Assembly (NCBI GenBank): GCA_030654805.1
Contig: JAURWR010000016.1
Location: 1 to 54,717 of the forward strand
From: Burkholderiaceae bacterium
GTDB taxonomy: Bacteria > Pseudomonadota > Gammaproteobacteria > Burkholderiales > Burkholderiaceae_C
Reading direction: 5' to 3'
Length of the DNA: 54,717 nucleotides
The notes under the pieces: model-generated
Database searches by the model: none
Seen by the model: the letters and a program-made list of their open reading frames with translations, nothing else
Told to the model about the DNA's origin: nothing
In this document: one piece after another, positions 1 through 54,717 of the stretch
Layout: each line of letters starts with the position of its first letter
How positions within the stretch are numbered: the first letter of the stretch is position 1
Made by a program: the position numbers and the translations under genes

Positions 1-672
1 GTGCTGCGCTCGCTGAAACCGTTCACCGACGACAGCGTCGCGCGCGACGTGGTGCGCGGCCAGTACCGCGCCGGCAACGCCGCTGGGCAGACCGTGGTCG
101 GGTACCTCGACGAGATCAAAGTGCCAGCGGGTAGCCATTGCGAAACCTTCGTCGCGTTGCGCACCGAGGTGCAGAACTGGCGCTGGGCCGGCGTGCCGTT
201 CTACCTGCGCACCGGCAAGCGGCTGGCAGCACGCGACGCCCAGATCGTCGTCAATTTCCGGCCGACGCCGCACAGCATCTTTCCGGGCCTGAACCGACCC
301 AACAAGCTGGTGATCAAGCTGCAACCGGAGGACGGGCTCGAACTTCACCTGCTCGCCGCCAAGGGCACCGGCCAGAGCGAGGCGCTGTCGGCGGTGTCGC
401 TGGACCTGGATTTCGACAAGGCGTTTCCCGAGACGCGCGTCGGTGCCTACGAGCGCCTGCTGCTCGAAGCCATCGCCGGACGGCTCAACCTGTTCGTGCG
501 CAGCGACGAACAGGAGCAGGCCTGGCGCTGGGTCGAACCGGTGCTCCACGCGTGGAAACGCGACAACGACGCAGGCGGAGGGCCTCGCCCCTACGCGGCC
601 GGCACCTGGGGCCCGGCCGCGGCCAGCGCGCTGGTGGCGCGCGACGGGTTCGCGTGGTCCGAAGAACAATGA
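1..672 (+). CDS. zwf: Glucose-6-phosphate 1-dehydrogenase, C-terminal part (cut by window start)
   Basis: Oxidises glucose-6-phosphate to 6-phosphogluconolactone with NADP+ or NAD+, the entry step of the oxidative pentose phosphate and Entner-Doudoroff routes, in the cytoplasm. The 223 visible residues match the C-terminal beta+alpha domain of the family: the segment VPFYLRTGKRL (about residues 65-75), then IVVNFRP and the RVGAYERLL stretch near residue 146. The family is usually about 490 residues, so the NAD(P)-binding half and the true start lie upstream of the window; the GTG at base 1 is only an in-frame codon. It converges on the mla operon, 46 bases away, with no clear terminator between them. 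Confidence 0.95.
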   Translation: MLRSLKPFTDDSVARDVVRGQYRAGNAAGQTVVGYLDEIKVPAGSHCETFVALRTEVQNWRWAGVPFYLRTGKRLAARDAQIVVNFRPTPHSIFPGLNRPNKLVIKLQPEDGLELHLLAAKGTGQSEALSAVSLDLDFDKAFPETRVGAYERLLLEAIAGRLNLFVRSDEQEQAWRWVEPVLHAWKRDNDAGGGPRPYAAGTWGPAAASALVARDGFAWSEEQ

Positions 673-718
673 GACCAGAGGCTGCGCAGGTCGCCGAACG
701 ACGAACGCAACGGTCGAG

Positions 719-1036
719 TCAGGCCGGCTGAGCCATCTCGACCGCGGGAGCTTCGATACCCAGCAGTCCGGCGACACCGTACAGGCCCGCCAGCTGATGG
801 AGTCGCGGGGGCGCGTCCCGCAACACGAACTCGCGGTGCGATGCTTGGGCAAGCCGACGGCATTCGAGCAACACCGCCAGCACCGACGAATCGAAGTCGT
901 GCAGTGCCGAGGCATCCACGATCAGCGGCGCGGTCGGGTTGTCCGACACGACGCGCGTGAGCCTTTTCAGCAGGTCCTTCGCGTCGCCGAGCAGGACCGA
1001 CGGCGGCAGCGCCAGCTTCGTGGCAGAAGACGTCAC
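719..1036 (-). CDS. mlaB: MlaB, STAS-domain subunit of the Mla phospholipid transporter
   Basis: A 105-residue cytoplasmic STAS-domain protein. MlaB binds the ATPase MlaF and is needed for assembly and activity of the MlaFEDB inner-membrane complex. The STAS core is visible as the LIVDASALHDFDSSVLAVLL stretch (about residues 38-57), with the conserved D-S-S turn at the start of the helix that docks on the ATPase. It is the last gene of the operon and its ATG overlaps the mlaC stop by four bases, which suggests translational coupling. The protein is short and divergent, so the name rests on the fold pattern together with its place in the operon. Confidence 0.85.
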   Translation of the reverse strand: MTSSATKLALPPSVLLGDAKDLLKRLTRVVSDNPTAPLIVDASALHDFDSSVLAVLLECRRLAQASHREFVLRDAPPRLHQLAGLYGVAGLLGIEAPAVEMAQPA

Positions 1037-1680
1037 CTGCGCGCCGCAGCCGTCTTGTTGCGCTCGGTCAGCTTGGCAATCAGGCCGTCGATGCCGTTCG
1101 CACCGATTTCCTGGGCGAAGCTGTTGCGGTAGTTCTCGACCAGCCAGACACCGAGCACGTTCACGTCGTAGATTTTCCAGCTGGAGTTCGCCTTCTCGAC
1201 GCGATAGTCGAGCTGCACAGGATCGCCCTTGCCGCGAACCTCGGTGCGAACGATGACCTCATTGCCCTCGGGGGCGGTACGGGATGGCTTGATCTGCACC
1301 GTCTGGTCCTTGACCTGAGACAGCGCGCCAGCGTAAGTGCGCATCAGCAAGGTCTTGAATTCGGACTCCAGGCTCGACTGCTGTTCGGGCGTCGCCTGAC
1401 GCCAGTAGCGGCCCACCGCAGACGAGGTCATGCGCTGGAAGTTGACATGCGGAATGACCTTTTCCTCGACGAGGGCCTGGATCTTCTTCATGTCGCCGGC
1501 CTGGATCGACTTGTCGGCCTTGACGCTGTCGAGCACTTCGTTCGACAACTTGTTGATCAGGTCGTCGGGCGACGTGGCAGCCGCCTGGGCAGCGGCCGGG
1601 GTCTCCGCATGCAGCGCAGGCGAAGCCACCCCCACCAAGAGGCCGGTACACACCGCAGCGATCCATTTCTTCTGCAACAT
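1033..1680 (-). CDS. mlaC: MlaC, periplasmic phospholipid-binding shuttle protein
   Basis: A 215-residue periplasmic carrier that moves phospholipid between the outer-membrane MlaA-porin complex and the inner-membrane MlaFEDB complex. The chosen ATG at 1680 gives a clean signal peptide (MLQKKWIAAVCTGLLVGVAS, cleavage probably after ALHA) and has AGAAGGA about eight bases upstream. The reading frame stays open further upstream, but without a signal sequence or good ribosome site. The mature part has the family pattern, including VNFQRMTSSAVGRYWRQATP and the closing LVENYRNSF segment. The 124-base gap to mlaA carries a hairpin (1769-1789) and no gene. Confidence 0.93.
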   Translation of the reverse strand: MLQKKWIAAVCTGLLVGVASPALHAETPAAAQAAATSPDDLINKLSNEVLDSVKADKSIQAGDMKKIQALVEEKVIPHVNFQRMTSSAVGRYWRQATPEQQSSLESEFKTLLMRTYAGALSQVKDQTVQIKPSRTAPEGNEVIVRTEVRGKGDPVQLDYRVEKANSSWKIYDVNVLGVWLVENYRNSFAQEIGANGIDGLIAKLTERNKTAAARR

Positions 1681-1804
1681 CTGACATTCCTTCTCAAGTG
1701 GAACCCGTCGTGGGCACCTGCGTTGGAGCTGGAGATGCTCCGAAAGTTCGTCGATCACGACAACCCATCCCGATCGCCAGGCAATCGGGGTGGAAACAGA
1801 CCAT

Positions 1805-2539
1805 CTATTTTGTCGGCGACGCCGGGGCTTGCGGCGGATTTCCGTCGTAAACCAAGCTGTTGCGGCGCTGCAAATACCCATCGCGCACAAACGTGTACTT
1901 GTCGAGCACGGCGTCGTCCAGGATGCCGGTGGCATTCAGCAAGTTCGCGCGGGTACTCACCACATTCAACGCCGACAAGCCGATACCGGCCCATGTGTCG
2001 TCGATCAGGAATCCTGGCGTGACGGCCATGTCGAGCGGCAATCCAAACGAATCGCGCACAGAGGATGGCCCGAGCAAGGGCCAGACCACATAAGGCCCGG
2101 CACCGACGCCCCAGACACCCAGCGTCTGCCCGAAATCTTCTGGGTAGCGCTCGATGCGGAGCTCGGTCGCCCAGTCGAGCAATCCGCCCACGCCGAGGAC
2201 GGTGTTGGTGCCGACGCGCATCGCATTGCTGATGCCGTTACCGACCTTGCCCTGCAGCACGCTGTTGACCGCAGACCAGGCGTCCTTGAAGTTGGCGAAG
2301 AAATTCGTGACCCCGGTCCGAACCATGCTCGGCACCACATTGACGTAACCCTTGGCCACCGGCTTGATCGCGTTTTCGTCCAGCGCTTCGTTGAACGCGA
2401 ACACGCTGCGATTCCAGGATTCGATCGGGTCGGCCGCGCTGGGAGCGCTGCCCGCCGGAGCCGTGGCGCAGCCCTGCAAAGCCAAGACCAGGGCGACGCA
2501 CGCCAGCGGCTTCAAGCCGCATCGAAACGTGGGGTTCAT
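1805..2539 (-). CDS. mlaA: MlaA (VacJ), outer-membrane lipoprotein of the Mla pathway
   Basis: A 244-residue lipoprotein that forms a channel in the inner leaflet of the outer membrane and removes mislocalised phospholipid, working with porins and MlaC. The lipobox is ALQGC (Cys about residue 24). The family signature follows: DPIESWNRSVFAFNEALD, then GVTNFFANF, and a glycine-rich GVGAGPYVVWPLLGPSSVRD segment. Its ATG overlaps the stop of mlaD by four bases. In Escherichia coli mlaA lies away from the mla operon, whereas here it sits between mlaD and mlaC. Confidence 0.95.
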   Translation of the reverse strand: MNPTFRCGLKPLACVALVLALQGCATAPAGSAPSAADPIESWNRSVFAFNEALDENAIKPVAKGYVNVVPSMVRTGVTNFFANFKDAWSAVNSVLQGKVGNGISNAMRVGTNTVLGVGGLLDWATELRIERYPEDFGQTLGVWGVGAGPYVVWPLLGPSSVRDSFGLPLDMAVTPGFLIDDTWAGIGLSALNVVSTRANLLNATGILDDAVLDKYTFVRDGYLQRRNSLVYDGNPPQAPASPTK

Positions 2540-3036
2540 TGTTTTTCTCCTTCAGGGGCCCGAGCAGCCGGAGCGCCTTCCGACGCCTTGTTGAACAGAA
2601 ACTGACTGATCAGATTCTCCAACACGACGGCCGACTGGGTTTGCGTGATGACATCCCCCGCTGCCAGATTCTTCTCGTTGCCGCCGGGTTCGATCCCGAC
2701 ATATTGCTCGCCGAGCAGTCCCGAAGTCAGGATCTTGGCCGAGCTGTCTTTCGGAAACTGGAACTTCTGCTGCAACTGGAGAGCGACGCTGGCCTGAAAA
2801 GTCTTGTCGTCGAAGCTGATCGAATCGACGCGACCGACCACGACACCGGCACTCTTCACTGCCGCTCGCGGCTTCAGTCCCCCGATGTTGTCGAAGCGTG
2901 CGACGACGCCGTAAGTGGCGTCGAAATTGAGGCTCAGCAGGTTGCCCGCCTTCAGCGCCAAAAACAGCAGAGCGGCGGCGCCGATCATCACGAACAGCCC
3001 CACCCACACTTCATGACGGGATTTTTGCAACGTCAT
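2536..3036 (-). CDS. mlaD: MlaD, MCE-domain subunit of the Mla phospholipid transporter
   Basis: A 166-residue inner-membrane-anchored MCE protein. MlaD forms a hexameric ring that holds lipid between MlaE and MlaC. One N-terminal transmembrane helix (VGLFVMIGAAALLFLALKAG, about residues 12-31) is followed by a single MCE domain: YGVVARFDNIGGLKPRAAVK, then VGRVDSISFDD, and SGLLGEQYVGIEPGG. The last is the hallmark loop of the family. It lies 25 bases after mlaE and is coupled by a four-base overlap to mlaA. Confidence 0.95.
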   Translation of the reverse strand: MTLQKSRHEVWVGLFVMIGAAALLFLALKAGNLLSLNFDATYGVVARFDNIGGLKPRAAVKSAGVVVGRVDSISFDDKTFQASVALQLQQKFQFPKDSSAKILTSGLLGEQYVGIEPGGNEKNLAAGDVITQTQSAVVLENLISQFLFNKASEGAPAARAPEGEKQ

Positions 3037-3061
3037 TCCCCTTGTCGACCGCTGCGGGTCA

Positions 3062-3844
3062 TTAGATCGAAAACATCATGGCGGTCAGCACGAAGTCGAG
3101 CGCCAGCACGGCCAGCGACGACGTCACCACCGTGCGTGTCGTGGCCCGCGAAACCCCTTCGGGCGTGGGCTTGCAGTCGTAGCCCTCCCACAGCGCGACG
3201 AAGGTCACCGTCACGCCGAACACCACGCTCTTGATGGCGCCGTTGCCCACGTCGGACCACCAGCTGACACCGCCCTGCATTTGAGACCAGAACGAGCCCT
3301 CGTCGATGCCCAGCAGCGGAACGGCGACCAACCAGCCGCCCAGCACACCCACCGCGCTGAACACCGCCGCGAGCAGCGGCATCGAAATCAGGCCTGCGAG
3401 GAAGCGAGGGGCCAGCACGCGCCGCACCGGGTCAACCGCCATCATCTCCATCGCGGATAGTTGTTCACCGGCCTTCATCAAGCCGATTTCGGCTGTCAGG
3501 GACGTTCCGGCACGGCCCGCGAACAACAGCGCGGTGACCACAGGCCCCAGTTCGCGCACCAGCGACAACGCCACCAGCAGGCCGACCGCTTCGGCCGAGC
3601 CGTACCGCTGAAGGGTGTAGTAGCCCTGCAAGGCCAGCACGAAACCGACGAACAGGCCCGACACGCCGATGATGGACAGCGAGCGGTTGCCGACAAAAAA
3701 TGTCTGTTCGATCACCAGGGTGAACCGACGCAAAGCCAGCGGTGTCAGGGCCACCAACCGGACAAACAAAAGCGCCGCAGCACCGATGCCAGCCATCTGC
3801 GCCAGCACCGTGCGGCCGACCCAGGCCGGGTTGAACCAGTTCAT
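3062..3844 (-). CDS. mlaE: MlaE, permease subunit of the Mla phospholipid transporter
   Basis: A 260-residue integral membrane permease of the MlaE/YrbE family. It dimerises at the base of the MlaD ring and couples ATP hydrolysis by MlaF to lipid movement. It shows about five hydrophobic segments and the family signatures ELGPVVTALLFAGRAGTSLTAEIG (about residues 114-137) and MMAVDPVRRVLAPRFLAGLI. Length is usual for the family. Its start overlaps the mlaF stop by four bases. Confidence 0.95.
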   Translation of the reverse strand: MNWFNPAWVGRTVLAQMAGIGAAALLFVRLVALTPLALRRFTLVIEQTFFVGNRSLSIIGVSGLFVGFVLALQGYYTLQRYGSAEAVGLLVALSLVRELGPVVTALLFAGRAGTSLTAEIGLMKAGEQLSAMEMMAVDPVRRVLAPRFLAGLISMPLLAAVFSAVGVLGGWLVAVPLLGIDEGSFWSQMQGGVSWWSDVGNGAIKSVVFGVTVTFVALWEGYDCKPTPEGVSRATTRTVVTSSLAVLALDFVLTAMMFSI

Positions 3845-4677
3845 GCCCGACCTCCGACGCCGAAATCCTCGGTCACCGAGGCGGCGGGGTAATGGAATTC
3901 CACCGGTCCATCCGGCGAGGCCGTGAAGAACTGATGCACCAGCGGATCGGTGCTGGCCCGAATCTCATCCGGCGTGCCCTGGGCGGCGATGACGCCGTTG
4001 GCCACAAACACGATGTGATGGGCGATGGCGAAGGTTTCCTCGACATCGTGCGAGACGACCACGCTGGTCACGCCCAGCGCCTGGCTCAGATCGCGGATCA
4101 GACGCGAAGCGCTGCCGAGCGAGATCGGGTCGAGGCCGGCAAAGGGCTCGTCATACATGATCAAGTCGGGGTCGAGCGCGATGGCCCGGGCCAGCGCCAC
4201 ACGCCGCGCCATGCCACCCGACACTTCGGAAGGCATCAGGTTGCGCGCGCCGCGAAGACCCACCGCATCGAGCTTCATCAGCACCACGTCACGGATCATC
4301 GACGGACTCAGGTTGGTGTGCTCGCGCAGCGGAAACGCCACGTTGTCGAACACCGACAGGTCGGTGAACAGCGCGCCGAACTGGAACAGCATGCCCATGC
4401 GTCGGCGCAAGGCATACAGCCCCTGCCGATCGAGCTGGGCGAGATCGATCCCGTCGAAGAAAACCTGCCCACTCATCGGCACCAATTGGCGACCGATCAA
4501 CCGCAGCAAGGTCGTCTTGCCACCGCCAGACGTTCCCATCACACCGATCACCTTGCCGCGCGGCAGATCGATGTCGATGTTGCTGAGGATGACCCGATCA
4601 CCATACCCGCAGGTCACACCACGCATGGAAACCAGGACGGGTGCAGTGGCGGTAGGGGGATCTGAAAGAGGGGTCAT
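3841..4677 (-). CDS. mlaF: MlaF, ATPase subunit of the Mla phospholipid transporter
   Basis: A 278-residue cytoplasmic ABC ATPase that powers the Mla system. Visible motifs are Walker A GTSGGGKTTLL (about residues 49-59), the signature SGGMARRVALARAIA in the form typical of MlaF rather than other ABC ATPases, Walker B LIMYDEPFAGLDP, and the switch histidine in VVVSHDVEE. It is the first gene of the mlaFEDACB operon. The start at 4677 has only a weak ribosome site; the internal ATG at 4626 is a less likely alternative because it would remove little else. The 130 bases upstream hold two hairpins and a TATCAT box but no gene. Confidence 0.95.
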   Translation of the reverse strand: MTPLSDPPTATAPVLVSMRGVTCGYGDRVILSNIDIDLPRGKVIGVMGTSGGGKTTLLRLIGRQLVPMSGQVFFDGIDLAQLDRQGLYALRRRMGMLFQFGALFTDLSVFDNVAFPLREHTNLSPSMIRDVVLMKLDAVGLRGARNLMPSEVSGGMARRVALARAIALDPDLIMYDEPFAGLDPISLGSASRLIRDLSQALGVTSVVVSHDVEETFAIAHHIVFVANGVIAAQGTPDEIRASTDPLVHQFFTASPDGPVEFHYPAASVTEDFGVGGRA

Positions 4678-4691
4678 GAGGCCGAGAAGTC

Positions 4692-4712
4692 GCGGGGATG
4701 GTGGGTCCCCGC
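4692..4712 (-). promoter_or_regulatory. Hairpin in the mlaF leader
   Basis: A perfect 7-base-pair stem (GCGGGGA/TCCCCGC, loop of seven) lies 15 bases upstream of the mlaF start. A TATCAT box, a possible -10 for mlaF, sits just upstream of it on the minus strand, with no convincing -35. If that box is used, the hairpin would lie in the 5' leader. A second hairpin at 4783-4797 (GCGGGC/GCCCGC) follows gltD but has no U-tract, so I do not call it a terminator. Role unknown. Confidence 0.3.
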
Positions 4713-4807
4713 TTCGCTGCGCATGATAGGTGAGATGTCATCCGGCTCGCGGCCCCTGTGGCAGGGCGACAACCACGGGGAAGCGGGCGGTGCCCGCTCC
4801 GCTCCGT

Positions 4808-6298
<1,491 letters not shown>

Positions 6299-6350
6299 GA
6301 TGCGATTGCTTCCTGCTGGCTTGCTGATTGATTCGATGCGCGGTGGATGT

Positions 6351-6380
6351 CGATCGGTGCCGTCGATTCGGCACCGATCG
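6351..6380 (-). other. Intercistronic hairpin between gltB and gltD
   Basis: An 11-base-pair perfect inverted repeat (CGATCGGTGCC/GGCACCGATCG, loop of eight) fills the middle of the 90-base gap between the gltB stop and the gltD start. No U-run follows it on the minus strand, so it is not a classical terminator. It could stabilise the 3' end of a processed gltB message or tune gltD output. That role is inference; the repeat itself is plain in the sequence. Confidence 0.55.
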
Positions 6381-6388
6381 ATCGGACA

Positions 6389-11188
<4,800 letters not shown>

Positions 11189-11216
11189 GGCGGGCTCCTG
11201 AGAATTTGACGGCGCG

Positions 11217-11245
11217 AGATTACTGCACCGCAGCAATCAGCTCAA
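11217..11245 (-). promoter_or_regulatory. Candidate sigma-70-type promoter of gltBD
   Basis: On the minus strand TTGAGC (11245-11240) and TAATCT (11222-11217) are separated by exactly 17 bases. They match the -35 consensus in four and the -10 consensus in three of six positions. Transcription would start near 11210 and give a leader of about 22 bases containing the gltB ribosome site. Spacing and position are good but the match is modest. The stretch from 11246 to 11353 holds a small hairpin (11320-11334, GCACC/GGTGC) just after the transposase homolog and no gene. Confidence 0.4.
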
Positions 11246-11353
11246 GAAATATAAATAAGGGTCGGACACCTTTAGTTAAGTCAAGCAGGCAGCACTGAAA
11301 TTAAATGGGGACAGTCAAAGCACCCGTTCGGTGCAAAACGCCACCACCCCAGG

Positions 11354-12055
11354 CTAGCGGTGCCCCAAGGGGGGTCGTCCGCGCCTTGCGGGAGCGGGTC
11401 TGCGCCCCGCCGACGCACCAATTTCGGCCAGAAACTCTTCCGAACCCAGCGCCCATCCTTTGAGGACGGTCGACTCGATCCGCTGGATTTCCAGCGCCTT
11501 CAGCGGTTGCTCCAGCAGGCGACGGTAGGCCGCGTCGCGCTCGAACGGCGTGTTGCCCAGCTTCCAGTACGCCGAATCCGGCGGCATGGCCACCAACCAG
11601 ACTTCGCTGCGCAGCCCGGTGTGGTGACAGGCGCTTGACCACGGGTAGTCGAAAGCAGCGCCCTGGAAGCCGGCGCGCTGTGGCGCCTGTTCCACGTAGA
11701 CCACGCAGTTCAGCAGGTGCGTGGTCGACTGCACCGGCGCAGAGGAAAAGCGGCTTTGCCAAAGCGCCCCGGTTCGGGCGTGCCGGCGATTGAACGGGCC
11801 GACGTACTGACGCGTCAGCGACTGCATCAGCCGTCCGAGCGACTCGGCGCGATCGGGCACCACGAGCAACAGCACCTGCTGGTCCAGCAGCGCATAGGCG
11901 AGGACCGCCACCTCGTGTTCGGCGCTGCAACTGCGCAGCGCCGAAACGAAGGCTTCGTGATCCGCCGCGTCGACGAACGCCGAGCCGCCGGACACCGCGC
12001 GCTGCGCAACAAGGTGCGGCACCCGGGGAACAACAAGTCGCTTCAGGCGTGCCAT
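11354..12055 (-). CDS. REP-associated tyrosine transposase homolog lacking the HUH motif
   Basis: A 233-residue protein of the Y1/REP-associated transposase (RAYT) family. The N-terminus MARLKRLVVPRVPHLVAQRA is the classic family opening, and RQYVGPFNRRHARTGALW (about residues 82-99) is the segment holding the candidate nucleophile Tyr84. Active relatives have an H-V-H (HUH) metal-binding motif in a stretch like YVLMPNHVHLLL. Here the same place reads YALLDQQVLLLV, with Gln60-Val61-Leu62 instead, so nicking activity is unlikely. The start at 12055 was chosen by family alignment; the frame is open up to 12166. No flanking REP repeats were recognised. It is a single gene between gltB and the pilin operon, perhaps a domesticated DNA-binding protein (inference). 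Confidence 0.8.
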   Translation of the reverse strand: MARLKRLVVPRVPHLVAQRAVSGGSAFVDAADHEAFVSALRSCSAEHEVAVLAYALLDQQVLLLVVPDRAESLGRLMQSLTRQYVGPFNRRHARTGALWQSRFSSAPVQSTTHLLNCVVYVEQAPQRAGFQGAAFDYPWSSACHHTGLRSEVWLVAMPPDSAYWKLGNTPFERDAAYRRLLEQPLKALEIQRIESTVLKGWALGSEEFLAEIGASAGRRPAPARRGRPPLGHR

Positions 12056-12307
12056 CGGACAGCCGATAACAGCGGATGAAGGTGAGTTGAGGCCATGGAC
12101 ATCACAAGGTGGGGCGGACATCGCCCGCGATTGCGTCGAATCGAGAACTATGCACGCTGGAATCACCGCCCATCCTGGCGATCGAACCGCTGGCCGACCG
12201 CCGGTGGCGCAAGCGACACCTCGGCCGATAGTCTCGGAACCTGACGATACGCCCCGGTTTTACTTGACTGCGGGCCCGGACACCTCAACGCATCAAGGAG
12301 CGCTTGC

Positions 12308-12883
12308 TTGAAAAACCTGCCACGCGGATTCACGCTCATCGAGATGATGACCGTGGTTGCGTTGATCGCCATCATCGGTGCGCTGGCAGCGCCCGATCTG
12401 CGCGCGTTCGTGATCCGCAACAAGGTGGCCGGCGTCAGCAACGAATTTTCGGCCGCGCTTCAGCAAGCCCGTGCGTTGGCCGTGTCGCGCAACAGCTGCA
12501 TGTCACTGTGCGTCGCATCGAGCAACAACGCCGGAACATGCATGGCCAACACGGTCGATGACGTGAATTTCCTCGCCACCGGCTGGCTGATTTTTCAGAA
12601 CCCCGGGTGCGATGCAGCCAAGACCGACCCCGAAGACGCAGTCGCCGGGCCGATCTTGCAGCAGCGTTCGGGCGAGGCGGGCAACTACGTCCTGAGAGCT
12701 TCCGCGTCGGAATTGAACATCGTGCTGTTCGACCCGCGCGGCTACGCGAACCTCGCCGCCGTGGGCAACTTCCAGATCGAGCCGCCTCCAGGCGCCGACG
12801 CGAGCTATCGGCGCACGATCTGTCTCGACGCCGCCGGGCGATCGACCGTGCGGCAATTCGTTGAAGACGATCCATGCACTTGA
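12308..12883 (+). CDS. FimT/GspH-family minor pilin
   Basis: A 191-residue type IV minor pilin or pseudopilin and the first gene of the minor-pilin operon. The start is TTG, set by an ideal AGGAG seven bases upstream (12296-12300), and gives a short prepilin leader MKNLPRG before the prepilin-peptidase site G/FTLIE with Glu5 present. A hydrophobic helix (MMTVVALIAIIGALAAP) follows, then a globular domain with several cysteines, including Cys61, Cys65 and Cys190. In this family such proteins prime pilus assembly; FimT homologs can bind DNA in natural transformation, which cannot be judged here. The 252 bases upstream contain no gene and no convincing promoter. The symbol is left blank because fimT and fimU cannot be told apart safely. 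Confidence 0.88.
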   Translation: MKNLPRGFTLIEMMTVVALIAIIGALAAPDLRAFVIRNKVAGVSNEFSAALQQARALAVSRNSCMSLCVASSNNAGTCMANTVDDVNFLATGWLIFQNPGCDAAKTDPEDAVAGPILQQRSGEAGNYVLRASASELNIVLFDPRGYANLAAVGNFQIEPPPGADASYRRTICLDAAGRSTVRQFVEDDPCT

Positions 12884-13557
12884 TCAACATGAACACCCTC
12901 ACCCACCACCTGCCAGCTGACTGTGGACAGCGCGCCTCCCGGACGGGGCGACTGGCGCGTTACGGCCGCAAATCGCAAATCGGCAGCACCCTCATCGAGG
13001 CCCTCGTGGCGATGCTGGTGCTCTCGGTGGGCTTGCTCGGCATCGCCGGGCTGGCCTCGGCCTCGTTGCGCTACTCGCAAGGGGCCTGGGCGCGCGCTGC
13101 CGTCGCCTCGGGCTTGTCGGACCTGGCAGATCGGGTGCGATCCAACCCCACCGCGTCGATCACCGACTACCGATTCAACGCCACCACCTACGCCAATCAG
13201 CGCATCGCATTCGACGATGGCGACCTGGCGATCGCGCTCGATTGCCTGACCAACGTTTGCACGCCCACGCAACTGGCCACCTATCAACTGACCGACTGGC
13301 GCAACACCGTCAACCGAAACATGCCGGGCGCCGCCGTCTGGGTGTCCGGCACGCGCGACACCCAGTACGTGGCAACCATCATGTGGTTCGACAAGACCTT
13401 TGTCGAAGACGATGGGGTGACACCCAAGGCATCCGAGGAGTGCACCATCGTCGCCGGCGTGATCGACGAAGACGGTATTGCAGCGCGCACCTGCTGTCCC
13501 GCAGCCGCAGCCGTGATCGATGGCGTGCGCTGCACCAACATGTCGGTGATCCCATGA
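12874..13557 (+). CDS. pilV: Type IV pilus minor pilin PilV
   Basis: A 227-residue minor pilin that takes part in the complex initiating pilus assembly at the inner membrane. The prepilin site is unusual in sequence (G/STLIEALVAMLVL) but keeps Glu5. The leader before it is long: 36 residues from the first ATG, or 30 from the ATG at 12892. The PilV-like pattern GLLGIAGLASASLRYSQGA follows the helix. The start overlaps the previous gene by ten bases, and the stop overlaps the pilW ATG, which points to translational coupling through the operon. Confidence 0.88.
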   Translation: MHLINMNTLTHHLPADCGQRASRTGRLARYGRKSQIGSTLIEALVAMLVLSVGLLGIAGLASASLRYSQGAWARAAVASGLSDLADRVRSNPTASITDYRFNATTYANQRIAFDDGDLAIALDCLTNVCTPTQLATYQLTDWRNTVNRNMPGAAVWVSGTRDTQYVATIMWFDKTFVEDDGVTPKASEECTIVAGVIDEDGIAARTCCPAAAAVIDGVRCTNMSVIP

Positions 13558-14573
13558 GCCAGGCCCAGCACACTTCACTGCGCGGCCGCGTGGCCGCCGG
13601 AGCACAGCCCCGTCAGCGCGGCATGACCCTGGTCGAACTGATGGTCGGGCTGGTGATCGGCATCGTGCTGTCGCTGGCGGCCGCCTCGCTGTACCTCGCC
13701 ACACGAGAGACATCGCGTACCTCGCAGTCCATTTCCGATGTCAACGAAACGGGAAAGATCGCGCTTGAGATGATCGGCCGCGAGATCCAGAAGGCCGGTT
13801 TTTTCCCCGCCCAGTTTGGCTTCGACGCCGCGACCGCCAACCAGTTTGCCGGCGCCTTTGAAAACACAAAAGAGGCGGGGAATGTGGTCTTCAACACCGG
13901 TCTTTTCGGGTGCGATGGCGGCAACTACAACCCAGCGACCAAGGCCTGCCCACCCATCCCGGCGGCCAGCACCCCCGACTCGATCGTCATCAACTACTTT
14001 TCGACGCCCGAGTTCGGCGCCGGTTCGCTGATGGGCAACGCGAACGACTGCAATCGCAGACCGGTTTCCGGCGACCCGGCAAACAACGCCGCCGCCGCCG
14101 CCAGCCAGCCCCTGTTCGTGTCGAACCGGTTCAGCATCGTGGACACGGCCAGCTACGTCGACAACGACAAGAACACGGTGACCGTCAACAGCCTCGGCTG
14201 CCACGGCAACGGTGATGAACTGCAGGCGGCGGCCCAGCCGGCCATCGAAGGCGTCGAAGACATGGTCATCCGTTACGGCATCTACGGCGCCGGGACCGAC
14301 CAGTCGCCAACCCAGTTCATCACGGCAGCACAGGTCAATGCGGCCGGAACGATCAACACCCGCACGCCCTGGCAGCGGGTGACGGCGGTCAGCGTGTGCA
14401 TCGTCGTGCGGTCGCTCGCCAACTCGCGCCAGGAAGACAAGGCCGGCGAGGCTCGAACCTATCTCAATTGCCGTGATGCTGCCCCCCAACCGCTGCCCGC
14501 CGGCAGTCGCTTCATCTACAAAAGTTTCCAGCGTGTCTATGCCGTGCGCAACAACCTGAGCGGTGTCCTGTGA
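13554..14573 (+). CDS. pilW: Type IV pilus minor pilin PilW
   Basis: A 339-residue minor pilin. The prepilin-peptidase site RG/MTLVELMVGLVIG lies about 24 residues from the start and Glu5 is present. Downstream are the typical PilW segment KIALEMIGREIQKAGF and a large periplasmic domain rich in Asn and Thr. The ATG at 13554 forms an ATGA overlap with the pilV stop. The same frame is open further upstream, but that part would lie inside pilV. PilW works with PilX, PilV and PilY1 at the pilus tip in the studied systems. Confidence 0.92.
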   Translation: MSQAQHTSLRGRVAAGAQPRQRGMTLVELMVGLVIGIVLSLAAASLYLATRETSRTSQSISDVNETGKIALEMIGREIQKAGFFPAQFGFDAATANQFAGAFENTKEAGNVVFNTGLFGCDGGNYNPATKACPPIPAASTPDSIVINYFSTPEFGAGSLMGNANDCNRRPVSGDPANNAAAAASQPLFVSNRFSIVDTASYVDNDKNTVTVNSLGCHGNGDELQAAAQPAIEGVEDMVIRYGIYGAGTDQSPTQFITAAQVNAAGTINTRTPWQRVTAVSVCIVVRSLANSRQEDKAGEARTYLNCRDAAPQPLPAGSRFIYKSFQRVYAVRNNLSGVL

Positions 14574-15247
14574 GCAGGCTCACCATGCCCTCACGCAGTC
14601 AGTCGCCCATCGGCACGCGCCAGCGGCGCTCGGCGAAGCCCCTGCTCGGGATCGCCCTGCCCATCGTCCTGATGTTCCTGCTGGTCATCACGATTGCTGC
14701 GGCCTTCGGGATTCGGCGTGCAACCCTGGGCGAAGGCATCACCCGCAACCAACTCGACTACGAGGTAGCCAGGCAGGCGGCCGAGGCCGCGCTGCGCGAC
14801 GCCGAGCGGGACATGTTCCCGAAGGTGGCCGGCCAGCCCGCAGGCGCGCTGTGCGACCGCAGCCCCGACCGGCCCTTGCCCACCATGCTGCTGCCCGGCC
14901 TGTGGGAACCCGACTGCCGCAAGGGACAGTGCCGCAACACCCCCGACTACCTGGCCACGAGCGTCTACGCGACGGGAGCCAACCCGCAGCCCTGGTGGCC
15001 AGCCACCAAGGGTGGCCTGTGGGGCGACAACGAGGGTCTGGCGGTCTGCGACTTCACCGGCGGTGTGCCCATCGGCACCTTCACCGACACACCCGATGTC
15101 ATCGGCGTGGCGCGCCAGCCCGAGTACATGCTCGAGTTGATCGATCGCGCAGCCGATCCGCTGATACGCATCACCGCGCGCGGTTTCGGTGCCGACATCA
15201 ACACCGAGGTCGTTCTGCAGACCTACTTCAAGCCTCCTGGCAAATGA
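14570..15247 (+). CDS. pilX: Type IV pilus minor pilin PilX
   Basis: A 225-residue minor pilin. The start is GTG, overlapping the pilW stop (GTGA); the ATG at 14585 is an alternative. The likely processing site is LLG/IALPIVLMFLL. It lacks the Glu5 of major pilins, as is common for PilX and GspK proteins that cap the pilus. After the helix comes the family pattern RRATLGEGITRNQLDYEVARQ and AAEAALRDAE. Four cysteines lie in the globular part. It is followed by pilY1 with an ATGA overlap. Confidence 0.88.
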   Translation: MSRLTMPSRSQSPIGTRQRRSAKPLLGIALPIVLMFLLVITIAAAFGIRRATLGEGITRNQLDYEVARQAAEAALRDAERDMFPKVAGQPAGALCDRSPDRPLPTMLLPGLWEPDCRKGQCRNTPDYLATSVYATGANPQPWWPATKGGLWGDNEGLAVCDFTGGVPIGTFTDTPDVIGVARQPEYMLELIDRAADPLIRITARGFGADINTEVVLQTYFKPPGK

Positions 15248-18200
15248 ATCGAGACGCCATGAAAACTTCCTACGCCGTCATTGCACTCGTCATGTCGATG
15301 GTCGTCAATTCGGCCTCGGCGGAGCTGAGCGTCATCCCACCGAACATCGTCTCGACGACACAGAACAAGCCGATGGTGATGCTGACGGCGTCCAAGGACG
15401 TCACGATGTTCTGGAAGGCCTACACCGACTTCGAGGACATCGATTTCGACGGCAAGGTCGACTACACCTTCAAGCCGGCGTTCGAGTACTACGGCTACTT
15501 CGACCCGAAAAAATGCTACACGTACAACACGGCGGCTGAAGATGGGCGCTTCGAGCCGGCTGCGGCCAGCACGCAAGATGCAAGCGGAAACAATTACTGC
15601 ACCTCAGGCACCGGGCAGTGGAGCGGCAACTTCCTCAACTGGGCCACGATGTCGCGCATGGACATCCTGCGCAAGGTGCTCTACGGCGGGCTGCGCTCGG
15701 GCAAGGGCGTTGACACAGCGGCGAGATACGCCGCCGGCGACTCCGAGACCAGCACCACGCTGGAGCTGTCCTTCGTGCCGCGCAACAGCCAGGCGTTCGT
15801 CAAGTACTACAACGGCAGCGACCTGAACCAGCTGACGCCGTACAACAACGACAACAACCCCACAGCGATGTCCAAGGGCATCACCTTGTGCCGCAGAACC
15901 GCCGAGGACGCGGGCGTTTCCAGCGACGCCGCCAAGGTGTTCACGCCACAGATCCGTGTGGCCGTCGGCAACTACATCCTGTGGAACATGACCGAAGTCA
16001 GGTCGTGCAACTGGTCGGGCGAGATCGGCTACACCTGGAAGGGGCCAACCGTCGATTTCCTCAAGAACAACTACATCAGTCCCAACGGGTCCAAGGGCGT
16101 GGACAACGCGAACTATGTTCACCCGTTGAGCGTTCCTGCAAACCCCGCCCAGGGCGCCGTCTATGGCGGCATCGGTCCCAATCTGACGGCCCGGGTGCAG
16201 GTGTGCGCGTCAGCTGACAAGCTGGAACCGGGCTGCAAGCTGTACGGGACGGTCTACAAGCCGACCGGCTTGCTGCACGAATTCGGCGAAAGCACCGACA
16301 GCGGCAACAAGGCGGCTCGCGCCGAGTTCGGCCTGCTGATGGGGTCCTACGACCACAACATCGAGGCGGGCATCCTCCGAAAGAACATGGGGGAGATCAA
16401 CGACGAGATCAACCCGGCCACGGGTCAGTTCATCCTCAACGGTGCCCTGACCAAGGGCGGAATCATCCGATCGTTCAACGAGATCACGCTGTATGGCTAC
16501 AACGTCGGGACCGGCAACTATGGCCAGACCTGCCAGTCGGACACGCTGACCAACGGGAACTGCCCGTCCTGGGGCAATCCCGTGGGCGAGATGCTGCTGG
16601 AATCGACACGCTACTTCGCCGGCAAGCTCCCTTCCAAGGCACCGGGCGACAAGGACACGGCCATTGGGCTGCCCACGACCGTGGATGCGTCTCGCCCGGT
16701 CGACGCACCCAGCGTCTGGACGGACCCGATGAGCACGTATTCGGATGATTTCCTCGTCAAAGGCATCACCAAGCGATCCACACTGTACGGACGAGGCATC
16801 TGCCGCCCACTGAACATGCTGACCATCTCCGGCGGCGTGAACAGCTGGGACGGCGTGAACGGCCTCGCCGATGTGCCCAGCCTGCCCACGTTCAGCCACA
16901 TCACCGATACCGCCACGGCCGCAGCCTTGACCAAGATCATCGGCGACAAGGAGGGCATCACCAACACGACGCGGCTGGTCGGCAACAGCGGCGCGGCATC
17001 GCCCGACCTGATGTGCACCGGCAAGAACGTGACCGACCTCGCCCTGGTGCAGGGCGCCTGTCCAGACGGCCCCAATTTCCGCGGCACCTACCTCGGCGCC
17101 GGTGTGGCCGGATACGCCAACACGCACCGCGTGCGCGCAGATCTGGACGCCAAGGCCCTTCTGATCCCGGACCTGCCCTACAACGCAATGACCGTTCGCA
17201 ACTACGGTGTCACGATGTCGGGGGGCACCGCCACCATTGAAGTGCCGTTGCCTGGGCAAACCGAGTGCTCCGCCGCCAACGGCGGACTGGCCAACCCGGA
17301 CTGCAAGCGGGTCTACATCACGCCCGCGAGTCTGGACTCGCAACGTGGCGCGCCCGGCCCACTGCCGGGCAACATGGTCGACTTCAAGGTGCTGAGCCGC
17401 AGTGACGACGGCAAATCGGGCGCGGCCCTGGTGCTGTGGCAGCACAGCATGCTGGGCGAAGACCAGGATCAGGACCAACTGGATTCGATCCGATGGCAGG
17501 TCGGCGGAACGGACGAAGCGCCGACGATCACGATCTACACGCAGGCTGTCGAATCGGACACCGGATCGGCCGCACCCTTCGGCTTCGGCTACACCCTGCT
17601 GGGGACCGACAAGGACGGCCTCCACATGCACAGCGGCATCAACAAGTTCTTGGTGGCCGACCCCACCGGCGTGAACGTCGTAGCCACCGCCGCAGTCAAC
17701 GGCCCCGATGACGGCACCAAGTGTGTCGCTGCAGGTGGCAACCCAGCCGCGCCCAAGACCAAGCTGTGCTCGAAACTGGGCGCCGCCGGCAACGTCGTGC
17801 AAGGTGAAACCTACAAGACCTTCAACATGACCGGGGCGACAAACGCGAGCCTGAAGGAGCCGCTCTGGTACATCGCCAAGTACGGCGGCTTCAAGTACAA
17901 CAAGGACGACAAGGCCGCCGCCGCGGACCTCTATCCGACCCGCACGACGCAGTGGGACACGCGCAAAGCCGATGGAACCCAGTGCAACAACGGCCCCGGT
18001 GAACCTTGCGACGGTAACCCCGACAACTACTTCTATGCACGTCGCCCCGACCTGCTGGAGAAGTCGTTGCGCGAGATCCTCGAAGAGATCGTCACTTCGT
18101 CCAACACCGCACCGGCCATTTCGGCCAGCCAGTTGCAGGCCGGCGACCTGAAGGTCGTGGCCGCCTTCGATGGCGAAGACGGCAGCGGCGCGTTGACAGC

Positions 18201-20232
18201 CTTTGCGCTGAAGGCCAACGGGGTGTTTGCGTCGGGCGAAGGCAACGAGGCCTGGAAGGCTCACACCGAACTCACCAACATGCCCTCTGCCTTGCGGCAG
18301 GTGATCACCAACCGCACCACTGCGGCCGCTGCAATCGACAACACTGGCATTCCGTTCGAATGGGATAGCTTGAACGACACCGAGAAAAGCGCCCTCAGCA
18401 GCATTGCCAAGAAGGGTGGCGAAAGCGATGCCGACTTCAGCACCCGCAAGCTGGCTTACAACCAGCGCATGCTGGAGTGGCTGCGCGGGAGCACCGACAA
18501 CAAGGCCGAATTCAGGACCCGTCCGGCGACATCGATCATGGGCCCGATCGTCAACTCGAACCCGACGATCCAGACCCGTCCGCAAGGGCGCTACTTCGGC
18601 GATGCGTTCGCGGGCTACGGTGACTTCGTGTCGACCTGGAAAAACCGGCGCCTGGTGCTGTGGGCCGGTGCGGGCGACGGGATGCTGCACGCCTTCGACG
18701 CGAGCAGTGACAAGGTTCTGGGCGGCAAGCCGATCCTGTCCTACATCCCTCAGCCGCTGTTCACGAAGCTGCAGAACTGGGCATCGCCCACCGGCGCCAA
18801 GGTGCAGGCCATGGTCGACGGGTCACCGTTCGTCGGGGACGTGAAGGTGGGCGCCGACTGGCACACCTACCTGTTCTCTTCGCTCGGTCGCGGCGGCAAG
18901 GGAATCTTTGCACTCGACGTGACGAAGGCAGGCAAGCTCACCACCGTCACCGACGACAAGGGCACGCCGGCCGACAAGTCCGACGACACGACGACCACCA
19001 CGCTTGCCGGCTCCGAACTCGACGAGACCGTGGCGCACGCCAAGTCGATCTTCCGCTGGCAGTTGACCAACACCGACGAAGCAGCGGCGAATGACGACCT
19101 CGGCTACATCGTTTCCGAGCCCACGACCAGCATCTTCACCAACCAGCCCGGCCAGATCGCCATGATGAACAACGGCCGCTTCGCCGCACTGTTCGGCAAC
19201 GGCGTCGAAAGCACCCATGGCCGGGCCGTGCTGTACATCGTGTTCGCCGATGCAGATTCCACAGGCAACGGCGGCAAGTTCGTGAAGATCACGACGCCGA
19301 TCGCGGGAGGCAACGGCCTGTCGCAGCCGACCTGGGTCGATGTGAACAACGATCGCAAGGCCGACTACATCTACGCCGGAGACCTGAAGGGCAACCTGTG
19401 GCGCTTCGATGTCAGCAGCAACAATTCGGCGGACTGGAAAGTCTCTTACAAGGCCCTGGATTCCGCTGAAGGCAAACCGCTGTTCACGGCAAAGGACGCT
19501 GCCGACAATCCGCTGCCCATCACCGGCGCACCGGAGTTTCGTTTCGCCCGAATGGGCGGGGTCGTCGTGAGCGTCGTCACCGGCCTGTCGCTGAGCAGCG
19601 GAGACTTCCCGAACACGACACGAACTCACGGCATGTTCGGCATCTGGGACAACCCGGCGTTTTCGTTGATCGATACCAACGTGGCCATGGAAGCGGCCTT
19701 GCCGCGGACGCTGGACCAGCTGGCTGAGCGCGTGCTTCACAACACGGCCGACAACAAGAGTCGCTATCTGACGGGCGACCCCGTCAACTGGCAGGAAGAT
19801 CGTGGCTGGTACCTGTTTTTCAACGTGTCGTCGGAGATGGGCTTGAACAACCTGACCATCGCGAACGACCAGCTGGTAACGGTGACCGTGTCGCCAGCGC
19901 CGGAGAAGCTGGGGCTGGACACCGATGCCTGCTCGGACACGCCGGTGGCGCGGCTGCTGGCCGTGGACCCGATCACCGGCTTGCCCAGCGAGTTGCTGGG
20001 AACGTACACCGACCCTGTCACGCTGGCCACCTACTCGCTGGCGAGCATCGGCATTGCCGACCAGAAGCTGAAGTTCGGCGGCACGCAGCTCGGCACCGAG
20101 GGCGTCGATTGCAAGAGCGGCAATCTGGACTGCACGATCGGGGTCGGGGCCACCGGTCAGACGAACCTCAACTCCAGCCTCGGCAAGGGACGCATCTTCT
20201 GGCGCGAGATCCCCGGCTTGAAGACGAACTGA
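15244..20232 (+). CDS. pilY1: PilY1-type pilus tip adhesin and assembly protein
   Basis: A 1662-residue secreted protein that sits at the type IV pilus tip and controls extension and retraction, and in several species adhesion. The ATG at 15244 overlaps the pilX stop (ATGA); the ATG at 15259 is possible. A signal peptide is visible ([20 protein letters not shown] with AELS after it). The C-terminal beta-propeller includes the calcium loop [15 protein letters not shown] (Asp1366 to Asp1374), followed by [10 protein letters not shown], which is the family hallmark. A second EF-hand-like loop, DIDFDGKVD, lies near residue 65. I see no DxSxS motif of a von Willebrand A domain at the N-terminus, unlike Pseudomonas PilY1. 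Its length exceeds many homologs. Confidence 0.93.
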
Positions 20233-20234
20233 CC

Positions 20235-20744
20235 ATGGTCACGTACCGAGTTACCAGCGGTCACCGGGCTTTCGCTTTCGAGGCGCGGCGAGCCACAGCA
20301 CCGCGCGGCTTCACGTTGATCGAGTTGATGATCACCGTCGCCATCGTCGGCGTGCTCGCCGGGATCGCCTACCCGTCGTACCGGGAGTACATCGATCGCA
20401 GCCGACGGTCCGAGGCTCAGGGCTTCCTGATGGAAGCCGCGCAGTGGATGGAGCGCTTTTATGCAGAAAACTACCGGTACGACCAGAACACGGCCAACAC
20501 GGCGGTCGCGGAGCTGTTTGCCGAGCAGCGCTTCACGAGGTCTCCCCGTGACGGGGCAGCGAGCTACACGCTGGGCATTCAGGACGTGACGGCCACGACC
20601 TTTGTCGTCCGGGCCACGCGGACGGGTTCGATGGCTGCGGACAAATGCGGCAATTTCGAGATCACCAGCACCGGCATCCGGCGTGTGAACGGCGCAACAG
20701 TATCGGCCGACCAGGCCCAGGCGATGGCGCGCTGCTGGAAGTGA
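20235..20744 (+). CDS. pilE: Type IV pilin, PilE family
   Basis: A 169-residue pilin, last of the minor-pilin operon. It starts two bases after the pilY1 stop. The leader is long (about 25 residues, ending in TAPRG), then the processing site [19 protein letters not shown] with Glu5, and the [18 protein letters not shown] helix typical of PilE-like minor pilins. A C-terminal pair, Cys139 and Cys167 (DKCGN and ARCWK), would form the D-region disulfide loop. In Pseudomonas this position encodes a minor pilin, not the main subunit, so it is probably minor here too; no separate pilA is in the window. Confidence 0.9.
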
Positions 20745-20779
20745 ACCCGGCCTCCTCGATCAGGCGGCGGTGATCCGAC

Positions 20780-20801
20780 GCACGGTATGAGCACGGTATG
20801 A
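20780..20801 (+). repeat. Tandem 11-base repeat duplicating a start codon
   Basis: GCACGGTATGA occurs twice in a row (20780-20790 and 20791-20801). The second copy holds the ATG of the next gene at 20798. The first copy's ATG at 20787 opens a four-codon frame (Met-Ser-Thr-Val) whose TGA overlaps that start as ATGA. This could be a small translational-coupling leader or just a slippage duplication. Confidence 0.6.
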
Positions 20802-21412
20802 AAAACGGCTGGCCCTGGGTCGGATTCGGCACGGCACTCGCCGGCGCCGCTTCGCTGCATCTGGCCTTGGCGATGGCGCTGTCCGGCGAGTTCGATGGCA
20901 CGCTCTCGAAGCGCGGGGCGGTGGCAGCCGAGCCGTCTCGCGTCACCGTCCAATTGCACCCCTGGGTGGCCCCGCAGGCTGACCCCTTGATCGAACCCAC
21001 CGACGCGTCGAGCATGACCGAGGAGGCGGTTCAGTCATCCGCCGAGGACCTGCCGGCGTTGACGATCGCGTCCGCTCCCCCGCTGTCGCTCGATGCACCG
21101 GCGGAGGAGGGTCGCTACTACTTCAGCGTCGAAGAAGTCGACACGCCTGCGATCCCCAACCCGGATTGGCAGGTCGATGTGGCCCTGCTGCTGGGCATGG
21201 GTGTACGCAGCTTCAATGTGAATGTGCTGATCAACGAGACCGGGGTTGCCGAGCTTTGCACGATCACTCGGATGGAACCGGAACAGCCCGTCGATCTGCG
21301 AAAGTTGGTGGAGATGAAGCTGTGTGAAACCGTGCTGCGGCCCGCGATTCGCCGAGGGGCAGCGGTACCCAGCGTCAGACACATCGAGCTGATGCTGATG
21401 GCACCACCCTGA
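20798..21412 (+). CDS. Membrane-anchored protein with TonB-like C-terminal domain
   Basis: A 204-residue protein that I do not recognise by name. One N-terminal hydrophobic helix (about residues 8-29, WVGFGTALAGAASLHLALAM) is followed by a linker rich in Pro, Ala and Glu. A C-terminal domain (about residues 125-204) has a pattern like TonB C-termini: FNVNVLINETGVAELCTI, then a helix and VRHIELMLM. The linker has no Pro-Lys repeats as in true TonB. It lies 53 bases after pilE in the same direction, so it may be co-transcribed with the minor pilins; a role in pilus function is only a guess. Confidence 0.7.
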   Translation: MKNGWPWVGFGTALAGAASLHLALAMALSGEFDGTLSKRGAVAAEPSRVTVQLHPWVAPQADPLIEPTDASSMTEEAVQSSAEDLPALTIASAPPLSLDAPAEEGRYYFSVEEVDTPAIPNPDWQVDVALLLGMGVRSFNVNVLINETGVAELCTITRMEPEQPVDLRKLVEMKLCETVLRPAIRRGAAVPSVRHIELMLMAPP

Positions 21413-21437
21413 ATCGGCAACACCGCCCGCGATCACA

Positions 21438-22622
21438 TCAATCGAACAGCCGCTGCCCAGTCAGCCGCTCGTGCTCGCGCAGGGCGAATCGGTCTGTCAT
21501 GCCGGCGATGTAGTCGGCCACTTCGCGGGCGCGCTGTCGAACCGGAGCCTGCGGATCGGGCGCCCGGCTCGTCGCCGACTCGGGCAAGGATTCCGGTTCC
21601 TCGAAATAGCGCTCGAACAGTCCACGCACCACCTCGCGCGCACGATCGGTGGTGCCCTGCACCTGCGGATGGCGATAGAGGTGACGACTCAGGAAAAGCT
21701 TGAGTTCGGCGCTGCCGGCAGCCATCCCGGGACTGAACGACACCAGCGGAGGCAGCCCTCGCGCCTGGTCGGCCGACTGCGGAGCGTGATCCGCGAGCAG
21801 CCTGCGGGTGCTGTCGATCACGTCGTGAATCTGTGCCGACAGCATGCGCCGGATCGACTCGAACAGCAGCCGCCGGCCGGGCAGCGTCGGGTGGTCTCTC
21901 AGGGACTCGATGCGGTGGCGATCGAACACGCCTGCGGCCTGCAATTGCTCGATCGACAGCAGCCCCGAGCGCACGCCGTCATCGATGTCGTGCGCGTTGT
22001 AGGCGATCTCGTCGGCCAGGTTGCACAACTGGGCTTCGAGACTCGGCTGCGTTCGCGTCAGGAACCGGTGCCCCACGCCGCCAGGGTCGACCGCTTCGAG
22101 TCGCCGGGCATTGGCCTGCGAGCAGTGCTTGAGCACGCCCTCACGCGCTTCGAAGGTCAGGTTCAGTCCGTCGAACTGCGGATAGCGAGCCTCCAGCAGA
22201 TCAATCACGCGCAGGCTCTGGAAGTTGTGCTCGAAGCCTTCGCGACCGGGTTGAATCCGGTGCAGGCAGTCGTTCAACGCATCCTGCCCGGCGTGTCCGA
22301 ACGGCGTGTGACCGACATCGTGAGCCAGCGCGATCGCTTCGACCAGGTCCTCGTGCAAGCCCAGAGGCCGGGCGATCGAGCGCGCGATCTGAGCCACTTC
22401 GAGCGAGTGGGTCATGCGCGTGCGAAACAGATCGCCTTCGTGGTTCAGGAAGACTTGCGTCTTGTAGACCAGCCGGCGAAAGGCGGTGCTGTGCACGATG
22501 CGATCGCGGTCGCGCTGGAACTCGTTGCGGCCGGGTGAGGTGGGCTCGGGATGGCGTCGGCCGCGGCTGGATTCGGGCTGACTCGCGTAGGCGGCCAGTG
22601 CGCCGCCGTGGTGGGTGTTCAC
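21438..22622 (-). CDS. dgt: Deoxyguanosinetriphosphate triphosphohydrolase-like protein
   Basis: A 394-residue HD-domain dNTP triphosphohydrolase that cleaves dGTP or other dNTPs to the nucleoside and triphosphate. The GTG start at 22622 overlaps the aroB stop (GTGA). The [20 protein letters not shown] opening is typical of the short class of Dgt-like proteins. The metal ligands are His72 (THSLEV) and the His101-Asp102 pair in [17 protein letters not shown]-terminal [16 protein letters not shown] segment closes the domain. Physiological substrate preference cannot be read from sequence. It is last in the pilMNOPQ-aroKB-dgt run and converges on the TonB-like gene 25 bases away. Confidence 0.94.
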
Positions 22623-23728
22623 GCGGTGTGTTCGGCGATCACTTCGGCGACGAGGGCATCGTCCGCTCGGTGCATGCTGGCCTTTCCGGGTGCATCGATG
22701 AGCACGAAGCGAATCTGGCCGGCCTCCGATTTCTTGTCGATGCGCATCAGTTCGAGGTAGCGCGCAGCCCCCAGTCGAGGGCCGCGAACCGGCAGGCCGG
22801 CGCGCTCGATCAAGTCGGCGATGCGTTTCGCGTAGGCGGCATCGATCAATCCGCAGCGCGCCGACAGGTCGGCCGCCATCACCATGCCGCAACCCACCGC
22901 TTCGCCGTGCAACCACTTGCCGTAGCCCAGGCCGGCCTCGATCGCGTGCCCGAAGGTGTGGCCGAAATTGAGGATGGCGCGCAGGCCCGATTCGCGCTCG
23001 TCCTGCCCGACGACCCAGGCCTTGATTTCGCAGGAGCGCTGAATGGCGTGGGCCAGCGCGGCCTTGTCACGCGCCCGCAGCGCATCGATGTGTTGTTCGA
23101 TCCAGCCGAGAAAACCATCGTCGGCGATCGGGCCGTACTTGATCACTTCGGCCAAGCCGGCCGAGATTTCACGATCGGGCAGGGTGTCCAGCGTGTCGAG
23201 ATCGGCAATCACCTTCAGCGGTTGGTAAAACGCGCCGATCATGTTCTTGCCCGCTGGGTGGTTGATCGCGGTCTTGCCGCCGACCGATGAATCGACCTGC
23301 GCCAGCAACGTCGTCGGAATCTGCACGTACGACACGCCACGCATGTAGCAGGCGGCGGCAAATCCGGTCATGTCGCCGATCACTCCACCGCCCAGCGCAT
23401 ACAGCACGACCTTGCGGTCGAAGCCTTCGCCCAGAAGCTTGTCGAAGATGAGGTTCAGCGTGTCCCAGTCCTTGTGGGCTTCACCGTCGGGCAAGGCGAT
23501 GGTGTGGACTCGCGAGTGGTGCGCCGCCAGAACACGTTGCACGCGCTCGGCATACAGCGGCGCGACCGTGGTGTTGGTGACGATCAGCGCCTCGGAAGAC
23601 CTGGGGCCGCACGCCACATCGACAGTGCGATCGAGCAGCCCGGAGCCGATGAGGATGTCGTAACGTCGATCGGCCAGATCGATGCTGACTTGGGTGATCG
23701 GTGATGTGGATGTGGGGTTCGTCGGCAT
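22619..23728 (-). CDS. aroB: 3-dehydroquinate synthase
   Basis: Second enzyme of the shikimate pathway: it converts DAHP to 3-dehydroquinate using NAD+ and a divalent metal. The chosen start at 23728 gives 369 residues, the usual length; the frame is open seven codons further to 23749. Motifs seen are the NAD-binding [19 protein letters not shown], then [20 protein letters not shown] with the substrate-binding Lys, and the metal-binding histidines in [11 protein letters not shown] and [11 protein letters not shown]. It lies 40 bases after aroK and is coupled to dgt. Confidence 0.97.
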
Positions 23729-23768
23729 GCGGCTATTTTGCCGCGCCACCGGAGCCGGTCATGCCGCG

Positions 23769-24335
23769 TCAATTCAGCGACGGCTCGATCCCATCGACCG
23801 GCGATGGAACGCTGTCCATCGGCAGCACGCCCGCCAGTTCCAGTTGCATCAGCAGCATGTTCACGAGGTTCTGAACCGAAGGGCGCCCGGTCTCGATGAC
23901 GAAATGAGCCACGCTCTGGTACAGCGGATCGCGAGCCTGGAACAACGCCCTCAGCCGAGCCAGTGGGTCCTGTACTTGAAGCAGCGGACGTTGCATGTCG
24001 TGTCGCAGCCGGCGAAACAGTTCTTCAGGAGTCGATCGCAGATAAACGGCCGTCGTGTGTCGGTGCAATGCATGGCGGTTGGCTTCGCGCAAGACGACGC
24101 CTCCGCCGGTGGCGAGCACACCGCGATCGGCGCGCACCAGCTCAGCGATCACGTCCTCTTCGATGTCCCGAAAGCGCTCCTCGCCCTCGGCCTCGAAAAA
24201 CTCACGGATGCTGCAACCGATCTGACGCTCGATCACCGTGTCGCTGTCGCTGAACGGCACGCCGAGGCGGCGGGCGAGGTGCCTGCCGACCGTCGACTTG
24301 CCGCCCCCGGGCATGCCAATCAGGCTGACGAACAT
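23769..24335 (-). CDS. aroK: Shikimate kinase
   Basis: Phosphorylates shikimate at the 3-hydroxyl with ATP, step five of the pathway, as a small P-loop kinase in the cytoplasm. The 188 residues begin with the Walker A motif GMPGGGKST (residues 7-15), with the shikimate-binding DSD (SDSDTVIE) and the GATGGG-like VLATGGGVVLR. The lid arginine region MQRPLL is present. The C-terminus is about 15 residues longer than in the shortest homologs. It lies 34 bases after pilQ; the pilMNOPQ-aroKB order is common in proteobacteria. Confidence 0.96.
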   Translation of the reverse strand: MFVSLIGMPGGGKSTVGRHLARRLGVPFSDSDTVIERQIGCSIREFFEAEGEERFRDIEEDVIAELVRADRGVLATGGGVVLREANRHALHRHTTAVYLRSTPEELFRRLRHDMQRPLLQVQDPLARLRALFQARDPLYQSVAHFVIETGRPSVQNLVNMLLMQLELAGVLPMDSVPSPVDGIEPSLN

Positions 24336-24369
24336 GCTCGCGCGGGCCCGGACTCCGACCGGCCCGAAA

Positions 24370-26529
24370 TCAACGTGCTGCCGTGCGCTCGCTGACGACC
24401 TTGGGGGTCAGGAAGATCAGCAATTCGGTCTTGCGCGACGAATTGGTACGCGTCTTGAACAAGTTGCCCACTCCGGGGATGTCGCCAAAGAACGGCACCT
24501 TGACGATGTCGGACCGCTCGGATTGCTCGAAGATGCCCCCGATCACGACGGTGCCACCGTTCTCGACCAGCACCTGCGTCTGTATCGACTTCGTGTCGAT
24601 GGAAGGCACGCCCTGGGTTGCGGCACCCACGCTGTCCTTGTTGACCTTGACGTCCAGAATCACATTGCCTTCCGGCGTGATCTGCGGAGTGACATCCAGC
24701 TTGAGCGTTGCGTCGACGAACTCGATCGAGGTGGCACCGCTCGAGGTGGCGCGCTGATACGGGATCTTCGTACCCTGCTGGATGACCGCCTTGATCTGGT
24801 CCGCCGTCACGATGCGCGGACTGGACACCACCTTGCCTCGTCCATCGGCTTCGAGCGCAGAAATCTCCAGGTTCAGGAAGCGGTTCAGACTCGATCCAAA
24901 CAGCGATATGGCGAAGCTCGCAGGAGAATAACCGCCCTGAGCCGTTGCAGGCAGGTTGAGAAAATTGGTGTCGGTGATCGGGATGGTGGTCCCGGCCTTG
25001 AGTTGGCCTGTCTGTGCGGCAACCCCGTTGAGATTGCCGCTGATCCCTGCGCGCTGACCATTGCCCAGACCGAAGCCCTTGGAGTCATTGAACCCGAGGC
25101 GAACACCGAGCGACCGCCCAAAAGAGTCATCGGCTTCGACGATGCGCGCCTCGATCAACACCTGCCGAACGGGGATGTCTATCTTGGCGATCAGGCTCTG
25201 GATTTCCTCGAGTTTCGAAGGAATGTCACTGACGAAGAGCTGGTTGGTGCGTGTCTCGTAAATCACGCTGCCTCGGGGCGAAAGCATGCGTGTCGCACCC
25301 CCGCCACTTCCGCCGCCACCACCACCGGAATTCTGTCCGGTGAGACCGCGCGACACCTCTTCAGCTTTTGTGTAGTTCAACTGGAAGGACTGAGTGCGCA
25401 CCGGCTCCAGCGCGGCGATCTGCGCCTTCGACTCCAACTCGACCTTTTCCTTGGCCGCGAGTTCATCCTTCGGCGCGATCAGAATGACGTTGCCCGACTT
25501 GCGCAGCCCCAGGCCCTTGGCCTGCAGGATGATGTCGAGCGCCTGATCCCAAGGCACATCCTTGAGCCGCAGGGTCACGTTGCCTGTCACGGTGTCGCTG
25601 GTCACGACGTTGAAGTTGGTGAAATCCGCAATCACCTGCAGCAAGGCACGCACTTCGATGTTCTGGAAATTGAGCGACAGCTTCTCACCTGCGAAGCCCG
25701 GCCCCTGGGTGAGCTTGTTCGGGTCGATTTTTTGCGGACGCACTTCCAACACGAACTGGTTCTCGGTCTGATAGGCGCTGTGTTCCCACGAACCGCGCGG
25801 CTCGACCACCATGCGAACGCGGTCACCGATTTGCACGGTCGACACGGTTTGCACCGGCGTTCCGAAGTCAGTGACGTCCAGCCGTCGCCGCAGGCTGTCG
25901 GGCAGGCTGGAGCGCAGGAACTCGACCACCAGACTCTGCCCCTGCTGTCGAATGTCGACGCCGACCTGGTTGTTCGGCAAGTCAACGACGACCCTGGCGG
26001 CGCCATCGGCTCCGCGCCGGAAATCGATGTCCTTCAGCGGCAATTGCTGCGTGTTCTGAGCTTCGGCGAACCGGGTCGGTTCACCGCTGCCGACCGCGCT
26101 GGCCACAGCCGGTGAGCTGCTCGACTCGAGCACCAGAACCAGCACCTTGCCCTGCAATTCCGCCCGATAGGTCGCCGACTGCCGCAGGTTCAGCACGAGT
26201 CGCGTACGGTCGTCGGACTGAGCGACGTTGACCGACCGCAAATTGCCCTGATTGACTTCGACGATCGGCTTGCCCATCGCGTTGCCGACACCCGGCAGAT
26301 CGATGGCGATTCTCGGTGGCGTCTGGATCACGAAGCCTTTCGGGACCGCGCTCAACGGTTCCGACAACTCGATGCGAACCACCTCGGTTCCGGCCTGCTG
26401 CGAGCTGCTGATCGACTGGATGACAGCTTGTGCCATCGCTGAGGAAGGTGCGCCGAATATCAACGCGAGCGTCAGAACACGTGCCCGCCAGTCACCACCC
26501 ATGATGCGTTTCTCCTGCATGGCCTTCAT
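24370..26529 (-). CDS. pilQ: Type IV pilus secretin PilQ
   Basis: A 719-residue outer-membrane secretin that forms the exit pore for the pilus. The ATG at 26529 overlaps the pilP stop (ATGA). A signal peptide (LTLALIFGAPSSAMA, cleavage before QAVIQ) is followed by two AMIN-type peptidoglycan-binding domains, then a secretin/TonB short N-terminal domain (LSLNFQNIEVRALLQVIADF), an N-domain with a glycine-rich loop (GGGGGGSGGG), and the C-terminal secretin domain. The conserved ending is VPFFGDIPGVGNLFKTR. The length and domain order are those of betaproteobacterial PilQ. Confidence 0.96.
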   Translation of the reverse strand: MKAMQEKRIMGGDWRARVLTLALIFGAPSSAMAQAVIQSISSSQQAGTEVVRIELSEPLSAVPKGFVIQTPPRIAIDLPGVGNAMGKPIVEVNQGNLRSVNVAQSDDRTRLVLNLRQSATYRAELQGKVLVLVLESSSSPAVASAVGSGEPTRFAEAQNTQQLPLKDIDFRRGADGAARVVVDLPNNQVGVDIRQQGQSLVVEFLRSSLPDSLRRRLDVTDFGTPVQTVSTVQIGDRVRMVVEPRGSWEHSAYQTENQFVLEVRPQKIDPNKLTQGPGFAGEKLSLNFQNIEVRALLQVIADFTNFNVVTSDTVTGNVTLRLKDVPWDQALDIILQAKGLGLRKSGNVILIAPKDELAAKEKVELESKAQIAALEPVRTQSFQLNYTKAEEVSRGLTGQNSGGGGGGSGGGATRMLSPRGSVIYETRTNQLFVSDIPSKLEEIQSLIAKIDIPVRQVLIEARIVEADDSFGRSLGVRLGFNDSKGFGLGNGQRAGISGNLNGVAAQTGQLKAGTTIPITDTNFLNLPATAQGGYSPASFAISLFGSSLNRFLNLEISALEADGRGKVVSSPRIVTADQIKAVIQQGTKIPYQRATSSGATSIEFVDATLKLDVTPQITPEGNVILDVKVNKDSVGAATQGVPSIDTKSIQTQVLVENGGTVVIGGIFEQSERSDIVKVPFFGDIPGVGNLFKTRTNSSRKTELLIFLTPKVVSERTAAR

Positions 26530-27068
26530 CGAGCTTTCTCCTGGAGTTGGATCGAGCTGATGCGCTCTGTCCATTCACCCGATGCGTCTTGCACGATTTC
26601 ACGAAGAGACACATCGGTTTCGGTGATCTTGATGATCTTCCCGTAGTTCTGGCCGAGGTAATCGCCCAGCTTGACTTGATAAAGCAGCTTGTCGACCTTC
26701 AACAGCGCGAACGGCTTGTTTTGCTTGGTCACGCTGCCGACCATCGACACACTGTCCAACGGATAAGACTCCAGCGGCTCAGGGCGCCTGTTGATTTCAG
26801 GCGTCAACAGCGAGTTGGGCTGCCGGGCTTCCTGCTTGATGGCCACCGTGAGCTTCTGCGAGCTGAAGGGTTCGACCGCATCCGCCACCAGATATGGCTG
26901 CGGATTGAATTTTTTCGGCGGCAAGATCGGCTGCACGCTTGGCTTGACCTCCTTGCGCTGCTGCTCCATCCATTGGGCCAACTCCTGCTGCTCCGCGCCG
27001 CAGGCAACCAGCAGCAACAAGGCCACGACGGCGACCGCATGGCGTGATCGGTAGAGGTTGCCTATCAT
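26526..27068 (-). CDS. pilP: Type IV pilus lipoprotein PilP
   Basis: A 180-residue inner-membrane lipoprotein of the pilus alignment complex. It binds PilN/PilO and the periplasmic part of PilQ. The lipobox LLVAC puts the lipidated Cys near residue 23. After a flexible linker the HR-type domain reads YPLDSVSMVGSV...KLGDYLGQNYGKI, the common PilP pattern. The ATG at 27068 overlaps the pilO stop and the TGA overlaps the pilQ start, so both flanks look translationally coupled. The open frame extends far upstream inside pilO and pilN, but that is out of frame with them. Confidence 0.95.
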   Translation of the reverse strand: MIGNLYRSRHAVAVVALLLLVACGAEQQELAQWMEQQRKEVKPSVQPILPPKKFNPQPYLVADAVEPFSSQKLTVAIKQEARQPNSLLTPEINRRPEPLESYPLDSVSMVGSVTKQNKPFALLKVDKLLYQVKLGDYLGQNYGKIIKITETDVSLREIVQDASGEWTERISSIQLQEKAR

Positions 27069-27763
27069 TTCTTGGCTCCTGCCTTGGGCTTCTTGGTCGC
27101 AGCAGCCGCCTTGCGCAGGTCTTGAACTTCCTGAGGATCGAGGTAGCGGTAGGTCCGCGCCGTCGCGTCCAGCGACAGCACATCGCCGGTGCTGCCCTTG
27201 CCTTTGCTGATCGACAGGTTGTGCAGGGTCACGATGCGCGACAGGTTGGCGACATCGGCGGCAAACGCACCGATGTCGTGGAAGCGCCCGGACACCCTCA
27301 GTTCGATCGGCAACTCGGCGTAGTAGTCCTTGACCACCACCTGACCGGGACGGAACAACTCGAACTGCAGGCCGCGACCGAGACCCGCCTGATTGATGTC
27401 GGAAAGCAGGGCATCCATCTCGGCCTTGCCAGGCAATTGCTTCTCGAGCTGGGTCACGTACTCCTCGACTTGCAGTTTCTGCTTGCGCAGTTCGGCCAGG
27501 TTGACCGCTTGACCGAGCTTGTTGCGATAGTCTTCCTTGAGGGTCGGTTCCTTGGCAACCTCGGCGTCGAGTTCCTCGTGCGCCGTGGATAGGACCGCGA
27601 ACCAACCGACCCCGACGACAGCAAGAGCGACAACGGCCCACGCGGCGATTTTTGGAAGCAGCGGCCACTGACCCGGCTGATTGAGGTTCAACCCCCGGAA
27701 TTGCGAGGCGGCACCCTGAAATACCGAATTCAGCTCGGCGTTGCTTGATGTGGTGATGGCCAT
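27065..27763 (-). CDS. pilO: Type IV pilus assembly protein PilO
   Basis: A 232-residue single-pass inner-membrane protein that dimerises with PilN and links the cytoplasmic PilM to PilP. One transmembrane helix (about residues 36-58, AAWAVVALAVVGVGWFAVL) is followed by a coiled-coil stretch (about residues 64-110) and a ferredoxin-like domain with the FELFRPGQVVVKDYYAELPI pattern typical of PilO. The tail is Lys/Ala-rich. It starts six bases after the pilN stop. Confidence 0.95.
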   Translation of the reverse strand: MAITTSSNAELNSVFQGAASQFRGLNLNQPGQWPLLPKIAAWAVVALAVVGVGWFAVLSTAHEELDAEVAKEPTLKEDYRNKLGQAVNLAELRKQKLQVEEYVTQLEKQLPGKAEMDALLSDINQAGLGRGLQFELFRPGQVVVKDYYAELPIELRVSGRFHDIGAFAADVANLSRIVTLHNLSISKGKGSTGDVLSLDATARTYRYLDPQEVQDLRKAAAATKKPKAGAKK

Positions 27764-27769
27764 GCGATG

Positions 27770-28411
27770 TCACCCCTTGGCGGCTGCTGGCGCTGCCACC
27801 GTTCTGGCAGCCGCACCCGAGGCCGGAGCGGCGACCGGGATCGGCTTCTCCTGCGGACGCTTGACGCTCACGCGTATCGAGAAATCGAACAGCCTTTTTT
27901 GCGTTCGGTCGGTGGCCTGGGCACCAGACACCTTGATCTCGACCAATTGAGGCTTCTCCAGCCACTCGGAACTGTTGGCGGTGTTGCGCAGGAACTCCGA
28001 CACACGCTCATTGGTCTGGGCAGTGCCCACAACGCTGAGTATCTGTCCGCTTTGTTTTACGGACCAGAAATACATCCCCTCCGGCGTCTGCTTGACCAGT
28101 TCATTGAGCAGATAGACAGGCACGTTGCGGTCGGTCTGCAAATCCTCGACGGCTTTCTGTCGCGACTTCAGCGACTCGATCTCGGATTTCAACGCAGCGA
28201 CGTCCTTGATCTGTTCTTCGAGCTTCTTGATTTCGCTGCCCAGGTAAGCGTTGCGCTCCTGCTGAGCCGACGTCAACTGCTGCACGATTCCGTACCAGAT
28301 TCCGACGGTCAGCGCTCCAGCGAAGGCAGCCGCGCCGATCCCGACCAGAAAGGCGATCTTCTTGCGGCGGCGCTTTTCCTCGCGGTGAGGAAGCAGGTTG
28401 ATCAGGATCAC
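27770..28411 (-). CDS. pilN: Type IV pilus assembly protein PilN
   Basis: A 213-residue inner-membrane protein. The cytoplasmic N-terminus MILINLLPHREEKRRRKK holds the INLLPHRE motif that binds the groove of PilM. One transmembrane helix (about residues 20-43) and a coiled coil (about residues 46-95) follow, then a small periplasmic domain. The C-terminus is Ala/Pro-rich. It overlaps pilM by four bases (ATGA). Confidence 0.96.
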   Translation of the reverse strand: MILINLLPHREEKRRRKKIAFLVGIGAAAFAGALTVGIWYGIVQQLTSAQQERNAYLGSEIKKLEEQIKDVAALKSEIESLKSRQKAVEDLQTDRNVPVYLLNELVKQTPEGMYFWSVKQSGQILSVVGTAQTNERVSEFLRNTANSSEWLEKPQLVEIKVSGAQATDRTQKRLFDFSIRVSVKRPQEKPIPVAAPASGAAARTVAAPAAAKG

Positions 28412-29487
28412 TGGGCAAACCTCCTCATCGCCAGACCGCAGGCGGTCAGGTACGAAGGCGCCTCGCGGCGCAGCTTGCTCTCGCGGACGGCGCCGCCGAG
28501 CTTCATGTTGTCGAAGGGGTTCACGACCATCGACGCGAAGCCGGTCAGCTCGGTCACACGATCTTTGAGGCCCGGCAAGGTGGCCGTGCCGCCGGCCAGC
28601 ATCACGTAGTGCACCTTGTGATGCGGCGTGCTGGTGAAGAAGTACTGCAGCGCCCGGCCGATCTCCTGCGACAGGCTGTCGACGAAGGGCGCCAGGATCT
28701 GCTGGTCATAGTCGTCCGGCAGGTCGGCGGCGAGCTTCTTCTGCTCGGCCTCCTCGAACGAGAACCCGTACTGCCTGGAAATGAGCTGAGTCAACTGAGA
28801 CCCACCAAAGGCCTGATCGCGGTCGTACAGCATTTCGTCGTCGCGCAGGACCTTCAGACTGGTGGTGTCCGCCCCGATCTCGAACAACGCGACCAACGCG
28901 TCCCGCCCCTCATTGGGCAAGGCGTTGACAACACGGCTCATCGCCAGGCGCGAGGCATGCGATTCGATGTCCAGCACCACCGGCCGCAGGCCAGCGGCTT
29001 CAGCCAGGCCCTGCCTGTCCTGAACGCGGTCCTTGCGGGATGCTGCAATCAGCACCTCGACATCGCCCACTGAGGTCTGACTGGGTCCGATCACGCAGAA
29101 ATCGAGGCTCACTTCATCGAGTGAGAATGGGATGTACTGGTTGGCCTCGGATTCGACCTGGATTTCCAGTTCCTCTTCGCGCAGCCCGGCGGGCAGCATG
29201 ATCTTCTTGGTGATGACAGACGACTGCGGCATCGCCATCACGACGTCCTTGGTCTTGCTTCCGCTTTTGGAAATCACTCGACGCACGGCATCGGCCACTT
29301 CGTCGAATTTCTCGATTTGGCCGTCGGTAATCCAGCCTTTCTCGAAACTCTCGGAAGCGAATCGTTCCAATATGTAAGCGCCCGAATCATCCTGACCCAA
29401 CTCGACGAGTTTGACGCTCGAGGAACTGATATCAAGCCCGATCATCGGGGGATTTTTTCGGCCTAACAGGGTGTCTAGAAAGCTCAC
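28408..29487 (-). CDS. pilM: Type IV pilus assembly protein PilM
   Basis: A 359-residue actin-like cytoplasmic ATPase-fold protein that docks on PilN and relays signals from the pilus motors. The phosphate-binding loop MIGLDISSSSVKLVEL lies near the N-terminus, and the second nucleotide motif is LFEIGADTTSLKVL. The conserved VMLAGGTATLPGL and AMRRFAQ end the protein. I chose the GTG at 29487 because it gives the usual short N-terminus (MSFLDTLLGRKNPP) with a G-rich run about eight bases upstream; the in-frame ATG at 29508 is possible. It is first of the pilMNOPQ operon. Confidence 0.93.
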   Translation of the reverse strand: MSFLDTLLGRKNPPMIGLDISSSSVKLVELGQDDSGAYILERFASESFEKGWITDGQIEKFDEVADAVRRVISKSGSKTKDVVMAMPQSSVITKKIMLPAGLREEELEIQVESEANQYIPFSLDEVSLDFCVIGPSQTSVGDVEVLIAASRKDRVQDRQGLAEAAGLRPVVLDIESHASRLAMSRVVNALPNEGRDALVALFEIGADTTSLKVLRDDEMLYDRDQAFGGSQLTQLISRQYGFSFEEAEQKKLAADLPDDYDQQILAPFVDSLSQEIGRALQYFFTSTPHHKVHYVMLAGGTATLPGLKDRVTELTGFASMVVNPFDNMKLGGAVRESKLRREAPSYLTACGLAMRRFAQ

Positions 29488-29751
29488 AGACCATGCCCCC
29501 CCACACACTGAAACCAGCGGTGGAATGTTAAGAAATTACTTGAATGCTAGCAGTAAAGCCTTTGTGTACCAACGAAAAACAGGCTCAACAGAACGCTCCA
29601 CGTTGTGGCTTACACACGCTCTCAGACCTGTTTATCGGTGGTTCTGTACGGCACATGAGGAGTTTCTCCAAAGCATGTGTGTGCATTCATGTTTGAAAAG
29701 GGGTCGACCACCCCTACTTCCTATAATCAAACTTGAAATTCCTGGAACCTC
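29488..29751 (-). promoter_or_regulatory. Divergent intergenic region between pilM and the PBP1A gene
   Basis: This is 264 bases without a gene and more AT-rich than its surroundings. On the minus strand, inside this stretch, TTGGTA and TAGCAT are 17 bases apart and match four of six consensus positions each, so they could drive pilMNOPQ. The plus-strand elements are listed separately. I see no small open frame with a ribosome site that would support a gene. Confidence 0.35.
29699..29727 (+). promoter_or_regulatory. Palindrome and perfect TATAAT box upstream of the PBP1A gene
   Basis: A consensus -10 box TATAAT (29722-29727) lies 24 bases before the ATG and would place the start of transcription near 29734. 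No -35 is found at a normal distance: TTGAAA at 29693 is 23 bases away. Instead the -35 zone carries an inverted repeat AGGGGT/ACCCCT (29699-29715, loop of five), which may be an activator or repressor site. That last point is inference. Confidence 0.4.
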
Positions 29752-32121
29752 ATGAGTGAAACCCCGCGCGGCGATGGCAGGTCCGCCTCATCGTCGCCAC
29801 GCCAGCAATTCCCGGACTGGCTGACCGGTATCGGTCAGGCTGCCACCGGCGCGCTGGGGTTGTTTGCAGCCGGCGTGTTGTCGGTGCTGATGCTTGTCGC
29901 GCTGGCATTGGCAGTGGCCTACCCGAACCTGCCGGAAATCAGCGGCCTGGCTGATTACCGCCCCAAGCTCCCGATGCGCGTCTACGCGGCAGACGGCGTG
30001 CTGCTGGCCGAGTTCGGAGAAGAGCGTCGCAACTTCGTGTCGGCTGCGGACATGCCGCAAATCATGAAGAACGCGGTGCTGACCATCGAAGATGCCCGCT
30101 TCTATCAGCACGGTGGCGTCGATTACCTGGGCATCCTGCGGGCCGGACTGGCCAACTTCGGTGAATCGCGCAGTCAGGGAGCGTCCACGATCACGATGCA
30201 GGTGGCGCGCAATTTCTATTTGTCCACCGAAAAGACCTTCACCCGCAAGATCTACGAGATCCTGCTGGCCATGAAGATCGAGAGTCTGCTGTCCAAGGAC
30301 CAGATCCTTGAGCTGTACATGAACCAGATCTACCTCGGGCAGCGGGCCTACGGCTTCGCGTCGGCAAGTGAGGTCTATTTCGGCAAGCCGTTGAAGTCGC
30401 TGTCTATCGCCGAGGCGGCGATGCTGGCGGGCCTGCCCAAGGCGCCCTCGGCCTACAACCCGATCGCCAACCCCAGACGCGCCACGATCCGGCAGCTTTA
30501 CATCATCGACCGGATGCTGGACAACGGGTTCATCACAGCCGCCCAGCGCGACGAAGCCCGCAGTCAGCGCCTGACGTACCGAACACCGTCGGAAACGCCG
30601 GTGCACGGCGAATACGCGGCAGAAGCCGCGCGGCAGCTCATCTACGCCCAGTACGGTGAAGACGCGTACACACTGGGTCTGCATGTCCACCTGACGGTCA
30701 AGTCCAGCGATCAGATGGTCGCGTACCACGCGCTGCGTCGCGGGATCCTCGACTACGAGCGTCGGCAGGTCTATCGCGGGCCCGAGGCGTACATCGATCT
30801 GCCGGCCGACTCTCATGAGGTCGACACCCGCATCGCCGAGGCGCTGACAGAACATCCAGACAACGACGAACTGAAGGCGGCTGTCGTCATCGAGGTCAGC
30901 ACGAAGAAGTTGATCGCGGTTCTTCTCAACGGCGAGTCGGTCACGGTCACCGGTGAGGGCCTGAAGCCGGTGACCTCGGGGCTTGGCGACAAGGGCAACC
31001 CGAAGACGCAGATCCGGCGAGGCGCGGTGGTGCGGCTGGTGAAGAACACCAATGGCAGCTGGACGGCCACCCAACTGCCGGAAGTCGAGGGCGCCTTCGT
31101 CGCACTCGACCCGCGCACCGGGGGGATCCAGGCCATGGTCGGGGGCTTCGACTATTCGAAGACGAAGTTCAACCATGTGACGCAGGCTTGGCGGCAGCCT
31201 GGGTCGAGCTTCAAGCCGTTCGTTTACTCGGCCGCGCTCGAAAAGGGTTTTTCGCCCGCGACAGTCATCAACGACGCGCCGCTGTTCTTCGATGCGGGCA
31301 GCACCGGCAGCCAGCCGTGGGAGCCCAAGAACTACGACGGCACCTTCGACGGTCCGATGTCGATGCGGCGCGGATTGGCGAAGTCGAAGAACATGATCTC
31401 GATCCGCATCCTGCAGTCGATCGGAGCACCGTACGCGCAGGCGTGGGCAACCCGCTTCGGCTTCGACGCCGAAAAACACCCGGCCTACCTGACGATGGCG
31501 CTGGGCTCCGGCTCGGTGACGCCGCTGCAGATGGCATCGGCGTACAGCGTGTTCGCCAACGGCGGTTACCGCGTGAACCCTTACCTGATCAGCAAGGTGA
31601 CCGACTCGAAGGGACGGATCGTGCGCGAGGTCAAGCCGCCGGTGCTCGACGAGTCGATGCGCACCATCAATCCGCGCAATGCCTTCGTGATGAACAGCCT
31701 GCTGCAGGAAGTCACCCGTTCGGGCACCGCCGCGCGCGCGCAGGCCACGCTGAAGCGCACCGACATCTACGGCAAGACCGGCACCACCAACGATTCACTC
31801 GATGCCTGGTTCGCGGGCTACCAGCACGACGTGGTGGCGGTGGTCTGGATGGGTTACGACAACCCGCGAAAACTGGGTGACCGAGAAACCGGCGGCGGAC
31901 TGTCGCTACCGGTCTGGATCGACTACATGAGCATTGCGCTCAAAGGCCGGCCGGAAAACGAACCGCTGCCGCCCGAGGGCGTGGTCAACATCGGCGGCGA
32001 GTGGTACTACGAGGAAAATGTGCAAGGTGGCGGCGTCAGCAGCCTGGGCCTTGACGACCATGCCCCAGCCGCGCCCGACGAGGAAGAACGCAAGGGCATC
32101 CTCGACCTGTTCAACCGCTGA
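29752..32121 (+). CDS. mrcA: Penicillin-binding protein 1A, bifunctional peptidoglycan synthase
   Basis: A 789-residue class A penicillin-binding protein. It polymerises glycan strands from lipid II and cross-links them in the periplasm. An N-terminal transmembrane helix (about residues 36-58) is followed by the glycosyltransferase-51 domain with catalytic Glu113 in TIEDARFYQHGGVD and the motif GASTITMQVARN. The transpeptidase domain has the nucleophile Ser485 in SSFK, the SKN motif, and KTGTT at residue 675. An OB-like insert lies between the domains, as in PBP1A. The C-terminus is acidic (DEEERKG). The gene is also called ponA. It runs toward cyaY on the other strand. Confidence 0.96.
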   Translation: MSETPRGDGRSASSSPRQQFPDWLTGIGQAATGALGLFAAGVLSVLMLVALALAVAYPNLPEISGLADYRPKLPMRVYAADGVLLAEFGEERRNFVSAADMPQIMKNAVLTIEDARFYQHGGVDYLGILRAGLANFGESRSQGASTITMQVARNFYLSTEKTFTRKIYEILLAMKIESLLSKDQILELYMNQIYLGQRAYGFASASEVYFGKPLKSLSIAEAAMLAGLPKAPSAYNPIANPRRATIRQLYIIDRMLDNGFITAAQRDEARSQRLTYRTPSETPVHGEYAAEAARQLIYAQYGEDAYTLGLHVHLTVKSSDQMVAYHALRRGILDYERRQVYRGPEAYIDLPADSHEVDTRIAEALTEHPDNDELKAAVVIEVSTKKLIAVLLNGESVTVTGEGLKPVTSGLGDKGNPKTQIRRGAVVRLVKNTNGSWTATQLPEVEGAFVALDPRTGGIQAMVGGFDYSKTKFNHVTQAWRQPGSSFKPFVYSAALEKGFSPATVINDAPLFFDAGSTGSQPWEPKNYDGTFDGPMSMRRGLAKSKNMISIRILQSIGAPYAQAWATRFGFDAEKHPAYLTMALGSGSVTPLQMASAYSVFANGGYRVNPYLISKVTDSKGRIVREVKPPVLDESMRTINPRNAFVMNSLLQEVTRSGTAARAQATLKRTDIYGKTGTTNDSLDAWFAGYQHDVVAVVWMGYDNPRKLGDRETGGGLSLPVWIDYMSIALKGRPENEPLPPEGVVNIGGEWYYEENVQGGGVSSLGLDDHAPAAPDEEERKGILDLFNR

Positions 32122-32167
32122 AACCCATCCGCACACGAGTCGCGGGCAGACTGATCGCGGCGTTGAG

Positions 32168-32527
32168 TCAGACCATGCTGAACGTCAGGCCGACTCCAGC
32201 CTGCTCGGTGGCACAGGCCGACAAGATCGCCTGAAAATCGGCTCCACTGCGGGTGTCCAGCCACCGTCCATCCGCATGCTTGAAGTGAAAGCCGCCGCTG
32301 CGTCCCGCCAACCACAGCTCGTGCAAGGGCGGCTGGGTGTTGATGACGATCTTGCTGCCGTTGGGGAAACTCATTTCCAGCAGACCCCCGGTGCGGCTGG
32401 TATCGATGTCGATCACATCCTGCTGCAGCCAGCGGTCTGCGGTGACCTCGATACCCGAGAGCACCGCATCCGCCTTGGCGCGGAACTCGGCATCCGTCAG
32501 TGGTGTGAACATCGTGTCGGTAGACAT
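32168..32527 (-). CDS. cyaY: Frataxin homolog CyaY
   Basis: A 119-residue iron-binding protein that acts with the IscS cysteine desulfurase in Fe-S cluster assembly. The acidic N-terminal helix (FTPLTDAEFRAKADAVL) and the beta-sheet with DVIDIDTSRTGGLLEMSF and NGSKIVINTQPPLHELWLA are the frataxin signature, followed by GGFHFKHADGRWLDTRSG. The start lies only 19 bases from that of lptM on the other strand, so its promoter must overlap the lptM coding region. This divergent pairing with lptM-lysA is common in proteobacteria. Confidence 0.95.
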   Translation of the reverse strand: MSTDTMFTPLTDAEFRAKADAVLSGIEVTADRWLQQDVIDIDTSRTGGLLEMSFPNGSKIVINTQPPLHELWLAGRSGGFHFKHADGRWLDTRSGADFQAILSACATEQAGVGLTFSMV

Positions 32528-32533
32528 GGTCAG

Positions 32534-32549
32534 TAGAATTCGGTCGATG
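32534..32549 (+). promoter_or_regulatory. -10-like box directly before the lptM start
   Basis: TAGAAT (32534-32539) matches five of six positions of the -10 consensus and ends seven bases before the lptM ATG. No Shine-Dalgarno sequence is visible between them. If the box is used, transcription would begin at or next to the A of the ATG, giving a leaderless message. No good -35 was found 16-18 bases upstream. Confidence 0.4.
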
Positions 32550-32777
32550 TCGGAACAGAATCAAAGTTTAGTCTCCACGGCCCGTGCCAGCGTCTGGCTG
32601 TCCACGTTGGTCACCATGGGTTTGTTGTTGTCGGCATGCGGTCAGAAGGGCCCGCTGACACTCGTGTCGGCGTCCAAGGCTCAAGCCGGCTCAAACACCA
32701 ACGGATCCGTCGTGGTACCGCCGGCACCTCCAGCCTCGGCCCCGCCACCCCGCACCTGGGGCAGTTCGACGCCATGA
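32547..32777 (+). CDS. lptM: LPS-translocon maturation lipoprotein LptM (YifL family)
   Basis: A 76-residue small lipoprotein. In E. coli LptM helps disulfide formation and maturation of LptD in the outer-membrane LPS translocon. The signal peptide ends in the lipobox LLLSAC, followed at once by the family hallmark CGQKGPL (Cys about residue 31). The tail is low-complexity, rich in Pro, Ala and Ser. The TGA overlaps the lysA ATG (ATGA); the lptM-lysA pair is widespread in proteobacteria. The start was chosen for the signal peptide. Confidence 0.9.
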   Translation: MSEQNQSLVSTARASVWLSTLVTMGLLLSACGQKGPLTLVSASKAQAGSNTNGSVVVPPAPPASAPPPRTWGSSTP

Positions 32778-34057
32778 CCCTGCCCGGTTCGCCCCAGGTC
32801 GCCTATCGCGGCGACCGGTTGATGCTGGAAGGTTGCGCCGTCACGGACCTCGCCGCAAGTTTCGGCACGCCTTTGTATGCGTATTCGCGCAGCGCGATGT
32901 TGTCGGCACTGTCGGCCTACCAACAGGCGCTCGAAGGCCGCGACCACCTGATCTGCTACGCGGTGAAGGCGAATTCGAGTCTGGCAGTGCTGCAAACCTT
33001 CGCGCAAGCCGGCTGCGGCTTCGACATCGTGTCTGCGGGCGAACTTTCTCGGGTCCTGGCGGCTGGCGCCCAACCGTCGAAGGTCGTTTTCTCCGGCGTC
33101 GGCAAGACCCGCGCCGAGATGCGCCAAGCGCTCGATGCCGGCGTGATGTGCTTCAACGTCGAAAGCGAAGCCGAACTCGAAACGCTGTCATCGGTCGCGA
33201 CACAGGCCGGCCTCATGGCCCGCATCAGCCTGCGCGTCAACCCGGACGTCGATGCCAAGACGCACCCCTACATTTCGACCGGACTCAAGGGCAACAAGTT
33301 TGGCATCGCCCACGAGCGTGCCGTGGCGGTGTACGCCCATGCCGCCGCCTTGCCGGGCATCGAGGTGGTCGGCATCGATTGCCACATCGGCTCGCAGATC
33401 ACCGAGATCAGCCCGTATCTGGATGCGGTGGATCGCGTGCTCGATCTGGTCGAGGCGATCGAGGCCACCGGCCTTCGCCTGCACCACCTCGACCTCGGTG
33501 GCGGCCTCGGCATCACCTACACCGACGAGAAGCCCCCCTCGGCCGGCGACCTGATCGGTGCGCTGCTGCAACGCATCGAGGCGCGCGGCCACGGACATCG
33601 AAAACTGATGTTCGAGCCAGGGCGATCGCTGGTGGGCAATGCCGGCGTGCTGGTTGCGGAGGTGCTCTACCTCAAGCCCTCGGATGACCACGATGGCAAG
33701 AATTTCTGCATCGTCGACGCTGCAATGAACGACCTGATGCGCCCCGCGATGTACGAGGCCTGGATGCGAATCGTGCCGTGTCGTCTGCGCGACGAGGCAC
33801 CCGTGACCTACGACGTGGTCGGCCCGGTCTGCGAATCGGGCGACTGGCTGGGGCGCGACCGGGCTCTCGCCGTGCATGCGGGCGATCACCTCGCGGTGCT
33901 GTCCGCCGGGGCCTATGGCATGAGCATGGCCAGCAACTACAACACCCGCGGTCGGGCCGCCGAAGTCATGGTGTCCGGTGCTGAATCCTGGTTGATCCGG
34001 GAACGCGAGACTCCGGCGGAACTGTTTCGCGGCGAGCATCTGCTGCCTGCGCGATAG
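32774..34057 (+). CDS. lysA: Diaminopimelate decarboxylase
   Basis: Last step of lysine biosynthesis: PLP-dependent decarboxylation of meso-diaminopimelate in the cytoplasm. The 427 residues have a fold-III alanine-racemase-type barrel, with the PLP lysine Lys65 in ICYAVKANSSLAVL. Other motifs are the GFDIVSAGELSRVL segment, the glycine-rich HHLDLGGGLGITY, FEPGRSLVGNAG, and the C-terminal GPVCESGDWLGRDR with the active-site cysteine. The ATG at 32774 overlaps the lptM stop; the frame is open further upstream inside lptM. Confidence 0.97.
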   Translation: MTLPGSPQVAYRGDRLMLEGCAVTDLAASFGTPLYAYSRSAMLSALSAYQQALEGRDHLICYAVKANSSLAVLQTFAQAGCGFDIVSAGELSRVLAAGAQPSKVVFSGVGKTRAEMRQALDAGVMCFNVESEAELETLSSVATQAGLMARISLRVNPDVDAKTHPYISTGLKGNKFGIAHERAVAVYAHAAALPGIEVVGIDCHIGSQITEISPYLDAVDRVLDLVEAIEATGLRLHHLDLGGGLGITYTDEKPPSAGDLIGALLQRIEARGHGHRKLMFEPGRSLVGNAGVLVAEVLYLKPSDDHDGKNFCIVDAAMNDLMRPAMYEAWMRIVPCRLRDEAPVTYDVVGPVCESGDWLGRDRALAVHAGDHLAVLSAGAYGMSMASNYNTRGRAAEVMVSGAESWLIRERETPAELFRGEHLLPAR

Positions 34058-34073
34058 CCGGCCGGCGGCTGTC

Positions 34074-35105
34074 TCAGGGCAAGCGCCCTTCCTCGGCAGC
34101 ATGGCAGGCCACCTGCGTGCCTTCGATCGGCTTCAGCACGGGTCTCTCCACACGACAGCGCTCGTTGGCATGCGGGCAGCGCGGATGGAAGCCGCATCCC
34201 GCCGGTGGCTGCAACGGGTTCGGCACCTCGCCCAGCACCGGCTGGCGCACACGGCCAGTCATTCCAACATCAGGAATCGCGTCGAGCAGCATCCGTGTGT
34301 AAGGATGGACCGGCTTTGAAAAAAGCGCGTTGCAGCCGGCGAGTTCGACGATGCGGCCGAGGTACATGACACCGACCCAGTCGCTGACATGGCGCACGAC
34401 CGCGAGGTTGTGCGAAATGAACAGGTAGGTGAGGCCCCGGCGACGCTGCAGGTCCTGCATCAGGTTCAGAACCTGCGCCTGAACCGACACATCGAGCGCC
34501 GAGGTCGGCTCATCGCAGACCAGGAAGTCCGGGTTTGTCGCCAGCGCGCGCGCGATCGAGATGCGCTGGCGTTGCCCGCCCGAGAACTGGTGCGGCAGCT
34601 TGCCGGCGTCGTCGACAGACAAGCCGACGGAGGTCAGCAGTTCGTCGACGCGGTCGCGCAACTCGCGTCGCCCGAAGACAAGCCGGTGCTCGACCAGGGG
34701 CTCGCCGATGATGTCGGCGACCTTCCAGCGCGGATTCAGGCTGGCGTAGGGGTCTTGAAAGATCATCTGCACGCGCCGTCTCAGGGCGCTCGGCCGGTCC
34801 GATGCCGGAGTGTTCGAAAGATCGACGCCGTCGAAGTGCGTGCTGCCTGCCGTGGGCGTTTGCAGACCGACCAGCAAACGCGCCACCGTGCTCTTGCCGC
34901 AACCCGATTCACCGACCAGCGCCAGCGTCTGGCCGCGCTCGATTTCGAAGCTGATGTCATCCACCGCCCGAATGAACTGCGTCGGGCGACGTTCAATCAC
35001 GCGGTCGAGCCAGGGAGCCGACACATCGAAGGTCCTGGTGAGGTTATGCACCTCGACCAGCGGCGTGGTCGGAATGGTCGGTTCACTCGCAGCGGCGGTC
35101 ATCAA
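34074..35105 (-). CDS. Dipeptide/oligopeptide ABC transporter ATP-binding protein (DppF/OppF type)
   Basis: A 343-residue ATPase, one of two for a peptide importer. Motifs are Walker [15 protein letters not shown] (about residues 65-78), the signature [15 protein letters not shown], and Walker [13 protein letters not shown]. The C-terminal oligopeptide/dipeptide extension ([15 protein letters not shown]) carries the cysteine-rich [14 protein letters not shown] found in this subfamily. It is the last gene of the cluster, overlapping the preceding ATPase by four bases. Substrate cannot be told from sequence, so no dpp/opp symbol is given. Confidence 0.92.
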
Positions 35106-36073
35106 GACTTCACCGTGTCATGCAGCCAGCACGCTGCACGGGTGGCGCCGGCCGGCATCAGATCGGGCCGCTCGCTGCGGCAGCGCTCCCAGGCTCTCGG
35201 GCAGCGCGGATGAAACGCGCACCCAGCGGGGATCGCGCCCAGCTGCGGCATCGCACCGTCGATCTGCAGCAACCGCTCGCGCTCACCGGTCATCGGCGGG
35301 ATCGATCCCATGAGACCGGCGGTGTACGGGTGGGCAGCGGCACGGATCACCTCGCGCACCGGCCCGACCTCGACGATGCGTCCGGCGTACATCACCGCGA
35401 CGCGGTCGCAGGCCTCGGCAATTACGCCCATGTCGTGCGTGATCAGCATCACCGCCATGCCCTTGTCGCGGCACAGCCGCTTGAGCAATCCGATCACCTG
35501 CGCCTGCACCGAGACATCGAGCGCGGTGGTCGGTTCGTCGGCGATCACCAGTCGCGGGCCAGCGGCCAGCGCCAGCGCGTTCACGACACGCTGGCGCTGG
35601 CCGCCAGAAAACTGATGCGGATACTGACCCAGTCGCTGCGCTGCGCCCTGAATACCCGTGTCCTCCAGCAGACTCACCGCGCGCGCTGCGGCCTCGGCCT
35701 CGCTCAGAGGCAGGTGCGTGCGTATCGTCTCGATGAGCTGGCGACCGATCGTGTAGAGCGGATTCAAAGCGGTGAGCGGATCCTGGAAGATGGTGCCGAT
35801 CTGCCGGCCGCGCAGGCGCCGCATCGCTTCGTCAGGCAGACCTTCGATGCACTGTCCGTCGTAGACGATGCGGCCCCCGGTGATGCAACCGGGTGGTTCG
35901 AGCAACCCGATGAGGGCTGCGCCGGTCAGCGACTTGCCTGCACCCGATTCACCGACGAAGCCCAGCACCTCGCCCGGCGCGATGCTGAACGAAATCTCGT
36001 CGATCGCGCGCAGGCTTCCGCTTCGGGCCATGAACTCGACACTCAGCCGGTCAACTTCGAGCAGTGGGTTCAT
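35102..36073 (-). CDS. Dipeptide/oligopeptide ABC transporter ATP-binding protein (DppD/OppD type)
   Basis: A 323-residue ATPase partner of the DppF/OppF-type protein. It shows Walker [15 protein letters not shown], the signature [15 protein letters not shown], and Walker [13 protein letters not shown], with [19 protein letters not shown] typical of DppD-type subunits. The extension [14 protein letters not shown] lies near the C-terminus. It is coupled by four-base overlaps to the permease upstream and the second ATPase downstream. Confidence 0.92.
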
Positions 36074-36999
36074 CTCAGGCGTGGATTCAACGCATCGCGC
36101 AACCAGTCACCCAGCAGGTTCACGCTCAGCGCAATCAGCACCAGAGCCGCGCCGGGAAACACAGTGATCCACCATTCACCGGAGAAAAGGAGGTCGTTGC
36201 CGATCCGGATCAGTGTGCCCAGCGACGGCGAGGTCGGCGGCACGCCGACACCGAGGAAGGACAAGGTCGCCTCGATCAGGATCGCGGTGGCGACCTGCAA
36301 CGTGGCCAGCACCATCACGGGCCCCATCACGTTCGGCAGCACATGGCGCCGCATGATGCGCAGCGGCGCGACACCGATGAGGCGTGCGGCCTGCACGTAG
36401 TCCTTATGCCGTTCGACTATCGCACCCGCACGCACTGTGCGGGCATACGGCACCCAGCCGGTCACTGAGATCGCAATGATCAGCACCGCATAGGCCAGTG
36501 CATCGTGCGCTTCAGGGAACAGCGCGCGGCCGACGCCGTCGATCAGCAGCGCGACCAGGATCGCCGGAAACGACAGCATCACGTCGCAGATGCGCATGAT
36601 GAAGGCGTCGGTCTTGCCTCCGAGGTAGCCCGACAGCAACCCGAGCGTCACACCGATGACGGTCGACACGACCACCGACGCCAGACCGACCGCCAGCGAG
36701 ATGCGCGTGCCGTACATCAGCGCCGACAGGATGTCGCGGCCCTGGTCGTCGGTGCCCAGCAGGTAGGTGGCGCGGCCATCGGGCAGCCAGGCCGGGGGCA
36801 ATCGCGAGTCGGCCAGTTCCAGCGTGGCCAGGTCAAAGGGATGGTGCGGCGCCAGCACGTTGGCGAACGCGGCGGCAACGATGCAGGCCAGCGCGATCAG
36901 TGCAGCGACGATCGCCATCGGCGAGTGGCTGAAGCTGTGCCACACGTCGCCCGCCAGGAAGCGGCGCAAGGGACCGGTCGGCTTGGTCAATTCGATCAC
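36070..36999 (-). CDS. Peptide ABC transporter permease (DppC/OppC type)
   Basis: A 309-residue inner-membrane permease with about six transmembrane segments. The N-terminal region PLRRFLAGDVWHSFSHSPMA and the following helix fit the OppC N-terminal domain. LLGTDDQGRDILSALMYGTRISL is the DppC hallmark, and the EAA loop near YVQAARLIGVAPLRIMRRHVLP contacts the ATPases. It starts seven bases after the truncated binding-protein frame and overlaps the next ATPase by four bases. Confidence 0.93.
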   Translation of the reverse strand: MIELTKPTGPLRRFLAGDVWHSFSHSPMAIVAALIALACIVAAAFANVLAPHHPFDLATLELADSRLPPAWLPDGRATYLLGTDDQGRDILSALMYGTRISLAVGLASVVVSTVIGVTLGLLSGYLGGKTDAFIMRICDVMLSFPAILVALLIDGVGRALFPEAHDALAYAVLIIAISVTGWVPYARTVRAGAIVERHKDYVQAARLIGVAPLRIMRRHVLPNVMGPVMVLATLQVATAILIEATLSFLGVGVPPTSPSLGTLIRIGNDLLFSGEWWITVFPGAALVLIALSVNLLGDWLRDALNPRLR

Positions 37000-37006
37000 G
37001 GCGCCC

Positions 37007-37372
37007 TCATTTCACCGTCACCCACTTGAACGGCATCAGGTTGTCAGGCGACTGCACCAGGTCGAGGTTCGTCTTCACGCCCCAGGCCAGCGCCTGCTGA
37101 TGCAGCGGGAGGTGTCCGATGTCGCGAGCATGCAGATCGAAGGTCTCGCTGATCAGCGCCTTGCGGCGCGTCGGATCGGTCTCGCTTTGAACCGCAGAAA
37201 TCAGCTCGTCGACAGGGCCTCGCAGCGACAGCTGCCGCGCCTCGTTGAGCGCATGCGGGTCCATCGATTGCGCATCGCCCGGGTTCGCCACGCGCAACGA
37301 CACCGCCTGCGCGGTGGCTGCGATCAACGCCGCGCTCAGCACGACGGCACGACCCAGATCATCAGCCCACAT
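37007..37372 (-). pseudogene. Internally deleted peptide-binding protein (SBP family 5) remnant
   Basis: A 121-residue frame that joins the two ends of a periplasmic peptide-binding protein. The N-terminal part has a possible signal (VLSAALIAATAQA) and the mature start VSLRVANPGDAQSMDPHALNE, as in dipeptide-binding proteins. From about residue 53 it continues with DELISAVQSETDPTRRKALI and then IGHLPLHQQALAWGV to PDNLMPFKWVTVK, which is the C-terminal end of the same family. Full proteins have about 500-550 residues, so roughly 400 are missing at a junction near base 37219, in frame. The start overlaps the upstream permease by 11 bases. It cannot bind ligand in the normal way; whether the remnant is translated is unknown. 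Confidence 0.8.
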
Positions 37373-38345
37373 CGGTGGTCCTCTCGGCCCGCAAACGCGG
37401 ATCGACGGCGAAGTACAGCAGATCGACCGCGAGGTTGATGACGACGAAGATCAGCGCGATCAGGCACAGGTAGGCCGCCATCACCGGAATGTCGGCGAAC
37501 TGCACCGCCTGGATGAACAGCAGCCCCATGCCAGGCCACTGGAACACCGTCTCGGTGATGATCGCGAAGGCGATCAACGAACCGAGTTGCAGCCCGGTGA
37601 TCGTGATCACAGGCACCAGCGTGTTCTTCAGCGCATGGCCGAAATAGATCGAGCGGTTCGTCAGTCCGCGGGCCCGCGCAAAACGAATGTAGTCGCTGCG
37701 AAGCACCTCGATCATCTCAGCGCGCACCAGCCGCATGATCAGCGTCAGCTGAAAGGTCGCCAGCGTCACCGCCGGCAGCACGAGATGCCGCCACCCATCG
37801 CTGGTCAGCAGGCCGGTGCTCCAGGCCCCGATCTGCAGTACCTCGCCCCGGCCGAAGCTCGGGAGCCAGTTCAGCGTGACCGAGAACACCAGTATCAGCC
37901 CGATGCCGATCAGGAAGGTCGGCAGCGACACACCGAGCAACGATGCCGCCATCAGGCACTGCGCCCAGAACCCATCGCGCCGCAGTGCCGCGTAGACGCC
38001 CAGCGGAATGCCCAGCGTCAGCGCCAGCACGGCAGCCACCAGCGACAGCTCCAGCGTGGCTGGCAGGCGCTCGGCGATCAGCGCCGACACCTGGCGGCCT
38101 TGCCGCAGGCTGAGTCCGAACTCGCCTTGCACGGCATGGCCGACAAAGCGCGCGAACTGCGCGAGCACGCTGTCGTCCAGCCCGAGACCGCGGCGCAGTT
38201 GCTCGCGTTGCTGCGGCGTCGCGTCTTGCCCGAGCAGGTTCGCCACCGGGTCACCTACGAACTGGAACAGCGCGAACGACACCAGCGCCACCGTGAGCAT
38301 CACCAGAACCGCCTGTGCGAGGCGGCGAACAATGAAGGCCAGCAT
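37362..38345 (-). CDS. Peptide ABC transporter permease (DppB/OppB type)
   Basis: A 327-residue inner-membrane permease and the first gene of the cluster. The N-terminus MLAFIVRRLAQAVLVMLTVA and the family motifs GVSLPTFLIGIGLILVFSV, YIRFARARGLTNRSIYFGHA (EAA loop) and ETVFQWPGMGLLFIQAV identify DppB-type permeases. About six transmembrane helices are seen. It ends in two adjacent stops (TGATGA). Upstream, 72 bases separate it from the DUF3047-type lipoprotein gene, with no clear promoter. Confidence 0.94.
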   Translation of the reverse strand: MLAFIVRRLAQAVLVMLTVALVSFALFQFVGDPVANLLGQDATPQQREQLRRGLGLDDSVLAQFARFVGHAVQGEFGLSLRQGRQVSALIAERLPATLELSLVAAVLALTLGIPLGVYAALRRDGFWAQCLMAASLLGVSLPTFLIGIGLILVFSVTLNWLPSFGRGEVLQIGAWSTGLLTSDGWRHLVLPAVTLATFQLTLIMRLVRAEMIEVLRSDYIRFARARGLTNRSIYFGHALKNTLVPVITITGLQLGSLIAFAIITETVFQWPGMGLLFIQAVQFADIPVMAAYLCLIALIFVVINLAVDLLYFAVDPRLRAERTTDVG

Positions 38346-38417
38346 GGCAGTGATGGGTCGCAGGAGACGATTCGGTGGACAGTCCCGATTCTGGCGTGCG
38401 GGCGCGGATCTAGCCTT

Positions 38418-39146
38418 TCAGCGGCTGGCGCCGCCGGGCCCGGTGAACTTCACCTCGCCATAGTAGGCGCGCACCGTGGTGTGGGTGTTGTCGCTGTCGG
38501 TCATCAAGGCCACAGAGATCAGCGGACCCGGTTCCTCTCCGAAGGCCTTGCGGTAATCGCCCGTGATGTCGCGCTCGTGAAAGCGCCAGACCGACGTCTG
38601 GGCCGCACCGGAATCGACGACGATCTTTCGAATGCGGTCGGTGCGACCTGACTTGATCACAGATTCAAGCGGCGCACGGTTGTCCCACACGTACATCAGC
38701 GTGGCATACGGAGGCTCTTCGCCGATCACCGCTTCTATCAGATCAAACAGCATTCGGTTCTTGAAGGACAGCTTGCTGCGATCGCCGTCGAATGCCAGGA
38801 CGATGCGCACCGGCGCGTCCTCGGCCGTCTGCAGACTCAGATCTGCCGTCGCAATGAGCCTCGGGACCATCCAGGAAAACATCAGGTGGCCCAGGTTGGC
38901 CGGCTCGATGCGCATCCATCGCCGATACAGGCTCACCGCGTTGTCGGCGTCGGCCTGAATGACGGGGCGTCCGTCGATCACGCTGTGCACGTAGCGCGTC
39001 TCGCGCTTGGTCGGCAGCACGAACGTTTGCCAGGTCGCGTTGGCCTGTGCAGGTGCGGGCACGGCGGGCGTTGAAGGTGCGGATGTGCAAGCCGCCAGGC
39101 AGATCGCCAGCAGCGTCGCACCGACCCAAGCAGCCCGGCGTGCCAT
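38418..39146 (-). CDS. DUF3047-type lipoprotein
   Basis: A 242-residue protein of unknown function that I place in the DUF3047 family by its pattern (YVHSVIDGRPVIQADADNAVS, then LMFSWMVPRLIATADL and RIVLAFDGDRSKLS). The ATG at 39146 gives a signal peptide with the lipobox CLAAC, so it should be a lipoprotein. A GTG at 39173, just after the porin stop, is an alternative start. Conserved features include an aspartate- and arginine-rich core (MYVWDNRAPLESVI, GRTDRIRKIVVDSG). It follows the porin gene on the same strand by 28 bases and may be read from the same message. Confidence 0.72.
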   Translation of the reverse strand: MARRAAWVGATLLAICLAACTSAPSTPAVPAPAQANATWQTFVLPTKRETRYVHSVIDGRPVIQADADNAVSLYRRWMRIEPANLGHLMFSWMVPRLIATADLSLQTAEDAPVRIVLAFDGDRSKLSFKNRMLFDLIEAVIGEEPPYATLMYVWDNRAPLESVIKSGRTDRIRKIVVDSGAAQTSVWRFHERDITGDYRKAFGEEPGPLISVALMTDSDNTHTTVRAYYGEVKFTGPGGASR

Positions 39147-39174
39147 GTGCCGCCGCTGAACTGCGCGCAACACG

Positions 39175-40437
39175 TCAGAAACGATGGCGCAATCCGAGCG
39201 CAAGACTTGTCGAATCGGCGCCCGCATGGGCAGTGACACCACCCAGATAGCCACCGCCGCCCGGCGCGGCCTGCCCCAGCCCGGTGTTGTTGAACCGGGT
39301 GGCGGCGGCATTGAGATCGGTGCGCTTCGACAGCGCATAGGTGTAGGCGACACCGAACGAGGCCACATCGGCGTTGTCCGCTCGCCTGTCGTTGTAGAAG
39401 TTGTAGGCCGCATACAGGGTGTTCGGTCCGATCACAACCTTGTAGCCGAGGTGATACAGCTGCGCGTCCTGCTTGATCACGTTGACATAGCCGTCCTGGA
39501 TCACTGCGGCCAAAGCGGGGCCGACCAACGGAGTGATCTGCGCAGCAATGCTGGACACCGCAGACGGATGACCGTCCCTGATCGATGCAGCCGTCGCGTA
39601 GACACGACCGGCACCCATGGAAACATGTCCGCCGACCACCAAGCTGGTCAGCGACTTTTGACCCCCTTCATTTTCGCGCGTGTTGTAGGCCAGCCCGAGG
39701 CCGAAAGCATCGCTCTTGTACATGCAGAGCGCGCCGACAAAACGCCCGGTCTCACTGGTTTTCTCATCGAAGCCGTACATCACCGAAGCGGTCCACCCGC
39801 CCTGCTGAACCCGGTACGCCAAAGCGTTGCCGGCGCGGATATCGATCGCGTACGGGATGACAGCGATTTGCCCCAGAGCCAGCGACGACTGCGCAGCGAG
39901 CGCATCGAAAGTGCCCGCCAGCTCATAGGCCGGCGTGTACATGCGGCCGGCCAGGACAGCACCCACCGGCGTGATCAGGCCGGCATAGATCTGGCGGTCG
40001 AAGAAATTGGGGCCAGCGGTATGGACGTTGATGCCGATTCGCGTACCGATCCCAGCAGAAACCTGGTTCAACAGCGGTTGCAAGGCAGCTTGTTGCGCCG
40101 CAGGCAGTGACGGGACGAGATACCGCGCGAATGTGGCCCGATCTGGCAACTGCCCACGCGATGGCGGCCGGTTGCTGATGTCACCGGTGTCGGCCTCGAG
40201 TCGGTTCTCCAACGTGAAGACCGCCCGGTAGCCTTCACCCAGATCTTCTGTGCCTCGCAGGCCGATGCGGGAGCCTTCCATGATCCCGCTGGAGAGTTGC
40301 GTGACGCTGCCGCCCTTGATCCCGCTGACCCGGGTCACGCCAGCGTCAACGATGCCATACAGCTCGACCTTGCTTTGCGCATGGCTGCTCGCGAAGGTGG
40401 TGGACAGGCAGGCGAAAACGAGGAAATGGCGTTTCAT
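39175..40437 (-). CDS. Gram-negative general porin
   Basis: A 420-residue outer-membrane porin of the betaproteobacterial trimeric type. The start at 40437 gives a signal peptide (MKRHFLVFACLSTTFASSHA, cleavage before QSKVEL). The mature N-terminus VELYGIVDAGV, the GSRIGLRGTEDLGEGYRAVFTLE hairpin and the C-terminal LGLRHRF with terminal Phe for BAM recognition are family hallmarks. It is longer than most (about 350-380), with extra loop sequence near residues 95-130. It is tandem with a second porin 162 bases upstream; a terminator between the two argues for separate transcripts. Confidence 0.94.
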   Translation of the reverse strand: MKRHFLVFACLSTTFASSHAQSKVELYGIVDAGVTRVSGIKGGSVTQLSSGIMEGSRIGLRGTEDLGEGYRAVFTLENRLEADTGDISNRPPSRGQLPDRATFARYLVPSLPAAQQAALQPLLNQVSAGIGTRIGINVHTAGPNFFDRQIYAGLITPVGAVLAGRMYTPAYELAGTFDALAAQSSLALGQIAVIPYAIDIRAGNALAYRVQQGGWTASVMYGFDEKTSETGRFVGALCMYKSDAFGLGLAYNTRENEGGQKSLTSLVVGGHVSMGAGRVYATAASIRDGHPSAVSSIAAQITPLVGPALAAVIQDGYVNVIKQDAQLYHLGYKVVIGPNTLYAAYNFYNDRRADNADVASFGVAYTYALSKRTDLNAAATRFNNTGLGQAAPGGGGYLGGVTAHAGADSTSLALGLRHRF

Positions 40438-40536
40438 GAGAGTCTTTCGCGACGTGTCGACTGCGCTGCCGCAGTGTGTCATCCGCGAAGGTGGACTCCG
40501 GGGCGCTGTTGCAAGCGCAACACGCGCGGTTTCCCC

Positions 40537-40567
40537 AAAAAAGAAGCCGCCCGAGGGCGGCTTCTTT
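40537..40567 (-). terminator. Intrinsic terminator of the upstream porin gene
   Basis: Arms AAAGAAGCCGCCC (40540-40552) and GGGCGGCTTCTTT (40555-40567) pair over 13 bases. On the minus strand the hairpin is followed by six U (complement of A at 40537-40542). It lies 33 bases beyond the stop of the porin that ends at 40600, so it is well placed to end that message. Confidence 0.9.
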
Positions 40568-40599
40568 GATCTCTGTATCGAACGTGCGTTGGCGGTCGA

Positions 40600-41706
40600 T
40601 CAGAAATTGTGGCCGAGGCCAACAACGTATTCGTTCTTGCGAGCGAAGCTGCTGCTGACATCACCGCTGCGCGCCGTCACAGCTGCGTAGACATTCGTCC
40701 GCTTCGAGAAAGCATAGACCGCTGACAGACCATACTTTTCCTGATCCAGGTCTTTCAAACCGCCGGTGCGATCAATCGTCGACCCGGTGAACTGAGCCTT
40801 GAAGGTGAAATTGCCGTAAGGCACTTTCACGCCGACGTTGTAGGCCTCGTGATCGGTGCCCTTCGCGAACGTGGTCGCGGCCAGTTGCGGGCCGAGGTCG
40901 CTGGTGTTCTGATAGGCCGCATAGGCGACCGCGACACCGAAGTCGTAGTTCGCGCCGACGGTCACGACCTGGTTGTAGCTGCCCGATACGACACCACCTG
41001 AGTACTCTTCGTACGACACGGCTGCATTCAGCGGGCCCTGGCCGAACACCAGACCCAGGCCGTGATACTCGGCGGCCTTCGACGTCACTGGAGGGACGGC
41101 ACTGCTGTTGGACTTGAGATCTTCACTCAGCCCGAGGGTTGCAACACCCTGAAATCCACCAATGTTCGGCGAACGGTACGAAATGGCATTGTCGATTCGA
41201 GTGCCGAAGTTCTGAAACAGTGGGCGGTTCGTCGCAACGGCCTCGACGACGTTCATCTCGCCTTCGGCCGTGGCATCAAAGATGCGCACGTCGAGTTCAC
41301 GGGTGATCGTTTCCAGACGACCCAGGCGGATGTCGCCGAGGGTCTTCGAACCGACGGCAATGTAGGCCTGACGGTTAAAGAAGCTGGAGCCCGAAACGGT
41401 GGAACCGCCGCCCGCGCCCGTGTCGGCAGAGATCGCCGACTCGAGAACAAAGTAGGCGCGCAGACCATCGCCCAGGTCTTCGCTGCCACGCATGCCCCAA
41501 CGCGAACCGCCCATGCCGGTCACGCCACCGTCATTCAATTTGGTTACGCCCTTGCCCAAACGGCCAGATGCTGCTGCAACATTCTTGCCCGGGTCTTGGT
41601 AAGTGATGTTTTCATCAATCCGGCCATACAGCGTGACCGACGATTGAGCCGCCGCGATGGTGCTGAACGCGCCCAGAACTGCGAGTGCGATAAGTGACTT
41701 CTTCAT
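40600..41706 (-). CDS. Gram-negative general porin
   Basis: A 368-residue trimeric-type porin of the outer membrane. The ATG at 41706 has AGGAGAG upstream and gives a signal peptide MKKSLIALAVLGAFSTIAAA, cleaved before QSSVTLYG. The SSVTLYGRID start, the RWGMRGSEDLGDGLRAYFVLE hairpin, FFNRQAYIAVG, and a C-terminal NEYVVGLGHNF with Phe at the end identify the family. It is only moderately similar to the neighbouring porin, so the pair is not a recent duplication. Upstream lie a promoter-like sequence and a leader hairpin, and downstream a strong terminator. Confidence 0.96.
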   Translation of the reverse strand: MKKSLIALAVLGAFSTIAAAQSSVTLYGRIDENITYQDPGKNVAAASGRLGKGVTKLNDGGVTGMGGSRWGMRGSEDLGDGLRAYFVLESAISADTGAGGGSTVSGSSFFNRQAYIAVGSKTLGDIRLGRLETITRELDVRIFDATAEGEMNVVEAVATNRPLFQNFGTRIDNAISYRSPNIGGFQGVATLGLSEDLKSNSSAVPPVTSKAAEYHGLGLVFGQGPLNAAVSYEEYSGGVVSGSYNQVVTVGANYDFGVAVAYAAYQNTSDLGPQLAATTFAKGTDHEAYNVGVKVPYGNFTFKAQFTGSTIDRTGGLKDLDQEKYGLSAVYAFSKRTNVYAAVTARSGDVSSSFARKNEYVVGLGHNF

Positions 41707-41775
41707 TTGGATGACTCTCCTGAACAGGAAAAAAACGAAAACTCGAACACGGGACGCCGCCTCGACCAAAGGCGC

Positions 41776-41794
41776 GGCCACATGGTTTGTGGCC
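41776..41794 (-). promoter_or_regulatory. Hairpin in the porin 5' leader
   Basis: A 7-base-pair stem (GGCCACA/TGTGGCC, loop of five) sits 70 bases upstream of the porin start, inside the untranslated leader if the promoter below is used. Porin mRNAs are often controlled through their leaders by small RNAs or by stability hairpins; that link is inference. Confidence 0.4.
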
Positions 41795-41811
41795 ATCCGT
41801 GGGATCAGGGT

Positions 41812-41840
41812 ATTCCACCAGAGCGTTGCCCCTCTTGCAA
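41812..41840 (-). promoter_or_regulatory. Candidate promoter of the porin gene
   Basis: TTGCAA (41840-41835) and TGGAAT (41817-41812) are 17 bases apart on the minus strand, each matching four of six consensus bases. A TG one base before the -10 makes it an extended -10 element. Transcription would start near 41805, leaving a leader of about 100 bases. Confidence 0.45.
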
Positions 41841-41984
41841 AGGAATCCCCCAACAAACTGGCTGCGGTGTTGCCACGGCGCTACAGGTTGACTCAGCCAG
41901 GGACTGACCAAATGCATGCATCACATGAGGTCGAGTTCGGGCTTGTCCCCAGGGACGGTCGCGAACAAGAATGCACCTGAAAAT

Positions 41985-42013
41985 GTTGTCAACTGGCTCC
42001 CGAGAGGTACTGT
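41985..42013 (+). promoter_or_regulatory. Candidate coq7 promoter with symmetric -35
   Basis: TTGTCA (41986-41991) and TACTGT (42008-42013) are 16 bases apart on the plus strand. The -35 lies in the palindrome GTTGTCAAC (41985-41993), which reads as a perfect TTGACA on the minus strand, but no good minus-strand -10 follows. The 368-base region 41707-42074 between the porin gene and coq7 otherwise holds only the elements listed here. Confidence 0.3.
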
Positions 42014-42074
42014 GTTGGCATTTCATGACCACTTGAAGACACCCGTTTCGCTGACACAACATTCAGGGCCAACC

Positions 42075-42734
42075 ATGCTCGATCCCTTGATCATCGCCGC
42101 CGATCGCGCACTGCGAACCCTCTCGGGGGGCATCACCGCCGCTCGACCGACACCCCGGCCCATGACGGCAGGCACGCCTCTTTCTCACCCGAGATCGGCG
42201 GCAGAAGACGACTCGGCGTTGTCTGAGGCCGAGAAAACACTGTCCGGCGCGCTGATGCGAGTCAACCATGTCGGTGAGGTGTGCGCTCAGGCGCTTTACC
42301 AGGCGCAAGCGATCACATCCAGCGACCCGGTGATACGCCGACAGCTCGAAGCGGCTGCGCGCGACGAAACCGACCACCTGGCATGGACTCAACAGCGCCT
42401 GGACGAACTCGGTGCACGGGTCAGCTTGCTCAATCCGCTGTGGTACGCCGGATCCTTCGCCATGGGCTGGGTGGCAGGCCGACTGGGCGACAAGTGGAGC
42501 CTCGGCTTCCTCGCAGAAACCGAGCGTCAGGTCGAACAACACCTCGCCGGGCACATGGACCGCCTGCCGGCCGGCGATCAACGATCACGCGCCATCGTGC
42601 AGCAGATGAAGATCGACGAGGCGCGCCACGCCAGCGAGGCGCAGCAGGCGGGGGCGGCCGAACTCCCCGCTGCGGTGCGGTGGGGTATGCGCGCCCTGTC
42701 CCAAGTCATGACACGTACGGCTCATCACCTGTGA
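42075..42734 (+). CDS. coq7: 2-polyprenyl-3-methyl-6-methoxy-1,4-benzoquinol hydroxylase
   Basis: A 219-residue di-iron hydroxylase of ubiquinone biosynthesis, acting peripherally at the inner membrane. The carboxylate-bridged di-iron site is visible: Glu68 in [16 protein letters not shown], then Glu98 and His101 in [10 protein letters not shown], and the second pair in [10 protein letters not shown] with a preceding [12 protein letters not shown]. The start at 42075 fits the usual N-terminus; the frame is open further upstream without a ribosome site. It converges on the OsmC-family gene, ten bases away. Confidence 0.95.
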
Positions 42735-42744
42735 TCTGACGACA

Positions 42745-43167
42745 TCAGACAGACACGATCTCGAAACTGGTGGTGATGTCGGCGGTCTTGCCGAGCATGA
42801 TGCTCGCCGAGCAGTACTTGTCGTGCGACATCTGGATGGCGCGCTCCACGGCGGTCGCCGGGATGTCGGTGCCAGTCACTCGGAAATGCATGTGTATCTT
42901 CGTGAAGACCTTCGGGTCGGAGTCGGCGCGCTCCGAAGTCAGCTTGACCTGGCAGCCACTGACTGCGTGCCGGCCGCGCTTGAGTATCAGCACGACGTCG
43001 TAGGCGGTGCAGCCGGCGGTGCCGGCGAGCACGGTTTCCATCGGGCGCGGCGCCAGGTTTCGCCCACCGCCGTCGACGGCGCCATCCATGACCAGCATGT
43101 GCCCGCTCCCGGTTTCGGCGACGAAACCCATGCCGGCGGCGGGGACCCAGTTGACGGTGCATTCCAT
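42745..43167 (-). CDS. OsmC-family peroxiredoxin-like protein
   Basis: A 140-residue OsmC/Ohr-superfamily protein. The family reduces organic or hydrogen peroxides with two cysteines. Cys53 lies in ETVLAGTAGCTAYDVVLILK and Cys119 in HDKYCSASIML, both in the conserved places. The pattern is closest to the YhfA-like branch of OsmC proteins, whose physiological substrate is not well known, so I give no symbol. The start at 43167 was preferred over the ATG at 43173 because AGGAGG lies seven bases upstream of the former but only one base from the latter. Confidence 0.9.
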   Translation of the reverse strand: MECTVNWVPAAGMGFVAETGSGHMLVMDGAVDGGGRNLAPRPMETVLAGTAGCTAYDVVLILKRGRHAVSGCQVKLTSERADSDPKVFTKIHMHFRVTGTDIPATAVERAIQMSHDKYCSASIMLGKTADITTSFEIVSV

Positions 43168-43193
43168 GCTCATTCCTCCTGTTACATAAAATA

Positions 43194-43207
43194 TTGCAGT
43201 GCAGCAA
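43194..43207. promoter_or_regulatory. Palindrome TTGC-N6-GCAA between the OsmC gene and the sRNA candidate
   Basis: TTGCAGTGCAGCAA (TTGCTGCACTGCAA on the other strand) is an inverted repeat lying 27 bases upstream of the OsmC-family start and just upstream of the plus-strand -10 box at 43223. It could be an operator acting both ways. TGC/GCA-rich sites of this look are known from PhaR-controlled phasin promoters, but I recall no exact consensus, so that resemblance is weak. Confidence 0.35.
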
Positions 43208-43216
43208 AACAACCGT

Positions 43217-43228
43217 TAAACTTACAAT
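43217..43228 (+). promoter_or_regulatory. -10-like boxes of the small-RNA candidate
   Basis: Two adjacent plus-strand boxes are seen. TACAAT (43223-43228) matches five of six consensus bases and would start transcription near 43235, but has no good -35. TAAACT (43217-43222) matches four of six and lies 17 bases from TTGCAG (43194-43199), itself part of the palindrome. Confidence 0.4.
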
Positions 43229-43234
43229 AACCAT

Positions 43235-43322
43235 CGCGGATTCAAAGCCCGCAGGCTCCAGTTGTCTCCTCCACCTCCTCATGGTGGATTCAGCCCAAGG
43301 CATCACTGCCTTGGGCTTTTTT
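43235..43322 (+). ncRNA. Candidate small RNA with anti-Shine-Dalgarno loop
   Basis: About 88 bases between the OsmC-family gene and ilvA have the build of a stand-alone small RNA. A -10-like TACAAT lies upstream. The stretch folds into a 5' hairpin (GCGG/CCGC, 43236-43252), a second hairpin (TCCACC/GGTGGA, 43270-43288) and a strong intrinsic terminator. The second hairpin has the loop UCCUCAU and is preceded by CUCCUCC (43266-43272), complementary to Shine-Dalgarno sequences. No open frame with a ribosome site is found in it. It resembles in design, not proven homology, the anti-SD sRNAs of alphaproteobacteria. It could instead be a leader/attenuator upstream of ilvA, although no leader peptide rich in Ile, Val or Leu is seen. 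Confidence 0.5.
43292..43322 (+). terminator. Strong intrinsic terminator upstream of ilvA
   Basis: AGCCCAAGGC (43292-43301) pairs perfectly over ten bases with GCCTTGGGCT (43308-43317), with a six-base loop and six T after it (43317-43322). It points in the plus direction although no protein gene precedes it on that strand; coq7 ends more than 550 bases upstream with an opposite gene between. It therefore marks the end of another transcript. Confidence 0.9.
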
Positions 43323-43446
43323 ATGCGCCCGACCCATGGCAAGGCGCCTCACCCGGTCGCACCCAGGCTGCCATACAACGGGCATCGTATGATCCGCGCC
43401 CGACGGCCGGGCCGGTCTGCGGAATCACTCGCTCCCGGAGATAGCC

Positions 43447-45069
43447 ATGTCTGGCCGAAATGCATCTGAGGTCCCCACCCGAGCCGCCGCGACCGCGAGG
43501 AGGAGAGCAGCATCCCGGCTGGCGATGAAAAAGAGCGCTGGCCGCACAAAGCCGCTCAGTGTCAGCGATTACCTTCAGAAGATTCTGACCGCGCGGGTCT
43601 ACGACGTCGCCATCGAGACGCCTCTCGAACTGGCTCGCAGCCTGAGCAAACGCATCCAGAACCAAGTCTTCCTCAAGCGCGAAGACTGCCAGCAGGTTTT
43701 CAGTTTCAAGCTGCGCGGCGCCTACAACAAGATGGCGCATCTGTCGCCGGAGCAACTGCAGCGTGGCGTGATCTGTGCGTCCGCCGGCAACCACGCGCAG
43801 GGTGTGGCTCTTGGGGCCAAACGGCTGGGCTGCAAGGCGATGATCGTGATGCCGGTGACCACACCGCGCCTGAAGATCGACGCGGTCAAGTCGCTGGGTG
43901 GATCGGTCGTCCTGCATGGCGAGAGCTACTCCGACGCCTACGCGCACGCACTCGAACTTGAGCAGCTGCATGGCCTGACCTTCGTGCATCCGTTCGACGA
44001 CCCCGATGTGATCGCCGGTCAAGGCACGATCGCCATGGAAATCCTGCGCCAGCACCCTGGCCCGATCGACGCGGTATTCGTGGCGATCGGCGGAGGTGGA
44101 TTGGTTTCCGGGGTGGCTGCGTACATCAAGGCGGTGCGTCCAGAGATCAAGGTGATCGGCGTTCAGATGAACGATTCGGACGCGATGATCCGTTCGGTCC
44201 AGGCGGGCAAGCGCATCACCCTGTCCGACGTGGGACTGTTCTCCGACGGGACGGCCGTGAAGCAGGTCGGCGTCGAAACCTTCCGACTCACCCGAGAGCT
44301 GGTCGACGGGTTCATCACGGTCGACACCGACGCGGTGTGCGCCGCCATCAAGGACGTGTTTCAGGACACCCGCAGCATCCTGGAACCAGCCGGCGCGCTG
44401 GCGGTCGCAGCGGTCAAGCAGTATGTCGACACTCACCAGCTCAAAGGACAGACGCTGGTCGCGATCGCCTGTGGCGCGAACATGAATTTCGACCGGCTGC
44501 GCTTCGTCGCGGAGCGCGCCGATGTGGGTGAAGAGCGCGAAGCGCTCCTGGCTGTGACGATTCCCGAGGAGCGCGGCAGCTTCAAGCGCTTTTGCCAAGT
44601 CATCGGCCCACGCTCGGTGACCGAGTTCAACTACCGCATCTCCGATGCAAGCAAAGCCCATGTATTCGTCGGCCTGGCAACAACACAACGCGGTGAATCG
44701 ACCAGACTTGCCGCCAGCTTCAACCGGCAGGGATTCCAGGCCATCGACCTCACGCATGACGAACTGGCCAAATTGCACCTGCGCCACATGGTCGGCGGTC
44801 GCAGCGAGCTGGCCAGCGACGAGCGGCTCTACCGCTTCGTATTCCCGGAGCGGCCCGGCGCGCTGATGAAATTCCTGTCCAGTCTGCATCCGGGATGGAA
44901 CATCAGCCTCTTCCACTATCGCAATCAGGGGTCAGATTCGGGCCGAATCCTGGTGGGCATGCAGGTGCCGCATCAGGACAAAAAGGCGTTCAGGGAATTT
45001 CTCGGCACACTCGCGTATCCGTGCGTCGACGAAACGGACAATCCGGCGTATCGACTCTTCCTGCGCTGA
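43447..45069 (+). CDS. ilvA: Biosynthetic threonine ammonia-lyase
   Basis: Deaminates threonine to 2-oxobutyrate, the first step toward isoleucine, with PLP in the cytoplasm. In this family the enzyme is inhibited by isoleucine and relieved by valine through its C-terminal regulatory domain. The 540 residues carry the PLP lysine Lys88 in FSFKLRGAYNKM, ASAGNHAQGVALGA, and the phosphate-binding loop IGGGGLVSG. Two ACT-like regulatory repeats follow (about residues 360-540), marking the long biosynthetic form. The N-terminus is about 30 residues longer than usual and Ala/Arg-rich; the ATG at 43525 is an alternative, but the first ATG has the better ribosome site (GGAG at 43437). Confidence 0.95.
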   Translation: MSGRNASEVPTRAAATARRRAASRLAMKKSAGRTKPLSVSDYLQKILTARVYDVAIETPLELARSLSKRIQNQVFLKREDCQQVFSFKLRGAYNKMAHLSPEQLQRGVICASAGNHAQGVALGAKRLGCKAMIVMPVTTPRLKIDAVKSLGGSVVLHGESYSDAYAHALELEQLHGLTFVHPFDDPDVIAGQGTIAMEILRQHPGPIDAVFVAIGGGGLVSGVAAYIKAVRPEIKVIGVQMNDSDAMIRSVQAGKRITLSDVGLFSDGTAVKQVGVETFRLTRELVDGFITVDTDAVCAAIKDVFQDTRSILEPAGALAVAAVKQYVDTHQLKGQTLVAIACGANMNFDRLRFVAERADVGEEREALLAVTIPEERGSFKRFCQVIGPRSVTEFNYRISDASKAHVFVGLATTQRGESTRLAASFNRQGFQAIDLTHDELAKLHLRHMVGGRSELASDERLYRFVFPERPGALMKFLSSLHPGWNISLFHYRNQGSDSGRILVGMQVPHQDKKAFREFLGTLAYPCVDETDNPAYRLFLR

Positions 45070-45130
45070 ACCTCGCTGGTTCGAGCGCCTGAGCCCGACA
45101 CCCAGAGACACCCCCGAGGTTCGCTCAGCC

Positions 45131-46204
45131 ATGTCCAGCTACCACAACCTGATTTCTCCGACGGGCAATGCGCATCTCGAAGTGGCGTTGCGCGAAAAGC
45201 TTCTGCGCCGCAGCCAGACCACCGGCGAGCTGGGCGAGTTGGAACCTCTGGCTGTGCGTTTGGGGTTGATCCAGAGAACGTTGAAGCCGCGTTTCCATGC
45301 ACCGCAGATCGTGGTCTTCGCAGCCGATCACGGCATCGCTGTGGACGGCGTGGGGTCAGAGGATCGACAGTCGACGTCGGAACTGGTGCAGGCGCTGCTG
45401 ACGTCGCGGCTACCGCTGTCTGTCTTCGCGCGAATCCAGGGACTCGAACTGTCAGTGGTCGATGCGGGAGTGGCCGAGCCGGTGAGCCCGCACCCCCGGC
45501 TGCTGGCCCGCAAGATCGCTCACGGAACACGCAACTCGCGTGTCACGTCGGCGATGTCACTCGAACAAGCACATGCCGGCATACGTGCGGGCATGGAAAT
45601 CGGCGACACACTGCCGGGCAACGTCGTGGTCTGCGCCGGGGTTGGCGTGGGGTCGGCACAGGCGTCGGCACTGGTGCTGTCGCGCTTGGCGAACGTGGCG
45701 GTGCGCGAGTTCGCGGTGTCGGGACCCAGCATGAAACCCAAGGATCTCGCGAGCATGTTGCTCGTGCTTCAGGGCTCGCAGGGCCGACACAAGGACGTCA
45801 CCGACCCGGTGGAGGTGCTGGCTGCCTTCGGCGGCTTTGAAATCGCGATGATGGTCGGACTGATGATGGTGGCCGCTGGCAAGCGGCACCTGATCGTCGT
45901 CGACGGTCTGGCCGCCTGTGCAGCGCTGGTCATCGGATCGCACATCGCGCCGACGGTGGTCGATTACTGCGTGTTCTCGCGCAGCCACTCGCACCTGGGG
46001 CTGGACCGCGCACTGGCGTTGTTTCAGGCGCGCGCGCTGCTCGAACTCGGCATGGACAGCACCGACGGGACCGGCGCCACGCTGGCCTGGTCGCTGATCC
46101 GCAGTGCCGCAGCGCTGCTGTCAGAGGTCGCCGAAGGTGAAGACGCCGGACCGACCCTGCCTGGCGACATGCCCGACGTGTCGGTGCCCCGACCGCACTA
46201 TTGA
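45131..46204 (+). CDS. Divergent CobT-family phosphoribosyltransferase homolog
   Basis: A 357-residue protein that aligns along its length with nicotinate-nucleotide:dimethylbenzimidazole phosphoribosyltransferase (CobT), which makes the lower-ligand riboside of cobalamin. Shared patterns are VVFAADHGIAVDGV (about 61-74), SVVDAGVAEP, KIAHGTRNS, DPVEVLAAFGGFEIAMMVG (about 225-243) and VVDGLAACAALV. Two motifs differ in a telling way. The GEMGIGNTT motif reads AGVGVGSAQ (169-177), so Glu174 of the Salmonella enzyme is Gly170. RLGEGSGA reads DSTDGTGA, so the catalytic Glu317 is Asp312. The KPxGSLG stretch is also altered. No other cobalamin genes are near. It may act on another base or have lost activity. 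It starts 61 bases after ilvA. Confidence 0.8.
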   Translation: MSSYHNLISPTGNAHLEVALREKLLRRSQTTGELGELEPLAVRLGLIQRTLKPRFHAPQIVVFAADHGIAVDGVGSEDRQSTSELVQALLTSRLPLSVFARIQGLELSVVDAGVAEPVSPHPRLLARKIAHGTRNSRVTSAMSLEQAHAGIRAGMEIGDTLPGNVVVCAGVGVGSAQASALVLSRLANVAVREFAVSGPSMKPKDLASMLLVLQGSQGRHKDVTDPVEVLAAFGGFEIAMMVGLMMVAAGKRHLIVVDGLAACAALVIGSHIAPTVVDYCVFSRSHSHLGLDRALALFQARALLELGMDSTDGTGATLAWSLIRSAAALLSEVAEGEDAGPTLPGDMPDVSVPRPHY

Positions 46205-46216
46205 TCGCCGACACCC

Positions 46217-46759
46217 TCAGCGCATGGTCATTGAGCGAGGCGTCTGGGTCGGCAGGACGACGCCACTCGGCACCGTGACAGAAAGCGCCGGGGGCAATAC
46301 ACCGGTCGCTGCGATGGCAACCAAGGGCAGTTCCAGCACGAAGCTGGTTGCGGGGTCACTGACGTTTTGCGCCGAAGCCACCGTGGCGGTCCGGAGACTG
46401 ACCTCGCGCAGCACCCACTCGCCTTCGATCAGCGCGCCAACGCGATAGACCCGTGCCGGGTTGCCGTCGACGGAAATCACAGCCAGACCCTGTTCGCTCG
46501 GGCGCTTGGGCGCCATGACCCCGGTCAGCCTGAAACGCGCGCTGACGTCAGGTGCCAGCGCTTCGATAACGTCGACAGGCGGGGCAACAGGCGCCGCGCC
46601 GAAAAGTCGGGTCAGGTCCCCCTGACTGGCCATCAGATCGCTTGAGGCAACTGCCGGCGTGGGAGACGGTGCTGCCTGAGCGAACAAGCGCAGGCCCCAG
46701 AACACGAGGCTTCCGGCGACCAAAGCCCAGACGATCAATGCGAACAAGCGGGACGCCAT
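46217..46759 (-). CDS. gspC: Type II secretion protein GspC
   Basis: A 180-residue inner-membrane protein of the type II secretion system that links the inner-membrane platform to the secretin GspD. One transmembrane helix (LFALIVWALVAGSLVFWGLRLF) is followed by the periplasmic HR domain (ASSDLMASQGDLTRLFG, then RFRLTGVMAPKRPSEQGLAVISVDGNPARVYRVGA). No PDZ or coiled coil is seen at the C-terminus. The start at 46759 matches family N-termini and lies six bases after a CATAAT box; the ATG at 46819 would collide with the gspG start. It is divergent from the rest of the cluster. Confidence 0.9.
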   Translation of the reverse strand: MASRLFALIVWALVAGSLVFWGLRLFAQAAPSPTPAVASSDLMASQGDLTRLFGAAPVAPPVDVIEALAPDVSARFRLTGVMAPKRPSEQGLAVISVDGNPARVYRVGALIEGEWVLREVSLRTATVASAQNVSDPATSFVLELPLVAIAATGVLPPALSVTVPSGVVLPTQTPRSMTMR

Positions 46760-46817
46760 GCGCCGATTATGATCTGCCAACATCGCTGCGCGCTCCGGGC
46801 GCGGCCAGGGCTTCTTC
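46760..46817. promoter_or_regulatory. Divergent region between gspC and gspG
   Basis: These 58 bases must carry both promoters if gspC starts at 46759. The core CGATTATGATC gives TATGAT on the plus strand (46768-46773), with transcription near 46780 for gspG. On the minus strand it gives CATAAT (46771-46766), which would start gspC transcription close to its ATG. Neither has a convincing -35. AGGG at 46807-46810 is the probable gspG ribosome site. Confidence 0.35.
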
Positions 46818-47297
46818 ATGTTCACAAACGATTCCGCGCCTGTGTTGCAACCACGTCCAAGCGGGTTGCGGCGGGCACCCAATGCGGCACAGGCCTTGGG
46901 CTTCACGCTGATCGAGTTGATGGTGGTGCTGGTCATCATCGGCGTGCTCGCGGCACTGATCGTTCCCAACGTGCTCAATCGCGCGGACGATGCTCGCGTC
47001 ACGGCCGCACGCACCGACGTCAACAACCTGATGCAGGCACTCAAGCTCTACAAGCTGGACAACCAGCGCTTCCCGAGCGCCGACCAGGGGCTGCAGGCGC
47101 TGGTCGCCAAGCCAACCGTCGGAGCGATCCCACCCAACTGGAAACCCTACCTGGACAAGTTGCCCAACGACCCGTGGGGACATCCATACCAGTACGCCAA
47201 TCCCGGAGTGAAGGGGAACATCGACATCTACAGCCTCGGAGCCGATGGGGTCGTTGGCGGTGAAGGCAACGACGCCGAAGTCGGCTCGTGGCAGTGA
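46818..47297 (+). CDS. gspG: Type II secretion major pseudopilin GspG
   Basis: A 159-residue main subunit of the type II secretion pseudopilus that pushes substrates through the secretin. The leader is longer than usual (28 residues), then the prepilin-peptidase site [23 protein letters not shown] with Glu5. The globular part has the conserved KLDNQRFPSADQGLQALV and DPWGHPYQYANPG, and near the C-terminus the calcium loop with ADGVVGGEGNDAEVGSW. It is the first gene of the plus-strand gsp operon. Confidence 0.97.
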   Translation: MFTNDSAPVLQPRPSGLRRAPNAAQALGFTLIELMVVLVIIGVLAALIVPNVLNRADDARVTAARTDVNNLMQALKLYKLDNQRFPSADQGLQALVAKPTVGAIPPNWKPYLDKLPNDPWGHPYQYANPGVKGNIDIYSLGADGVVGGEGNDAEVGSWQ

Positions 47298-47310
47298 GTG
47301 GACCCGGCGG

Positions 47311-47778
47311 GTGAGACCCCGCTGTGCCGGCTTCACGCTGATTGAGCTGATGATCGTCATCGCGTTGATCGCGTTGGCGTCGTCGTTGGTCAGCCTGGCA
47401 CTTCGGAACCCGGCAGACACCCAACTCGAACAGGAGGGTGCTCGGCTGGCGGCGCTGCTCGAATCGGCGCGCGCCGAGGCGCGCGCTTCCGGGCTGGCGG
47501 TGCAGTGGGTGCCCGGCTCCGCTGACAACGATCGGACGAGGACGACAGCCGGCTTCAGGTTCGTCGGTCTGCCGGCCTCGGCGGGCCTGCCTCAGCACTG
47601 GCTGTCTGCGGGCGTCACCGCCACGGTCATCGGTGCTCCGGCGGTGGTGCTCGGTCCGGAGCCGATGATCGGTCCGCAGCGGATCGCGCTCAGCCTGGAA
47701 GATCGGCGGTTGACGCTGGCGACTGACGGACTCGGTCCGTTCATCGTCACCGGCGATGAGACCGCCGTGTCACGATGA
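47311..47778 (+). CDS. gspH: Type II secretion pseudopilin GspH
   Basis: A 155-residue minor pseudopilin. The GTG at 47311 was chosen because it gives a normal short leader (MRPRCAG) before the site [19 protein letters not shown] with Glu5. It lies 13 bases after gspG, but the ribosome site is weak. The frame remains open to 47245 inside gspG. The globular part is GspH-like (DTQLEQEGARLAALLESARAEARASG). It ends in an ATGA overlap with gspI. Confidence 0.88.
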   Translation: MRPRCAGFTLIELMIVIALIALASSLVSLALRNPADTQLEQEGARLAALLESARAEARASGLAVQWVPGSADNDRTRTTAGFRFVGLPASAGLPQHWLSAGVTATVIGAPAVVLGPEPMIGPQRIALSLEDRRLTLATDGLGPFIVTGDETAVSR

Positions 47779-48179
47779 GGTCGCCCGGTAAGCCTTCGCT
47801 CGGCGAGCGTCGGCAATCGGCGCAGACCGCATGCGGATTCACGCTGATCGAGGTCCTGGTCGCGCTGGTCATCGTCGCGATCACCCTGAGCGCCGGGATC
47901 AAGGCTGCAGGCGCCTTGCTGAGCAACGCGCAGCGGCTGACCGAGGTCAGCGAAGCGCAGTGGTGCGCCGACAACGAGCTGACGGGCCTGAAGCTGGCGA
48001 AGGCCTATCCGAGCGTTGGTGAATCAACCTTCAATTGCCAGCAACTCGGCCGCAACTATGTCGGAACCTTCCAGGTCGGTGAGACCCCGAACCCGAATTT
48101 TCGGCGCGTCGAGACGCGGGTCGCCAACGAGGCAGGCGAGCCGCTGCTCACACTGTCCACGATCCTGCCGCGCTACTGA
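47775..48179 (+). CDS. gspI: Type II secretion pseudopilin GspI
   Basis: A 134-residue minor pseudopilin. In known systems GspI forms the tip complex with GspJ and GspK. The site CG/FTLIEVLVALVIVAITLSAG has Glu5. The conserved helix with AQWCADNELTGLKL and the small sheet domain follow. The start overlaps the gspH stop by four bases. Confidence 0.93.
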   Translation: MRSPGKPSLGERRQSAQTACGFTLIEVLVALVIVAITLSAGIKAAGALLSNAQRLTEVSEAQWCADNELTGLKLAKAYPSVGESTFNCQQLGRNYVGTFQVGETPNPNFRRVETRVANEAGEPLLTLSTILPRY

Positions 48180-48181
48180 CG

Positions 48182-48847
48182 ATGGCCGGCCGCCTTCCCC
48201 GCAACCGTGGTTTCACGCTGGTCGAGGTGCTGGTCGCGCTGGTCGTGATGGCGACTCTGGCGCTGATGGCCTGGCAAGGCGTCGACGGCATCGTGCGCAC
48301 CCGCGACGCCAGCCAGGCCCGCATGGAGTCCACCCTGCGCCTCGGGACGGTCCTTGCGCAATGGGAACAGGACCTGGCCTCGCTGCAGGAGACCGATGCG
48401 GTCCCGGCGCTCACTTTCGACGGCGCAACGCTGCGTCTGACCCGTCGCACCGACGACGGCATACAACTGGTGGCCTGGTCGCTGCAGCCCACGACCGGCG
48501 CGTCTTCCGACGAAGCAGTCGGCAATCAATGGTTGCGCTGGACCGGGCCGTCCGTGACCAGCAGCGGCCCCTTGCAGGACAGCTGGCTGCGCAGCCAGGC
48601 CCTGCAAGGCAACCCGGCAGGCGCCTCGCGCACCTTGTCGGGCATCTCGCAATGGCAGGTCTACTGCTACCGAGGCAACGCCTGGAGCAACTGCCAGTCG
48701 AGCGGTGACTTGGGCGCCTCCGGAGGCGCAAACCCCACCAAGACCGTGCTGCCGTCGGGACTGCGACTGGTGCTGACCTTTGCCGGCGGCCAAGGATTCG
48801 ACGGCACCCTGACCCGTGACGTGGCGTTCGGCCCGCAGTCGCCATGA
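48182..48847 (+). CDS. gspJ: Type II secretion pseudopilin GspJ
   Basis: A 221-residue minor pseudopilin of the tip complex. The short leader MAGRLPRNRG precedes the site G/FTLVEVLVALVVMATLALMA with Glu5. A GspJ-like domain follows, with LGTVLAQWEQDLASLQ and RLTRRTDDGIQLVAWSL. Cys164 and Cys173 lie close together in YCYRGNAWSNCQ. It is two bases after gspI and overlaps gspK by four. Confidence 0.93.
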   Translation: MAGRLPRNRGFTLVEVLVALVVMATLALMAWQGVDGIVRTRDASQARMESTLRLGTVLAQWEQDLASLQETDAVPALTFDGATLRLTRRTDDGIQLVAWSLQPTTGASSDEAVGNQWLRWTGPSVTSSGPLQDSWLRSQALQGNPAGASRTLSGISQWQVYCYRGNAWSNCQSSGDLGASGGANPTKTVLPSGLRLVLTFAGGQGFDGTLTRDVAFGPQSP

Positions 48848-49830
48848 GATCGAAGCCCTGCACCGGACCGGGTCACCCGCCGGCTGCACGACCGCGAGCG
48901 CAGCAAGGTGCAGCCCTGCTCACCGCGATGTTGATCGTCGTGCTGGTGACGACCCTGGCGTCCGCCATGGTCTGGCAGCAATGGCGTGCGGTGCAGGTCG
49001 AGGCGGCCGAGCGGGCACGCACCCAGGCCGCCTGGATCCTGTCCGGTGCGCTCGACTGGGCCCGGCTGATCCTGCGCGAGGACGCCCGCTCCGGCGGCGC
49101 CACCACACTCAACGAACCGTGGGCGACGCCACTTGCCGAAGCCCGGTTGTCGAGCTTTCTCGCGGCAGACAAGAACAACACCGATGACGGGCCTGAAGCC
49201 TTCCTGTCCGGTGCGATCGCTGACGCGCAGGCCCGCTACAACCTGCGCAACCTGGTCGACGAAGCTGGCAAGGTGAAACCCGTGGAAGTCGCCGCGCTGC
49301 AGCGCTTGTTCGAGTCGATCGGCGTCGCACCGGACCTGGCCACGCGCGTCGCCAGCGGATTGCGCGGGGCACTGGCACGTGCGGGAAGCGAAGACCGCCC
49401 AGTCTCTCCGCCCCTGACGCCGCGCAACGTTTCGCAGCTGGCGTGGATGGGCGTCGACGCTGCCTCGCTGCGGCGCCTCGCGCCCTACATCGTGATCCTG
49501 CCAAATCCCACGCCGGTCAACCTGAACACCGCGCCACGCGAGGTCATCGCCGCCAGCATCGAAGGCATGGATGTCGGCGCTGCCGAACGGCTGGTGGAGA
49601 TCCGCAAGCGCACGCCGTTCAAGACACTGGCCGAGGCGCAGGCCACACTGCCGGCCAGCCTGACGCTCGACCCCGCACGGGTGGGCGTGCTGTCGCAATT
49701 CTTCGAGGTGCGCGGTCGGGTGCGTCTCGGCGATCGCATGCTGGAGGAGCTGTCGCTGGTCGAGCGACGTGGAACAGACATCGTGCCTCTGCAACGCCAG
49801 CGTTTCAACCTGCAAGACGCGTCCAGGTGA
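48844..49830 (+). CDS. gspK: Type II secretion pseudopilin GspK
   Basis: A 328-residue large minor pseudopilin that caps the pseudopilus. The leader (about 22 residues) ends in QQG, and the mature start AALLTAMLIVVLVTTLAS lacks Glu5, as in other GspK proteins. The family segments QARYNLRNLVDEAGKVK and NTAPREVIAASIEGMD, with two helix-hairpin-helix-like SAM repeats, are visible. It is followed by a 136-base gap before gspL that holds a TAAAAT box. Confidence 0.94.
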   Translation: MRSKPCTGPGHPPAARPRAQQGAALLTAMLIVVLVTTLASAMVWQQWRAVQVEAAERARTQAAWILSGALDWARLILREDARSGGATTLNEPWATPLAEARLSSFLAADKNNTDDGPEAFLSGAIADAQARYNLRNLVDEAGKVKPVEVAALQRLFESIGVAPDLATRVASGLRGALARAGSEDRPVSPPLTPRNVSQLAWMGVDAASLRRLAPYIVILPNPTPVNLNTAPREVIAASIEGMDVGAAERLVEIRKRTPFKTLAEAQATLPASLTLDPARVGVLSQFFEVRGRVRLGDRMLEELSLVERRGTDIVPLQRQRFNLQDASR

Positions 49831-49966
49831 ACCCTTTTGTCCGGCGTCGTTCGAATCACAAGACTGTCACGCGCCGCGATGCGGTAAGTCTTTGATTCAA
49901 CGGGGTTCAGACACGCCCCGCCCCTAAAATCGCGCTCGCTTGCGCCGCCTGCCCTTCCCTCATTCC

Positions 49967-51226
49967 ATGTCCATCCTTGTCATTGCCCTGGCGCCGCGTC
50001 CACGAATTCGAGCTCGCAGCGTCGGACTCGACGGCATCGGCATGGGCCAGCCCAGCCCCGATGACGAGTTCGAATACGTGCTCAGTCGCGACGGTCTCTC
50101 GATTCAGGCGCAGGGCCGGTGCGGCGCGGCCGCGCTTCCCCAGGCCGACAGCGTGGTCGCCGTGGTCAGCGAAGCCGATGTTGCATGGCACCGCATCACC
50201 TTGCCCAAGGCTCCTGCGAGCCGGCTGCGGGCAGCGCTGTCGGGCGTCCTCGAAGAAGCGGTGCTGGCCGACACCGATGCAACGCACTTCGCACTCGCCC
50301 CTGATGCCACTGCGGGCCGACCGACCTGGATTGCCGCAATCGACCGGGCCTGGCTTCAAGCCGAGCTGGAACGGCTCGAACGCCAACAGGTGTTCGTCGA
50401 CCGGGTCGTCCCGATGGCCTGGCCCGACGATCCACCGAGTGGCCATTTCGCCGAAACCCCCGCCGACAGCGAGCAGCCGGAGATCACTCTGACGTGGTCG
50501 CACACGGACGGCGTCGCCATGCTGCGATTGCAAGGCAGCTTGGCGCGCTCGCTGCTGCCGCACCCTGCGCCAACCGACGTCCGCTGGACCGCTGCGGCCG
50601 AAGCCGTCACCGCCGCCGAACGGTGGCTCGGAGCGCCGGTTCTGGTGGTGTCGAAGGCTGAACGCGCCCTTCAGGCCACGCGCACCTTGTGGAACCTGCG
50701 TCAATTCGACCTGGCTGCGCGTCACCGCGGCACGCGTGCCGCGCGTGACCTGGTGCGGCAGTGGTTGAGTCCGGCCTGGCGCCCGGTGCGCCTCGGCGTG
50801 ATGGCACTGGCCGTCGTTCAGGTGATCGGCCTCAATTTGTGGGCATGGCATCAGAGCGCCGAAGTGGCCCGTCAGAAGCGGGCGACCATGAGCCTGCTCC
50901 AGTCCACCTTCCCGCAGGTACGCGCCGTGCTCGATGCGCCATTGCAGATGCAACATGAGGTTGAAGCGCTGCGCACGCAGGCCGGCAAACCGTCGGAAAC
51001 CGATTTCGAGCCCCTGTTGCGCGCTGCTGCATCGGCGTGGCCGGTCAGCCAACCTCCCGTCAACAACCTTCGCTTCGAGCCGGGCCGGCTGACGCTCGCC
51101 GCGCCAGGCTGGGCCGAAGCAGACATCGAGCAATTCCGCAGCCGCCTGCGGCCGGCAGGCTGGACAGTGGACGCCGCCGAGGGTCAGGTCAGCCTGAGTC
51201 GCCCGGCTGGGAGGCCCACCCCATGA
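49967..51226 (+). CDS. gspL: Type II secretion inner-membrane platform protein GspL
   Basis: A 419-residue protein with a cytoplasmic actin-like domain that binds the ATPase GspE, one transmembrane helix (about residues 278-297, LGVMALAVVQVIGLNLWAW) and a small periplasmic ferredoxin-like domain. The family motif VAWHRITLPKAPASRLRAAL lies near residue 70, and LWNLRQFDLAA comes before the membrane helix. The start at 49967 was preferred over the upstream ATG at 49940 because MSILVIAL fits GspL N-termini. A TAAAAT box at 49925-49930 could be an internal promoter. Confidence 0.93.
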   Translation: MSILVIALAPRPRIRARSVGLDGIGMGQPSPDDEFEYVLSRDGLSIQAQGRCGAAALPQADSVVAVVSEADVAWHRITLPKAPASRLRAALSGVLEEAVLADTDATHFALAPDATAGRPTWIAAIDRAWLQAELERLERQQVFVDRVVPMAWPDDPPSGHFAETPADSEQPEITLTWSHTDGVAMLRLQGSLARSLLPHPAPTDVRWTAAAEAVTAAERWLGAPVLVVSKAERALQATRTLWNLRQFDLAARHRGTRAARDLVRQWLSPAWRPVRLGVMALAVVQVIGLNLWAWHQSAEVARQKRATMSLLQSTFPQVRAVLDAPLQMQHEVEALRTQAGKPSETDFEPLLRAAASAWPVSQPPVNNLRFEPGRLTLAAPGWAEADIEQFRSRLRPAGWTVDAAEGQVSLSRPAGRPTP

Positions 51227-51774
51227 GCGGGCCCATCGACGCCGTCACACCCGCAAAAGCGACAGCGGATTCGGCCGCGCTGCCGGCGTCATGGATCGCG
51301 CTTCGCCTTGAACTGGCGCAGCATTGGGCGGCACTGGCGCCGCGCGAACGCGCCTGGCTGACAGCGGCAGGGACTGTGATCGGGATGTTCCTGGCCTGGA
51401 GCCTCGCCATCCAGCCGGCATGGCGAACCACGCAAGCTGCGCCGGCGCAGCTCGATCGGCTCGAAAGCCAAATGCAGACGATGCGGCAACAGTCCGCCGA
51501 AACAACCGAGTTGCGCAACGCCCCGCCGGTGTCGCCCGCTCAGGCCGGTGCGGCATTGCAAGCGGCGACCGCGCGGTTGGGCTCGCGGGCACAGATGGTG
51601 TTGCAAGGCGACCGTGCCAGTGTCACGGTGAAGGGACTGTCGGGCAACGACCTGAGCAACTGGCTCACAGAGGTACGCAGCGGCGCGCGTGCACGGCCCA
51701 CCGAGGTACAGCTCATGCGCGAGGGTCAGGGCTACAGCGGTACCCTGGTTCTCACCCTCGGGAGCGGCCGATGA
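51223..51774 (+). CDS. gspM: Type II secretion protein GspM
   Basis: A 183-residue inner-membrane partner of GspL. A short cytoplasmic part is followed by one transmembrane helix (about residues 44-62, LTAAGTVIGMFLAWSLAIQP), a coiled-coil stretch and a small periplasmic domain. WAALAPRERAWL before the helix is the usual GspM pattern. The ATG at 51223 overlaps the gspL stop and the TGA overlaps the gspN start. Confidence 0.92.
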   Translation: MSGPIDAVTPAKATADSAALPASWIALRLELAQHWAALAPRERAWLTAAGTVIGMFLAWSLAIQPAWRTTQAAPAQLDRLESQMQTMRQQSAETTELRNAPPVSPAQAGAALQAATARLGSRAQMVLQGDRASVTVKGLSGNDLSNWLTEVRSGARARPTEVQLMREGQGYSGTLVLTLGSGR

Positions 51775-52655
51775 GACGCACGTTCGCCAGCCGCTGGGCC
51801 GAATCGACACACGCCGAGGTCGCCTGGGGACGTTCGCGAGCAAGCACCGCGCGCTGGGGCTGGGTCGGTGCACTGATCGGCGCACTGATCGGCGCGATCT
51901 GCTTCGTGCCGGCGACCTGGCTGGCCGGTGCGGTGTCAGCGGCCACGCAACAGCGGTTCATGCTGGCCGACGCGCGCGGCACCGTCTGGTCGGGCAGCGC
52001 GGTGGCGGTGCTGACGGGTGGCCCTGGGAGCCGCGACGCCAGCGCATTGCCCGGTCGACTCGCCTGGTCCGTGCAACCGCAGGGCCTGGCGCTGGCGATC
52101 CGACTGAGTCAGGCCTGTTGTCTCGACGGCAGCGTCGGAGTTCTGCTGAAACCAGCATTCGGGGGATTCAGCGCCGTGCTGCGGCCAGCGACCGGGCAGA
52201 TCGGCCAGTGGCCGAGCGACTGGCTGACAGGACTCGGCACGCCATGGAACACCTTGCGACTCGGCGGCACGGTCCGGTTGCTGTCATCCGGCCTGGCCCT
52301 CGAATACGCGCAGGGCCACTGGCGCCTTGCGGGCGGCCTGAACGCCGAGCTGCTCGGCGCCTCCTCGCGCTTGTCGACGCTGGAGACCCTCGGGAGCTAC
52401 CGCCTCGCACTTCAAGGTGAACCGCTCAACGCGTCGGCAGCGACTCGCCCTGCCGGACCAGCGGACACGGCCCGCCTGATGCTGTCGACGCTGGAAGGTG
52501 CACTGCTGCTCAGCGGCAACGGCACCTGGGGTACCAACGTTCTGCGCTTTCGGGGTGAGGCCATCGCGCGTGACGCGGGCGACCCCGCACTCGCCAATCT
52601 GCTGAACATCATCGGGCGGCGCGACGGCGCGCGGTCTGTCATTTCGATCGGATAG
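51771..52655 (+). CDS. gspN: Type II secretion protein GspN
   Basis: A 294-residue inner-membrane-anchored protein found in only some type II systems; its exact role is unclear. One N-terminal transmembrane helix (about residues 29-53, GWVGALIGALIGAICFVPATWL) leads into a beta-rich periplasmic domain with the family motif ADARGTVWSGSAVAVL. It is coupled by a four-base overlap to gspM and lies two bases before gspD. Confidence 0.92.
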   Translation: MRRTFASRWAESTHAEVAWGRSRASTARWGWVGALIGALIGAICFVPATWLAGAVSAATQQRFMLADARGTVWSGSAVAVLTGGPGSRDASALPGRLAWSVQPQGLALAIRLSQACCLDGSVGVLLKPAFGGFSAVLRPATGQIGQWPSDWLTGLGTPWNTLRLGGTVRLLSSGLALEYAQGHWRLAGGLNAELLGASSRLSTLETLGSYRLALQGEPLNASAATRPAGPADTARLMLSTLEGALLLSGNGTWGTNVLRFRGEAIARDAGDPALANLLNIIGRRDGARSVISIG

Positions 52656-52657
52656 CC

Positions 52658-54717
52658 ATGAACGTTCATTCCCCCGTGTCCTCGCTGTCGCGATGGCTGC
52701 GCCGACACGCATCGCGTCTGGGCGCGGGAACGGCGTGCCTGCCCCTGACGTTGTCGCTGGTGGTGTCGCCACTGGCGACACTCCCCGCCTCGGTCAGTGC
52801 CCAGGTCGCCAGCGGCGAAGCGGCAGCCAATCGCTTTCGCGGCGAACCGGTGACGCTGAATTTCGTGAACGCCGACATCGAGGCGGTGTCGCGTGCGATG
52901 GCCGCGATCCTGCGCCAGCAGTTCATCGTCGATCCGCGCGTCAAGGGCACGATGACGCTGTACAGCGAACAGGCTTTGTCGCCGCGCGAGGCGTATCTGA
53001 ACTACCTCGCGGCACTGCGCGGCCTCGGCTTCACCGTGGTCGAAGTCGGCGGGCTCTTCAAGGTCGTTCCCGAGGCCGATGCGAAGCTGCAATCGGGCAC
53101 GGTGTCGGTTGGCGAGGTCAGCCGGCGCGGCGATCAGGTGATCACGCAGATCTACAGGCTGACGCACGAGAACGCAAACAACCTGGTGGCCGTGCTGCGG
53201 CCACTCATCAGCCCCAACAACACCATCAACGCGAACCCGGGCAACAACACGCTGGTCGTCACCGACTACGCCGACAACCTGCAGCGCATCGGCAAGATCA
53301 TCGCAGCCATGGACACCCCGGCGGCGGGTGACGTCGAGGTGATCACGCTGCAGCATGCCGTGGCCAGCGACATCGCGGTGCTGGTGCAGCGACTGACCGA
53401 GTCAGCGCCCAGCGCGGCGCAAGGCATCCAGGGCACATCTAACGCATCGGTGCTGGTCGATGCGCGCAGCAATTCGCTGCTGGTGCGTGCTCCGAACCCG
53501 GCGCGTCTGGCCGCCATCCGCACGCTGGTCGACAAGCTCGACCAACCGATCAAGGGCGGCAATGCGGCCGGCAACATCTGGGTTGTCTACCTGAAGAACG
53601 CAGACGCGGTGAAGCTCGCTGCCGTGCTCCGCGCAGCCTATGCCGGTGGTTCGGGAGCTTCCTCATCGAGCGGCAGTTCGAGTTCCTCGTACCAGTCGCA
53701 GACTCCGCCGAACACGCTGGGAAGCACCACCAACACCTCGGGTGCATCGGGGGTGTCCGGGGCGTCGGCGCAGGCGACCGCCCCGGTGAACCAGTCGGCC
53801 GGGCCCTCGACCGGTGGCTTCGTGCAGGCCGATCCGGCCACCAACTCGCTGATCATCACCGCGCCGGAGCCGATGTACCGGCAGCTGCGCGCCATGATCG
53901 AGCAGCTCGATTCGCGACGGGCGCAGGTCTTCATCGAAAGCATGATCGTCGAGGTCAGCGGAGACGACTCGGCCGACTTCGGGTTCCAGTGGCAATCCAT
54001 CGGCAACAGCAACAACAAGTACATCGGCGGCGTCGGCACGAATTTCGGCTCTGGCGGCACCAACATCCTGACCAACCAGGGATCGACGACCGCGATCGGC
54101 GCCCTGAAGGGCATCGGCGAAGGCTTCAACATCGGCGTGGTGCGCAACTTCGGGGGCACCTTCGGGCTGTCCGCAGTGGCTCACGCGCTGCAGTCACGCG
54201 CCGACACCAACATCGTGTCAACGCCGAACCTGATCACGCTCGACAACGAGGAAGCCAAGATCGTCGTGGGCAGCAACGTGCCGTTCATCACCGGCCAGTA
54301 CACCAACACGGGCGGCAATTCGAACAACAGCCCGTTCCAGACCATCGAGCGCAAGGACGTCGGCATCACGCTGCGCATCCGACCGCAGATCGGCGAGAAC
54401 GGCACCGTGCGCATGACCCTGTTCCAGGAGTCGTCCAGCCTCGCGGCCGGCACCGCGCCGGGCACGTCGAGCGCCGGGCCGACCACCAACAAGAAGTCGA
54501 TCGAATCGACGGTGGTCGTCGACGACGGTCAGATCATCGTGCTGGGCGGTCTGATCGAGGACTCGATCGTGGTGGACAAGTCCAAGGTGCCGATCCTCGG
54601 TGACATCCCCTACTTCGGCGCGCTGTTCCGCAGCGAGACACGAACCAAGAAGCGGACCAACCAGATGGTGTTCCTGCGACCGGTCGTGATGCGCGACGCG
54701 TCGTCGTCGAACAGGCT
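52658..54717 (+). CDS. gspD: Type II secretion secretin GspD (cut by window end)
   Basis: The outer-membrane secretin pore of the type II system; 686 residues are visible and the frame is still open at the window end. A long signal peptide (about 48 residues, ending PASVSAQ) precedes the N0 domain (VTLNFVNADIEAVSRAMAAI), then N1-N3 domains with IYRLTHENANNLVAVLRPL. A Ser/Gly-rich insert (about 328-345) follows, then the secretin core with VPFITGQYTN and VPILGDIPYFGALFRS. The end FLRPVVMRD is near the normal C-terminal region, so little is missing beyond the S-domain. It directly follows gspN; gspE and gspF, absent from the window, probably come next. Confidence 0.96.
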   Translation, partial: MNVHSPVSSLSRWLRRHASRLGAGTACLPLTLSLVVSPLATLPASVSAQVASGEAAANRFRGEPVTLNFVNADIEAVSRAMAAILRQQFIVDPRVKGTMTLYSEQALSPREAYLNYLAALRGLGFTVVEVGGLFKVVPEADAKLQSGTVSVGEVSRRGDQVITQIYRLTHENANNLVAVLRPLISPNNTINANPGNNTLVVTDYADNLQRIGKIIAAMDTPAAGDVEVITLQHAVASDIAVLVQRLTESAPSAAQGIQGTSNASVLVDARSNSLLVRAPNPARLAAIRTLVDKLDQPIKGGNAAGNIWVVYLKNADAVKLAAVLRAAYAGGSGASSSSGSSSSSYQSQTPPNTLGSTTNTSGASGVSGASAQATAPVNQSAGPSTGGFVQADPATNSLIITAPEPMYRQLRAMIEQLDSRRAQVFIESMIVEVSGDDSADFGFQWQSIGNSNNKYIGGVGTNFGSGGTNILTNQGSTTAIGALKGIGEGFNIGVVRNFGGTFGLSAVAHALQSRADTNIVSTPNLITLDNEEAKIVVGSNVPFITGQYTNTGGNSNNSPFQTIERKDVGITLRIRPQIGENGTVRMTLFQESSSLAAGTAPGTSSAGPTTNKKSIESTVVVDDGQIIVLGGLIEDSIVVDKSKVPILGDIPYFGALFRSETRTKKRTNQMVFLRPVVMRDASSSNR

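Follow-up and report, generated by a model that had tools for sequence, protein, structure and literature searches.

A conserved CobT-fold protein encoded behind ilvA has rewritten active-site positions and is independent of the lower-ligand pathway

The window analysed here, meaning the whole stretch of 54,717 nucleotides from a Burkholderiaceae bacterium, encodes a conserved, selected CobT-fold protein that is independent of the lower-ligand pathway and whose active-site positions have been rewritten. The protein and the clade sharing its signature are labelled TL, and genomes and loci carry the G- and L-numbers of this analysis, G000 being the genome of the window. TL persists in genomes without CobT, CobS, and CobU, and wherever CobS is present a separate CobT match accompanies it. 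On balance, TL is probably a neofunctionalised protein that left cobamide synthesis for another conserved job, likely as an enzyme with Asp312 as its base, acting on a substrate other than NaMN and benzimidazole and co-expressed with threonine deaminase.

Residues 14-340 of the product match the Pfam family DBI_PRT (CobT; PF02277) nearly end to end at 264 bits, which bears out the end-to-end CobT alignment claimed in a preliminary description made from the sequence. Both catalytic glutamates are replaced, as was likewise claimed there, with Gly170 at the CobT Glu174 site and Asp312 at the Glu317 site, and the KPxGSLG region is altered, reading RSQTTGELG where CobT has KTKPLGSLG. The coordinates of the features are collected in Table 1. 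The TL start lies 61 bases beyond the ilvA stop, and 13 bases separate its end from gspC, a convergent frame next to which stands one matching Pfam T2SSG (136.6 bits). An Rfam scan of the window found no cobalamin riboswitch at gathering score. A match to Betaproteobacteria_toxic_sRNA (window 43263-43323, + strand, 61 bits) lies just upstream of ilvA; of three other ilvA loci scanned, two (L190 and L214) have the same element near ilvA. The description of the gene as lying away from cobalamin genes holds for the window and fails for the relatives, whose same slot carries cobT and/or cobS.

Table 1. Coordinates of the TL gene, its signature codons, its neighbours, and the odd CobT genes in the ilvA slot of relatives.
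Feature	Sequence	Coordinates	Strand	Remarks
TL gene	window	45131..46204	+	Intact open frame from ATG to stop; 357 aa; DBI_PRT fold
Codons 134-137 (HGTRNxR loop)	window	45530..45541	+	Arg134 and Arg137 97-99% in TL; variable in CobT
Gly170 codon	window	45638..45640	+	CobT Glu174 site (ribose 2'-OH contact in SeCobT, excerpts of PMC9561151)
Met209 codon	window	45755..45757	+	Aligns with E. coli Lys214; Lys in 77/77 canonical rows; TL usually has Leu or Met
Arg284-Ser285 codons	window	45980..45985	+	The same in all 78 TL proteins; canonical rows have His at 284 (77/77)
Asp312 codon	window	46064..46066	+	CobT Glu317 site (general base); Asp across the whole TL clade
ilvA (threonine deaminase)	window	43519..45069	+	Pfam PALP 270.6 bits, Thr_dehydrat_C 158.1 bits; directly upstream of TL, same strand
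gspC	window	46217..46909	-	Pfam T2SSC 40.5 bits; convergent to TL; gsp cluster begins here
Odd slot CobT	L089	7914-8933		Two Glu sites H/Q
Odd slot CobT	L283	1498-2520		Two Glu sites D/Q
Odd slot CobT	L284	1486-2520		Two Glu sites D/Q
Odd slot CobT	L285	1426-2508		Two Glu sites S/E
Odd slot CobT	L223	5277-6353		Two Glu sites D/E

The replacements are shared by a sizeable set of proteins. The 174 distinct relatives, gathered without pre-selection on the two Glu sites, comprise the best 80 of 290 from a scan of genome contigs together with additions from further genome searches. Eighty of them carry the TL pattern, Asp312 with either Gly170 (74) or Ala170 (6), 88 carry Glu/Glu, and six are odd (two D/Q; one each of H/Q, D/E, D/D, and S/E); a count on 178 rows including duplicates gives 98, 78, and 2, respectively. 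A distinct, conserved clade sharing these substitutions, which the preliminary description would have taken as support for a new function, was thus found, as 80 distinct proteins, the 34 of them placed in the protein tree forming one clade with support of 100/100.

The changes extend well beyond the two glutamates. Positions common to at least 90% of 77 canonical proteins, 88 in all, were compared with 78 TL proteins, in which 39 are lost, namely the two Glu and 37 others. The losses include Lys27 and Pro30 (KTKP), Pro78, Val81, Glu170, Asn175, Thr176, Gly196, Thr199, Gly200, Lys209, His284, Glu288, His291, and Glu312, and the CobT base-pocket and phosphate-side residues (KTKP, SAYPxxVTxQ, GxGTG, and Lys213) are absent from TL in the same comparison; the E. 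coli Lys214 position is here taken to be SeCobT Lys213, numbered by offset. Base choice in CobT is set by S80, Q88, and L175, according to the PDB titles of a triple mutant. Common to TL and CobT are Asp66-His67-Gly68, Asp111, Gly172, GGxE (234-237), Asp258-Gly259, Gly313, and Gly315, whereas Arg152, Tyr279, Arg284, Ser285, and Asp312 are gained and invariant in the 78 TL proteins. The TL motif CAGVGVGS stands where CobT has GEMGIGNT, and STDGTGA where CobT has RLGEGSGA. The change of Glu317 to Asp is conservative and constant in the clade, so that the acid is better regarded as retained than as lost. The phosphate-binding groups of MjCobT are Thr156, Ser38, and the amides of Gly154 and Gly177, and its Glu150, the counterpart of SeCobT Glu174, touches the ribose 2'-OH (excerpts of PMC9561151). 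TL is without that Glu and, counting from it, without that Thr, and its Gly174, at the place of Gly154, is nearly invariant. A metal site drawn from an RSHxH motif was considered and is not claimed, the two His occurring in 56/78 and 69/78 TL rows.

Profile scores and predicted structure set TL within the CobT family and apart from the CobT equivalogs. Against the NCBIfam TIGR03160 equivalog cut-off of 319.3 bits, the window TL scored 240.2 and four other TL proteins 182.8-239.7, all below it, and the canonical CobT of the same genome scored 425 bits. The best TIGR03160 E-value among the 68 TL sequences of the AlphaFold alignment was 3.5e-76, between those corresponding to 240.2 bits (3.5e-71) and 359.5 bits (1.8e-107). 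The AlphaFold2 model built on these sequences has a mean pLDDT of 90.3 and a pTM of 0.89, and a Foldseek search with it returned ArsA, ArsB, and bacterial CobTs at query-normalised TM-scores of 0.76-0.83 and archaeal CobTs at 0.48-0.63. All 36 hits at E ≤0.001 belong to the CobT family, the best being ArsA and CobT.

The view, expressed in the preliminary description, that TL is not decaying is upheld by dN/dS values of 0.03-0.18 in 19 TL pairs and, in 11 pairs matched at the same two loci, of 0.03-0.18 for TL against 0.03-0.19 for ilvA; a single matched pair (L195/L196) is looser in TL, at 0.153 against 0.066 for ilvA. Slow decay of a redundant gene can be given next to no credence. The odd slot CobTs of relatives (L089, L283-L285, and L223) do look decayed, carrying substitutions that differ from one another, and the first four of them, which are Hydrogenophaga-type, show dN/dS of 0.27-0.31 (four pairs), although the comparison with TL is rough because their dS is higher, at 0.85-1.27. 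The TL substitutions, by contrast, are uniform, the gene is constrained much as ilvA is, and it has been kept in 92 of the 299 genomes surveyed.

A second, canonical CobT, for which the preliminary description had recommended a search, is present in the genome of the window as its only other CobT, on a contig other than that of TL (G000, C11; 410 bits). Its gene immediately precedes cobS and follows cobU and genes for a FecCD-type permease and a TonB receptor (Pfam), and a cobalamin riboswitch (L113 4380-4624, +) lies ahead of this TonB receptor/cobU/FecCD/cobT/cobS cluster. A 6S RNA (L113:3538-3717, -) was also found ahead of the same cluster.

The survey covered 299 genomes of the family that are at least 90% complete, of which 247 match the window protein and 210 have CobS. 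TL bearers were called from score and identity, and borderline cases by motif (G314 as TL; G129, G220, and G290 as canonical); one survey row, G086, is a contig-edge piece, and G293 has its TL in two pieces. The 92 TL bearers divide into 57 with CobS and 35 without. All 57 with CobS have at least two matches and hence a further CobT match, as taken from match counts and not from the place of each gene. Among the 35 without CobS, 32 have a single match and 34 show no other CobT; the extra matches are a piece of the same TL in G293, a fragment with two stops in G326, and, in G100 (6% contamination), the only second match in the canonical range. CobU exceeds its cut-off in G100 and G287 and not in the other 33, and the MetH activation domain is present in 34 of the 35. 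Since MetH is so nearly universal among these genomes, CobS is absent, and CobU and another CobT are mostly absent, most of them should use cobalamin and seem unable to attach a lower ligand, yet they keep TL.

The co-occurrence of a further CobT with every CobS, together with its absence from 34 of the 35 genomes without CobS, suggests that TL is neither a replacement for CobT nor its partner. The idea of TL as a CobT substitute was set aside on the further match in all 57 CobS-bearing TL genomes, read from match counts. The preliminary description had also raised a partner subunit of the ArsA/ArsB type, and ArsA is indeed the best PDB match by both sequence and fold. The comparison does not support the proposal: almost no CobS-less TL genome shows a CobT with which to pair, TL and the canonical CobT lie on different contigs in their own genome, and ArsA and ArsB keep Glu at both sites, which leaves this reading with a scarcely appreciable probability. 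That TL is an ordinary CobT with tolerated substitutions, making alpha-ribotides perhaps from another base, must be rated most improbable, even though the fold and family match speak for it, an archaeal CobT has an Asp elsewhere as base (excerpts of PMC9561151), and the PDB title of 4kqi, CobT E317A with reaction products, indicates that one lost Glu need not abolish activity. Set against these are the 37 conserved positions lost besides the two Glu, the scores under the equivalog cut-off, the further CobT match in every CobS-bearing TL genome, and the occurrence of TL in 35 genomes without CobS.

Two side observations concern CobT genes elsewhere in the family. A non-TL CobT copy in L274 (G026:C27:33251-34279) has D/D at the two Glu sites (GDTGIGNSS, SGDGSGA), and the same genome, G026, also has a Glu/Glu CobT adjoining CobS. 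In genus g58, three species (L246, L247, and L248) have an empty slot between ilvA and gspC with CobT and CobS elsewhere, and a fourth (L201) keeps TL, with no other CobT and no CobS seen.

The place of the gene is highly regular. ilvA lies upstream of TL in 78 of the 79 distinct loci having at least 1 kb upstream, the exception being L197 (G121), and gsp genes follow TL in 25 of the 26 loci with at least 6.5 kb downstream, the exception being L118. TL begins -1 to 196 bases after the ilvA stop (median 55; 78 distinct loci), a spacing short enough to suggest one transcript. At L197:2542-4961, TL stands behind a regulator gene (2542-3891; VpsR and sigma-54 activation domains) and not behind ilvA, its start falling on the last base of the regulator stop codon, a one-base overlap. 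The genes between TL and gspC in L053, L057, L044, and L194, which by eye are CBS/nucleotidyltransferase-like, exonuclease-like, and TonB-receptor-like, differ among the four loci and were rejected as a hint to function. Within the genus of the window (15 genomes, its own included), G008 and G011 lack TL, though the absence may be only apparent: the ilvA of G011 ends 46 bases from a contig end, and no ilvA match of G008 is better than 5e-6.

The contents of this slot vary among relatives. It carries cobT-cobS in G143, in G097 (with another gene before cobT), and in G129, G220, and G290 (with no gsp gene within the stretch taken for these three); cobT alone in G228 and L063; and cobS alone in, for example, G024, G032, G030, G018, G034, G017, and G218. 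It is empty before gspC in, for example, G127, G118, G103, G113, and G259, and holds odd CobTs in G078, L089, G140, G227, and G294. Neither a cob gene nor gsp lies behind ilvA in 20 of 181 ilvA loci (duplicates included), 12 of the 20 having at most 1.5 kb to view. Slot CobTs scored over the TIGR03160 cut-off in L190 (438.8 bits), L214 (424.3), and L223 (359.5), and the odd ones of L283 (280.3) and L089 (261.5) scored under it. A TL remnant was sought in the 1.1 kb separating ilvA from cobT in L213 and none was found, the frame there being unrelated and DegV-like by eye. Because the slot of relatives holds cobT-cobS, cobT, cobS, or nothing, TL probably arose by the repurposing of a CobT at this very position.

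In the protein tree of 76 selected rows, 34 of them TL (L089 being labelled with the non-slot CobTs, though it lies in the ilvA slot), TL forms one clade with support of 100/100 on a stem of 1.23 changes per column. A position inside the ordinary CobTs, which the preliminary description had named as the contrary outcome, was not found, TL being a single long-stemmed clade among CobTs. It joins a Nevskia CobT and the slot CobTs (91/83), with the remaining CobTs of the family set apart (100/100). TL with the slot CobTs alone has support of 67/39, and the alternative that joins TL with the family's other CobTs in one clade is not rejected (p-AU 0.51) and is 0.57 log units better, so descent from a slot CobT rests on synteny. 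Synteny strongly suggests that TL descends from the cobT behind ilvA in an ilvA-cobT-cobS arrangement, a point that the gene tree by itself does not settle. The ilvA tree, built on 71 rows, shows the clade with the Comamonadaceae rows surrounded by a grade of TL bearers. A tree constrained to keep these bearers together, four nested empty-slot rows included, is 25 log units worse and is not rejected at the 5% level (p-AU 0.08). As the clade holding the Comamonadaceae is nested in TL bearers, TL may predate that split, in which case cobT-cobS may have been regained, or both may have been present at first.

TL was found in one bacterial family, where the carriers with names include Rubrivivax, Rhizobacter, Ideonella, and Methylibium. 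The TL loci of the contig scan, among the best 80 of 290 relatives, come from records named for Burkholderiales or its genera, and a few TL MAG records are named only as Betaproteobacteria, Proteobacteria, or Pseudomonadota. In a class sample of 370 genomes, with at most five candidates per genome scored, 9 had a match at ≤1e-60 and no TL-range score was found outside the genome of the window, whose own TL scored 606.7 bits against at most 302.4 bits for other matches. No report of this clade or of a CobT paralogue behind ilvA was found in openly licensed papers.

As to what TL does, the explanation preferred here is that a CobT behind ilvA moved out of cobamide synthesis into a different, conserved function. 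Its pocket would have been rebuilt, the base-binding strip, Glu174, the phosphate-side Thr180, Lys213, and the GxGTG loop having gone and Arg134, Arg137, Arg284, Ser285, and the constant Asp312 presumably standing in place of the lost residues. Such a pocket would suit a small anionic ligand, a carboxylate or a phosphate, and the alignment leads us to infer that the new arginines and Asp312 would cluster to form it. Asp312 would be the base in a reaction whose substrate is something other than NaMN and benzimidazole, and TL would be co-expressed with threonine deaminase. A NaMN-dependent phosphoribosyltransferase is less likely, because the phosphate-side residues are lost as well.

Judged from sequence features, an enzyme acting on a different substrate is a likelier role for TL than a sensor, although the new invariant residues may serve binding alone. 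A non-catalytic ligand-binding pseudoenzyme, sensing or regulating without turnover (for instance IlvA, or nucleotide or cobamide status), is to be regarded tentatively, as a possible but less likely reading. Residues for ribose, phosphate, and base are all lost, the gap to ilvA is short in the 78 loci, and in G121 the gene directly overlaps that of a VpsR/sigma-54 regulator, all of which would fit such a role; the constant acid at the base position, on the other hand, is not demanded by a binding-only role, the glycines of the phosphate strip are kept, and the CobT match spans nearly the whole protein, so that no regulatory domain has been added.

The company of ilvA invites a more specific proposal, in which TL acts in a TrpD-like manner on 2-aminocrotonate or 2-aminoacrylate from IlvA in phosphoribosyl or enamine chemistry. 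The operon-like link and the acid kept at the general-base site are in its favour, and so is a precedent from E. coli, in which TrpD combines the IlvA product with PRPP to give phosphoribosylamine (excerpts of PMC5348995). The proposal is nonetheless improbable, the CobT phosphate-side residues being lost in TL and a canonical cobT occupying the same slot in relatives, so that the link to ilvA probably predates TL and is weak evidence for enamine chemistry. ilvA and gsp are both conserved neighbours, moreover, and the ilvA link may be history rather than function. There is a slim chance that TL would prove to be a new CobT-fold enzyme outside cobamide metabolism, working with IlvA on a compound from threonine/serine deamination, either an anionic product or a reactive enamine, and kept as a standard gene behind ilvA in one family.

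To our knowledge, one reaction type is known for the CobT fold, which is here seen leaving cobamide metabolism, and the substrate of TL, if found, would add a new activity to it. Ordinary CobTs, the repurposed TL, and independently altered copies in one chromosomal slot make a natural series for the study of change in enzyme function. In annotation, genomes seemingly incapable of base activation would be credited with it wherever every DBI_PRT hit is counted as cobT, as in 34 of the 35 CobS-less TL genomes.

Among known systems, CobT (EC 2.4.2.21; PF02277, TIGR03160) resembles TL in its near full-length fold (TM about 0.8), its DHG, GGxE, and DG motifs, and its core glycines. TL differs in the changes of Glu174 to Gly and Glu317 to Asp, in the absence of KTKP, SAYPxxVTxQ, the GxGTG loop, and Lys213, in its score below the equivalog cut-off, and in its occurrence without CobS and CobU. 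The ArsA/ArsB pair of 4hdk, which we take to be a phenol-activating heterodimer from Sporomusa, includes in ArsA the closest PDB relative by sequence and fold, but both subunits align with Glu at the two sites where TL has Gly and Asp, and TL occurs without any partner CobT. The Methanocaldococcus CobT (6pt8, 6pu6) is of the same fold class and illustrates that the base residue can change (Asp52; excerpts of PMC9561151), but it keeps Glu150, the equivalent of Glu174, along with its cobamide role, and reaches a TM-score of only about 0.6 to TL. Last of all, the odd slot CobTs, both Hydrogenophaga-type (L089, L283-L285) and L223, have substitutions that differ between species without a common new signature, unlike TL, with which they share the place behind ilvA and the altered catalytic residues.
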